Source: Sphagnum magellanicum
Taxonomy: Eukaryota > Streptophyta > Sphagnopsida > Sphagnales > Sphagnaceae
Assembly: GCA_021904315.1 (NCBI GenBank)
Contig: CM038920.1
Coordinates: 7,440,001 to 7,504,000, forward strand
Length of the DNA: 64,000 bases
Reading direction: 5' to 3'
Shown: positions 1 to 64,000 of the stretch, piece after piece
Layout of the letters: each line of letters starts with the position of its first letter
Position numbering within the stretch: the first letter of the stretch is position 1
The notes under the pieces: generated by a model
The model's database searches: none
What the model saw: the letters and a program-made list of their open reading frames with translations, nothing else
What the model was told of the DNA's origin: nothing
Position numbers and translations under genes: made by a program

Positions 1-2990
1 ATCAACTGGTTATCAACAAGGGTTCAAGGGTAGGATATTTATAACCTACTTGTTGGGTTTGGTTTAAATGACTAAGAATGGGGTGAATTACTTACCCGTC
101 CTGGTAGGTGTTTTGTAGAGACTCAACAAGACCCTTATGCATAACAGTGGGACGTTACCCAAAAAATAACCAAGTAAATTGAGAATTGGGGTTATTAATT
201 TGATGGTCCAATTGATAATTATTGAGTTTACATATTTAATTTTTTTAATATATTGATACCCTGTGTGATCCAACATTAAAATTTATTTGAAAAAAAAAAA
301 AAAAAGACTTACTAGACTGATTATGAAAAGAAAAATCAACACATAGTCAGAATGGCATAACTTGTCTCCACTATTTCAGCTCACATGGGATTGGGCTGAC
401 TGCCATAACTTGCATCCAGTCACAGGGCATAAATCACATGAAAAGGGCTTTCAAGAGCTGGTTATGTCTGGTATCTGGTTTGAGCCCACTGGCTACCGTA
501 CATAATCTTATCACTCCTGAGGCTTGGTTACATGTGATAACCCATGACCCGTAGTAGCTGGTCATGTAATTCATAACTGTGATTTTGAAACAAACTCAAA
601 CAACCCATAATATAACCTACGTTGAACCCAAATGGTTCTTTGCCAGTTCTTTCTTAAAAACCCACTAGTTCTTTAAAAAAATTTCAAAACCCCAAAACCC
701 AAGGTTATAAGTTATATAACAAAATGCACAAGAATTGCCTAACACTGGTAAACACCTATACACATGTTGCACTAGGGAAGTTGTCCAAAAAAATTCATCA
801 CCCAAAAAGTGAGAGAGAGTGTGTGTGTGTGTGTGTGTCTCTCTCTCTCTCTCTCTCCCCTTCTCACTTGGGTTTACAACTTATAACCAAGAAGGATACT
901 TGGGGGAATTTTGCATCTGTATGTGTCCCACTCAAAAGAAGGGCCATCACTCTATCTACAGTAAGTGTGTTACTGAGAGCCTATCAGTTTTTTAGTGGCC
1001 AGGAACCACGCTCTCGCTGTTCAGGCTTCAAAGCATATTCCTAAATCATGGATCAAATTGTCACGCCAAGAAGACCCCACCAAATCCTACTTGATACAAG
1101 GAAGCGCAGCACAACGCCACCAATGAATGAATCGAGACTTTGTCCCATCCTAAGTGTCGGATATGCAATGTACTCCCCCCTCCCATGTGCCATAACATGG
1201 GGTGGGTTTCTCTAGCAAACATCTTGTTGTTGATAGAACCAACATTTTACATTGTACCATATGACTTGGGGTTTGAGCTTCCCACCTTTCTCCTTGGTTT
1301 GTGGGTTGGAAAGAAGTGAGGGTGGTTTAAGTGGGTCCCAACGAAAAAAGTGAAGAGTGGGGTAGTAGGCACTTTACTTTTGTCAAAAAGAGCTGTTCAT
1401 TGCTAAGCTTGTCATCCACTAGCTCCACTATCCCAACTATTTGAGAGATGTCCTTTCGCCCACTAAGTCCATTATGCCAACCAGTTGGAAGGTGTCCTTT
1501 TGAACCTCAACCACTAGGCTCACTTCAGGTAGTTGTGTTCCCAATGCCCAAAAAGAAATTCAGGGCCCCACTATCATTTGTGATGTGAGTGCTTGACATT
1601 CCATTTCTGGCCAATTCTTCTTCCTCTTGCATAAGCCCAGGAGAACTCATGTCATGATGCTCTCCTTACATATCTTATCAGGTGTATGAGGGTTGTTTAT
1701 TATTATTATTATTATTGGGAACTAAAGAGTTTCCCTGGATTTATTCCAATGGTTTTCACAATTTTGGACAAACCCTCTTGATCGCTAACATGGATACAAA
1801 TAAGCTTCGCATTGCATTGCAAGGAGCAAAATTGAATGGTATCATTTAACTTAGCTTATATTCTTGTGGGCAATTGTGTAAAAAAATGAGGATGATTTAA
1901 ATTTTTAAAAAAAAATCCAATGCAAATCACATGGAGAAGTTTCCTTTGTGTATATGGACTCTGGAGGGCACATTATATATTTGAATATCACTCCTAAAAA
2001 ATAGGTGGAATTTTAGACTTCCTTCTTAAGAGTGACATGATCTTTGACCTACGGATAGGTGTAAGATTGCCGAATTCTTAAGGAGTGGGCTTTTTGAACC
2101 CTCACCCTCTTACACCTTGTGATTGGCATATGTGTATTTACATGATAATGTTTGCCTTGTGCTTTAGAGTGGTTAAATCCAATGGGTAGGGGACATTCCC
2201 AAAATAAGGGGCCAAGAATGGTCTAAATAATGGACCCACACCCATATTTTATCCTCCACAAAAGGTCCACTTGGACTTGGCAGCTTCATCCTTGTCAAAA
2301 TCACAAATACTACATGCCATTCATTATTATATTTATCCTTTTTTGTCCCTCATTTGTTTGCAAAGTTGGTGATCATTTGTCAAGCACACCTATTGGTACT
2401 AGGATATGCACTACAATGAATGAAAGGAAAATAATTTGTCAAGCATATCAACGAGACTAGGACATCTTGCACATACAACTAGGGTTACAAGCCATATCCG
2501 TCCAACATTCAAATGAAAATTCAAAAACACACCAACAAATGGAAACCCTCATGGTTTAGATGCAAGAGTTTTGTCAAGGAGCTTTTCATTTTCATAGCGT
2601 CTACCAGCGTACTTTCACTTTACTAATAACCTTTCTGTCTAAATATGTACAATGTTTCTACCTTTGGTTTTGAGATGGTGGCATCAAGCACCATAGTTGC
2701 CTGGACATAATAATAACTATGAATTTGCACATTTAGAATCACCAACTACTCAAGGCAGCGAAGAGCTTTATGATTTTCTGAGAGTAAACACTTAATAACA
2801 TAAAAAGTTTAATAACTGCAAGAATGGATGTCAAACCATACTTTGAGCACGATTTTTGATACACTAGTTGAAGCAAGGTTTTAAGTGTTTGCTATTCACC
2901 ATCCCAGACTAAATTTTTTGAGTGAGGTTGGAGAAGAGTAATCAACTAAACTTCGATGTGAGGTATATTTTTGCAGGGTCACATACTAAG
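1..2990. other. AT-rich spacer, no gene recognised
   Basis: No reading frame here looks like a conserved protein. The stretch holds simple repeats: a GT run followed by a CT run at about 818-858 and a TTA/ATT run at about 1697-1716. Somewhat less AT-rich blocks at about 380-560 and 1060-1660 look like decayed dispersed repeats, but I could not assign a family or ends. Confidence 0.5.
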
Positions 2991-5150
2991 CACAACTGGA
3001 GATGCTCTTAGATATTGAGTAGGAGGTTTGCATTCCAATCCAAATATCCTTATTACACTGCTAAACATTTTGAACACGTATGGTGATTCCACATGTATAG
3101 GCTTCTTGAAAGATCCACAAGCCAAAGCATCTGTGAAAAAAAGGAAAAAACAATGTCCTCTCTGAATTCACAACACATTTTGTTGCCTATCAAGTGGCCT
3201 GAACTTCAAATCACTTTGTCAAAAGTCATTTGAAATGTTTGTTCCATAAAGCCAGAATTCTGATAGGAGGGGTCCTCAAAGGAGTGCACTGCAAACAATT
3301 GCACATCTTTCCTGGCTAAACAGCAGAATACAGTCATTGCTACAATATTTCTGCCACTTGTTTAACAAGTGCACTGAACCAAAAAAAGAATACAGTGGAT
3401 TCAGGGTCAAGCAAATTGCATGACAAAGGAATTCACATCATCCAGTTCAAAGTAAAGTTTTTCTCTACTTTACTACATGGAGAATGTCCACGGAGTCAAC
3501 TCAATCTTCAAGAGCTGTCCATCCCTGCAGATCAACAGCCACATACAAAATTTCTCTGAGAAAAACTGTGAGCAGCAAATTAGGCCCATAATAAGCTTTT
3601 GGGGCTGACTAGCTGACATATGTCTTCTTGATTGTACATCAACAGCCCAGTTGTATTGCATAATAAGCTGCCTGTTATGTCATTCAGTGTGGAGACAAGT
3701 GATCCATATCCATTCTGCATATGGATGAAATGTGATCTGCATCCACCTGTTGAGCAGCTTACGGATGGAAAGGACACTGATTATGTCCTGTAATACAATT
3801 GAGGCTGTTGGTTACCGGAAGTAGCCATTGTGCTCTCATGCCTCAGCTATTGCTTGTAACCAGCAGCCTCTCACTGGTTACATAGTCCAAATGGAAGCAC
3901 ACCCAAAAGCCACAATTTGGATGCCCAAGAACAATGGCAACTTACATGTCTGTTGTGGAACTCCTCCAGTAAGTTAACTCTCCATCTGCACAAGCAAGTT
4001 GGGAATCACTGTGTGAACAGACTCCACTGATGAAGACACAGAATCCAGACAGGTAGGTTAACACAGGAATTTATGAGCATGGCTAAAAATGAGATTAGTT
4101 ACCTGCCTTTTATTCTGACAATACTACTGCAGCTCTTTTAACTAATATGTTGCAAATGAAGGAAACATATGTTGCACTTTGTTAAAATTTGACATAGCCT
4201 GATTAATGAAAGAAAGTGCATCACAATTCCCAAATCACTCATTTCAGTGAAGACCTAGATCTTTCAAAACGCATGCCAGAATTACCTTAGGGATCTGAGA
4301 AAGCATGAATTTGGGAAATGTCGCTGGAATTAAAAGATCATGCATCAGAGTCATGGAAGTAAGGAACATTCAGGACCATCAAAATAGATGGAATCTGTTC
4401 TCTGACAGAATGAGTCATCATAGCATGCTGAAAATTACCACGTCACATTCACAACATCTAAACCATTGCTGGGCAGATCAGCAGGTGGCTTCACTTCTTA
4501 CTGAATTTAAAAAAAAAAAAAAAAACAAGAAAAAACATGCAATGCACCTCACAAAGGGGGCTGCAGAGTTTAGCATATGTACCACTAGGGCTAAGTTCAA
4601 AGGAGACACAAACTTTGGATCAATGAGAATCACACAAATATACCAATGATAGACAGTGCTCTGCACTTTGCAACATGCATCAGAGTATTGTCAATTTGAC
4701 AGCATTGGCAGATAATTTGATAAAAAAACACTGCCTCTGCTCTTCCTATAAATTTCTGATATCACTTGCATGCTGGTGTACACAGATAGCAAATTCTCTT
4801 CCATTCCAGACCAAAGAGTCTTAACCTAACCTGATATTTGCACATAACAGCTGTTAAACTAGCACATTATTGGGAAAAATAAGAACAGCAGGGTACAACT
4901 GTTTTCCTGAAAGATGCATCCATAATAAACATTGCAGAGAAAAGCCTCCACAGTAACACTTTGAAGGCAGCTATTCTGTCAGTTCTGGCCAAACCAAATG
5001 GAACACAACAAGCATGTCTGTGCTCAAGATCTTGAGAGTATCACTCACAAAATATAATACCATGACTAGCTGCCATTTCTCCTCAATTGATTTCAACAGA
5101 TCTTGAAGGTGGGTGCTGTGAATAGTGTAAAACTATCTGCTATAAAAGTT
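2991..5150. other. Moderate-GC stretch, no gene recognised
   Basis: Base composition here is like the introns and flanks of the MAP70 gene rather than like the AT-rich repeat deserts, so the stretch may be part of a transcribed unit (long introns, untranslated exons or a non-coding RNA). Short frames exist on both strands, but none shows a domain I know and none joins into a convincing spliced product. Confidence 0.35.
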
Positions 5151-5990
5151 CAGGAAAAAAATTATTCAGGAACAAAAGTCTGCAGTCTGGGTCTCTGTTG
5201 CATTTCTGGAAGCAATCGCAAGACTGGGTCATGAACTCGTCTAACTCTCAAGGGGATATGGCTAATAAACAAACTCAAACAACGGGTGTATCCTCGTTCA
5301 AGCTGCAACAAGATTGTGAAGGTAAGCTTCATCTCTATTCAGTTTGCTCCAAACATGCATCTAAGCCCTAGGGTGATTTGGTCCTAACATCAGGAGACCT
5401 AAAACCCTAGACCCTAAACCAGACTCCATCCAGAAACAGTCAACAACAGCATAGTCTTATGGCATTATTTCTGATCGTGCAAGCAAAACACAAGACTAGA
5501 GTTGCGCAAGGTGAAAATGGAGAATACCTTGAAAGTGATAAAAGCGATTTACACGAAGTTTTCGGTCAAGCAGAGAGTCCCCGTTAGCTACTATCTCCTC
5601 CTCACCAGGAATACCGACAGACCCAAATCCAATTCTGATTTCGATCATTGTAATCTTATAACACAACTTGAGCTTACTCTCTGCTCGGGATCATCTGCTG
5701 CCACTGCTCAGTTCTCCACCTCTTCTGCCTCCTTCGGATTTCGAGAAAAAACGTATTGCTTTTCATACTGCGATTCTTCTCTTCAATGTCTTGCCCCTGC
5801 ACTGGCGTCGAGACCATCCACTCCTCCATTTGCACCCTCATCTTCCTCTCTTCAGATTGAACAAAGGCAACCACACAACTCCAAAAGACAGAAGAATTCT
5901 TCAGCAGGATACTGCCTGCAGTCGGATCGAGAAAGATGCTCTAGAATGAGAGCGACCGCCGCAGCCTTCAGCTGCGTTTCCAGTTTGTCT
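5151..5990. other. Possible 5' part of an unidentified gene
   Basis: This GC-richer block shows signals on both strands. On plus, an ATG near 5232 opens a Ser/Gln/Asp-rich frame that ends at a good donor (GAAG/GTAAGC) near 5321. An AG just before GTGAAAATGG near 5511 would continue it for about 25 acidic residues before a stop. On minus, an ATG near 5841 opens about 54 codons ending at a donor-like GTAAGC near 5672, just downstream of the telo-box cluster at 5990-6125. The peptides resemble no family I know. A promoter plus first exon of a small minus-strand gene and a short plus-strand gene are both possible; neither is established. Confidence 0.2.
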
Positions 5991-6125
5991 TTAGGGTTTA
6001 AAGTCAAATGGATTTAGGTCTTCCCGTTTCGTTTTTAGGGTTTAAGCCTCAAATGGGGTTTAGGTTCGTTTTTAGGGTTTAAAACAAATTGGTTTATGTA
6101 TTCAAGGTTGGGTTTTAGGGTGTAA
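5990..6125. promoter_or_regulatory. Cluster of telo-box-like TTTAGGGTTTA motifs in degenerate repeats
   Basis: At least three TTTAGGGTTTA motifs plus GGGTTTAGG and GGGTTTTAGGG variants occur in about 135 bp, within degenerate repeat units of about 37-44 bp. On the minus strand they read AAACCCTAAA, the plant telo-box common in promoters of translation and mitochondrial genes. The motif is directly visible; promoter function for a minus-strand gene below 5990 is inference. A degenerate copy of the same segment lies at 9750-9860, which argues that part of the signal is just a repeat. Confidence 0.4.
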
Positions 6126-7160
6126 GAGCATCTCCACCCCACTGCAGGGGACACTCTTGATATTAAATTTGGCAATAGGATATGTAAATTTTTTTTGTTG
6201 TGCATTAAATATGACAAAAATGTCAAGGCCATGAGGGATCCCTTTTTTTTAAAAAAAATTGTTATGATTTTGATTAGTGATAAAGATTGATTTAAATATA
6301 AAACTTAAATGATCTTTTACAGTTTAAAATGAAAATTTTAATGTTTATGGATGTGGACATTAAATATTAAATGTTAATTTTTTTTAAAAAAAAGTGTAGT
6401 TTACACTTGTGAAGTGGAAATCAGACTGACATGATTTAGGTTTTCTCATTCCATAATGGCCTTGGTGAACATGCATAATGTATTTTCAGGGCATCTTACG
6501 ACGCATAATTTTCTCACCAAACCTGAAGTAGGAGATTTCCTGTAATAAAAAAAACATGGAATTTTTTTTCATAAATTAATTTGGACCATCGTTGTTATGT
6601 ATGGAAAGTTTATGTAAGTGCATATGAGCCATTAATCATTATGCATGGGAAGGCACTAATATTATGTGTTCCCTATACTTTAAAGACTTTTAGGCTGATT
6701 TTTGTATTGTAGTTGGAGGTGTTGGATATCAACATCTTATAAGTTATTTTAAGTTTTAAATATTTGTGCTTTATGCATTTAAATATTTTGGAATCTATGA
6801 GTCTCTTGACTTTAACTTAGTTAAGTAACCCATTGAAAGAGATGTTCACTTTAGTTACGATGGAGTTAATATTTGCATGGGATGATAACCTTGTGCATGT
6901 ATTTTTGCATGTGATATTAAAGAAAGTAATATGTGCATGTGAGGTGTTCAACTCTGATTAGGAGTAACCCAAAGCTTGAGAATTAATTGTAAAGTTTATA
7001 GCAAAATGTGTCACCTTATGATTGGGTGGAGACTTAAAGAGTACATTATAAAATTTGTGTTTTACTCATCTTTGTTATCTTATTGTTCCACTCTCAATTT
7101 TCAACTTACAAGAGGGCATTACAAGGTCAAAATTTTCTTTACAAAAGGTTGTGATTAATC
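6126..7160. other. AT-rich spacer
   Basis: Very AT-rich sequence with homopolymer runs. No coding pattern or repeat structure is recognised. Confidence 0.5.
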
Positions 7161-7177
7161 CAGGCCTCATAAGTTTT
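7161..7177 (+). repeat. Left terminal inverted repeat of the hAT-like element
   Basis: Seventeen bases that recur exactly, inverted, at 9499-9515. The CAG start is usual for hAT ends. Confidence 0.8.
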
Positions 7178-7262
7178 GAGATTTGCTAAAAATAGCCACC
7201 GAGATCTCAAAGTCAAGTCCATTGCAGTCTCAAAACTAACAAAGTTATGCGGGATCACCAGA

Positions 7263-9425
7263 ATGACCAGCAAGAAGGCGACCTCGTTCCAGAAGGCGCA
7301 CGCGTTGGACTTCGCCTTCAAGATCGTCTTGATAGATGTTCATGGTGACATCACGGTCCGATGCTTGTTCTGCTTGTACTAGGGCCGAGATGTGGTCGAG
7401 GTCGGCATCGCGGGGCAGAAGCGTAAGTAGCGCAACGACATCAAATATTTCAGGAAGCCGTCCTCCTCGTTCAAGTACCTTAGTCACCACGAAAGGCAGC
7501 ACACGGCATCGTGGACGAAGTACCAAGGGATGTCAGTCAACCAAAAGAAACAATATTTCAATGGGCGCATCAAGGTGACCAACATGTTGCATCACCACTT
7601 TGATCTAGACAAGGACACGTACGAGTTCTTCATTTGTACCGAGATTATCGATGTCATCATTGGCGACCTTTTCTTTTGCGATGATGAACAACTCAAAAAC
7701 ATTGACGCCGACGCGGTTCGCAAGAAACTCATCGAGAAGTAGAATGAGAAAAAGAATGCGATGAAGCTGTTCTGCAAGGAGAACGATGCGCCCATCTACA
7801 CGGTGACCATCAAGGACATCCTGCACTTCGACCTGGCCATGGACTACGTCGGCATCGGCCTGTCGGAACGACAGACGACGACAGCCATCCAGAAAGCCAA
7901 GGATCGCACAAAGATGGCGAAACTTGCTGGCCTCAATGATCGCATTGTCGGTCAGTACACGCGCGTCCTTGTCGTTGTTGCAATGCAACAGATCGTCGAC
8001 ATCCTTGACGATGAGTCGGTTTGGGCCCTGTCACTGGTTGGTGATGGAAGTGCGCATCACGGCCAGTCGTTCTTCGACATGCGCGTATGTGTTTGCTATC
8101 ATGGCAAGTTGGTCAACTTGCACCTCGTCACGATGCCCTTGTTCGAACACCATTCCACTGTTAACATTTTCAATCTGATCGCCAAGTTCATGGATGCGTT
8201 ATACATCAAGTGGCATGCCAAGCTGATCAGTGTGTCGACGGACGGCGAGAACAGCATGACAGGCCGTCATGCTGGCGTCGTCACCCGCCTTGTCAATTGC
8301 ACCGACAACGATGTGTTGTGCATCTAGTGCGCACCGCATCAGATCGACATTGTGGTTGAGGCGACAGTTGAGGGCATCGACAACGACGTTTGGGTCAAGC
8401 AGGCCTACACATTCTCGGTCTACCTGCGCACATAGGATAACCTGATCATTGCCATGAATGTCAAGTGCCCAAAGAAGACGAATTGTTGGGCGCACTTGGG
8501 CCACCTATTGAACTTCTACAAGTCATATCGCCACCCGCTCTTGGAGCACACCAAGGACAAGCGGTCCAACCTGATGCTGTTGGACCAGTGGTGGATCATC
8601 ACGTACGCAATGGCGCTGGCGATCGACGCAATCAACGTCATGTTGGCCCAATTGCAAGCCAGGTCCTTACTGATCAACCAGCAGGAAACTCTCGTGCATA
8701 ATTTGCTCGGCACGATCATTGCCATGTTTGAGATCGAGTGTGGCGATGCTGACAGTGACAAGGCCCGTGAGGACGACGCCTATGTGCAGCAGGGCTAGTT
8801 ACGCATCTCGACTGTGGCGATTGTCAACCACATCGAGAATCAAGGCTTGTTTGTGCGTGACTACTATGAGCGCCTTGAAATAGCTTATCAACAAAATGTG
8901 ATCAATCACATCGCCACGTACGCGATGGTGTTGATCGTTGGGTTGTAGTCGATTAAGGCTGAGCGGGATGGCGACAATTGCGCGTTGGACAAGGACATGC
9001 CCCCTGTGCTGCCCGCTCAGCTAATCAAGCTGCATCATGGCGTCTTCCTAAAGGATGTGCTGGACCCGTTCCGATAGCATGTCTCCTCATTTTGGTCCGA
9101 GGAGAGTGTGGAGGCAGGTTGAGGCCGAACATCGTGAGCTTCTCCAGCTTTATAACTCCGACACCATCCAACGCGACGTCATTGACAAACACGATCACAC
9201 GACCATGTTCAATGATACGTGGGACTGTGCCCCGGGTCGGTTCAAGCGCCTGCGCTCGTTCTGCGACAGGTTGACAACCGTGCTTGCCAACACAACATTT
9301 GTCGAGTCGAACTTTTTGATCCTGAAATGGGAGTTGGATAAAGTCGCACGGTGCTCATGCACCTGTCGCTTGAAGGAATCTTCCAAACCAAGCAGCACTT
9401 CGTCCTGCAAACGCTTCTGCGTTGA
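7263..9425 (+). pseudogene. Broken hAT-family transposase
   Basis: From ATG 7263 a frame of about 720 codons can be followed to TGA 9423-9425. Order of parts: an N-terminal zinc-finger-like patch (CLFC, later SHHERQH); a middle RNase-H-like transposase core with the well-kept blocks SVWALSLVGDGS, VSTDGENSMTGRHAG and CAPHQID; and a C-terminal hAT dimerisation-type end (TTFVESNFLILKWE, then HLSLEGIF). The frame is interrupted by eight stops, at 7380, 7428, 7740, 8325, 8433, 8796, 8946 and 9075, every one TAG. It also has two frame changes, near 9100-9118 and near 9343. Long uninterrupted stretches between them show that loss of function is fairly recent. Codons are GC-rich at third positions, unlike the host genes nearby. 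hAT assignment is from the C-terminal block, the termini and the overall family resemblance. Confidence 0.75.
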
Positions 9426-9498
9426 ACACAACGAGATCAAATACAACACCATGTGTTGTGTCAAAACTAAGCTAGTTTTGTTAAAGTTTAGATTTCTA

Positions 9499-9515
9499 AA
9501 AACTTATGAGGCCTG
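9499..9515 (-). repeat. Right terminal inverted repeat of the hAT-like element
   Basis: Exact reverse complement of 7161-7177. Complementarity continues loosely inward. Confidence 0.8.
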
Positions 9516-9749
9516 CTTATGTGAGCATTTCATTTTTCAAAACATCCACCGTTGTTCATTGGTTGAACGAACCTTCCATTAATCACATGCATACCGCTGC
9601 CATTTGAATAAAAACACTTTCTTGCTTTACCCTAGGGAAGGCATGCTCTCATAGAGGCCTCCATTCAGCCCTACATCCTTAGGGTATGGCCCTTGAGGCT
9701 ACAAGCCACAAATTAGGGGAGGCCATGTGGAGCATGTTGTCCCCTATCC

Positions 9750-9860
9750 ATATTTATGGTTTAAGACTCAAATGGATCTACATCTTTCCATTTCATTTTG
9801 AAGGTTTAAGGCTAAAGTGGGTTGAGGTTTTGCCCTTTCAATTTGAACTAGGATTTAATC
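9750..9860 (+). repeat. Degenerate copy of the 5990-6080 telo-box segment
   Basis: The order of words (GGTTTAA..CTCAAATGGAT..TTTC..TTTTGAAGGTTTAAGGCT..GGGTT) follows that at 5992-6080 with many substitutions. The two copies lie on either side of the hAT-like element and its AT-rich flanks. Confidence 0.55.
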
Positions 9861-12800
9861 TTTTTTTTTGGGTCCTTTCCACTTCTTTTGCAATGAGGTT
9901 AATCATATCAACATCATTCTTAAAATGTTTCCAAATCAGTCCAGCTCTAGCTAATTTCTTAATCATTCATGCCCAAAGCCGCTTAATTGGTAGGTCAAAA
10001 ACCCATCCATGAATGGTTTTGCAATTGTGACACTCCATTGATTTGTGTCCTTGAATGTTATCAATTGGAGATTTATATTTTCATTATCTAGTGGAGCTTT
10101 TTTGTTCAACTTGGGGAATTAAGTTTTATTAAATGCAATTTTGAACCCTTACATGGTTCATATAAACATATGCTATTTACACCAAAAATATTTCCAATAC
10201 ATTAAAAACATTTACATGGGTGTCTTATGCAACCTTACAAACATCTTTCACACATCCTTGTTTTAGGGTTTATTTATGAAGTCATCAGTTTGAGAGGTTT
10301 CAGGAATTGTTGTTGCTTAAAGAAAAAGGATTGACACAAATTTGTCACATCCTTTTCTTAAATGTTGCCTTGCAATACCATGGATTTGGAAATACTTTGA
10401 AATTAGGTGAATAATGTGTTTATACATAATTCATCAAGTTCTTTCTTGTGTAGAATGTGTTTGTTGGTATAGCATTTGTTTGAATTATTCCCATTTGCAA
10501 TGTTAATGTGTCATTCACCAACAAATTCGGTACAAACTTCTGTTATAACTTCCAATTAAACCCCAAGATTATTTAACTCTCAATAGTTTCATTTGTAAAA
10601 AATATTTATCACATAATTCAAACACTTTATTTACAGGTGTAAACTGTACTTGTATTTAAAACCAAACAAACCCCAATGGGCACAATCTTGAAGGCATACA
10701 CAATAAACATAAAAAGAAAGTAAGCTTATTCCAACTTTCACACATGCATTCTCTCTTCTCATGATGTTGAAAGCTCAGCAAAACGTATAATGACCTTAAG
10801 ATTTAGGTCAATTGAAATCATGATTCAAGGGCTTAAAGGAAAAGGTAAGCTTGAGCTCAATAGCACTCAAGTTTAGTGGAAAAGCCAAATGATTCTCTTG
10901 ACCATGATAGGTTGAACTTCATATTCTATCCTAAGATCAATGCATAACACTTCTGAGGTTCACAACTGGAATGCCCCCACAAAACTGACCTCTATTCTTC
11001 ATGTTCTTCACTGCCTCTACAGACCAAGCCATAAAATCCTGAAAAACATATCTATGAAATCGCAGAGAAATCTCCACAACAACAATCTCAAAAGACAGCA
11101 CAATCTTCTGATGAAACACAACTCCTCAAGCACTGTGAATTTGATCAATTCAAAACAGGGGTCTTTTCTTTTGGCTAACACTATTATTATGTGCAATATC
11201 CTCCATAGTGTGTATAAACTGGCTTCTACACTTCCCATTTACAATCTTTGCAAGTTCTGTGTAGGGTAATGCCCTGGCACCAGGGCATTATGTGATGTAA
11301 TGACCCATGCCTGCCTACAGCAGGTGATGCAAGGGGGCAACCCACAAAAAGAACGGCCCACCAGAGAGGTTTGAGGTTATTAGTTATTACATGTACGCTA
11401 ATGCCATGGCAGCAGGGCATTACCTGGCATAATTAACGGAGGCAGACCAGACTATGGTGCTGACAGCAGGAGGCCTGACCATACTGTCCCACCCTGCACA
11501 AAAGGGCATTTCACAAAGCAGTATGCCTTCTAGCTGGTTTATAACAATTGAGAAATGCAGCTAGGTAGAGAGACATGTAAAGAAGAAATACTTCGGAGTA
11601 AAAGCAAACTCTAGTAAACAACCTGTCCCCGTTGTTTCTGGAGTGCAAAACTAATGCACTCAGAAAATATATATTCACAAAAATCACATAGGTTTCTTGC
11701 ACAGGAGAAAGGAGAAATGATGTACACACAAATCAATGACATAGCTGGCATATTTGCAAGCTTTGCCTTTCTTTGTGTTTTTGCTAATAGTAGTCCTGGG
11801 ACCTGCACTTATTTCAGTAGCAAGTGATGACCAACAAGGTCAGGGAAACATACATGCACTCAACATTGCTGGTTGACCAGACAAAGCAACAACTGAGAAT
11901 ACCTGATGAGTCACCATGTTCCCATGGTACTTTTCACTGAAATATCCAGCAAGATGAAGCAGCAACTGAGCATGATCTGATGGGAGTAGCCATGTTCCCA
12001 TTGCTGCTATTCACTGACGACATGGTAATCCATGTATACTGTTCCAACAGCATACTTTGCCCTCCTCAGAATCATAATCTGGAGAATTACAAATTCTGGT
12101 TGGGTGCCTATTTTACAGATCCTAGATTCCCACAATAGACAGAGCAAAAGACAATTGCATCTCCATGACACTGGCTACGACAGCCAGTGTGAGGAAAAGG
12201 ACTGGTACATAACTCCTCTTACTCAGCAATGACATTAGCCACTTGGCTCCAGTACAGCCTGTTAAAGCACATCAATCAAAAGCATTTCATCAAACTTAGC
12301 ACAGGAACCTACTCAAAAGCAAATTTTGTTAGCACCCTGTTGGGAACAACAGGGAGAGGCACATGTACATTGAACATTTCAAAGGCCTGTGCTATGTCAA
12401 TTTGGATCATATGAAGTCTGAATCTGTCAAGATGTACAGATTTAAGACTGAAAGCGAAAATGAACACAGATGCACCACAATAACTTGAGGGAACCAAGGA
12501 AATGTTTACTCCAAATGCAATAAAGTGGGCATCTTGCTCACCTGAATCATCTCTGCAATCCACAGTACCTGTTCTTCTGGTGTTTGCACCACAGGCATGA
12601 ACTCTTGAAGGAATTTTGGCTAACATATAAATGCTACACATTCAAGGTATTCCATATTGCTAGCAATGCCCAGGTTTATACAACTTCCAACCAGCTGCAG
12701 CTGTGAAAGTCAAGTTGATGCTGAGTACTTTTAGCTCCTCACATTTCTGCACAGCAATGATGGTATGGCAGCCATGTTACATGCTGAACTCCAAGGATGG

Positions 12801-13463
12801 AAAGAAGGTGCATCTATGGTGTCCCATGCATCCAGATGTCTAAGGAAAAAAGGTAGAGATAAATGTACTGGCATAAACAGGAAACAAAGCAGTTCAGATA
12901 TCCTTTGTTGATATATGAAGGAAAAGCCAACAGTTTTTGGGTTTTCAAGTTTCATAGATGTGTGTGAGTGCCTAGATTACCTAGATAGCCAGTTTCTAGC
13001 AAATATGACACCAAAATCCATTCATCGGCTAACTTATTGCCTGAACTGGCTTTTTCCCAGCTAAGACACTCCAACATCATCTAAAAGATATACAAGAGTA
13101 TACAAGGCTTCAAATCAACCAGGTCATAAGCTGGAGGAAAGAGGATTCTATGCATTGAAACCTGCAGGTACTATATCTTCACAAATCTAAGCCCTTTCCC
13201 TGCACAGCTAGAATCTTACTAACACTTATCTTTATTTTTACATTCAATCAGTGCATCAGAACCAGAGTGCTTTCCTGGAAGAGGTTTCCAGATGAAGGCA
13301 TATCATGGTAAGAAGCAAAAGGAGTAAAGACAAGAATGCCAAGTGAGAAGGAACTCTAACTGCAAGAATCATAACTAGCAAAGTCCAAACTAAGGCCAAG
13401 ACCAAATAGTGGTACTTAATGCACAGAGCAGTTTAGAGAAGAAGCACAGAAGATGCAAACTCC
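9861..13463. other. Spacer downstream of MAP70, no gene recognised
   Basis: AT-rich to about 10.9 kb, then moderate GC up to the MAP70 stop. The latter part probably includes the MAP70 3' untranslated region. No conserved reading frame is seen on either strand. Palindromic repeats within it are listed separately. Confidence 0.45.
11261..11430. repeat. Paired 24-bp palindromes, MITE-like
   Basis: At 11267-11290 two perfect 11-bp arms, TAATGCCCTGG and its complement, flank the two bases CA. A second, imperfect version of the same length lies at 11399-11422. A third diverged relative, with the same preceding GTGTAGGG word, lies at about 19836-19866 inside the satellite spacer, where it is an insertion absent from sister copies. 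This points to a small dispersed element with a palindromic end. Confidence 0.5.
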
Positions 13464-16400
13464 TCACCTTCCAAGAGCAGGATTAGAGGAACTATTTACA
13501 GGCAGTTTTGTCATGCTGGATCGTCTGGCCCTACGTTCCTGCTCCTTTTCCGCCCTTAAAGTTACAATCTCTTTCTCCATAGCTGCGTATTCTCTCCTCA
13601 TTTTCTTTGCCTCAACCTCCATGGCCTTTGTAAGTGTATCCACTTTTTTGGAGAGCATCTGCAGATGAAGCCAAGAGATGCATTCAAGGAAATATTAGAG
13701 CTTGGATATGTTGTAAATCATACAGTAGACATATTTCAAGTAATTGAAAAAGGGCCAATGTTCCTACTAGGCTTTCTTCAGCTGTCTTTGTCTATGTCAT
13801 GTACACCACAGATTACACACCTCAAGAGCATCATCCTTATCCTTCAGGCTTTGATCCTTCTCATGGCTTGATTTCCTCAAGGCAACAACCTCCTTCTGTA
13901 GCATATCATACAGCAAGGCTGAGACGGTATCATCTGCACCATCTGAAGCTCCAATGTCTGCTTTCTCATGTGGTAGATCAGCTCCCTCCAGGTTCTTTGT
14001 TGTTTTCACAGAATTTGTCCTGCTTGTGTGCAGCTCCTCACACCCATTACTAAAAGCTCTCAGCCTCTTTGAGATACCAGCATCTAGTGGTCTGCCACCA
14101 TCAAAGGACTTTGATGTCATCCTGCCATTCCTCAAAAGTGTTGTGCTAGCCACTGAAGCCCTCAGCTGAGATACTGCAGATCGTTGGCGCCTGGAACCAT
14201 TTGTTAATACCTGTGAGGCTTCCTCAGATCCAGTTGAGAGGCGCCTAGCTGGACCATTGCTTGCACTTCTCACTGTTTCCTCATTGACACAAACCTGTCG
14301 GCGTGACGTGGATGGCCTTAAACCTTCCTCAAGCACCTTCAGCCTGAACTGGAATTTTTCCTGTACAGAGTAAGCACTTATCAGCTTAACAACTCCAATA
14401 GGAAATACATGAAACACATTAATGGGACTGCAACTCAAACCCTTCCAAAACACATATGGTAGCCAAAGGCCTCAACCTCCTTTAGTGTGCACATTGTTAA
14501 CCAACCTTCAATTGAGACTCTGTTTTTGCAGCCCGCTCTGCTATTGCCAACTTGTCCCGGAGTTGCTGCATTTCACCCTGCATTCAGAATTCAAACATTG
14601 TGAAACACCCTGCTTGGAATGTCCCTCTGCTCAGCACAATCATGTGAGTAGGGAATCATGGAAAGAGGTTGCCCTTGCAGCTCAAAACATAGACTACATA
14701 CTAATAAGACTACATATTAGTCTACTTACCTGGAGAAATCTTCGTTCTTCAAGCCACTGTTTAACAGGCATCACTTTGTCATTGGCATCCTTCCACTCAT
14801 TGGCCACAACAACTGCAACCCGGTTAGCAGATATTTTTGCTCGTGCAAGCTCGCGCTCAAGTGTTTTCTTTCCTTCCTGCACATGGGATTTAGCATCAGA
14901 TGAGCCCAGTGTAATTTCATTGATCTTGGGAGATGTTGGGTTTCACAGAGCAGTTGCCAAAGAGATCCTAGCCCTGTACACAAAAGTCCAGACTTACCTC
15001 AGCTAACAGCACAAACAATGAACCACCAGCACTTCTAGTTGTCACCTCTGCAGCTTCAAAATGCTTACCAGCAACTCTTCAACTTGTCGATGATAATCCC
15101 GGGCAGCATTTACAGCAGCCCCACCAGCCAGAACTGCTTCTTCCAATTCAGCCACTGTGGTACTCAACTTCTCGACTTCTGCAACTTTTTGACGATGCAT
15201 TTTGTCCAGTATTTTGTTCTCTTCCTGCCACAAGAAATATTTCCTCAAATACATACTTTTCACATGGTGGCAATGACTAGTACAATAAACATGGAATAGC
15301 CCCCTGACCATGACAGCACAGTTCCTTGATCTGAAATAGAGCCACAACCTGGCAGATCTCTATTTGCTTCATCAACTCTTGGTTACGGTTCTGCAAGTCA
15401 TCCACCATGGAGGCTTTTGCCTCAGCTGTCTGCACTGTCCTCTCTGCCACCAGAAGGGCAGCCTCTTTGGACTTGGTCAGGCGATCCAGGGCCCTATTAT
15501 CATCCTGCAGCTTTGCTATCTGCCAGCACACACAACACATCAGAACTTGAAATGCAACCTGCAATGTAAAACCCAATTCATAAGGCAGCAATTCCATCAA
15601 CTGCATGATGATCCTTCAAACCTTCATGCACAACACCCACATCTACAGCACTTTTTCAAGCATACACACAGGGATGAAGCAGGCACACTACTTCTTTATA
15701 AGCTAGCCTGAGCTCAGCCTCAAGAGGTGCAAGAATAGCTTCAATTGGTGGAAGATCCTCATCCTTCTGGGCAGCGTGCACCCTGCGCAAAGTTGCCTCT
15801 GCAGCAAATTGTGCAGCAAGAGCTATTTTCCTCTCATCATTGATCTTCTTCACTTCAAGATTCTGCACATATTTCCACATATAAGAGTGCAAGAAACCAA
15901 AGATCACTTAAACTGGACACATACAGCCGAAGGAAACCTGGGAGACACTAACTGAAGAGAAAAGTGCTAGTAGCGTAAACTTAGAAGGTTCATGTACCTT
16001 ATTCTCTAATGCGTTCTCAGCCACCTTCAGCTTCTCTTCAACTTTTTTACGTTCTTCAAATAACTGCAGAATTCCAAATGCAGCACACAGTGTCAATCTA
16101 GTACTTGCTATTCAACACTTGTGTCAGTGCCTACATCATTGTAAACAGGCTGGTGAACACTGTTGGCTTCTCACCAATAGCCATGACAGCATTGGTGTAT
16201 TTGCTCATCTCAGTCTCTTGAAAACAGAACAAGTTGGCAAGAGACTGTTGCCTCAGACCTACTTTAGGGAGCCTGCCATGTCCACAAGAAGGAGCATTGA
16301 GAAGTCAGGATCACCTCTTCAACAGCTTTTTCTGCCAAACGCTCAGCATTCTTTGAAGCTTTTATCTCAGCATAGGCCTCAGCCAGTTCCCGTTCCTTAT

Positions 16401-17185
16401 CTAAAATCCAGAAAGAGTTGAGAAATGTGTCAGAAAATTCTCTTCTCACAAGCAAAGACAAAGAGAAGAAGTCTCCAGAAATTAAAAAAAGCAACTTTCA
16501 CAGAGATGACAATCAAAGAGTTAGTTATATAAGCTGGCATAGCAGAGCACAGAACGGTTTGTAGTGAACTAAATTAGATGTATATGAGTCTAGTGTCTCC
16601 ATCCTGGACTACACACAGCTTCTCATTCACATGCAGAATAGCAGTAAGCCTTCCAGATCTGAACCTCCAGAGCTTTAAAGTTTGCTTCACAGCCAATATT
16701 ACAATGCACATTGTGGAAATTCCAAGAGCGTGTATAATTCAGTTCACCATAAGTCTGTAAGAATGCCTTGAAGTCTGCAACCGAGACAGCTCAAAACATT
16801 CAAAGGCTCTCACTTTAAGGGGCACCGACTCTGCACCTCTAAGTTCCAGCGGCATCTGGAAGTGCAGGACATTGCTACAATCGCGCCTCTGTGTGTGTGT
16901 GTGTGTTATTCAGGGCTTACCACGAACTTCGTTCTCCAGGCGGTTCAGCTCCACCTTGATTGGATCCGAACCATGTAGCAAGTTGATTATATCATCGCCG
17001 TCCGGACAGGTCGAACGTCCTACACTCCTGCGCTTAGGTTTCAAGTCTGCCGCTTTGGAAAAGCTCCCGGGAAGCATCACACCTCCATTGTCCCGAAACG
17101 ACAGCCTGCCGTTATTGTAGATTCCATCCATTGCTGCTGCATTGTCATCTTCTACACTACTGCTACTACCTTGTGCTTCTGCCAT
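13464..17185 (-). CDS. MAP70: Microtubule-associated protein MAP70 family
   Basis: The gene has ten exons (in gene order 17185-16921, 16400-16315, 16063-15998, 15862-15692, 15519-15349, 15224-15069, 14876-14730, 14577-14506, 14360-13821, 13658-13464). All introns are GT-AG and phases agree, giving 622 aa, the same size class as Arabidopsis MAP70 proteins. After a low-complexity head, the family block INLLHGSDPIKVELNRLENE (about residues 67-86) opens a long coiled-coil rod to about residue 390. It contains AAQFAAEATLRRVHAAQKDE, APLEAELRLAY, DNRALDRLTKSKEAALLVAE, NKILDKMHRQKVAEVEKL and KVMPVKQWLEERRFLQ. A Ser/Arg-rich linker and a second coiled coil (YDMLQKEVVALRKSSHEKDQ, then KKVDTLTKAMEVEAKKMRRE) follow. 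MAP70 proteins bind cortical microtubules and shape wall thickening. The start at 17185 is the first true ATG; the open frame extends further up without one. The stop lies inside a donor-like GGAAG/GTGAGG, so an alternative C-terminus is possible. Confidence 0.93.
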
Positions 17186-17239
17186 ATCTACTACTGCGTG
17201 CTTCGTTTTTTTCTTTCTAGAAAGCACTAGTATGTAGTT

Positions 17240-17264
17240 CCCCGCCCCCACCCCCCACCCCCTT
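17240..17264 (-). promoter_or_regulatory. G-quadruplex motif in MAP70 leader
   Basis: On the minus (coding) strand four G-runs of four to six, split by single T or C bases, lie about 55-80 nt before the MAP70 ATG. This fits the four-run rule for a strong quadruplex, in DNA or in the 5' leader RNA. A translational or transcriptional effect is inference. Confidence 0.6.
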
Positions 17265-17269
17265 CTTCT

Positions 17270-17710
17270 TCACCCGATGGTCGCCTACTCTTACTACAAG
17301 CCACCACCACCAAAAACCGAAGCAGAACTCATCACCTACGAGGTGCAGAACGTCATCATCGTCCCCATCCTAGTAGCATAAGCTGCGAGGACTTCGCCTG
17401 TGTTCCACGACTGCTTTCGTCATTGCCGACCAATGTAGAGAACATATAAGCAAGCGCAGGCACAATTGTACGCCATCATACTTATACCACCGTGTTTGTT
17501 TCATTGCTTGGCCTTCCTCACCTCTAAACTTTCTTTCTCCCTCGCGCACTCACTTCGTCCCTCCCTCTCTCCCTCATTCTACATATTCCCGCATCAACGA
17601 CAACGCGCGTAAACGCAGGAGAGAGCAAAAAGCAAACCTAAGAATCAACGCCGGGAAGATACACAACCGGCGTCAGTCGAGACCCAACCCGGGTCCGTTT
17701 CTCACCGTTT
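17270..17710 (-). promoter_or_regulatory. MAP70 leader and promoter region
   Basis: Moderate-GC stretch upstream of the MAP70 start. It includes a purine-rich (GA) tract on the coding strand at about 17515-17580 and a TATA-like TTATATG at about 17438-17444. The transcription start cannot be placed from sequence alone. Confidence 0.4.
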
Positions 17711-18240
17711 TCAAAAACTCCTCAAAAGTAATTTTCTTGTTTCATTTTCTTTTTTAATCTTTTTTTTCTTTGAAGTTTGGCTTGTCTTTTTTTCATTTTC
17801 TTTAATTATTTTATTCTTGGGTTTTTTCTTTTCTCTCTTTTGGTTTGTCTTTTTTCATTTTCATTTTTTTTTTTTGAGTTTCAGAAAAAAATCAGCCTTT
17901 TTTAAAAATCTTTTATCTTCTTTGGCTTGTCTTTTATCTTTTTCCTTTTTTAGGTGTCTTTGGATTTTTATTATCTTTTTTTAATTTTTTCCCTATAACT
18001 TTTTCCCTAATAACTTATGGCTCATCTTTTTTTTTAATTTTTTTTAATTTTTCATTTTGGCTGTCTTTTTTGGTTGGACTTAATGGAATTGTAGAATAAA
18101 GTTCAGTTGTTGAGTTGATGGACTTTTTCTTGGGAAATTTTCTTTAAAGAGATTCCTATAATCAAACAACAAAAACCAACCCAGAGAATGCCACCAGCAG
18201 GATGTTAAAAACCCCCCTACAAACTTGGCCACTCTTTTTC
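17711..18240. other. T-rich tract
   Basis: Long runs of T and CTT-rich words on plus (TTTTTCTTTTC, GGCTTGTCTTTT repeated several times) with no gene. The GGCTTGTCTTTT words recur loosely every 60-80 bases, hinting at an old tandem repeat. Confidence 0.5.
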
Positions 18241-20660
18241 CCAAAAATATGGACACTTCCGAGTGGTTGGTTGCTGTTGTTGTTTGGCCCAATGTAAAGA
18301 ATTGATGTAAGTAGCGGTTGGTTGGTGTTATCTAGGGCATAAAACAAATAAAGTGAAACATTTAACAAAATACCCACCTGGAGACTACCAACCTCTTCTC
18401 TTTGGGTACAAAATATGCAAAGAGTGGCTGGTTGGTTTAGGTTTTTTTTTTTTTTTGGCCTATGTAAAAATGTAAGTGAGAAGGTTGGTCGGTGTTGTGT
18501 TGTTTGCATGTAAAGAAAAAAAAGCGGTAAAAATTTATTCTGTGGTTAGGTTGGTTTGTATTGATGGCTGAACATCGAGAGTGATTCTTCATGCTAAAAT
18601 GTGGGGGCTAAGTTTTGGGGGGAGGGGGTGTTGGTTGTTGGTTGATGGTTGATTCTTTGGGGATAGTTTTTCTTTTTGTTTACGTATGTAGAAATGTAAG
18701 TAGGGGTTGGTTGGTATTGTTTCTTGGCATATGTAAAATTGTAAGAAGGGATCGGTCGGTATTGTTTCTTTGCGTATGTAAAAATGTAAGTAGGGATTGG
18801 TTGGTATTGTTTCTTTGCATATGTAAAAACGTATATAGTTGTTGGTGGGTGTTGTGTGCATATAAAGAAAAAAAAGAAGGTGCAAATTTTATGTCCAGTT
18901 AGTTTGTATTTGTGACCAAACAAGAAGAGTGATTTATTCTTCATGCTCAAATGTGAGGGGGTAAGTTTTGTGGGATTTTAGTGTTAGTTGACTCTTGTTG
19001 GTATTGTTTCTTTGCATATGTGAAAATGTAAGTAGGGATTGGTTGGTATTGTTTCTTTGCATATGCAAAAATGTAAGCAGGGATGGGTTGGTATTGTTTT
19101 TTTGGTTATGCAAAAATGTAAGTAGGGATGGGTTGGTATTGTTTTTTTGCGCATGTAAAAATGTAAGTAGGGATGGGTTGGTATTGTTTCTTTGCATATG
19201 CAAAAATGTAAGCAGGGATGGGTTGGTATTGTTTTTTTGCTTATGCAAAAATGTAAGTAGGGATGGGTTGGTATTGTTTTTTTTGCGTATGTAAAAATGT
19301 AAGTAGGAATGGGTTGGTATTGTTTCTTTGCATATGCAAAAATGTAAGTAGGATTAGGTTGGTATTGTTTCTTTGCATATGTGAAAATGTAAGTAGGGAT
19401 TGGTTTGTATTGTTTCTTTGTGTATGCAAAAATGTAAGTAGGGTTAGGTTGGTATTGTTCCTTTGCATATGTAAAAACATATATAGTTGTTGGTTGGTGT
19501 TGTGTTGTGTGCATATAAAGAAAAAAAAAAGGCCAAAATTTTATATCTGGTTAGTTTGTATTTGTTTCCAAACAAGAAGAAGTGATTCTTCATACTAAAA
19601 TGTGAGGGGGTAAGTTTTGTGGGGTTTGATTGTTAGTTGACTCTTATTGGTATTGTTTCTTTGCGTATGTAAAAATGTAAGTAGGGGTCAGTTGGTATTG
19701 TTTCTTTGCATATGTAAAAATGTAAGTAGGGATTGGTTGGTATTGTTTTGTCTATGTAAAAACATATATAGTTGTTGGTCGGTGTTGTGGGCGTATGAAG
19801 AAAAAAAAGGTGAAAATTTCATGTCTGGTTAGTTTGTGTAGGGTAAAGCCTTAGGTCGAGGGCATTAGCAAAAATAAAGGTGCACCAGGCACGTATTTGT
19901 GGCCAAACAAGAAGAGTGATTGATTCTTGGTGCTAAAATGTGAGGGTTAAGTTATGTGGCATTTGAGTGTTAGTTGACTCTTGTTTGTATTTCTTTTTTT
20001 GCGTATCTAAAAATGTAAGTAGGGATCGGTTGGTATTGTTTCTTTGCATATGTAAAAACGTATATAGTTATCGGTTGGTGTTGTTTCTTTGCGTATGCAA
20101 GAATGTAAGTAGGGTTGGGTAGGTATTGTTCCTTTGTGTATACAAAAATGTAAGTAGGGATCGGTTGGTATTGTTCCTTTGTGTATGCAAAAATGTAAGT
20201 AGGGTTCGGTTGGTATTGTTTCTTGGCACATGTAAAAATGTTGATGGTTGTTGGTTGGTGTTGTGTTGTGTGCATATAAAGAAAGAAAAAAAGGCGAAAA
20301 TTTTATGTCCAGTTAGTTTGTATTTGTGGCGAACGAAGAAGAAGTGATTCTTCATACTAAAATGTGAGGGGTAAGTTTGGTGGGGTTTGATTGGTAGTTG
20401 ACTCTTATTGGTATTGTTTCTTTTGAGTATGTAAAAAATGTATTCGATTGGTATTCTTTCTTTGCGTAAGTAAAAATGTAAGTAGGTGTGGGTTGGTGTT
20501 GTGTGCATGTAAAGGAAAAAAAAGAGGTGAAAATCTTATGTCCGGTTAGTTTGTATTTCTTACCGAACAACAACGAGAGTGATTCTTGGTGCTCAAATGT
20601 GATGTGAGGGGTAAGTTTTGTGGAGTTTGATTGGTAGTTGACTCTTGGAGTGCAAAAATG
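18240..20660. repeat. Composite satellite: 45-bp units and ~135-bp spacers
   Basis: Arrays of a 45-bp unit (core TTGGTATTGTTTCTTTGC, then ATGTAAAAATGTAAGTAGGG) run at about 18690-18840 (4 copies), 18990-19480 (11), 19640-19770 (3), 20000-20240 (5) and 20405-20490. Between arrays sits a spacer of about 135 bp (AAAGAAAAAAAAGG..TTTTATGTC..TTAGTTTGTATTTGTG..AAACAAGAA..GTGATTCTTCATGC..AAATGTGAGGGGTAAG) at about 18500-18660, 18855-18990, 19500-19640, 19785-19985, 20255-20405 and 20500-20650. The 45-bp period is a multiple of three, so both strands show spurious 15-residue protein repeats. Degenerate units start near 18240. Confidence 0.85.
19837..19893. mobile_element. Short (about 57 bp) insertion in a satellite spacer
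   Basis: Sister spacers read TTAGTTTGTATTTGTG without a break. Here about 57 bp that begin GTAGGGTAAAGCC interrupt that word. The inserted piece resembles the palindrome-bearing repeat at 11261-11290. No clear target duplication beyond GT is visible. Confidence 0.45.
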
Positions 20661-20783
20661 AATAAAAGCATATTGTGATCATTTTTTATTCTTTCTCTCT
20701 TGGGATGTGAAACTTTTTTTCATCCATTTACTTACAATATGCACAGGTTTTTCTTCTTTGATGGGATGAGAAAAGGTGAGAAT

Positions 20784-20821
20784 GGGGAGGTGGGGAGGTG
20801 GGGAGGGGGGTTGGGTGGGGG
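20784..20821 (+). repeat. G-quadruplex motif
   Basis: Six G-runs of three to six bases separated by one- to four-base gaps at the right edge of the satellite block. This is a strong quadruplex-forming pattern; function unknown. Confidence 0.6.
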
Positions 20822-21880
20822 CCACATGGGCCATGCAATCTGAAGCTTTGAAGATTTGATGCCTGCACTGATTTCAGAAACAGGAAAAAAACAACCAAAA
20901 AAGAACAAAAGCAAAACAACAATAAGTCAATTAGCACATACACCAAAGGGATCGAGCCGGGGACCTTAAATACCGTCATACGGACTTTTGGGGGGATCTT
21001 ATATACCCCTTTTTTTTTTCTTTTTTCCTATTTAAGAAAAAACACTTATATGACTGTATTTATAAACATTCCCCAAACCTAAAGATGATGCAAAGGTTAA
21101 AAAAAATGGAATAGAGTCTCAGCAAGTTAATTACTAGTTAGGGGTTTGAGAATCAAGGAGAGTTATAAATAATTAATTAATTAAATGAAGGAAAAACACC
21201 CAGCAAGGGAACAAGAGAAGAAAAAAAAAAGGTTTGAAGTCTAAACAAGCGGCTTTGCCATGAGAGGTTTTGTCCTGAAAATAAGGTATTATATTTAATG
21301 TTATATTATGAACTCAAGTTATATTGGATGAAAGTTTGTTCGCTTTATCATGAATTTTTTTTTTCACATTTGTACTAAATTTTTTTTTTTTCTAACCATC
21401 TTAGAATTCATTGTAAATATTTAGAAATTGAATCCATTGTTTCATTGTCTTTTGTTTAACCATACAAATGAATATAAAAGTTGTTTAAATAATTACATTG
21501 GATAATGTAAATAATTTTTAGCAATGTGCACGAGGCATTTTGATGTTTGAAACAAACATCAATATTGAATGCATATAGTTTACATGGCAAGATTTTATTT
21601 TTAGTCTCATTTTTATTTTGAAACTTGACAATTTGATAATTCTTATATTTGTTTTTGTCGCATTGGGTTTAGGTTTTCCATGAAAAGTGTTTTGTTATGA
21701 TGTTTGATGGGTGTATATGTGGATAAGAAAATTGTTCAAATTTTTTTTCGGTCTTGTTATTGATAATCATAATTTTTTTTTCACATGGTCCATGAAAAAA
21801 ATGTAAAAATGCAAATTCAAGCCACAAGGTGCCAACATTTTGGGGGTAATAATTAGGTGAAAAATGCAACATTTATATGC
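20822..21880. other. Very AT-rich spacer, possibly the Helentron 3' flank
   Basis: No gene is seen. A short tRNA-B-box-like word, GGCTCGATCCC on minus at about 20946-20956, is present without a box A or cloverleaf. The 3' end of the neighbouring rolling-circle element should lie in or near this stretch, but no diagnostic end or hairpin could be fixed. Confidence 0.35.
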
Positions 21881-21899
21881 ATATTTTCACAAACGCTAC

Positions 21900-22550
21900 A
21901 CTTTAAATAAATGAAAACATTAATGGTTCTTTATTATACATTGGAAGTGTGTTTGGTAATTTCAATATGACATAAATCAGTTTGTGAAAATTTGACCAAT
22001 AGGCTTCTGTTACATCATATTTGTATTCATTTCCAAGGACATTCACCCATATATGGTTTAATTGAGATTTAGCTTTTGTGGTGGTTTCACTAAATTGTGA
22101 TTTAATTGGAATTATTCATAAAATATAATAGTTATTGTTTATTTTTTGTTTGGTTATTGTCTTTTAGAATGTCAACATTAAAGTCTCCCATAATGATGAT
22201 TGGATAATGTTCAAGAGATTGTTGAATTATAGTTTGAAGATTGTTTAAGAATGTAAAAATTGAACATGAATGAATTTTATACACACATACAATATGTTTT
22301 TTTTTTGTGTATTAATATTAAAAGTTGATGTTATATATTTTGAACCATAACTAATTATTGTATTGAAGGAATCTAAATGCATGTGTATGTCATACATCAT
22401 CATTAACCTATGACCATCATGGATTGAAATATATGAATACTTCAATGAATTTATAATTTGTGCACATGGTGTATATAATGTTGATGCATAATGTATTCTT
22501 GTTTTTATAAGACATAATATATGAGACATTGAACATTATGATCATGATTG
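21900..22550 (-). pseudogene. Helentron C-terminal endonuclease remnant
   Basis: The block IIIMGDFNVDIL at about 22166-22200 carries the GDFN signature of the exonuclease-endonuclease-phosphatase fold. Upstream on the coding strand a frame reads LMMMYDIHMHLDSFNTI and FNINTQK, where the family has its strand core. Downstream, a SQLNHIW-like word (about 22047-22070; SQLDHIW in kin) and a SNFHK-like word (SDH/DFH position) follow at the usual spacing. Many changes interrupt the frame. In intact elements this domain would be fused behind the helicase and is thought to help target cleavage. Confidence 0.6.
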
Positions 22551-22899
22551 ATGTCTTCATAATGTTGTCATAAAAAAGTTATATTCAAGGCTTGTATAAT
22601 TACATGAAAATTATGTAAGTTTTTTAATCAAGGAATTAATGGTATCTAAGTTATAATTGTTTTCAATCTATTCATTTTTACATGTATTCTTAGATTCACA
22701 TACACAATTTCATATCGTAGAGGAACTAATCAAAATAATTTTTCTTTTATTCAAATGCAAGATAATATTGTATATGTTAACCCATGTTTTTTAATGTTAG
22801 TGAGATCAAAAACCAATTCAATTAACTATAATACTTGAAAATGATGAATGGTTCTTGCTACTACAAGTTAAATTTGAAACTTGAATCCTTGTTATAATA

Positions 22900-23920
22900 A
22901 CTGATTAGGACTTACTAATTTTTACATTTTTGATAATAGATCCAATTGATGTCCATTTTGATTCAATGTTGTTGTCATAATAGTGACTACATTTTTTATA
23001 TTTTTGTGTACCAATTTAAAAATTCTAAAACATTATCCATATAATGGATATAATGGTTTTTTCACAGTATGTTATTGATGTTTTAAAAATGCCATCAATT
23101 TCATTCACAAGACCATCAAATGTTGCATAGTTACCAGCACATAATTCAACCAACATATATATATATATATATTATATTAATTATAAAATGGATGTAAACC
23201 AATAATTTTATTCAGATCATTTGAGAGTTTGTAAGATAGTGGGCATGATTGATAGTTGATGTTCATTGCTTTGAAAATAAACATGGGACCTAATGTCCTA
23301 GTGAACACATTTTCATTGTGTTTTTACACAAGTTTATTTATATAAAATAAATATGGAATAATAAAATTGTTGGGTGGAAGCCAATTACAAATTGAATTTT
23401 TGAATTCAATATCCATTGTATTTTTTGTTGTAATATGAAATTTGTTCAAAATTTGTATAAAGACCATATTAGACTATTGCATAACTTTATTTAATTCATA
23501 ACATTAGACATATGTTTGCCAAAAGTTTAATGTTAGTGCATTAACATTATTCTTGATATTTTGAAAGATTCAACTATCTTTCACATGGGGTGTTTGATAG
23601 AAATCACATGTCATGATAACATCAACACCACCAAAAAATTTACTTTGAATGTGTTTTATGGACTTTAGCTTATTATTTATGATAGTAAACATTTTAACAT
23701 GCCAACAAGTGATATTTCATTTATCACAACAAATTGTAATTGTTCATATTGACATGTAAACCTATTTAATGAATCTAATGATAAGTTTAGTAAACTAGAT
23801 AACAATTGTTAGAAAGGTATGTTCAATGTTGAATGCATTGTCAAACCATTAATATTGAAGGTAGTTTTATTACATGTTGATGCCATAAGTAAAGCTTTGG
23901 TTTTCGTTAAGTCAAAAGAT
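22900..23920 (-). pseudogene. Helentron PIF1-like helicase remnant
   Basis: Readable blocks in order on minus: FNINGLTMHSTLNIPF; a Walker-B-like FVVINEISLVG (about 23700-23730; DEIS in working enzymes); FFGGVDVIMTCDFYQ (GDFYQ in kin); NALTLNFWQTYV; NSICNWLPPNN; and MLVELCAGNYATFDGLVN at about 23100-23155. These are motifs II to about V/VI of the superfamily-1B helicase of Helitrons, which unwinds the donor strand. Motif I (Walker A) would lie just before the first block but is missing: sequence above 23.93 kb belongs to the foldback element. Confidence 0.7.
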
Positions 23921-23933
23921 ATGTGATGCACTG

Positions 23934-25635
23934 TCGCAACCCTACTTTGAGAGAGTGTGAGGATGAAACTCACATTCCCGAAATGGGGACTTGGGAGTCC
24001 TTTGGGATTCTCGAAATTTTAGAGTTCGATTATAGGGGTCAAAACACCTTGCATTGGGGTGTTTTTTATATCATTAAAAAGCTATCAAAGTGTAGATGTC
24101 GAAAATGGGTTCGCATGGGCCATTTGGACATTTGTAGCACACATTATGGCAAAAAGAAGGGGATGGGAGTCAAACTGGCAGTTTGACTCCCGACCATTAA
24201 AAGTCGAAAATCGACCCGACCTCGGTGCATGCAGGTGGAGTGTAATAGACCATTGGAAATCTCTCGAGAAGAGGTACAAGTTTGCTTTAAACCTCATCCC
24301 AATCGAAGGTTTGAGCAAAGAGTTATGACTTGGCAAAGTCCCGAAAGTCCAAACCAGGATAATTTCAGGACTCCTCCTTGGGAATCTCGGGACCAAAAAA
24401 CCATTTGGATGTAGGTGCTGCGGAGAGATGCAGAGAATACTATATGGGGGAAGGTGGTGGCTTCCCCCGAGTCCGGGCCATAGTGAGTCTTATGAATCCA
24501 AAGTCGCCCGTGGCTTGTCTTGACATTAAAGGTGCTCCAAAAAATGAACTAACCAACTTGTTGGTTGGTTTGATGCAGGTTTGAGTAAGTAACTAAAACT
24601 AGTCACTCTTCCTAGTCCCATCCCGGAGCTTCAGCACGCCCCTCTACCCCTTCTAGTGCTAAAAACTGGGAGTATGCCCTGAATTCCTCACAATTCCGCT
24701 GTTTGAGTAACTTAGACCCATCTTGGGTCTAACTAAGAACTTGGGAGCGCGTCATGCAACCCCAAACTCCTTGAAAGACTCAAATGCAAGTTCGAAGGTG
24801 AAAACATTAAAAGAAGAAGGAATTGGGGCACGTTCCCTAACTCATAGCATTTTAAGAATAAGAAGGGTGTGTTGGAACTCCAGGATGGGCATTAGAAAAA
24901 GTGACAAACATGTCAACTATTCACACAAACGTGCACAAATTAAACAACAAGTTGGTTAATGCATAGTTGGAGCACTTTCGGTGCATGGACGAATCATGGG
25001 CATACACATACTCACAAGACTCACCACAGCCCGAACTTGAGGGAAGCCACCACCTTCCCCCTTATAGTATTCTCTATGATTAGCCACAGGGGTTGCATCC
25101 AAATGTCATTTTGTCTTGGGACTCTCCACATTTTGGAAGACCATAATTTCTTGTGTAGGCATTCAATTGAAGTTGAGGTTTCAAAAAAAGTTGTAGCCCT
25201 TGTTAAAAGCTTTCCAACGATATGTGGCATGCCACCTACATGCATGTATTTCAAGGCGATTCATAACTTTTAATGGTCGGGAGTTAAATTGACACTTTGA
25301 CTCCCGACCTTTCTTTTGGCCATAACTTGTGTTTTAAATTCTCAAATGAGTCATGCAAGCCCATTTTAGACATTTATGTTTCAAAAGTTGTCCAATGGTA
25401 TATATAATTTTTTAATTCAATGAATTTTAACCCCTAAAGTACCTTTTTGAAGATTCAAGACTCCATAGATATTCCAACTCCCAAAATGAAAGTCCACTTG
25501 GAAATGTGTGGGTTCATTCCCTCACACTTCTAGGAATGGAAATGTGACTCCTGGGTTGCACTTTCAGTTTGCACCTTTCCATGCCTTTTGCCTTGGTTAC
25601 GAGTTCGTAGTTAAGGTCATGACAATATGTTTTTA
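23934..25635. mobile_element. Foldback (long inverted-repeat) element inside the Helentron
   Basis: Left arm about 23934-24590 and right arm about 24935-25635 are inverted copies, with a loop of about 345 bp. Matching words include GACTCCCGACCATTAAAAGT (24186-24205) against TTTTAATGGTCGGGAGTT on the right, GGGGGAAGGTGGTGGCTTCC (24444-24463) against GGAAGCCACCACCTTCCCCC (about 25042-25061), and CCATTTGGATGTAGGTGC against a right-arm counterpart. Divergence between the arms is visible, so the element is old. The GC is higher than in the surrounding Helentron. No coding frame is recognised. A Mutator-like or other foldback transposon is likely; target duplications were not identified. Confidence 0.75.
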
Positions 25636-25759
25636 TTATATAATTGCACTAATTTTTGAATTATGAATTTTAATCTAAAAATTTTACTAGTTCCAACACC
25701 CCTTGTTAAAAATAAAAATATTAGTGTATTAAAGTACAATTGTTTTCTATGCATGACAT

Positions 25760-26880
25760 CAAATTATACAAACAATAAATAATTTTTTTCTATGCATAAC
25801 ATCAAATCTACAAACAACATGGTTTTTTTCTTACATGTACATGTGTGTTGATGTTCTTGTGCATTTTGTAATGGGTTTGGTAATAATGATACATCACAAA
25901 AAATATACATGTCTACAAATTGTTCAATTTTTTCATTTGTGTGCACTCCCTACATAGGTGCATTTTTTATCCATAAAAATCCATGGTCATGTTCGCTCCC
26001 ATGATTTTAGAATTTAGTGACAAAAAAATAAATCAGAAATATATTAAAAAGATAATCACATTTTGTGATAAGTTTACAAAAACAAGATGTTTTATGATCA
26101 TAATATTTTGCATATGTGATAGGGTCAATTCATATCAATCCAACTATATGAACATATTATAAGTTTTCTATTTTATTTGGGAGATTTAATCTTGAAGCAT
26201 ACAATGTGTGTAAAACTTTAATGAAGGGGTCCCATAGTCTTTCAATAGATATAAAAAAGACAAAGAACATTGGAAGACCAACTTGTTGAATTATTGCAAA
26301 TAATTTTTTTCACAACCTTTCAAAATAATCAAGTGAATTATGCAAACTTTCCAAATCACAAATATGGAAAGATGATTTGAAAACATTATTTAAATTTGGT
26401 TTATTTTGTAGTTGATAAGCTTTTAAAATTCTATCACATAGTTTTCCTTTTTGTATTTGCACCCAACTAAAATTTATGACTTTTTGGATAGAAACTTTAG
26501 CAACTTTAAGAAAAAGGTTAGAAATATTTGTTGAAAAATCCCTAGACTTATGAAATAATTCCCATTGAACTATTTATTAATATGAAATACTTTCAAAAAT
26601 TTGTCGAAGTTGCCCATAGAATAATGTTGGAAAATTTTGTTCTTTTAAATGTTTATCTTTAAATAAACCTAAAAGGTGAAAATCTTGACTTGGGGCAATA
26701 TAATATATAATATTTTCATAATCCATTTTTTTGCAGCATCTAAAAAATTATGTATTATTGAATATGTTGGTGTACAATGTATTCTTTCATTGTTAAAATC
26801 AAAGTTATCAAATAATGCATTATTGTAAGTAGGAATTTGATATTTTGAATTCATATGCACAAAAAACAAACTTGCCCATT
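25760..26880 (-). pseudogene. Helentron HUH replication-initiator (Rep) remnant
   Basis: On minus the blocks run NALFDNFDFNNERIHCTPTY, SQDFHLLGLFKDKHLKEQNF, FPTLFYGQLRQIFE, WELFHKSRDFSTNI, a FAIIQQVGLPMFFVFF patch (AMIRQLGTPTFF in kin) and NHGSEHDHGFLWIKNAPM, then GVHTNEKIEQFVDMYIFCDV and LLPNPLQNAQEHQHTCTCKK. The His-Asp-His at about 25982-25990 is the HUH metal-binding motif that prepares the DNA nick, and is still intact. The His/Cys-rich tail matches the conserved block after it. Several stops and a few frame changes interrupt the whole. The Rep tail ends near 25.76 kb, with only about 130 bp before the foldback element. Confidence 0.75.
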
Positions 26881-27420
26881 AATGATGAATGGTAACATTC
26901 AAATATTTGTATAATGGTGTTTCAATTAAATTTCATAAAACAACCATCACCATATTTGGATGAACATTTCGTAACATATAAAATGATTTGTATTCAACAT
27001 GTCATTTAAAAAACACACATATTGTTACACCATCATGTGGTAAACGTGGTAGTATTGATTGAATTTGATCCACATTTGCAAGGACATTAATAATAATACC
27101 ATGCATCTTATATTGCCCATACCTTTAAAGTTTATAAATTTGAACAAAAACAAGACATGATGAAATAAAATGTTTTTCTAATTGTGTTAATTTTTAGATT
27201 CATGGAGGTGAAAGTCCTTTAAGGTGTTAGTACCACACATGACAATAAATGGCTTAGTCTTTAGTCCTTACTACAGTCTTTTTTTACCTTATATTTTGAT
27301 CCCCATAAAAAATAATGAATAAAAAATTGTCAAAAATTTTAGAAGCACTATATTTTAAACCATTACAATTCTAGATTCCATCATAATCATCCATAAATGT
27401 GCCTTTACATGGTAAAAATG
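26880..27420 (-). pseudogene. DUF6570-like N-terminal part of the Helentron
   Basis: Readable words on minus include RYGQYKMHGIIINVLANVDQ, IQSILPRLPHDGVTI and, after frame changes, EYKSFYMLRNVHPNMVM. They match a conserved region I remember before the Rep domain of Helitron proteins in seed-free plants and arthropods (LPRLPHDG..LKRRLEYKSPY type). Function unknown. Assignment is by position and memory. Confidence 0.5.
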
Positions 27421-28339
27421 ACTAAGTAAAAAAAATAAAAAAATGTGACGTTGTGATAAGATTTTGGTACACCTTAAAAAATTTAGACCCTGGAATGATT
27501 TTGTTTTTGGTAATTTTATTTGGTAATTGATATAAGGGTGATTTATTTCATTAATATTATGTAAAAAATAGTACATATGTATGATGTTGAACTAAGTTCT
27601 ATTTATATTTAAAAATATATAGAAAGTTATTTTGACAATTGATTTGAAAAACATTTAAGTTGTTTTTAAAAACATAACCTTTCACAACTAAAACATGCAA
27701 TTATTGGAACATCTTGGATTTTTTATTATGAATGTCAATGTATATTGAATTATGTGTATTTTTTAATATTAATATTATGTTTTATTTTATTTGATTGAAC
27801 ATCATGTTTTGCAAAAAATTATTATGTGAAAATTAGTTCTTTAATTTTTTTTAGAGTGCATTTAACATATGACAGTTGAATTTTGTCATTTATGAAAGAT
27901 TTTCGTGATATATATATCATGTGATTCATAATTTGTGACCTTGTTATTTTAATAATTAGAATTATGTTGATGAATTTAAGTTTTTTTACATAATAAATTA
28001 GATTTGGACAAACTTCCAATAATTGAAAAATATTGTTGTCACAAAATGCCTAATCAATTTTTATTTTTATTTATTTTTGGTGTTATATTAGGTTCAACAA
28101 TTAGATGGGAACATTCCATTTGAATTTTGGATTTATTTTAACTTTGGTAAGGGAAATTCAAGTGAATAGATTAAACAAAATCTCATTCACAGGAACGTTT
28201 GTGTTGTTTTTCAATTTTTTTGTAATTATTGAATATGATTTCTAAATGTTTTTTAGTAATATTTGTATTACAAGAAATGTTAAATAATGAAACAACATAT
28301 TCCAATGGTGAATCCCAATTATCTTTCAAAATGTCCATT

Positions 28340-28740
28340 AATGTAGAATCAAATTTTTTATTCCAATAAAAAACATGTAGTTAGTTGCAATAATTGAATA
28401 AGAAGTTGTTGCACCATTGATTTCAAAAGAAATGGAAATTCATATAAATCAATGGTAACTTTAAAATCATTAACTTGAAAAGTGTGTAAACACCTAAATA
28501 GACCATTAACATATTGAATTGGTTCAAAATGTTGAAAATTATACGTTATATGTAAGGAGATAAATTGAAAATTCATGCCACATCAAGACATATTGCGTTT
28601 TGATATTTTATTTCGCATGTAAATTGATTTTTGTAAATATTCAACTATTCAAAATATTACAATGAAATCTCCCCATAAACTTCCCATACTAGCACCTAAT
28701 GCCATTTTTGTCACATATTGATGTTCATTTGTGACCATGT
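28340..28740 (-). pseudogene. OTU-like cysteine protease remnant
   Basis: On minus the frame reads TNEHQYVTKMALGASMGSLW, GDFIVI, a YLQKSIYMRNKIS block, then LHITYNFQHFEPIQYVNGLF. OTU proteases of Helentrons have HM..., WGD..., LQ.PIYVW and LAYN.QHFEP(I/V) at these places, the His near the end being catalytic. The Cys-bearing head (DGNCLFRA type) could not be found. OTU domains are known in Helentrons, which fits the endonuclease at the other end. Confidence 0.45.
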
Positions 28741-28779
28741 TTTGATTCAAATTAAACAAAAAACTTGGATTTAATTTTC

Positions 28780-29130
28780 AAATACGACATTGTTAGGTTA
28801 TTTTTCTATTTAATAATAAACATTGATTTAAATGTGCCATGCCATTTTGCCTCAATTCAAGAGATGATAAATGATTATCTAATAAATAAAATATGTACTA
28901 AAAAAGATAATTGCATATTACATATTTGTTTATTGAAACTAAATGAAGTCCATATGAATGCAATATAGGTTCAAATGATGAATCAACAAGATTTAATAAA
29001 AGTATTTCCATTGTTATGAACTTTAATTTACTGGATATCTATATAAACAAAAACATGGTTCCCACATAAACACATTCAAGATAAAATCAACAACTCATTC
29101 AAGAAAATTTATTTTAAATTTTTTTATAAA
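28780..29130. other. AT-rich stretch, possibly N-terminal Helentron remains
   Basis: Minus-strand frames may continue the OTU-like region upstream, but no motif is clear enough to call. Confidence 0.3.
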
Positions 29131-29540
29131 ATTTATTTTGCATTGAAAAACTATTTACATTGGAAAATTGTTTAGATGGAAAAATTGTTTGAATTGAAAA
29201 ATTGCTAACATTTTTAAAAAACTAGGAAAAATATTTTTATTAAAAATTTGTATGTATTGAAAAATTATTTTGATTGAAAAACTACTGACATTGAAAAATT
29301 ATTTGCATTAAAAAAAATTATATTGGAAAATCATTTACATTGAAAAATTGATTTCATTGAAAATGTTACTTGCATTGAAAAAAAAATTTCATTGAAAAAA
29401 CTACTTACATTGAAAAACTGCTTATATTGAAAAATTGTTTGTGTTGAAAAAATTACTTTCATTAAAAAATTACTTCAATTGAAAAACTACTTTCATTGAA
29501 ATTTTTTTTCACATTCAAAATGTTGCATTTAAAATTTTTT
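29130..29540. repeat. Degenerate tandem repeat of ATTGAAAAATT-type units
   Basis: About eighteen copies of a 20-24 bp unit with core CATTGAAAAAYT followed by a short T-rich or AC-rich tail. Copies differ by several bases and in length. Confidence 0.7.
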
Positions 29541-29887
29541 TTGACACTTGATGGAAATTAATGTATTAGTGTTTTCCTTTTCTTTTAAAAACACTATGAA
29601 AATGATTATATATTATGGGCTATTTAACCAAAATTTAATAAAGGAAGTTTTCACATATATAGATTATTTGTATACTAAAGGTAACTATAGAAAGGTCACA
29701 TAAAAACTATTGATAACATTAATGTTTAAGAAGGTTTTTTTTAAGAAATTGATTTTGATGCATCAAAATTAAACTTGCATTTCACACTATGTTGGACATT
29801 ATCACTAGGAATAATTGTTAAAGGAGCAACCAAACTTTCACTCTTCAAATTGGTTTATCCTTGTGGGATAAAATTTTGGATATCATT

Positions 29888-30235
29888 TTAAAAGCCAATA
29901 ATGACAAATGTGGTCAACAATCGAAATTTATGATGAATGCAAATTGAAATGAAAAGTTGAATTTGTTTTAGACGAGGCAAATCCAAGAATTTCAATTTTG
30001 TCATATACACAATTGCTTCAAGCCATTTGCCCTCAATAATCAATAACACAAGTTCATCATTGGTTATAATGGAACCATGAATAAAGTTTAATTTTTGAAT
30101 CGTTAAATTTGAACAACAAGCATTATAATAAACACCACCCATTGGAGAAATGGTGACATCTACTACATGACAATTTCCACATTTTTTTTGAAATGGAAAC
30201 ACAAAAGGGCTAATTATGGACAACATTTTGGTCAC
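29888..30235 (-). pseudogene. Unrecognised minus-strand ORF next to the Helentron
   Basis: An open frame of up to 115 codons with a CGNC motif near its head, then DVTISPMGGVYYNACCSNLT and LIIEGKWLEAIVYMTKLKFL. The same coding sense continues past its stop with PLTIIPSDNVQHSVKCKFNF. Paired Cys words suggest a zinc-binding or OB-fold (RPA-like) piece, a common passenger of Helitrons, but the match is too weak to name. Strand and AT-drift agree with the Helentron fossil, so it may be its far N-terminus or a passenger. Confidence 0.35.
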
Positions 30236-32540
30236 TTGGAAAAAAGGATAATATGTTCAAATAAAAAGATAAATGAAGATGAACTTAAACATAGGGAAAA
30301 TGTGGAAAAAAAGTAGATCAATCAAAAAAGATATAAAACCATGCACACACATACACATAATATGTAAACAAAAAGAATGAAATGCTTAAGAAGTTCATAA
30401 TAAAATATGTTGTGAAAATGTAATAATTTAAAAAATTAATACCAAAAAAAGACAAAAAAAAGGATAAAAAATCAGTAACAACAAAAGAAATATAAAGAAG
30501 AAAAGGTCATTCAAGCACAAAAAAAATTTATATCCCCTTCTTTCAAACCATATATCTTTCTCATTTTTTATTGTTTTTGAGTAATTAAAAAAGTTATGGG
30601 TGTGAAGTTTAAAGCTTTACAAATGATCTTTGAAGTGTAAAAACATTAAACCAATGTATATATATATTAAGCTTTAAAACAAAAACTAGTTTTTTTAATG
30701 CTTAAACCTTACATTTTCACCCATGTTCAATTACATAAGCCATATCTTGTTCATCCTTTAACCAATTCCAATAATTTTTGTGACATTAAATGCATCAAGA
30801 AAGGGGTTACAAAATCAATGTTCAAAGGCTATTGACCAATGTGGAGAAAATTATAAAAATTTACTTACAAAGGTTTTTCACATACTTATCTACCTTACCA
30901 TATTAAAATTACAATATGTTTTTCTTTGAACAAACACATTCCAAACATTTTATACATATTCTTTACCCAAAAAAGAATTCCATTGGACTATATAAAGACG
31001 ACTTTTTCACTTTTAGTAACAACATTGTACTTTATGTTTAATATGCAATGGAACATGGATTTTTGTTCTTTTAAAGGTTCCAATAAAGAAAAGACAAATC
31101 AATGTAGTTTTTTTTTTGTAAGCCATTTTAATAAAGAGAATTATGTGGTCGTTCATCCTATGCAAAAACATCCTCTTCCCTGTGATTGGGAAATTCACCT
31201 TCATTTCATCTTGTTAATTCTCAATGAGAATCCCAATATTGTGGGAGCACAATGTTATTGTTGATAGTGTTGGTTTGCAAATCCAATATGAATTGCACCA
31301 AAATGGAATCATCAACATGCCCTACAAAACCCCCCCACCCACACCACCCCCAAAAATATGCACATCCCCTTGTGTTTAACTGAAAGGTTGAATTCATGAA
31401 GTTTCTTCTTTTTCACCACTTTTTTTCTTTTGATCAACTTCAACAATTTCACTCCCATGAGACTTACATAACTTGCTTCATTAATTTCGTTTTTGTAGAA
31501 TGGGATTCCTAACCTTGATTTGGCAAAAAGTTTGATTACAAGAAAACAATTTGGCACATATAATTTGTGTTAACCTACTAAACTTCCTAATGGTAAACAT
31601 TTTTATTAAGAACAATAATTAACCATGAGCACAAAGAACCTGAATTTGAAGTCCTTTTTCAAATCCCATTTCTTGTACTTGAATCTATCGAATAGTGAAA
31701 TCTAGCTCTGGAGTACTACCATTTTGAGTTCTAAAATGTTACATTCGACCAAAGTACACCCCTTTATTCAATAAAAAATTTCCCAATGCCTCTTGGCATC
31801 AAAGGATGGTCCTAGTCTTTAAGCACCAAAGTCATTTAGAGTCTTGACAAAAAAGGGACACAAGATTCTTGAAACCCACTATCCTTTGTTTGTGGGTACC
31901 TAGTTGATGAGCTTCGAGCTTCTATTCCTACTGGTTAGTTGGCTCTATTGTTGTTGTCTAGACCTTGTTGTTTAGAAGTTAAAAAAAGTTAGTCATATAA
32001 AATGATGTGAGAAAGAGAGACCTCACTCACTAAAGTTGCTACGAAAACATCAATCATCTCATGACCACATTAGAAACACAATAGGAAAAAAAGTTCCAAA
32101 ATTCTTTTAAGGTCCATATCTTTTGTAACTACAATTATCAGTTTGTAGTTTGAAAACAAGGACAATGTCATACTATGACAAATGAAACCACATAATGTTA
32201 CCACATAAAAAAAAAGATAAAGATTTGCCCACTAATAATGCACTAAATTACTATTACTACCCTTTGGCATTTTAAGGTTTATTGATGATTGTGGTTACAA
32301 CCATTTTCTTCATTTCTCCCTTTGAGCTTTTGCATTATTTCTGATGGCTTCCTCCTTTTAATGAAGTTGCCTTTTTGTTGGTAATGCCCTATAAGTATTT
32401 GACTTAATGTGAATGTTCTTCCATTAAAGATCGATTGTAGGTCCCAAATCAATCCATACCAAAGATACTCAAGATTGGAATCAAACAAGTGGTTATTTTG
32501 TAAACAATCAACATGCTAGAAAATTGTATGATTATTGACT
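30236..32540. other. AT-rich spacer, no gene recognised
   Basis: Short frames on both strands (the longest plus frame is about 30926-31264) have no recognisable domain. A C-rich word lies at about 31329-31353. The last few hundred bases may include upstream exons of the pseudogene that follows. Confidence 0.4.
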
Positions 32541-34250
32541 TGGGCGAACCTCCTTTGTTGCTTTAGAAGAAGCAACAGACGCTAATATCACCATTGTAGA
32601 GTTACCACTAGAAGGATTGCCTAAGCTTTTTGCTTTGTTGGGGAATGTGACTTGAATAATCTTAGATGCCATCATTTGTTCATTAGAGCTTTGAAGTTTT
32701 GTATTTACAAATTTGCTTGATAACATGCCACTAAAGATTGGTGAGATGTCAACTTCAATTTTGTCAACTTCCTACCACAATAGGTATCTATAAGTAGAAA
32801 AAAATTGTCCTTTGATGAAATGTTTTCTCAATGTTTGCTGCTGAAGTTGAGTTTCTTTTATAAAACCTTGCAATAAAGTCATGTGATTGAAATTCAATAT
32901 AAAAGTTGCATATACATTGGGTACTCAAGATCTTAGCATTTTACATCTTGTTTAGATGTTGATCCTTTTTTGAGAAATGAATATAGAAATCACTTAGGGT
33001 CACAACAATTCTTGTTACACTTTCTTTTTAACTCAATATTGAAAATGTGCTATTTCATTGTTGTTTTGGCAAACTAGGGGCACGACACCAAGGTGAGGAT
33101 GTAACATTGATAGGTGAGCAATGTGTTTTTTCTTGACAAGGACATGGACAAGGGGTTTTTAACCTTACAGAAATTAGACAAGTCTAGATTCCAAATCTGA
33201 GACCTTCAAGGATGGTGGATTGTTGTGGATGTAGATATTGGTCCCCAAGACATGGTGTTGTACTTAGGACTATTTCTTTATCAAGTAACTGGTGGCTACC
33301 TTAGTCTTACAGTTCATCGAACATACAATAATAATAATAATAATGTTACTACTGCTTCTAGTCAAGGGCAAGGCTTGAGTGTCGTCCTTTATGGACATTG
33401 CTCTATAGAGTTCAAGTTCATGCCATGAGCATTGGCCATTCTGCATTGTTTTGCCATGACAAGTACAAGGCATCTTGTTAGGAATCCCTTCCAATAACTA
33501 GTTGTTGTCCATGATTTCATGCAAAGTTCTCACCCAATGGAGCAGCTTTTGAACCGACCCAATGTCCTTACCTTCATGTTTCCAACACCACCACCACTAG
33601 ATGGTGGGTCATTTTACAATCTCAAGTGCCTTGGGGAATTTAAAGAAATATAGGAAGGTTAAGAAAGGAAACTGATTGATGTTGATTTCTTATAAACTTT
33701 TCAACAAATGATTTGATGTCACTTCCCTTGGCCTCCTTTGCTTGAGTTTTTTCCCATGTTGGTAGGTAGCATCATGTCCCTGATTAAGCATCAGCAATAG
33801 TTTTTTTTCCTCATGTAGGATCAATCAAGTAAGGGATGAAGTAATGAAAACAAGTCTTTCGAAGGAAGCCCCTTGCTCCATCGAAGTGGTTGTGGCTTGA
33901 AGCCCAACGAATCTTCAAGGAATGGGTTTGAAAGTTTGGTATTACAATTTAAAGGAATGTGAAGAGCACCACCTCAATGCAACCAAAAGCCCACATGGAG
34001 TATTGAGGGTAGAAATGGGTTGGCCCCACAACACGATCACCCATTCAAGTCTCATTCACAAGTAAAATTGTACATCTATGACCTTTAGTATTGATCAAGT
34101 ACCTTCTTATACTGCATCTGGCTCCATGTGTTTCAAGAGTTGTTAAGTAGTTTCTATTGTGTTTTCTTACATAAAACAAGGTTAGAGAGATATACCAAGC
34201 CCGCTTCTTGGAAACCCAAAACGACAAATTGTGTGCCCCTAGATCAAGAT
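32540..34250 (+). pseudogene. 2OG-Fe(II) oxygenase-like (isopenicillin N synthase-like) pseudogene
   Basis: Three coding islands on plus fit one plant family. The first (about 32545-32770) reads EATDANITIVELPLEGLPKL and FALLGNVT. An intron-like AT-rich gap of about 280 bp follows. The second (about 33060-33430, frame broken) reads DKGFLTLQKLDKSRFQI, VDVDIGPQDMVLYLGLFLYQ, VTGGYLSLTVHRT and LYGHCSIEFKFMP. A third near 33880-34060 reads KWLWLEAQRIFKEW and, in another frame, YYNLKECEEHHLNATKSPHG and VLRVEMGWP. These align from memory with a plant oxygenase-like protein whose tail has NLKECE..RMEIGWP. Stops and shifts break it. The intron-like gap argues against a processed copy. Confidence 0.55.
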
Positions 34251-35465
34251 GTTGAAACCTAAAGGAAAGATCACAATCAGGGAAGAAAATTTTATCTTTT
34301 CTCCATGTTTTGTGCGGTACCTAAGCTATGGTGGAGGAGAAGAACATCATCATCATCTATGTGGATTTCCTCCTTTTCCTTGGCTTTGAGAGGCATGCTC
34401 TTAGTTATCATCTAATAAAGAAAGTTTGGTGGTGTTCCACTACTATTGGGGTTGAGTCCTTGCCCCTTGTTTTCACTTCCAACTTAGAAAGAGGAAGAAG
34501 ACACTACTATGTTGCTATCGATTCCTCATGGCGATTTGTATTCCTAATGTACTTAAGGTTACATCCACCCAAACATGGAAAATTACATTCATGTGAAAAT
34601 TTTCATTATGTGAACATTTGTCATTTCCACATTGGTCAATGAACAAATAAATTTTTTATCCCCAAGTCCAATCTTGCACATATATGCCTAGTCTCTTCCC
34701 TATGAGCAAAGCCTAAAAATAAAAATTATATCCCCAAGAATTTACGTTCAATTTTTCATAGAATGGGTGGGGAGGGGGGACAATTGAAATTGAATATTGG
34801 ATGTGATGAATATTAATATAGGAGACATTAGAAAAGTTATTCTTATATGAAATGTTGTTTGTGCCTAAAATGAAATGAGCCCCTAACTTGTGACGATGGC
34901 AAAAGAGAATTCAAACCAATTGTCATGAGGCCAACAAAATTTGTTGACAAGGTTTTGAATGTCTTGCCTTGATATAACTATGGTAAAATAGAGGAAATGT
35001 GCATCTTTCCATGCTTTTGATTTGAATCTTTTTTTTCCCTTAACCAACATAATGCATGTTGTGACATTAATTTATCAATGATATTGTCTTGCCTTTATGG
35101 ACATATCATATATCATATATATTATGTGATATTATGATCAATTTTTAGTACATTTTTTTATGCCAATTACATGAATTTATGCAAAGAAAATTGTTTAAAA
35201 CACAATCCATAGTAATGTGACGTAGAATAGTCCATTTCAGTTACTCCTCTAACTTTTTTGGGCCCGGTCTCCAAGCGACAGGGACTATCGCATTGGATCC
35301 AACTTTTGGAAGTTTTACCTTATTAGAACTGATTTGGTGAACTGGTTTCTTTGGTGAAAGTGTTTAAACTGTTTAGATTGGAACGGATTTTTTTGGTGTT
35401 CAGAGTGTGGACAGAGTAGGTAGATGTACAACATATTATCTATTGGCAGGGCCAGCGTGTTTGTG
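34250..35465. other. AT-rich spacer
   Basis: No conserved frame. The plus frame at 34328-34642 may be downstream drift of the pseudogene. Confidence 0.4.
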
Positions 35466-35469
35466 ATGC

Positions 35470-35815
35470 CTTGTTTGCAAATGGAAATGGGAGCTTCTTA
35501 TTTCAGGTTTGCTTAATGCTTGTCCTTTTGAATTTGTTTTCTTCCCCTTAAGTTCATTTGAGTTGCTCCTGTAATTTCGATCTTGCAAATGGAGTTTTCC
35601 ATTTTAGGCTTGCTTAATGGTTGCTCTTTTGAACTGGGTTTCTTCCCCTATTAAGTTCATTTCACTTGGTCTTCTAAATTTATTCTGCAAATGGAGTTTT
35701 TCATTTTAGGTTTGTCTAAAGCTTCTTCTTTTGAAATGGTTTTCTTCCCCTCAGTTCATTTCACTTGTTCCTCCAATTTTATTCTGCAAATGGAGTTTTT
35801 TTCATTTTACTTTAA
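35470..35815 (+). repeat. Tandem repeat of about 100-108 bp, about 3.4 copies
   Basis: The word TTYTGCAAATGGAGTTTTTC recurs near 35475 (variant), 35584, 35684 and 35783, each time followed by ATTTTAGGYTTG..TCTTTTGAA..TTTCTTCCCC and AGTTCATTTCACTTG. Copies differ by several bases. Confidence 0.75.
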
Positions 35816-37052
35816 TTCCAACAATATTCATCGGATGAAGAAGAAGGGATGCGGAAACAATGAAAAAATCTACTCCCTAATGTGCTAAGAATGCTCCTGT
35901 GTGTTATCCACTTCTCACCTCTAGAGCTCAGCAGCTTGGTCTTGTTGTAGAGCTTTGAAATTACCAAAAGTAGCAACAGAAATTTGCTTTCAGTTTTGTT
36001 GGAGGCTAAATTCATGGAGGCTGGATTTTCAGTCCCATGTTCTTATGATGTTCACAATGTTTGTCTTGTCTTTGGAGGTCGGGATTTTCCCGTTGTCTTC
36101 TTTGAACTTTATATATATGTGTTGAGGTCGGTCTTCTCCAGGTTCCTCCAACTGGTGTGCAATCTGTGAGATATTTCATCTAGAGAGTTGCACAGCAGAG
36201 GGGGAAGAATTTGCCTTCATCTGTGAAGCAAAAGGTATGGTTTTCGATTTGCCATTCACTCCTTTGGAGTTGGGTGAAGCTGCATTTAGGGTCTTCTGGA
36301 ATTGGGTTGGCGAGGAATCCACGGATAGAGCACAGTTACTATGCTTCTTTTGAAGGTGTAGCCCAGCGTTGGGGGTTTCTCACCTTTCTTAAGAACCGCC
36401 TGATTCCGGTTCTTTAACAAAACTTGACACAAGGGTTCTTACAATTCATTTTGGATGTTACAAATATCCGGAGAGTATCAGAATTTTCAATTGTTTTTCT
36501 AGACCAGTTCTTTCCCAGCCGGTTCTTACTTTTGAAATACTTAGTTGGTTATATACAATCTGTTTCTTTAAACCTGGGCCCTACTTAACCTAGACCTAGA
36601 CCCTACCTACTCTATACCCCTAGCCCTGAAAACCTGAACTGGAGTGAACTTTCCAACATATCCGGGGGTTCAGGGTTATGGCAGGTATTAGACCAAGCAT
36701 TTCTCAAACTGCTGGTTCTCTGAGCTGACGGTTCTTACAATAGGCAAAAACTGCCAATTCTTTGCCAAAAAAGGAACCCGCCTGAAAACCTGGGCGGTTC
36801 TCAACTGAATTCTGATACCTGCCCCACACTGGAGTAGACCAACCTGAGCAGACACCTTGAAGATGGGAAGAACATTGAACAGGTTTAATGATGTCCTGAA
36901 AAAGCTGCAGTGGGAATAACAGAATGCTCCAAAGTGGTCTTGCAAAAAGCCAGGCAAATGTCATATATCACAAACTACATTAGAGTACATTGGAAGGCCT
37001 TGTATACACAGAACACAGTTCATTCTCTAGTTGAAGCTTGTTTCTTTTTGAG
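35816..37052. other. Spacer 3' of the sterol reductase, with GAACCGG-type repeats
   Basis: No coding sequence recognised. Words such as AAGAACCG, CCGGTTCTT and GGTTCTTA recur in 36390-36800. The part next to 37052 should contain the 3' untranslated region of the sterol reductase. Confidence 0.4.
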
Positions 37053-40000
37053 TCAGTAAATGAAGGGGATGAGTTTGTATCGCACTCGCTTGCAGTGGGC
37101 CTCCCAGTACTTGTGGTATTTTTGTCTCATCCGTTTGTCATCTCGGGTTGCACAATTGACCAATATAGCTGTCACGAAGCATGCATGAAAGTAAGGCATT
37201 GCCTGCACAAACACACAGTTTGTTTTAGATCTAACCCTTTTGCAAATTACCTTCCCATCTTCTTGACATGCCAGAACCAGTCTAGTACAACCTTCCCACA
37301 ATACTAAGAGTTAAGACATATTGAATTGATGTGGTGTGCTTCAGTGTGCAAACGGTGAAATGGTGGTAAATTCATTGCAGTGAAAATGTCCATCCACCTA
37401 TTGAATGAGAATCTTTCTCAAATCAGTATTTGCTGGGACAACCAAAAATGAGAAACAGTTGGGAGAAATGGGGATAAATTCGTTGGATTGAAATTGTCCA
37501 TCTACCTAGTGAATGAGGATCTTCTCACATCAGCATTTGTTGGGACCAAAAAAATTGAGAATTGATAGCTGATCAATGTGCTTGGAATCAATTTCTGTTT
37601 GTAGAAAAGGAGAGAGGTGTTCGGAAGCGCACATGTTTGAAGAGAACAGGTAAGGTCCAGCAGATGGCAACACCAATTTCTGGGGTATAGTGAAAATGTC
37701 TAGCAACACTCCACCTGTTATTATCCCCAAAGACACCCAAGCAAACCAGTTACAAGAATCACTAAGTCCCAAAAAAGAAGGTTTCATGCCAAGCTCCATG
37801 GAGCTGAGAGATGTGACAATATGGGCACTCACCAGCCAGCTGTGAGAAGCAGGTTATGCTTGTGCTCTCCATACTCTGTTACATAGTGGAGTTGGATCTG
37901 GACATGGCAACCACTTCCCACTAGTACCCGTCAGTGCTGATTTAAATCCTCTATGAAGATACTCTCATTCTCTTTGAATTCCTTCCGATGGCTGTGCAGT
38001 CTTGATCTTTGGAAGCAGATTATTGTGGGGATTGCTTTACACAGAATTTGTATTGCTAGTCTACAGAAGAGGCAATGATTCCCAAGAGATCTATTCAAGG
38101 TAGTGAAGGTGGACGTCCAAACCTTGCAAGGAATTTTCCCCCAAATCCTGCATTTGCCATTGGAGTTGATGAATTGTAAACGTTGCACATAGCAATCATA
38201 AACGATGTAGTTGCAGGCCATCCCAGCTCCAAGCATTCCAAGTGCTAGCTGTTGCACCACATTGCTTACCCTTTTTATTGTCGGGAAAAATCCAAAAAGA
38301 TTTGAAGTCAGTCAAATTCTGAGAAATTACTCAAAAAAAATTAGAGAAAAAAAATTCCATTTGTTTCCTTAGTTCAAAATGCAATTTTTTTTTCCTGCAT
38401 AAATTTGCTGGCCTCAATTTTGTGATCTGTTTCATCTTCCTAAAAGCACAGATGGATGTATTGTGTTTGGTGTTGGTCAAGATGGGTACTCCTTGCCCTA
38501 GGTGAATTGGATGTGAAACCAGATAAAGATTCACTGATGTGTGAACTGCTGGGATCCATGCCAAGCAAGTAAAAACTGCCAGAAAGCCAGCTGCAAACCT
38601 CACCATTCAAAGTGCCCATGTGTTCAATTGTCCATCATTTTATGTTGAGTTTCTCCCATTTTCACAACTTTTACAGTCATTGCCATGTAAGTAGCTCATT
38701 AGCTTTTGAATAACTTAGAGTAACAGGCTTAGTCCAAATTGGGTACAATTATAAAATGAAAGAAAGCAATGCAGAAGGTGATGAGGTGTTTGTTTCAATT
38801 TGAGGTGTGGCTGTACATACCACGATCATGGGCCATCTCCATTGAACGGTAGAATTGAGGTTCTGTCCAGAAAAACTTGGTGATGTATATCAGCATAAGT
38901 ACAGTTGTCACCAACATCGAGTCTGCAATCTTTCCTTGAGTATCACGCTGGACATGACCAGTTTCTTGAGTGTGAGGTTATGTTTTATCAAGCATAACTT
39001 GTTTTTACATCACGAAAAATGGAATAAAGGCTATAAGTTGGAAAAGGTGTATGGAGGAGGAATGGGAGAGAGCAAGGGAGACAAGAGTGAGCAATTCACC
39101 TGCTTGATGGCAAAGCTGACAACAATAATAGCCCAAGACATAATTGCAAATCGGCAATTTAGGAAGACCTTAATATCAAAATGGCTTGTAATCCTTGGGT
39201 ACAACTCCATTCCCTAACCCATTCCATCCACACCCACAACCACTTATATTTGTTGATCCAAAGCATGCAGCAAATGAACAGTACAAAGGCAGATGAATCA
39301 TCATCATATCATCTCCTTACTACAATGCTCATAGTGGCCAGAATTGATGTGAATTTCCATGAGTCATCATCAGCATCTGACTTGCAGTCAATTATTTGCA
39401 CAACAGTACATTACCCAGAAAATGTCGCCAAGGATGTTTCCTGATGATCCCCAATCTTCAGAAGATGGCGCCATATGACCCTGTACACACACATGCACAC
39501 CCGCACATATGTGATGATCACAACATGATGGGGCTGATGCAATTGTGGAACAGTTAAAAAGAAGAAGAGATAGAGAGATAATATGTGACAGAAACAAAAG
39601 GAATTCAACTCACTTTGCAGTAGAGCAGAATTGTTGCAACATAACTTGCGATCACGAGCACAGAGAAGATTTCTCCAATGTAGTCATACACAAGGCCTGG
39701 ATTGAATAAGCTCTCCCTGTTTCCATCAGCTCTCCCATCATCTATGATTAGTGATTGCAGGACACAGAGATCCTTCATGAAGTGAGGATTGACTTAAAGG
39801 AAGAATCCCATGTTGAAACCTTCTTCTTCTTCATCCCTACAGTAGTATGTGCACTGAATACTTGATGCAGACACAAATTCAGATCACTGTCTATGAGCTT
39901 AAGAAATCCAACATTTTGCAGGGAAAAAAAAAGCCCAAGTAGCAAGAGTGTTTGAGATAATGCTTGTGGAGCATCATCTTCTTCCTTTCACTACCCTGTA

Positions 40001-41383
40001 TGTCACAATCATTCAGATGACCGTTTATAAGCTAAGAAATCCAACAACATTTTGTAGCCAAAAAAGGTGCAAGTAATGAGAGTGTGTGAGATGATGCTCA
40101 TGTTTTGCAGTCATCATCTTCCTTTTTTCTACCCCTATATCTCACAAACATTCAGACCACCATTTATAAGCTAAGAAATCCAACATCTTGCAGCAAGAAA
40201 AAAGTTGCAAGTAACAAGAATGTTTGAGATGATGTTTGTGTTTGAGCATCTTCTTTCTTTCACTATCCTCTATGTTTCCATTGCAGCAAAAAATCCTATG
40301 ACACATATACAATGCATGAATGGACGCACAAGATGATCTCCTTGTGTATATCTTGTGTTTTGTTTGATACATGGCCACAAACATACATGCCAAGCAGGAA
40401 GGAGAGAGAGAGAGAGAGAGAACTCACTTCCAAACAAGGTAGTAGACAGCAAGAGTCACCATGTATGCTGTAAAACCATTCTTCTGCAATAAGAACCCAA
40501 ACAAAAGAGAAGTTGTAAATACAGGATCCTGATCCAATTGCCACAGGTGGCCAAGGCTCCTGCTACCCACCATTGCTCCAAAGAGCAAGAAGAAGAATTC
40601 AAAGCCAGAAAGTGATATTAGGAAGTAGGAGCATTGGCTTAGACTCTTCACCATGAAAGCAAGCAAGCAAGCAAGCAATATTCCTCATATGCTCAGTCTG
40701 CTCATGAGACATGCAAGGAGCTTGACTGGATGAGAATTTCATTTGAATTTTTTGTTTTTGGTTTTTTGCTTTGCAGGCAAGAAGGATGATGGAGAAGCAT
40801 GTGTGCAAAGCCTCTTTCATGCAAGTTTCATGCAAGAAGGATGATGGAGAAGGCTCAGGGGCATGCATGCTAAGCCTTTTTTATGCAAGTTTCATGGCAA
40901 GAAGTCATTGAGAGGAGTAAGGGTGATGTACCTTGTACACAGGCCGATGTCCAGCTGGTGATTGTGGGCCAATGAACCTTTCAGCTGGCAAAAACACTTG
41001 CAGAATTGCTTCAAACGCTGCAAATGCAGCAACCATTTTACATGCGCGGATGGTGGGGTATGGCCACACATCTCGGACGCCCCTCATGCCCTTGGCTCGA
41101 AAGAATCTGTATGATTTCTCTACCGAACCTTCCACGTGGATCATGGTATACCATCTGAAACAACAAAAACAGCAACACCAAGGTCAGATTAAGGAAGTGA
41201 TTGCAATTTAAAGCAGGAGGAGGAGGAGGAGGAAGAAAGAGGGCGGAAAACATACATGAATACGATGAACATCGGGGAAACGATCATCAACAGTAGCATG
41301 GCCGCCGTCCTGACAGGTTTCGGATGTGCCGGCACCTTCTGATAGAACGCTTCTGGTTGCGACCGACCTCGAATGCTCTTCAT
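37053..41383 (-). CDS. DWF5: Sterol delta-7 reductase (7-dehydrocholesterol reductase)
   Basis: The gene has twelve exons in gene order: 41383-41256, 41154-40932, 40483-40428, 39716-39614, 39480-39415, 39213-39100, 38947-38821, 38590-38490, 38248-38123, 37897-37833, 37714-37633 and 37202-37053. All introns are GT-AG, every phase fits, and the total is 446 aa (Arabidopsis DWF5 is about 430). Diagnostic blocks: IWYTMIHVEGSV; FLPAERFIGPQSPAGHRPVY; GHMAPSSEDWGSSGNI (from residue 171); GMELYPRITSHFDIKVFLNC; DSMLVTTVLMLIYITKFFW; NSNGKCRIWGKIP; WWSVARHFHYTPEI; and the C-terminal signature RDDKRMRQKYHKYWEAHCKR before YKLIPFIY. It is a multi-pass ER membrane enzyme of the ERG4/ERG24 family that reduces the C7-C8 double bond of sterols with NADPH, feeding phytosterol and brassinosteroid synthesis. 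The weakest junction is the GA/GTACCC donor at 38490; the match on both sides supports it. A GA tract abuts the start codon. Confidence 0.93.
39895..40275 (-). repeat. Intronic tandem repeat (about 130 bp, three copies)
   Basis: Within the third intron of the sterol reductase, the plus-strand word TAAGCTAAGAAATCCAACA recurs near 39897, 40028 and 40168. Each is followed by a TTGCAG-like word, GCAAGTARCAAGARTGT, GAGATGATG, a CATCTTCTTTC word and CTACCC/CTATCC. Copies are diverged. Confidence 0.7.
40774..40893 (-). repeat. Intronic tandem duplication
   Basis: In the second intron of the sterol reductase, GCAAGAAGGATGATGGAGAA occurs twice about 56 bp apart, each time followed by an AAGCCT word and TTTCATGCAAGTTTCAT or a variant. 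An AAGC run lies nearby at about 40655-40678. Confidence 0.65.
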
Positions 41384-41432
41384 CTCTCTCTCTCTCTCTC
41401 TCTCTCTCGCTCTCTCTCCCTCTCTCTCTCTT
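41384..41432 (-). promoter_or_regulatory. GA tract directly before the sterol reductase start
   Basis: An almost pure GA/GAGG run of about 49 nt on the coding strand ends at the ATG. It must lie in the 5' leader if the first ATG is used. GAGA tracts are common in plant core promoters and leaders and bind BBR/BPC proteins; regulation here is inference. Confidence 0.5.
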
Positions 41433-42900
41433 CCTCACAAAATTCTTTTCCTCTTCCTCTCTCTACTACAACACCGCAACCTCCAAAAGAGTACCGATCT
41501 CAATTGTAAAGCATTGATCGCAATTGTACCATCTCTTTCCCTGCCTCTCTCCCGCTCCTCTTTGCCTCAGTCTCTCTCAATGATAAATCGACTTCCCGAT
41601 CTTCTTCTTCCTCTCTCGCGTCACCACGAGTCTTATAATATCGAGAACTGGAACGCTCTGGAACAACGCTGCTGCTGCTGCAATATTCGTCATCGCAACA
41701 ACTTCTCGGGAGACCAGCTCACGTCTCACTCTCGGAAAAAGTTGTCAATTTCTGAAATCTCGCCGCTTTCGGGTACGAGGTCGGGAAGAATCTCACGGAA
41801 CTGAAGATCGTGCAACGACGACACTGCACGCAGCAGAATCCGTCTGTAACATCCGGTGTTACGACAAGCTTGTAATGAAGCGAATATACATTCGACATTG
41901 CCTTCAACATCGCTCCTTCTTTCTGGTCACAATTATTCCTGCTTGCTATAAGAAAGATTGCGCTTCGTGTGGGAAGAAAAGCACAAGGAGATGATAGTAG
42001 CTAGCGATACGCAAACCACCAGGAAAAAAAAAAAAAAAAAAACGACAGAAAAAGAAAAGAGAAAAGAAAACACGTCGCGCCTCTCTCAGCAGCAGCAACA
42101 GCAGCGCAGCGGTGTGGTGTGCGGTGGTCTCTTACTGGCGCCTCTCTCGATCTCACTGCGATGGGCGGGTAGATCCGCCTCTCCAAAAGACGGATCCGCC
42201 TCTTTTGCGTGCTTCTGCTTGTGAATTAATCCACTCCATTCATGAAAATCATCGACCGTTTTGTTTGTTGTTTCCAAAAGGCTTTTTTTTTGGGCCCTTT
42301 GTGCCGCCCACTTCCTGCTTGAAACCAAACTGTTTACAATAATGCCTATCTGTGGCAACTTTCTTTTGGTTTTTCTTCCGCCAGGATGAGAAAATTTGCC
42401 AAAAACAGAAACCAACTGGTTCAGAGAGAATTCGTGCGAATCGTGTCGGCAATGTCTCGTCGATCATTAAAACAGCACAGTTTGAAAACGAGTTCCAACT
42501 TCTCACGAATTTCTCTGACGATTGCGAGCTTCATGATTTCTTCGCTTGTGGTGCTCGCCTTTCTCACAATTGTGCACACAAGCTCCTTCTCCCTTTTAGC
42601 GACTCGAGCTGTCCATGTGACTCCAATTAGTGTCCTCATGGATGAGACTACATGGACATCCTCCCTTCATTCGTACATTGCGTTATTCATCCATCAGTAC
42701 ATTTCACAACCTTGTCTATTGTCTGTAGAATATCAAGAGTTTAGGTGTGTATATTCTTTGTTGATACGTACTTGGATGAAATACGAAATTTTAAATATGA
42801 GAATTCGAAAAATAGAAGTGAATATTAGAATGCTGCATTTAATGATTTTAAACAAGGACTTGAACAATAAATTTGCCTTCTCATAAAGCGGTTAAAATGG
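41433..42900. other. Upstream region of the sterol reductase
   Basis: GC-richer stretch with A-runs (about 42022-42040) and CAGCAG words. Open frames on both strands, such as plus 42386-42886, have no known domain and are more likely chance frames in promoter or leader sequence. Confidence 0.4.
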
Positions 42901-43490
42901 CAACAACATTTTACAATATGTCAATATTCCAGAGAAATCATTTTCAATTTTCAAAGAGGCTATTATTGCATTAAAGTTTTTAAAAATTCAAAGATTGTCT
43001 TTCATGTTAAACAAATGAATTAAATTTAGATTTGATGTTGTAGTAAGTAATTATTTTCAAAAGTTCAAATCTTTAAACATGATAAAATATTTAATTTTTT
43101 TGGGAATCATTTTTGTAACCTTACTTTAATTCTTTGATTATTGCAAATTTGGGAAGGAACATTAATGATATACAATTTCAATTACAAATTCAAAACCACT
43201 TTGTAATTTAGATATTTATTTCAAGATGATTAGTTATTGTTTTCCAATAGGTTGGAACATTCTAAACCAATTTTTTAAAAATATGAACATTGAGATAGAT
43301 TAATGTCAAAATCATCGATCATCATCAATCATGAGAGTGATGACAAAAATCATCATATTCCAAATTCAATGTTATCCTATGTATTAGAACCTTGTGACTT
43401 AGAAAAAAACTTTGGATTAATCCAAGGTTATATAATATTGTTAATTCAAAAATCTTATAATGAAAAATAATTCATACTAATGAAACCTTG
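42901..43490. other. AT-rich spacer
   Basis: No gene or repeat structure recognised. Confidence 0.5.
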
Positions 43491-44830
43491 GGAAAATACC
43501 AATAAACAAAGCACCTAACCAAGGGGGAAAAAGAAGGAACAAAGAGAGAGGACCCAAGTTTGAGCTTGAAGGACAAAACTCAAAGTGGGTCACAAAAGGG
43601 CAAAGGAACAAATCATGTTATAAAACCCTCCCACTAATTTCATGAAGCATATTAAAAAGAAAAAGGGATGGGAAACATGAAAGAACACTAAACCTAGAAG
43701 AACTTGCATTAACAATGATGGCATGCCTCAAAATACAGATGGCTTGAGCTCTTTGCAAAGCTACTAACACCCTTTGCCTAAAAAATACATGCAAAATAAC
43801 TAAGGGCAAGGCATTGGTGCCCTTTGCTGACCACACCATGTTAACACATTGATGAAAAAAATCATCTGCTTGTTGGTGTAGGTTACCAAAAACCTTTATG
43901 GTGAGGGGAAGAAATGCATCTATCGAATGTCAATCATGATAAAGTCTTTTTTTTGTTTGGGCTACCACCGTTGTTGCCACCTCATGAGATGAAGTAACAC
44001 ATGAAACCAAATCTGTTTGAATGAGATTGGTAATGACAACATTGACCAAGGTGTAGATGTTATTAATCAATAAGATTATGTCAACCCATTGGTGAGAAGA
44101 TTGAAGAATGGGTAGTGGAAGGACATGAATTTACTAATATGAAATGTGAAAACCCCCATTTTTTGCGATGGAGGCGAAGGCATTTTGAATGACATTTTGG
44201 GATGTAGTCCATTTTGCACCATGGGAATAATGAAGGGGGGGGTCGTCATTAGATCTAAAGGTTGGTGGAAGCCCAACCTAGTGTGCAATGTAGAGGAAAA
44301 AACATTTGATGCCAAATGGAAAAGACGAAATGATTAAGTGAATAAAAGGCCACGGACCTGCTATTAAGCCCACATAAGATTTCAAGCACATGTGATCTAA
44401 ATTAAAAGTCATGTAAAAAATGATATTAGAGAAGGAATGGTCATGCAATCTAATTGAAATGTTTTTCTAAAGTTGATCTATTCCCGTCTTTGCAAATTGC
44501 ATGAAGGGGGGAATGCAAGCCACCACATCCGAGGGAAAGAGTTTTTATGCTAATTTTAAGTGGGCTTGAAAGGGGAGTGGACAATAATTGCTAGATTATA
44601 TAAATTCCAATAAGAATGAGTGATGATTCAAAAGGAATCTAACAATGATGATGGGTGCAACAAATACCCAATTCCCCAAATAGGTTGTTGGTGCAATGAA
44701 ATTTGTGGAAATGAGGTAAATCTTCTATCAAGGGGTGAAATTGTGGCCTTTCGATCATTACCATCTTCTAAAAGGTAAGACCAAGGGAACAAGGTCAACG
44801 CCTTATTACTCAACAAAATCAAACTACCCT
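43490..44830 (-). mobile_element. Non-LTR-type retroelement remnant, C-terminal part
   Basis: On minus a decayed but readable protein tail runs from about 44830 to a stop at 43618. Blocks in order: AFASIAKNGGFHIS, QIHVLPLPILQSSHQWVDII, NNIYTLVNVVITNLIQTDLV, HSIDAFLPLTIKVFGNLHQQ, ADDFFHQCVNMVWSAKG, FFRQRVLVALQRAQAICILR and FPSLFLFNMLHEISG. These match from memory the region behind the reverse transcriptase in a plant retroelement family (VDIVLSVDG..DVVI.DP.RADL.. and FGCLHQQADDFLHRCANMAWS in kin). I read it as LINE-like. The reverse transcriptase itself was not found up to 46.7 kb. The sequence below 43618 is the 3' untranslated part, similar to that at 58560-58760. Confidence 0.55.
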
Positions 44831-47800
44831 GTACTATGTTATTTTATTATAACTATTCACATAATGAATAGGGAGACATACAAAGAGCAAAGGATGAACG
44901 TAAGGGTTTGATGTCCAAGAACAATCTATCATCTTGTAAGTAGCCAAATCCCAAGGAGATAGGAGAAGAAAGTGGAGAGGACAATATGGAAAAATGAGCA
45001 ATATCCAAGAATGGTTATTTTCCAATGGTTTATTATATCTTCCACGCCTCTAGATATTGCCCTATTAGGGTCTATATAACTTCTATAAACTATCTCCTCT
45101 TTAACATGCTTGCAAATCCTTTAGTAGCTTCGCTTGCTACTTGCAGCACCTAAGGAGGTCTTCCCCCCTTCTCTCTACCGTTTGTAGCACCCTGCATTCG
45201 TTCATAGCCAATGCTTATCACTTGCATCAATACCTTTCAATCTAAAAATGGTTATCTCTTGGTGTTCTCCCTCTATTCTCTATCATTAAATATTGGCTAT
45301 TACCTTCTTGTGGTAGCTAATATCTTATTCCTCCAAAGGCCACCAAGTGGTATGTCTTTTTACGTTCTAATATAGAAGAAATGTAGTCTTAACATCTTAA
45401 GGGAACAATCTAATTACATAATTTCAAAATTACTCTACCTTCCACACTTTCTAATAAAATAGATATACAACAAGTCCTTTAACCATCTTTTCATTAAAAT
45501 CACACACAAAATACAATATATTCCTCCATTTTCCATGAATCCTCCATTCCTTCTCTCCAATTCCCAAAAGTTTTTCATCTAAAAATCCCCCAACATTCCT
45601 TCTTATCTTCATTCTCCACCAAGCTACACAAGGCCTACATTGACCCTTAGAAAATAAGGCCCTTATCCTAATCCTTTCCTAAGAATCTCCTAGATGATTG
45701 GGTGGATTACCTCGCAAGCACTCACTAACATGAACTACGTAATCCTATTAGCTTCACCCCTTGAATAAGGGACAGTAAATCTACCACTAATAACTATCAA
45801 TTATATTAAGAGGCCTATGATACTAATTAATTTAAAGATTACTATTCATTAACATTATCCCCCCTCTACTTTGGATTAAGTTTCATAATCCTTATTGACA
45901 CGTAATCCTTACTATGTGGGTTGAAACTCTAAAGATGCAATATTGCCTATCATCCTAAAGGGAGAATTGGTGCCTTCAAGGGTTTGGAATTCTTACTTGG
46001 GATCCAGCAAGGTCCTTGGTGTTTGGAAGGTGAGTTCCTAGTGGGGATTATTGCCATCAAAGCTATTAGATGTGCTTTGAGCACCATCAATTATGAAACT
46101 AGGGAAGGCCTACTTGTATGTTGTCAGTTGCTAATGGTAGGCCACCTCATTTACTAGTGTAGGGAGAGGAGTAACATCCAAAATGGCCTTGAGTTCATTC
46201 CACTTGGCTACCCTCTTCCTTGTCTTGTGCAACTAAGCTACTACCTCTAACTTTAAGAGGGTATGTTCCTTGAATAGGGTACCTGTCATATTTGGCTAAT
46301 CTAGCATTTGCCACAACCACCTTTGAAGCTCTACACTTCCATTTCATCACCTAACCCTACAACTTAGGTAATACCATCCCATTGAGCAAATCAGTCTATG
46401 TTTACATGTTGGTTGCCATTTCTTACGATAGCTGTTATTATTGTCATAGAACATCTTCCATGTGATATACCTTGTTTTACCCCTTGGATATCCTATTGGT
46501 GTCTGAGGGTAAAGGCTTTGTCATTCAATTCATTCAACCTATCCAAGAGCCTTTCCTTGTTTGCCCTCTCCGTTTGGGTAGATGTAAACTATGATGGTTC
46601 AAAAGCAGTAAGAATCTTAATCCCAAAAATCCATATAAATGGAAAAACAAACATTAGAATAGAAAAAAATGTTAAAAACCAATGTTGAGTGGGCCTTATG
46701 TGATGATTAATCAATTAATAAAGTCCATATGAAAGGTTGCCCATCTAGAAAACTTTTAATTATATGTGTGTAAGCAAAATAAAGTGAACAATTTGATTAC
46801 CTTGTCAAAACTACAATAATTGGATTTAAAATAACAACAAAACCCATTATAAAATTGTGGAACATTAAATGTTTTCATTTCAATGATTAAATATAATATA
46901 TGTTTACATTAATGTGCATTGATTTTCATATTTCAAATTGTAAAAGTAGGGTTTAAGTAGGTTTTTCAAAATATAAAAAACTTTTGACATTTACTTTTCA
47001 TTGTGGGCTTTTGGCTTCAAATAGGTGTCAGTAGGGTTTTACAAATAAGAAATAGATTTTTTTTAATGACTTGTTAAAATATATGTTGATCTTCATTTCC
47101 TAATTTATTACATATTAATTTCATTAATATTCTAACCAAAAAGTAGGTTTGAGCACATATTTATTAGTCAGTTTTAAATATATATTTTATTTATTTTTTA
47201 AATTCATTTTTTTTCATTTTGCTAGAATTACCTTTTTATAAACTTACTAGAGGAAACTAATGTTACTTGACATAGATTTCAGCTAATTTGATGCTACTTT
47301 TTGGTAGTTATATGAGCGGGGTAAGGTTGAAGTGGAAACATCTATTTTTTCTATTAATTTTATTTTGCTTTGACCCATACATGTTCTAGGGGAAAAAATT
47401 ATCAATTTTGGGTTTAAACATGCTACTAAGACCCACACATAGCTCCTTGGTGTTTTGCTTAATGATTGCTTATTTTAAAATATTTTCGAAATATCTTAAA
47501 GATATTCCCTTTGTAAAGTTTAACAAAATCTTTAAAAAGTCCTTATGACTCACAAAGATGTTGCATTATATTATCATAGTAAGTTTGATTTAAATAATGT
47601 CCCTACAATATGTCATTATAAGTCCATTAAGGAGTCATTTACGAGTTTTTCAAGTGCTAAAAACATTTGTTACATTGCTAAAATAATGCTTTTGGATATT
47701 CAATACTCGTTAGATTTGTTTCATTCTTTTCCAAATGTTTCTATAATGTATTAAAACATTGTTGTATACGTTTACCAAACATTTTAAATATTGATTTGAC

Positions 47801-50278
47801 TTAACACTTAAAAAGTAAGTAGTTGTTACACCTAAAATGGGTTTCAATAGTGTGTTTGGACTCTCTAATAAAAAATGACCAAGATTGGGACTTTTGAAAA
47901 TAAGGCCCAAATATAGTCATTCAAAAGTTCACAATTATTTGTTGGTTAAATTATTTGTTGTAATTTATTTCAATCCATATTTGTTTTCCATCACGTACCA
48001 TATATTGAATCCCTATGAAAAAAATTGAGATGAAATCATAATAACAAATGCATTTGAATGTTAATTCAGAACTTAGATTATATATAATCCATATGTCCAT
48101 TTTAAAAGTCCATTACTATATGGTTGGTGTATGTTTATTGAATTTCACCCCTTAATAAATATTCTTATTCAAGTTGGCAATCTTAATCCATAAATATTTT
48201 TATCAAATGTGTTTGTGGCATTTGAATAGAGTACACTTTATAGAAAGTTCATAAGGATGCAAAAAGTGAGCCACCGTAGCTTACATCTACCCATCTTCAA
48301 ATGTTTTTTTAGTGTGGCAATTTTATAGCTCCTCCTAAGGCCTTCTTCAATTTGCATGTCCACTATCTCTTGAAGGTTGGTATTATATGTTGTCAACTTA
48401 TCCACTTGGGCGTACAGTAGTGTTACCTCCTATTATTTCTGTTTTAATCGAATAGACGTCTCATTTGGTCAACCAAGTACACAACTAAGGCCCTCATTCC
48501 TTGCCTTTTCCTCTTGTAACCTAAAAACAATGTCAGTTATTTTCTATGGATGAAGATTATAAACCCTAATTCAAATTGGTGGCTACACCATTAGCGGTGT
48601 GATGCAGTGCTTCAACGATGTCGAAAATTTGTTTATAATGTGTTTATGTTTTTGGTGTGTTTTGTTGCTTTGTAGGTTATTGATGACAAAAGCTTGGTGA
48701 GTTAGTCTCTGAGATGGAACGCAATCTCTGCTGCTCAATGAAAACTTTTCATGAGCTCTGTAGATTAGATTTTTACAAGAAGATTGGCATAGTGGTTTTA
48801 GGGAAGTGAAGAAATGAAATGACGGGGAAGATATTTGATGCAGGTTAAGGAAGTGAATAGGAAGCTTTTGGTGATGACGAAAAGTTCAGTTGCTGGACTT
48901 TTTAGAAAAGTGAAAAGAGTGTGTCGAATTTGGACTTTGGTTATTGTAGATAGATAGAAGTAAAACTTGATTAAAACTACTGGATTGGAAGAATCTTGAT
49001 GATAAAACTTCTGTTGTGCTAAGAATGTCAAAAAAAGGTCTAGAGTTGTTGCATGTGTTTCTATAGGGACCAACACAAAGGAGAGGATGACCGTGTTTAG
49101 GATTTTTGGAGTGGTTGTGTGGTAGCTCATGTGTGATGTTTTTGGGGATTTTTGAACTGAGCATATAATGTGTTTTGTCCTGAGAAGAGTACTTGTTGCA
49201 TTGTGAAAGCTCTAGAGGTTTTGGGACCGAAGGGATGCTAGGAAGTAGAGAAGATTGTATTCGTTGATCTTGCCCTGAATCTTTGTCCAGTCTCTGAAAT
49301 TGAACCATGTTGAAACAGTAGAATTAATCTCTGTGGGGATTTTGTTGTTGGGAATGAGTTGCCATCTCACATAAAACAACTAGTTGATTCCTAGAGAGGA
49401 AATCAAGATGAGCGACTAATCTCTTGTGGTCCATAGAATTACAACAATAGAACTTAGATGTCTGAAAGGATCTTGAAGAAGAAGCAATATATGAAGCAAA
49501 CTCATTCTATTTCAGTAAATGTTTCAAAAATATACTTTGGTCCATGTATGTCCAACAATGGGGGAAATGCACACTACACAAAATATTCCCCTTGTGTTTT
49601 ATGACAGGAGTTTCATACCCTTTTTTCCTGTTTTCTGAAATCTCATCCCCTATGTGACCAAACAGGGGGTTCCGGTGCCGTCTTTTCCTGACTTTACGGA
49701 TAACTTTATTGTAGATTTGAAGAACTGGTGCAACCTACTAATTTTTCTTTTTAAAGTGTCAAAACTGGGACTGGAGGTTCTCTTAATCAGGAAGAACCGG
49801 CCAATACTAGTCCATGTTCCATACCTGTCAATTTAACAAGTGCAGAATCGGTTGCCAGAGCCGATTCAATCATTTTCTACCTATGTTCTCTAATTTATAG
49901 CTTGCCTATGCTACTTGATGACCTACACATAGAAACATAAATAAAGCGTTGGCCGGTTCTTCCTCTTCAAAAGAACCTCTGATGCCAGTTTCAATCTTTT
50001 CTACTTGTTGGGTTTCTTCTCAAAATAGGAATGTTGGGTAATTGATTTTAATCATGCTTCTTATCATTCTATTTTTTTTGGTTTGTCACTTCCCTTTTTG
50101 TATCACAAGGTTTCATATCACTATGAAATGTGATAAAAAATCATATGACTAATTTTTAAAATGGAATTTGTTTGATGAACATACAAATAATTAGCTTCAA
50201 TTCTTTTAAATCTTATTAAAATGACATTAAAAAAATTGATTTTAAACATTATGCAAGAATTGATTAAAGTAGAACACA

Positions 50279-50314
<36 letters not shown>

Positions 50315-50980
50315 GATGTTATTTTAAAAACTTCAATAAGGCTTTGATGAAGATTTAATAACAAAAATCATAATGAAATTAATTTTTAATTGATTGATTT
50401 GTTTATATTGTTGTTGGTTTTTATGTTATAAAAATTTATTATTTCCTTAAGATAGTAAACATGCATGTATGATTTTAGCTTTTACCAAGCATGTATGGGG
50501 CAAACACAACTAGTTTTTAATTTGAAAAATACTATGGTTTTAGTTCAAGGATTTTAAATTTTTTTGTAGAACCTCCAATCTTGTTATGGGTTCAATTCTT
50601 CACATTTCAAGACTCCCAATTTTTGGTTCTTCAAAAAAATTCTTAGGTGGATAAGGTTTCAAATTAGATCCAGTTTTAACTATCTATACATAGTTCCAAA
50701 AAAATAAATTCTAATTACTAGCATTGTACCACCAATAAAATGTGATCACCAATATCAATTACATACTTGAGACAATTTTAAAAGTAACAACTACATGCCT
50801 AATACAAACTCCCCCGGCCCTTCTTGCCCAGGCCCAGCTGCAGCCTCAAAATATTATTCAAAAAAAATATATACCTGAATTATTTTCCTCAAAATAACAA
50901 ACAGGTCTAACCTGAGTAAAACCAACCAACCAAAAAAAAATTCTTGACTTTTTTTTAATTCGTTCAAAAAAGAACGAGAA
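44831..50980. other. Long AT-rich spacer, no gene recognised
   Basis: Frames such as plus 46398-46688 and minus 48886-49308 have no recognisable domain. The first kilobase may hold further retroelement remains. GAACCGG-type words recur at 49660-50000. A pure TA run of about 28 bp lies at 50283-50311. No promoter, RNA gene or complete element could be supported. Confidence 0.4.
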
Positions 50981-52390
50981 ACTATATAATTGGGTTTGGG
51001 GCCGGCTCTGCTGGAGGCCAGTTCCCAGTTCCAATTTTGGTTTTTTTTCTCTTTTTTCCCCAAAATTTCGAACTTACGGTATGGTTAGCTGGTAACCGGA
51101 CCAAAAGAACCGGAACAGGCCAATTAATTTTGTTTGTATCCGCAGCCTCTCTCCAAGCACCATACACTATCGCTGCCTGTTGTGATCGGGGATTTTCTGC
51201 AAACACACAATTGGGCGACAAATACAATGTTCACGTCCGTTTCCGCGCAGCAATTGCCGTCGTCGATGCTGCCTCAAATCCACCGCCACTGCAGTTCGTT
51301 CCGGAAATCTCCAAGCTCCCGCGGATGCTTCAGCAACCAGTTGATTGCGACAACAGGCGCTCGCTGTGTTGTTTGTTTGGACTCTTGCTTCACTTCGATC
51401 CTCGGCTTTCTTTTGCTCCTTCCTTTACTGCTGTTGAAATTTCTTCTTCTGTCTTAGAATCAACTGCTGCATGCTCCTCTCCCATCAAGAATCTGGGAAT
51501 CGGACACCAGGCAGGCTTATCTGGTGATGATAATAATAATCATAATTACAACGCTTAATAGCAGTGGGACGAGAAAACTATTGCGAAGTGCCGGAATATT
51601 GAGGACGCGTTGATCATCCGAAATCCGTCGGAGCTGCTGTAGTGATGTTGTCTTAATTATTTCTTTCACGGTGGACCTGCAATTTGCGTGATCTACGTCT
51701 TCCACCGACAATATTGACGTCGTCCGTCTGTTGTTGTCAGATCCGGGTACCGATCCTTCAGCAAGGAAGAGTTTGAGGTTGGTCCTTTGTTTGTTTGTTT
51801 ATTTGTTTTGTCGGATGTGTGAATCTTCGAATGTAATTGACACAGGAACTTACATTCCTAGAGTGTTGTAACCGATTTCCTAGGTGAATTTTAATCAACC
51901 AGTATTCCTGCTGCTGCTTGCAGAGCGGCAGCAAGTGCAGTTGCAGACTAATTGATTTTCTTGTCGTTCAGCCTGCATTCAGATAAGGCGCGGCGTGAAG
52001 TGCAGTTGCAGTCTGCAGATCATGATTGATATTCTTTGATGTTCAACATTCAGAAGATAAATCGCCTTCTTGTTCTTGGAATGTAATTTTTTTGCGGAGA
52101 TCAAATTTTTTTGTGGACAATCCGCTTGCAGCAGGACAACTGGTTGATTTCAACTGCGAAGCGTTGTTCTCCTTTTTCTAATTTATGGTGATCAGATTTA
52201 GATAGAATGCGATTCATGAACATGAGAATCTACTAAAAAGGCCTCTCGGAACCGGTCGTAGCTATCGCTAATTTGTCGCATGAAGACAAGAGCCGCCGGG
52301 CGCCGCACATCATAGTCTAACTCGTCATGAGATTGTACAACGTCGTTGCAGCTCTCTGAATATGTATCTTGAGGACATTTTGCAGGTGTC
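50981..52390 (+). promoter_or_regulatory. Promoter and leader of the CCCH zinc-finger gene
   Basis: GC rises sharply from about 51.0 kb. Several short upstream frames occur, but none is conserved. A TTTTGCAG/GTGTC acceptor-like site 5 nt before the ATG at 52391 suggests that the last part of the leader follows a 5'-UTR intron. The open frame at 51037-51558 (173 codons) looks like chance: its composition is random and it starts inside an AT-rich tract. Confidence 0.4.
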
Positions 52391-54344
52391 ATGAAGGAAA
52401 AAGTCATGCAGGATCCGTTTCTTGATGAACTTGAAAAAGACCTCCTAAAGTTTCTTCCCCAGCTCTCTCTAGAAAGCGATTCTTCGCATCATCAGAATCA
52501 CACGGGACTCGTCGAAGATGAAGAAGTAGTCCTCCAGTGCGACATGCTGAATGACTTCGCCGGGACTTTCAATGCAGCAAGCATGGAGGAGCAGAGTTTC
52601 GACCGTTGTTTGACTGATCACAACAAAGATGAAACTACTCTTCAAGAATCGCCGCTACACCTCCGCAACGCACGGAGTCGCGCAGCCTCAACTCCCGAAC
52701 CGAAGGTGCGGTGGCCAAATCTCTGAACGTCGTTGTTTATTATTTTGTGCCTAGTTATGATTCGAGTTCCGCGTAGAAACTCGATCGATCACGTTGTGAG
52801 TTCTTGACACCAAGAAGTTCACATGTATGCAGGAAATCTTGCACCTCCAATTACTGAATGCCGATCTCCAGAATCAGCTGGTGAACTTAAGCTCTCTATT
52901 CCGGGCATTGGAACAGAAGCACAACGAAACACTGGAGAATCTCCAGCGTGCCGAGACAGCATTGCTCAGTATGAAACGAGAATGTTTTGATCTCCATGTG
53001 TCCAACATACAGTTGCTGAGTGCGTACTATGCACCAGTGCCAGCATGCGAGTCTCCTCATTGGCCGCCGCCTGCAGAGGCAGCTGCGGTCTTTACCAGCC
53101 TCAATGCTGGATGTGTGAACCAGCTGCAGAAGTCAGCTGGTCCAGAGGAAAGTCATTTCCTGTCCGCGACATATCCTGCTCTTGCTAAACCTCACACTGG
53201 TTTCTCGAAATTTCTCCAAGCTCCCGGCTCTGGTGGATTTGTTGGTCAGGCGATCCCTGCAGGACAGAACGTCGGCATGCAGGGAAGTACCCGTCACCTG
53301 GCAATCGATAGCCACCTATTTAGTGCTGGTCATGGGTGCTACAAAGGGGCTGATCAATCTGAAATGATCAGTATTCCTGCAGCACCCGTTCAGCAGGCGG
53401 CGTTCAAGGGTGCACCGGGCACAGGAGGAAAAGTGGGTACTATCCATAGGCAAGAAACACCTAGGAGTATCTTGTCATTGCAACGCGTTTCCAATAAGAA
53501 GCAGCACTACTTGGACCATAACTCACCGGGCAGCTCATCGTGTTCTTCACCGACGTACTCAGCATCAGATTCTTTGCAGTATACAACACCGGCGCCAGGA
53601 AGCTGCGTCGACATGCATCCTGGAGGTGATGCAAGAATCCTAGTACCTCCTGTTGTGCCGGTCCAGCGAGTCCCACACTTTGCTGTTCCAAGGAGCATCG
53701 CCGTTCGAAGCAATGTCGACGTCGTGTTTGCAAGGAGGGGACCTGCAGCTTCGCCGCTTCAGGTTCATTCCCCTCCAGGAGAGTTTCTCCCGCCGCCTTC
53801 AAACCGCGACGTAAGAAAGAATCGTGAATCCGGAGTCTGAAGTTCAAATTTCCGATTTAGGGTTTAGGGTTGGAACTGCGTGTAGGGTTGCACAACTCCA
53901 ATTCACTAAGAAGTAGTATTCCTTGCACAGTTGTTTTCTCATATGAAAAATTTGTTACGATGCTGGAATTGATGCATACAGGAGAGACGTGCAGTCGGAC
54001 CCAATTCTACGGGACCTGTTGATCATGGCACAAGCAACGGCGACATTGTAGAGGAGGCGGTGTTACGATTGTGGGATCACGTGTCCGATCAGGGCATGTA
54101 CAAGACAGAGATTTGTAATAAATGGTTAGAAGTGGGATGGTGTTCATACGGCAGCCGTTGCCAATTTGCTCACGGGATGGAAGAATTGCGGTATGTGTTG
54201 CGGCATCCTCGCTACAAGACAGAGCTGTGTCGTATGGTAGCGGCAGGTGGGAAATGCTCCTATGCTCATCGATGTCATTTCCGGCACACCCTCACTAAAG
54301 AAGAGAAGGCAAAATATTTCCCTGAAGCAGCCGATGGATGTTGA
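52391..54344 (+). CDS. Tandem CCCH zinc-finger protein, TTP/CDM1 type
   Basis: Three exons, 52391-52705, 52833-53810 and 53982-54344, with GT-AG introns in phase 0, give 551 aa. The C-terminal third holds two fingers of the exact C-X8-C-X5-C-X3-H form: Cys476, 485, 491 with His495, and Cys514, 523, 529 with His533. Their lead-ins are MYKTEI and RYKTEL, and the linker includes [15 protein letters not shown]. This is the tristetraprolin layout kept in plants in the CDM1 group, which binds AU-rich elements in mRNA 3' ends and promotes decay; Arabidopsis CDM1 acts in callose turnover in microspores. Before the fingers are an acidic N-terminus ([17 protein letters not shown]), a coiled coil at about residues 106-155 (start of exon 2) and a long Pro/Ser-rich disordered stretch. 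The protein is clearly longer than Arabidopsis CDM1 (about 300 aa), the extra length being in exons 1 and 2. Confidence 0.9.
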
Positions 54345-55989
54345 TGATGATGATGATGTTGATAGCCGGATTGCAAGAAGAATACATCTGTTGAGCAGAA
54401 GGCAGGAGGCGTCCAGACTAGATGGCCCTATATTTTTTCATCTGGTCCCAAATACAGAAAACAAAAGAAATCCCTGAGGTGAGAAATTCTTCTTCATCGC
54501 AGCACATACATCATCAGAGCTCAGATGCTGTAACCCTATGTGGAAACATTGATCTGAGAAATACACTAATTGGAGTTTCTGGTCCCTAATTGCAGACTAG
54601 ATCCAAGTTGTATGATATGTAAGAAAGAGAAACACAGAAGATCTATCCTCCTCCTGCCCTTTGAATTAAATTGCAAAACATGACATAGTGGGATGCCCAT
54701 AGTGGGATGTGGGGGGTGAATATCTGCGGCAGTTCAGTTCATATGAGAATGGAATAGGTATACATGTATATGCATTTCAGCACACATTGGATTTGTGCAA
54801 ACATATATGTGCAAATTCATGTGGAGAGTTCTAGACATTCACCAAATAAACTTCACCACTCAAACAGCTGATGATGGTATAGTACTAAAACCTGCGCAAT
54901 CCTTCTGTTACATGGGCTGGAAGTGTAGGCTGCCAAAACCCAAAACTACTGCACTCAGGACTCCTGAAACATTACCAGTGTCTAGTAGCACCCTGCCTCC
55001 CAATTCCATTCAACCCACAAGTGTTGTGTGTTGAATACCATATATAGAACTTTGGTGCCAATTGAGAGTGTGGAGTGGAACACTCTTTACCTATTTTGTA
55101 CAAACTTCTCAACTTTCTGAAAGTTTCAGCCATGATGATTTATGTCAAAATGGATGTGTGATTTACAACAGTACCATGAGGAGCACAAGGAATGGAAGAT
55201 GAGAACCAGGATGGAGGACTTGAAGTTGATGGCATACAGTCATGGTCAATAGTACTCTGGATACCATTGCAGTATCAAGCAAACTGCCAGAGATGGATTC
55301 CACCACTACAACCTCCACAGACTCAAAATGCCCTGCAATGCCCATGATTTGCATTCCTTAAAACACATGGTTTAGTGCCAAGAAGCAGTCCAGGCAGCTT
55401 GAAGTTTGAAAAAAAATTGTGGCTGAACAATTAAGGTGCCAAGACTTGGATCCTATCAAAGTTTTGCACAGAAAAGAAACAAAGATGAGTGTTTTACAAA
55501 GTGCACGACAAAAGTTTACAACATGCATGTACACTAAACTCCTGGTTTATTATACCTTTGCACAAGGCCTTCCAAGGCAGCATCATTGCACTGTATTATA
55601 TCCAAAAAAATCACCAACAGCCACCGCTCTGGGAAGCCCATGTACAAAACAAATTGGATATGATTGAGTATCAACCCAACCTAGAATGGTCACAAGTGCT
55701 ACTATCTATCCTGAATCTCATACTTTTCTCTCTATGAATTGACCCGAAGAAGCACAAAATTCACATGTCTTTCTTCATTTGAAGGGTCCTGTTAGTTTGT
55801 TGGCTGTGTGTCCAAAATGAATGAATGCTGGTGGCTCCAGAAAAACCTCCCCATAAATGTGGAAAGGATTTTATAGAGTCGCTAGCTACTAAACCCTAAA
55901 AAGAATCGAGCTACAAAGGAATGTACATTTGATTGATGTCTACAGCTGATTCACTACATTGTTCAAAATCCAAGCTCCTTCCTGAAGCA
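54345..55989. other. Convergent intergenic region
   Basis: Lies between the 3' ends of the plus-strand CCCH gene and the minus-strand GATL gene, so it should contain both 3' untranslated regions. A GATGATGATGATG run follows the CCCH stop. No further gene is recognised. Confidence 0.5.
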
Positions 55990-57201
55990 TCATGAAGAAT
56001 AGGATGATGCAGCAGGAAGGAGAAGATCATAAGGAGCCCATAGATTGTCCACAGGACATGGCTTTCTTGCATCCAGTCGGATCCATGGCTTCCCTTTCCC
56101 ACTCCAGTGAAGTAGACTGACAGGACCTGGATGGAGAGATCTGCATCTTCCTTCAAGGTTGTCTCCACCCAAACCATGTTGATTCCATCTGTGCTCAATA
56201 GGCTCCACCTCTCCAGCAAACACAAGCAGGAAAGGGGGCAGAGATCCGAGCTCATAAATCCTTGTCTCCTTCTGGCTCTCCATCCACTCCTCGATTGTGG
56301 CTCTGTAGTTTTGCTCCCTCCATTTCACTAAATCCATCACCATGACACCCGTGTTGAAATAGCAAGGCCTCTTGCCGTCGAAGATCTTGGCCAAACCCTC
56401 GTTATTCCAGAAAGAGGTAGTGAAATACTTGGTGAGGTTGGCATGGCAATACTCCGGAGCTCCGATGGCGTGAGACCCCAGCCTCGTTCCCCACAGCTTG
56501 ACAATGTCGTCTACCACGATGAGGTCGGAATCCAGGTAAATCACTCTCTTCACACACGGCTCCAGAATGTCCGCGAGGTAGCTCCGCGCATAGTTTAGGG
56601 GATGCTCCAGTGCCAGTCGCACCGATGCAGATATCCGAGACTTCACCAGAGCTTCATGGAAATGGTACACCTTGAATCTGAGGAACGGGAAAGTGGAGTA
56701 AATGAGAGCACAGAGCTCCGCATCCCTGTCGCTTACAAGAAAATGGAAGATGACGTTCTCAGGGCATCCAGTATGCTTCAGGATTGAGAAAACAGCCGCC
56801 ATGGAACCTCGAAGATAGGCAACATCCAGCGTCATAGCGATGTGAACTGAGCTGGAATCGCAAACGTCTTCCGCGTGATCGCTCTTTCTTCTGTGCACAG
56901 ACACACATTGATTTCCGTTCCTGAATGCTGGCGCTTCTCGGAATAACGGCCATGATTCCTTGTGCTTCCCTGAAGAAGAAATCGGGCTTTGCTGCGCCGG
57001 CTCTTCGTCTCCTTCTCCTGCACCTCTTCCTTGTGCTTGTTGCTGGCCGGTCAATGGATTCTCAACAACCTCAAATTGCGAGTACCTTCTTGCCTCTACT
57101 ACTAGTGACCACGAAAGCAGCACAGCGTGCAGCAAAAGGAATACCACAATCCAAATCTCTATCCCTGCTGCTCTTCGCGTCGACTGCAAAATCCTTACCA
57201 T
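55990..57201 (-). CDS. Galacturonosyltransferase-like (GATL) glycosyltransferase, GT8
   Basis: Single-exon gene, 403 aa from the first ATG at 57201; the open frame extends upstream only from a GTG. A type II Golgi protein is predicted: short basic tail, one membrane segment at about residues 15-35 ([20 protein letters not shown]), a low-complexity stem to about 110, then the GT8 catalytic domain. Visible family blocks are [53 protein letters not shown] with the metal-binding DxD at 224-226; [59 protein letters not shown]; and HWSGKGKPW (365-373). GATL proteins act in pectin and/or xylan synthesis; exact activities are debated. It is somewhat longer than most GATLs (about 340-390 aa) because of the stem. 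Lack of introns is normal for the family. Confidence 0.93.
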
Positions 57202-57465
57202 GACTGTATCCACAGAACAACCGACTGTTACAGTATCTCCTCACAATTTGCTTCCGCAAGAATCCTCCTTCGCTTAAATCCCTTCCAGATTCAACACAAT
57301 TTATTGAATTTCTTGCTTCAAACACTGAGTCCTCCTACTAAAATATTACTCCAAACTGAAAGAAAACCAAACCTTCAATTCTTCTTCCTCGACAATGCTT
57401 GTTGCCATCATCTGAACACAAAATACATCACCAATGGACTGCCCTTCTCCCAGTGTAACACTTTT

Positions 57466-57511
<46 letters not shown>

Positions 57512-57990
57512 TATCTCTGTCTGTCTGTTTCTCCCTTTCGTTTGCTCTAATTCTTTTGTGTCTCTTCCAGACTGTTTCAACAGCTATGAATCCGTGGATC
57601 GCTTTCTGACTCGTGACTTCGCCAGTTCCATCCAAAGGTAAGAAGACAGGCTAATTAGAATCTACTCACGCTACTGATGCAACGAGTAATACTTATCTCA
57701 CCAGAATGATGTGCGTTTTCTGTATTACCGATCAACCGCGTCATCTTCGGCAATGGCGCGAGAGCAGGCAGAAGGCGAAGAAGAAGCATCCAGGAGCTGG
57801 TCCTCGTAATGGCAGCGAAGGGAGCAACATCAGCCAGGCGCGTACGAGCTGCCGCGGCTTCCGCGGAGGCGTCGTCGCGGGTTCAATTTCAACGCAGTTG
57901 CTGCTCACAAGTCGGAACGTGTTATGGACTAAAACGGCAGAACAACAAAACGCGGAAACCAAAGCCCAAAATATTATTATAATAATACCT
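57202..57990 (-). promoter_or_regulatory. GATL promoter and leader region
   Basis: Upstream of the GATL start. A perfect CT run of about 37 bp at 57472-57508 (GA on the coding strand) lies about 270 nt before the ATG, and a GC-rich patch lies at about 57740-57900. Short open frames on both strands have no known domain. Confidence 0.45.
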
Positions 57991-58349
57991 AAGTTAACTC
58001 CAGCCTTTTTTTTGGCTGGCTATATATATATAGCCAAAAACTATATTTAATTTTTTCTACTGCTAAAATTAAGTACTTTTTGAGATTTTCAACAGCCAAA
58101 GTTCGACCAATATTTAAGAAAAATCGTCAGATTTTTATACATGGTTATATTATGTAGCCAAAAATACAGAAGAATGTTTTTTTTTCAAAAATTACTCTCA
58201 AATTTAAGTTTTAGCCAGATTTGGCTAAATCTTCCCCAGGATCATCGCCATTTTGGCTACATCACAAAATTGACCCCAAAAACAAAACACACTGGTTAAC
58301 TCACTGAGTTAGAAACAATTTAAAACAAACAGCACAAACCATGTGTGCG

Positions 58350-58490
58350 GGGGAACCCTCTCTGTTAACACAAGTAGCACCCTAAGTACATTCTCTGGGG
58401 AACCCTCTCTGTTAACACAAGTAGCGCCCTAAGTACATTCTCTGGGGAACACTCTCTGTTAACACGAGTAGCACCCGAAGTACATTCTCT
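58350..58490 (+). repeat. Three tandem copies of a 47-bp unit
   Basis: Copies start at 58350, 58397 and 58444 and begin GGGGAACCCTCTCTGTTAAC. They differ by only about one to five bases, so the array is young compared with the sequence around it. Confidence 0.9.
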
Positions 58491-58554
58491 GACTACGTAA
58501 AATCAGAGAATGATGTGTAAAAACTCCAAATTCCTGTTAAAAGATATCACAATG

Positions 58555-58765
58555 CATTATTAAGAAAAAGCACTAATCCAGTAATGGAAATGGAGGAACA
58601 CAAAGAGAGGACCAACATCCAAAATCAAGACAACTTCCAAAAGTGAAAGGAAGGAAAAGACACTCGCTTAAATCCAAATTCCAAACCTAGGTCTTAAACC
58701 CCTCACCAGTTGCGTGAAGCAAATCAAAAAAAGAAAGGGGGAACTAAAGAGCTTTCTAAAAGCTC
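58555..58765 (-). mobile_element. Tail fragment of the same retroelement family as at 43.5 kb
   Basis: On minus a short frame near 58740-58690 reads FDLLHATGEGFKT, the end block of the family, followed by a 3' untranslated stretch that shares words such as AACACAAAGAGAGGACC (plus) with 43520-43620. The rest of the element is absent, as in typical 5'-truncated insertions. Confidence 0.5.
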
Positions 58766-59760
58766 TTTGCAAATTTGTATGTATGTGGCTTGCATGCAAC
58801 ATGTAAGTGCCAGCATTACTTTTTTGGGTGAATTCTCTCACCACCTGGAGGAAGAAAAAAAAACAGAAAAAACTAATTTAAGTGTAAATTCAACTAAGTT
58901 TGCTAAAATTTTGAAATATTTTTCCAAGTTTTGAAACCAGAATTTTTTTATAAAAAAAAATTATTACAAAATAAACTAACTGGTAAGTACTAGGTCACTA
59001 AGGCAACTCTCAAAACACTCAATACAATTCAAAGCTCCCATTCTAACAATCTGATATATTTTTATTTTTATGTTTATTTTATTTTTTTCCATCCCTAGTC
59101 ACAAGCCTATTATTCCAGAGGTCATGTATATTTGTGTTTTTTTTTTTTGACACTAATCCTGTAAACCCTTGGCTAAAAAAGAAAATGGGGGGAAAAAAAG
59201 GGATTTTACTCAGCGCGAAGGGAAGTGGGACATTTGGGGGAAAGGCCACCAAGTGCAATGCACTATGGTACAAAACTGGGCAGCAAAAATAGTGGGAATA
59301 CAGCTGGGTCCTATTTGATCTGTGATGCAAGTTGCCATCCTTGGCCCTATTTTTGGGCATTGTGTAAGGTGTGCCATCCATCCCCAATAACTAGGAACTA
59401 CAATTAGCCAGGTCTTTTATGTACCCCAATTAGTACTACCTAAGCTCTTAAGCTATTACAAAGGAGTCGCACTGTGGATCAGGGTTTCTTTTAAGGATTT
59501 TGTGATGTAGCCAAAGTGGCAATCATCCAGAAAATAATTTAGCCAAATTTGGCTACATACTAGATATGAAAGTTTTTCTTAAAAAACAGAATCCTTCTAT
59601 ATCCTTGGCTACCTCCTGGAACTTATCATAAAAATCTGACAATTCAAAAAAAAAATCTCAAAATCTGCCGATTCTTGGGGTTTTTTTTTCATGAAAAATC
59701 CTTTGAATAGGTCAAAATCATATTTTTCAAGTCGAAATTTGGCTAAAAGAAACATTGCTG

Positions 59761-62620
59761 TGGGTTACCAAAAACTCCTACATAATTTGATTAACTACCT
59801 AGTTTTATTTACTTATTTTGATACAATTGGATAGATTTCACCTCATCCAACTTAAGCATTAAAGCGATGCACTTTATTTATCAATCAAAAATAAGAAATT
59901 TTCTATTTGGTGGGTTTCAGCTTTTCTTTTTTGCATTTTGCATCCTCAAAGTCAGAAACTAAAACTGCTTAGCAATTTTGACTTTGGAGTCCATGGCATT
60001 AGAAAATTTGTAAGCTAAAACTTGTACCTATTTTGAGTGCCCTTTTGCCTCAATCTATTTCGTAGAGCAACTACTACCTACCAATGGTTTCCAAAAGTCA
60101 GTATGAATTGTATAATGTGTGAATCTCAAGCCCACATTCCACAACCGACAAAATCAATTGACGGGATATCCATTATATGAATTATTTGTCAAAACTAATC
60201 AGCTTTTTAGATGTAGGACTTTGTGTTGTTCCAGAACATATCATAATTATAAACAACTAGTATCATGGTAGAATTCATTGCTAGTAAAATAAAATAAACC
60301 AATTTTTTAAAATTTTCTCTATGGAAAATTAGTACAAGAGTGTTGTATGTAAGTTCTTTTCCACTTTTCTCTTCTTCCTATTGGAGCATAGCAGGAACGG
60401 AGGAAACCTGTTGGAAATTTTGGATGAAAAAAATCATCATGAATCACTTGTGTTGTCTTTCACTCCAACTTCCCAACGGAGTAGACGAGTCACCAAGTTA
60501 TTTTGGCTTCTTGACTTTGGGAAGAAAAGAAGCGTACCACAGACATGCAAAGCTTCCTAGAAACTTGTTGTCCAAGGAATAAGTTATTCTTTTGGTTCTC
60601 TCCCTGAGAATATCATGAGCATTGAGCATACCCACAAGAAAGGGCAATCAGAATATATTCATTTCCTTAGAGCGTGTCCATTGCAACCCTTATTTTTGAG
60701 CATCTATCAGTATTTATAGGTTCTTGCTTTTGAAAGGAATTGAAGGTTTGCTTTTGAAAGGAATTGAAGGGTTTTTTGTTTTATAATTCTTTTAATACTA
60801 CATCTCTGATGTGATTTTTTAGAATTATTTTTATTTATTTATGGGAGTTACAATTTTGAACTTCCCCAAAAAAAAATTGTAGCTTAATCCAGTATAAGGC
60901 TTCATTGGGTTTCATCAACATTGCACTCCACTAAAACTTTTTTACTAATATTAATTTTTTTCAACTATTGCAAAATGTCCAAAATAAAAGATGACACATT
61001 AATTATAATGTTTAGTCAATTAAAACTAATTAGCAAGGGTTGATTGTTGTGCTTTTAAAAAACTTTGCATATATATGACTAGAGAGTCTAAACTTATTTT
61101 TTAAAGAACATCAATGCAGCTCAGGTTTGGGTTTTAGTTTCAACAAAATACCTTAGAACTTGTTAACTTGCAGCTTGTTAAATACTTGGAACGCATCAAC
61201 ATCTATATTTACTATTTATCTCATCCAACACACTGTTAAATCCCCTTCCATGCCTTTCCTTCTATGTGGAAGAAAATGAAAAGGAAATCTCACTTTACAA
61301 CCTTCTATTCCTTTCGCTAGAAAGAAAAAGACCAAAAAGATTAGAAGGGAGGGGTTTCTTCCATTCCCTTCCTTCCATAAATGGAAGTGGAACCACAAAA
61401 GTGAAACAAACTCACATACACGAAATTCTCATACCCAGAAAAAAGCTGAAAGGCAAGATTTCATTGGACATGGGTTGATTCTTGCATGTCACGATTCCGA
61501 AAAAAGTGCAACACCTCACTCTAAACTAACCGACATTTTTGGGCTTGACCCTTTCTACATGGATGTGCAAATAGAGCAATTGGACACATTCCTCCTTAAC
61601 TCTTGACATTCTTAGACCCCCCCAACATTCAGGATTCCCAAGGTGAAGAAACGTGTAGCAAAAAATTGTTTAAAAACACATAGATTGAAAATAAGCATCC
61701 AAGGCTTGAATAAAAATAGATCAAATCTTCTAGTAACTCAAATATTCCTTTATTCTAGAATAGACTATCATTTCATTCTATTCACATTGATAATTATTCA
61801 ATTTCCAAGTTCAAGATCTATAAAACTAGAACATTAGCAGCTCTGTTAACCTTTCAAAAAATTTCCATCTCCACGCCTTCACCAAGATCACTCATTAGTA
61901 GCTAATCAATTCCTTCTTGGTAGTTTTAGATTGATGCCCCCACTGACTCCTTTTACTCAAATCATATGAGCATCTTGACTTTTTGAAAATTGTGGTTTTG
62001 AATCTTCAGACCAGCTTGATAACCACCAAGGGTCTATTCAGGTTTCCAATAGTTGCCCAAGATTGGTACATAATAATGTTGCTCAATTCTTGATTCCTTT
62101 TGAAATCTTGGGAGGTTCCTTTTGAATCAAAGATTTGGTTCTCCCTCTTGGAAATGGAACATTTTTTTCCACCAAATTTGTATGGATGCCTTCTATTTGT
62201 CATAGAAGTTTTACAATCAATGAAGAATTATGGTACCTTGGTCAAACTCTCCAAAAACATGAAATTTTTGAAAGCTCCTCATCACTTTTAATGGTAGGGA
62301 TTTTCCATTTCTCAACCAAATTCTTTTTTTTTTAAAAACTTAGAGATTGAGCTTGAATTCCCCTACAACTCTACTAAGTCAGATTTTTTAATTTTTGACA
62401 TTTTACGTGACTTTTGAATGAATACATGGTTGTAACTCCCTCCTCCCACTTGCGAGTGTCTTTGGTCAAATGTCAATTTAGGGTTGACAAATGATTTTAA
62501 AAACTAGCTAAAATACAATTGTTCTTACAAGAGGCCATTGGAAGAATGTTGATCAACTAGCTATCAATCACACCTAGTTTCCAACATGCCACCAGTTCTC
62601 AACTAGATTATTGAGTGTTA
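59761..62620. other. AT-rich spacer, no gene recognised
   Basis: Contains a 24-bp tandem duplication (TTGCTTTTGAAAGGAATTGA at 60724 and 60748). Plus frames at 60340-60582 and 62100-62335 have no recognisable domain. Confidence 0.45.
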
Positions 62621-63770
62621 CAAAATTGTGTCACATGGATGATTTTGAAATATGATAAAATTGATGACATAGGTTATGTGGATGAAATTGATCACATGGA
62701 TGTATCTGAAAATATGACATTATGAAGCAAGTTTAAACAATATGATGAAGGAAACTCACACACGGATGAATGTGGGACACACGGTTGGAAATTGATAAAC
62801 TAAATATTCCAAAAGAAATTCAAAATATATTTTAAAATGAAGGTTGGATAAAACTTATAGTGCATATCAAATTTTATATATGAAGAAAATTGATGTCATG
62901 GACAAAATTAATTACATCCAATTATGTGGCCAAACAATAAATACTAAATGACATCAAATGAAATTCTTGACTCAAATAAATTGACTACATGTATTAAATA
63001 GAATGTTTTAGATGGACATGACAACACAAACTAATGTGACCACATGGTAAAACCTTGTCACAAAGATGAAATTGATGACAAAAACATATATATATGACAA
63101 ACAAAAAATTGGATGAATTTGACATAAATGACATTATTGACAAAGAAGAAATATCATCATGTAAATGATACTATTGAAGTATATGATAAAGATGCAATAC
63201 TATCCATATGGATGAATCATCTTGAATTATAAAGTTGATGACATCAATCTATTTGCCACATGTGTGAAATTTACTTATGGATTTGAAAATTTTAATCGAT
63301 GGAATCCATGTTCTTGAATTTGAACCCACAACACCAACTACCTTTGTGCATGGTCAACTTTGTCCATGTTATGGAATTTCATGCATGTGACACATATCAT
63401 TTATGTTATCACTTCCATCTATATGGCTAGATCTTTCCATGTTGTCAATTTCATCCATGAAAAGAAGTTTGATTTGTCGTCAAGTTTTACACAAATAGTT
63501 AATTTATCCATATAATTTAATTGCATGTGTAATAAGTTTTACCCATGAACACAAATTTATCCATGCAAAGTGCAATCCACTTTTATTTAGAATTCCATCA
63601 ATGATAATTTGATCCAAAATGGCAGCTTCATCTTTGTGGTCATGTTTCACATGATTTGTAACATGACATGGCATGCCACCCATGGCCTCTACCCCATGCC
63701 ATGTTATCCCATGGTATTTAGGATATGGGATGAAAATCCATACATGCAATTCGCATTGCATTTATGTCAT
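62620..63770. repeat. Degenerate short-unit repeat that switches strand
   Basis: From about 62630 to 63250 words such as GATGAAATTGATGACA and CATGGATGAAATTGAT recur every 20-40 bases on plus. From about 63340 to 63770 the complements (TGTCAATTTCATCCATG, TTTGTCCATGTTATGG) recur instead. The whole is a loose inverted arrangement of one repeat family. Confidence 0.6.
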
Positions 63771-64000
63771 GTTTTGATGTAATACGTGCATGTCCACTTT
63801 GGCATGGCATGAGCCCCATCAATAACCTTTTGTCACAAGTGGGTTTGAACTTTGAACTTGGTCATGGTTGAAGCTTATTAAAATATAACACAATAACATC
63901 CAAGACAATATTAGAAATGGTATGAAAATGATATAAGAATTTTTTTTTAAAATTAACTTTAAAAAATTGAAGGTCCTTGAATGGAGCTTTATTAAATGTT
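63771..64000. other. AT-rich edge of window
   Basis: No feature is seen. The repeat-rich spacer continues off the window. Confidence 0.5.

Follow-up and report, generated by a model that had tools for sequence, protein, structure and literature searches.

A probable dead hAT-like DNA transposon from a large and diverse family in the peat moss Sphagnum magellanicum

Introduction

Transposons of the hAT Buster group are described as elements under 4 kb with short terminal inverted repeats (TIRs) that generate 8-bp target site duplications (TSDs) of the consensus nnnTAnnn (PMC3517528). In the moss Physcomitrium, methylation of CHG sites requires CMT, which belongs to a type of enzyme described as specific to plants (PMC6453930). 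Neither 5-methylcytosine (5mC) nor a 5mC methyltransferase was found in Phytophthora infestans and P. sojae, according to PMC6211444. Transfer of hAT elements between oomycetes and mosses was named in no title or abstract opening among the matches listed from the open-licence literature, and the main text of the Sphagnum divinum paper PMC9946827 does not contain the whole words hAT, transposon or oomycete.

The DNA analysed here, referred to as the window, is a stretch of 64,000 nucleotides from the genome of S. magellanicum (assembly GCA_021904315.1, contig CM038920.1, positions 7,440,001 to 7,504,000). A first-pass annotation had proposed a hAT-like element of oomycete affinity at positions 7161-9515 of the window. 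With a probability of about 0.87, the results presented below indicate that the element is a dead hAT-like cut-and-paste DNA transposon belonging to a large and diverse peat-moss family, and that it originated in a burst of copies followed by decay associated with methylation.

Results

Structure and insertion site

The element spans 2355 bp with a GC content of 0.506 and is bounded by inverted repeats identical at 17 of 17 bases, confirming the exact ends that had been reported for it. On a base-composition model, ∼0.04 exact 17-base inverted pairs lying within 4 kb of each other are expected per 64 kb. The terminal repeat of distant relatives is recognisable as a CAGGCCTCATAA core with mismatches, and a pattern scan of the genome detected 151 occurrences of the end motif with at most two mismatches versus 26 for the reversed control. 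The coordinates of the features are given in Table 1.

The scan also returned pairs of end motifs that span 312-313 bp and enclose a third motif, at C1:7670245-7670557, C2:7720853-7721165, C3:3262122-3262434 and C12:3930799-3931110. To judge from the pattern coordinates, these pairs look like a family of non-autonomous miniature elements (MITEs).

The window copy is not flanked by an 8-bp target duplication, the octamer on the left being GATTAATC and that on the right CTTATGTG; the nearest match at 7 of 8 positions to the left octamer is located at 9577. The 600-base flanks consist of two different dispersed repeats, with 42 matches in the genome for the left flank and 41 for the right, each flank itself included, and genome searches with the flanks revealed no joined empty site.

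Table 1. Positions of features of the element and its flanks within the window.
Feature	Position	Strand	Remarks
Left terminal inverted repeat, 17 bp	7161..7177	+	17/17 match to right end; also in sister copies
Right terminal inverted repeat, 17 bp	9499..9515	-	pairs with left end
Left flank GATTAATC	7153..7160	.	fits nnnTAnnn, TA at centre
Right junction CTTATGTG	9516-9523		no copy of left flank
Older dispersed host repeat, left of element	6705..7108	.	limits by eye from match table
Older dispersed host repeat, right of element	9552..9754	.	limits by eye from match table
Remnant of transposase gene (frame 0, starting at 7263)	7263..9425	+	
Eight in-frame TAG codons	7380..9077	+	starting at 7380, 7428, 7740, 8325, 8433, 8796, 8946, 9075
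Out-of-frame stretch	9114..9339	+	from 1-bp extra base (near 9113) to 1-bp missing base (near 9339)
CxxC ... HxxxxH motif	7359..7502	+	resembles BED-type zinc finger; conserved columns; name BED putative
Block VGDGSAHH	8037..8060	+	candidate first catalytic Asp (residue 261); putative role
Block VSTDGENSMTGRHAG	8232..8276	+	candidate second catalytic Asp (residue 327); putative role
Block CAPHQID	8328..8348	+	hAT CxxH-like motif
Block TTFVESNF	9292..9315	+	candidate catalytic Glu (codon 9304-9306), in frame-shifted stretch; putative role
Block HLSLEGIF	9360..9383	+	back in frame 0

The relic transposase gene

The gene had been credited with long readable frames, a description that does not hold. 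The main frame (7263-9118) is interrupted by eight TAG codons among 618 codons, with no TAA or TGA, so that at most 194 aa can be read without a stop, and both single-base frame changes are unique to the window copy among 7 aligned copies. The restriction of the stops to TAG suggested that TAG might be read as Gln. That candidate was ruled out by the codons of the sister copies, which at five of the eight positions (7428, 8325, 8433, 8946 and 9075) are mostly CAG, CAA or TGG, and by the deamination spectrum described below; TAA and TGA stops are also present in the sister copies.

The three blocks quoted in the first-pass annotation (VSTDGENSMTGRHAG, CAPHQID and HLSLEGIF) were all located, and the proteins of the family share an order in which a CxxC...HxxxxH start is followed by two Asp blocks, CxPHQ and a C-terminal VESDFS block. 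The second-Asp region, the CxPHQ block and the C-terminal VESDFS / LEGI blocks presumably resemble those of a hAT-like family abundant in Phytophthora. The first candidate catalytic Asp is Asp in 25 of the 27 family rows and Asn in the other two, one of which is L016; the second is Asp in 19, Asn in seven and Gly in one. The candidate Glu is Glu in eight of the nine rows caught by the search pattern, which missed 8 of 17 rows, and Lys in L034. In hhalign, the VSTDGENSMTGRHAG block aligned weakly with the corresponding region of a hAT that Pfam recognises. Full-length open frames occur elsewhere in the genome in the relatives L016 and L034 (729 and 745 aa), each of which misses one candidate catalytic residue, Asn replacing the first Asp in L016 and Lys replacing Glu in L034. 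Since neither frame carries the full set, the residues have been wrongly assigned unless both frames are inactive. A single-sequence structure model of the window protein had a mean pLDDT of 33, too low to bring out the RNase H-like transposase fold expected of a hAT.

A dispersed family in the moss genome

The same assembly (438,994,042 bases in 31 contigs) was searched for relatives. A DNA search with the element returned 39 matching stretches. Besides C14, on which the window lies, contigs C1, C5 and C8 carry near-full-length relatives (74-84% identity), and copies on C3 and C19 are each split into two pieces. A protein search returned at least 73 matching stretches, spread over 18 of the 31 contigs at 27-99% identity; the count is a lower bound, 71 of 208 candidates having been scored, and takes in the window copy as well as multiple fragments belonging to a single copy. 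The sister copies are 82-84% identical to the window copy, a difference of ∼16-18%. The sister copy at C3:5827261-5829706, the left half of which is L008, is interrupted by an insert of ∼2.4 kb.

Thirty loci were fetched from the protein matches and three of them (L020, L024 and L026) were excluded as fragments of copies already present, leaving 27 rows for a tree and 43 further matches outside it. The tree resolved eight lineages with stems of 0.31-0.74 changes per column and tips of 0.02-0.27.

Target site preference and hAT identity

TSDs were scanned in 28 copies, the split copy L008 being excluded. The duplication is perfect (8/8) in 14 copies, matches at 7/8 in four and at 6/8 in two, and matches at fewer positions or could not be judged in the remaining eight, the window copy among them. 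The TSD-bearing relatives are 2.4-2.8 kb long except for two of ∼3.5 kb. Among the 14 perfect TSDs, position 4 is T in 13 and position 5 is A in 11, both occurring together in 10; this frequency of TA at positions 4-5 compares with 6.5% TA in the window (P ∼1e-9). The family thus has the 8-bp TSDs (in relatives), short TIRs (17 bp) and size under ∼4-5 kb (2355 bp) of the hAT superfamily, together with the nnnTAnnn consensus of the Buster group.

Searches at the protein level gave a different picture. Pfam returned no match for the window protein P0001, the 729- and 745-aa frames or seven C-terminal segments, the only hits being unrelated with E of at least 0.08; PF05699, the hAT C-terminal dimerisation region, matched none of these sequences, and Pfam models at E up to 10 yielded nothing beyond weak unrelated hits. 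A search of PDB with the family profile retrieved no solved transposase (best E 0.75, unrelated), and no Buster proteins were among the Pfam and PDB matches. By hhalign, the family aligned weakly with two sets of Pfam-recognised hATs from the same genome (E 0.0067, probability 5.7%; E 0.58, probability 0.1%), and the two sets aligned with each other at E 0.0002 and a probability of 46.5%. By eye, no PF05699 match overlapped a family locus among the matches listed, for which 150 of 671 candidates were scored. hATs carry a SxxER(V/L)FS-like motif where the family has VESDFS, and homology of VESDFS to this C-terminal motif is plausible.

The label hAT-like given by the first-pass annotation therefore stands as regards anatomy (TIRs, size and the TSDs of relatives), but no Pfam hAT model matches. 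Judged from ends, size, TSD and target preference, hAT-like is the best name, and membership of the hAT superfamily is probable.

Decay of the copies

Five sister copies depart from their majority base at 1018 places in total, 788 of them being C>T or G>A; departures were counted against the majority of the five, so that a change present in two copies counts twice. The rate of C>T/G>A per site is 0.174 in CG, 0.157 in CAG, 0.213 in CTG, 0.207 in CCG and 0.052 in CHH. When changes were polarised in six sister copies, transversions made up 41 of the 89 changes common to all, 30 of the 200 found in a single copy and 1 of the 164 shared by some, a pattern pointing to one star-like burst followed by recurrent deamination. 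Transversions amount to 0.73% per sister copy. A stop at codon 160 (TAG or TAA) is shared by five of the six copies (L001-L005 and L008), and one at codon 40 (TAG) by four of them; parallel deamination is a simpler explanation of such shared stops than a stop-bearing progenitor moved in trans, because only one of the 164 changes shared by some copies is a transversion.

Between the burst and its sister lineage, changes at the three codon positions (sums over 10 pairs) number 1268, 917 and 2027, of which 275, 319 and 661 are transversions. The corresponding numbers within the burst are 1006, 682 and 1216, with 88, 64 and 104 transversions, so that the third-position excess is stronger between burst and sister lineage than within the burst.

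In view of the CG/CHG bias of the C-to-T spectrum and of CHG methylation via the plant-specific CMT, these copies most probably acquired their mutations in the genome of a plant that methylates its DNA, methylation being read here from the mutations themselves. The proposal of a fairly recent arrival is not supported, given the eight stops, the frame shifts, the 82-84% identity to sister copies and the lack of a target duplication around the window copy.

Coding composition

The 2-kb flanks have GC contents of 0.367 and 0.371, compared with 0.518 in 7263-9425, and the CpG observed/expected ratio (o/e) of the element is 1.05 vs 0.43 for the whole window. Across the 27 family rows, median GC3 is 0.726 (0.545-0.803) and median CpG o/e is 1.11 (0.85-1.21). 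The four rows of one lineage (L028, L029, L030 and L037) have a GC3 of 0.55-0.59, near that of host open reading frames (ORFs), and a CpG o/e of 1.00-1.09, unlike the host. For 11 within-lineage pairs, the upper bound of the founder GC3 is 0.60-0.86, with transition/transversion ratios of 4.8-24 in all 11.

Twelve Pfam-recognised hATs of the moss, drawn from 20 PF05699 loci mainly for longer open frames so that broken ones are under-represented, have a GC3 of 0.52-0.76 and a CpG o/e of 0.94-1.30. Four MULEs are intermediate (GC3 0.49-0.64, CpG o/e 0.74-0.98). Values are 0.36-0.55 and 0.24-0.38 for four Copia reading frames, and 0.41-0.54 and 0.20-0.72 for three window ORFs, of which all but one have a Pfam match. 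The earlier description of the element as compositionally foreign is consequently correct relative to its flanks (GC 0.506 for the whole element) but not relative to the 12 measured hATs of the same genome, which are similar. Since ordinary moss hATs look alike in GC3 and CpG, this clue weakens the case for a foreign origin of this one element.

Genomic context

The window contains an exon for MAP70, which is plant-specific (PF07058, E 3.7e-40), and a glycosyltransferase 8 (GT8) gene. Arrays of a 45-bp tandem repeat are located at 18685-20241; GC skew is strong at 18-21 kb, and an open frame of repetitive sequence lies at 18984-19550. Further tandem repeats at 29256-29501, 35485-35809, 39877-40273 and 58350-58491 have periods of 17-52, 102, 134 and 47 bp.

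Contamination of the assembly, which the first-pass annotation had listed as an alternative, is very unlikely in view of the copy number of a family dispersed through the same assembly (at least 73 stretches on 18 contigs), the TSDs and flanks made of genome-wide host repeats. That the locus is a contaminant contig or an assembly artefact has a probability close to nil, as no point in support of it was found, and the presence of the family on 18 contigs, the perfect TSDs of 14 of the 28 copies, the recurrent host repeats on both sides of the element and the plant genes of the same window all argue against it.

Discussion

The history proposed for the window element begins with a transposase of ∼730 aa predicted to comprise a zinc finger, a D/D/E-type core and a hAT-like C-terminal motif, with putative fold and catalytic residues, that would bind the short TIRs and cut the element out by a presumed cut-and-paste chemistry. 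Insertion at staggered cuts would create the 8-bp duplication, with a preference for nnnTAnnn. The window copy would derive from a single star-like burst that produced six or more copies. Methylation of CG and CHG sites by the plant may then have silenced it, and most of the changes it carries would be explained by methylcytosine deamination. The ends, the copies, the duplications in relatives, the target preference and the mutation spectrum are the directly supported parts of this history.

How the family came to be in the moss is a separate question. A recent single transfer from an oomycete accords with the contrast in composition between the element and its flanks and with the presumed resemblance of motifs; it is nevertheless highly improbable given eight stops, two frame shifts, a difference of ∼16-18% from sister copies, a decay spectrum of the plant type and a family far more diverse than one burst. 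Searches of IMG/VR, GTDB contigs, PLSDB, PDB, Pfam and PHROGs identified no convincing relative, and as none of these collections is devoted to oomycete or plant genomes, this negative result is uninformative. A GC-rich donor lacking 5mC would be in keeping with the composition of the family, which does not single out any one organism. Two readings fit this composition: the lineages entered repeatedly from 5mC-free hosts, or their source copies evade methylation.

Long vertical residence, in which the family is old in mosses and unmethylated, GC-rich active sources give rise to offspring copies that decay, has about an even chance of being correct. It is supported by the wide diversity within one genome, by coding constraint between lineages, by TSD-bearing copies in most lineages and by the similar composition of ordinary hATs. 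A long stay in a methylating, AT-rich genome is expected to cause loss of CpG and GC3, and most lineages are without such loss; their founder composition has not drifted towards the sampled host ORFs or Copia frames, which counts against residence. The same observation, that GC3 and CpG o/e are high relative to those frames and ORFs, favours the somewhat less likely alternative that the lineages diversified in other hosts, GC-rich and free of 5mC, with oomycetes as a candidate, and made several entries into the moss, every one followed by a short burst and then methylation decay. Also consistent with repeated entry are the high upper bound for founder GC3 in the 11 pairs, whose differences are mostly transitions, the long stems and short tips of the eight lineages, and the reported lack of 5mC in P. 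infestans and P. sojae (PMC6211444). The similarity of the 12 Pfam-recognised hATs and the intermediate values of the MULEs instead suggest that such composition may characterise active DNA transposons, which could evade methylation, one four-row lineage lies near host ORFs in GC3, and the comparators are few (12 hATs, four MULEs, four Copia frames and three window ORFs). The more specific proposal that the peat moss repeatedly took up hAT-like lineages from organisms without cytosine methylation, with oomycetes as leading candidate, and that each arrived GC3-rich and CpG-intact, burst and was then worn at CG and CHG sites, is rather unlikely on present evidence.

Irrespective of origin, the window copy is ordinary genome litter, one member of a large and varied family that is of greater interest. 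The family is diverse, has a Buster-type target preference, is unrecognised by Pfam and differs in composition from the few host ORFs and Copia frames sampled. If repeated uptake were true, composition and decay spectrum together would flag each entry and its age. A foreign origin, if true, would mean that the peat moss documents transposon transfer between microbes and plants as a recurring event, in which methylation decay would serve as a built-in marker of residence time open to testing in other bryophytes.

Among known systems, the hAT-like family of Phytophthora presumably shares the second-Asp, CxPHQ and VESDFS / LEGI blocks. With the Pfam-recognised hATs (PF05699) of the same moss, the family shares the order of the D and CxxH blocks and, across the 12 loci, a GC3-rich coding composition undepleted in CpG, but it differs from them in that profile similarity is only weak. 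The transposase differs from that of the Buster group in having no Pfam hAT match, so that the likeness to this group concerns ends and target sites, where the short TIRs, the size, the 8-bp TSD and the nnnTAnnn consensus are all alike.
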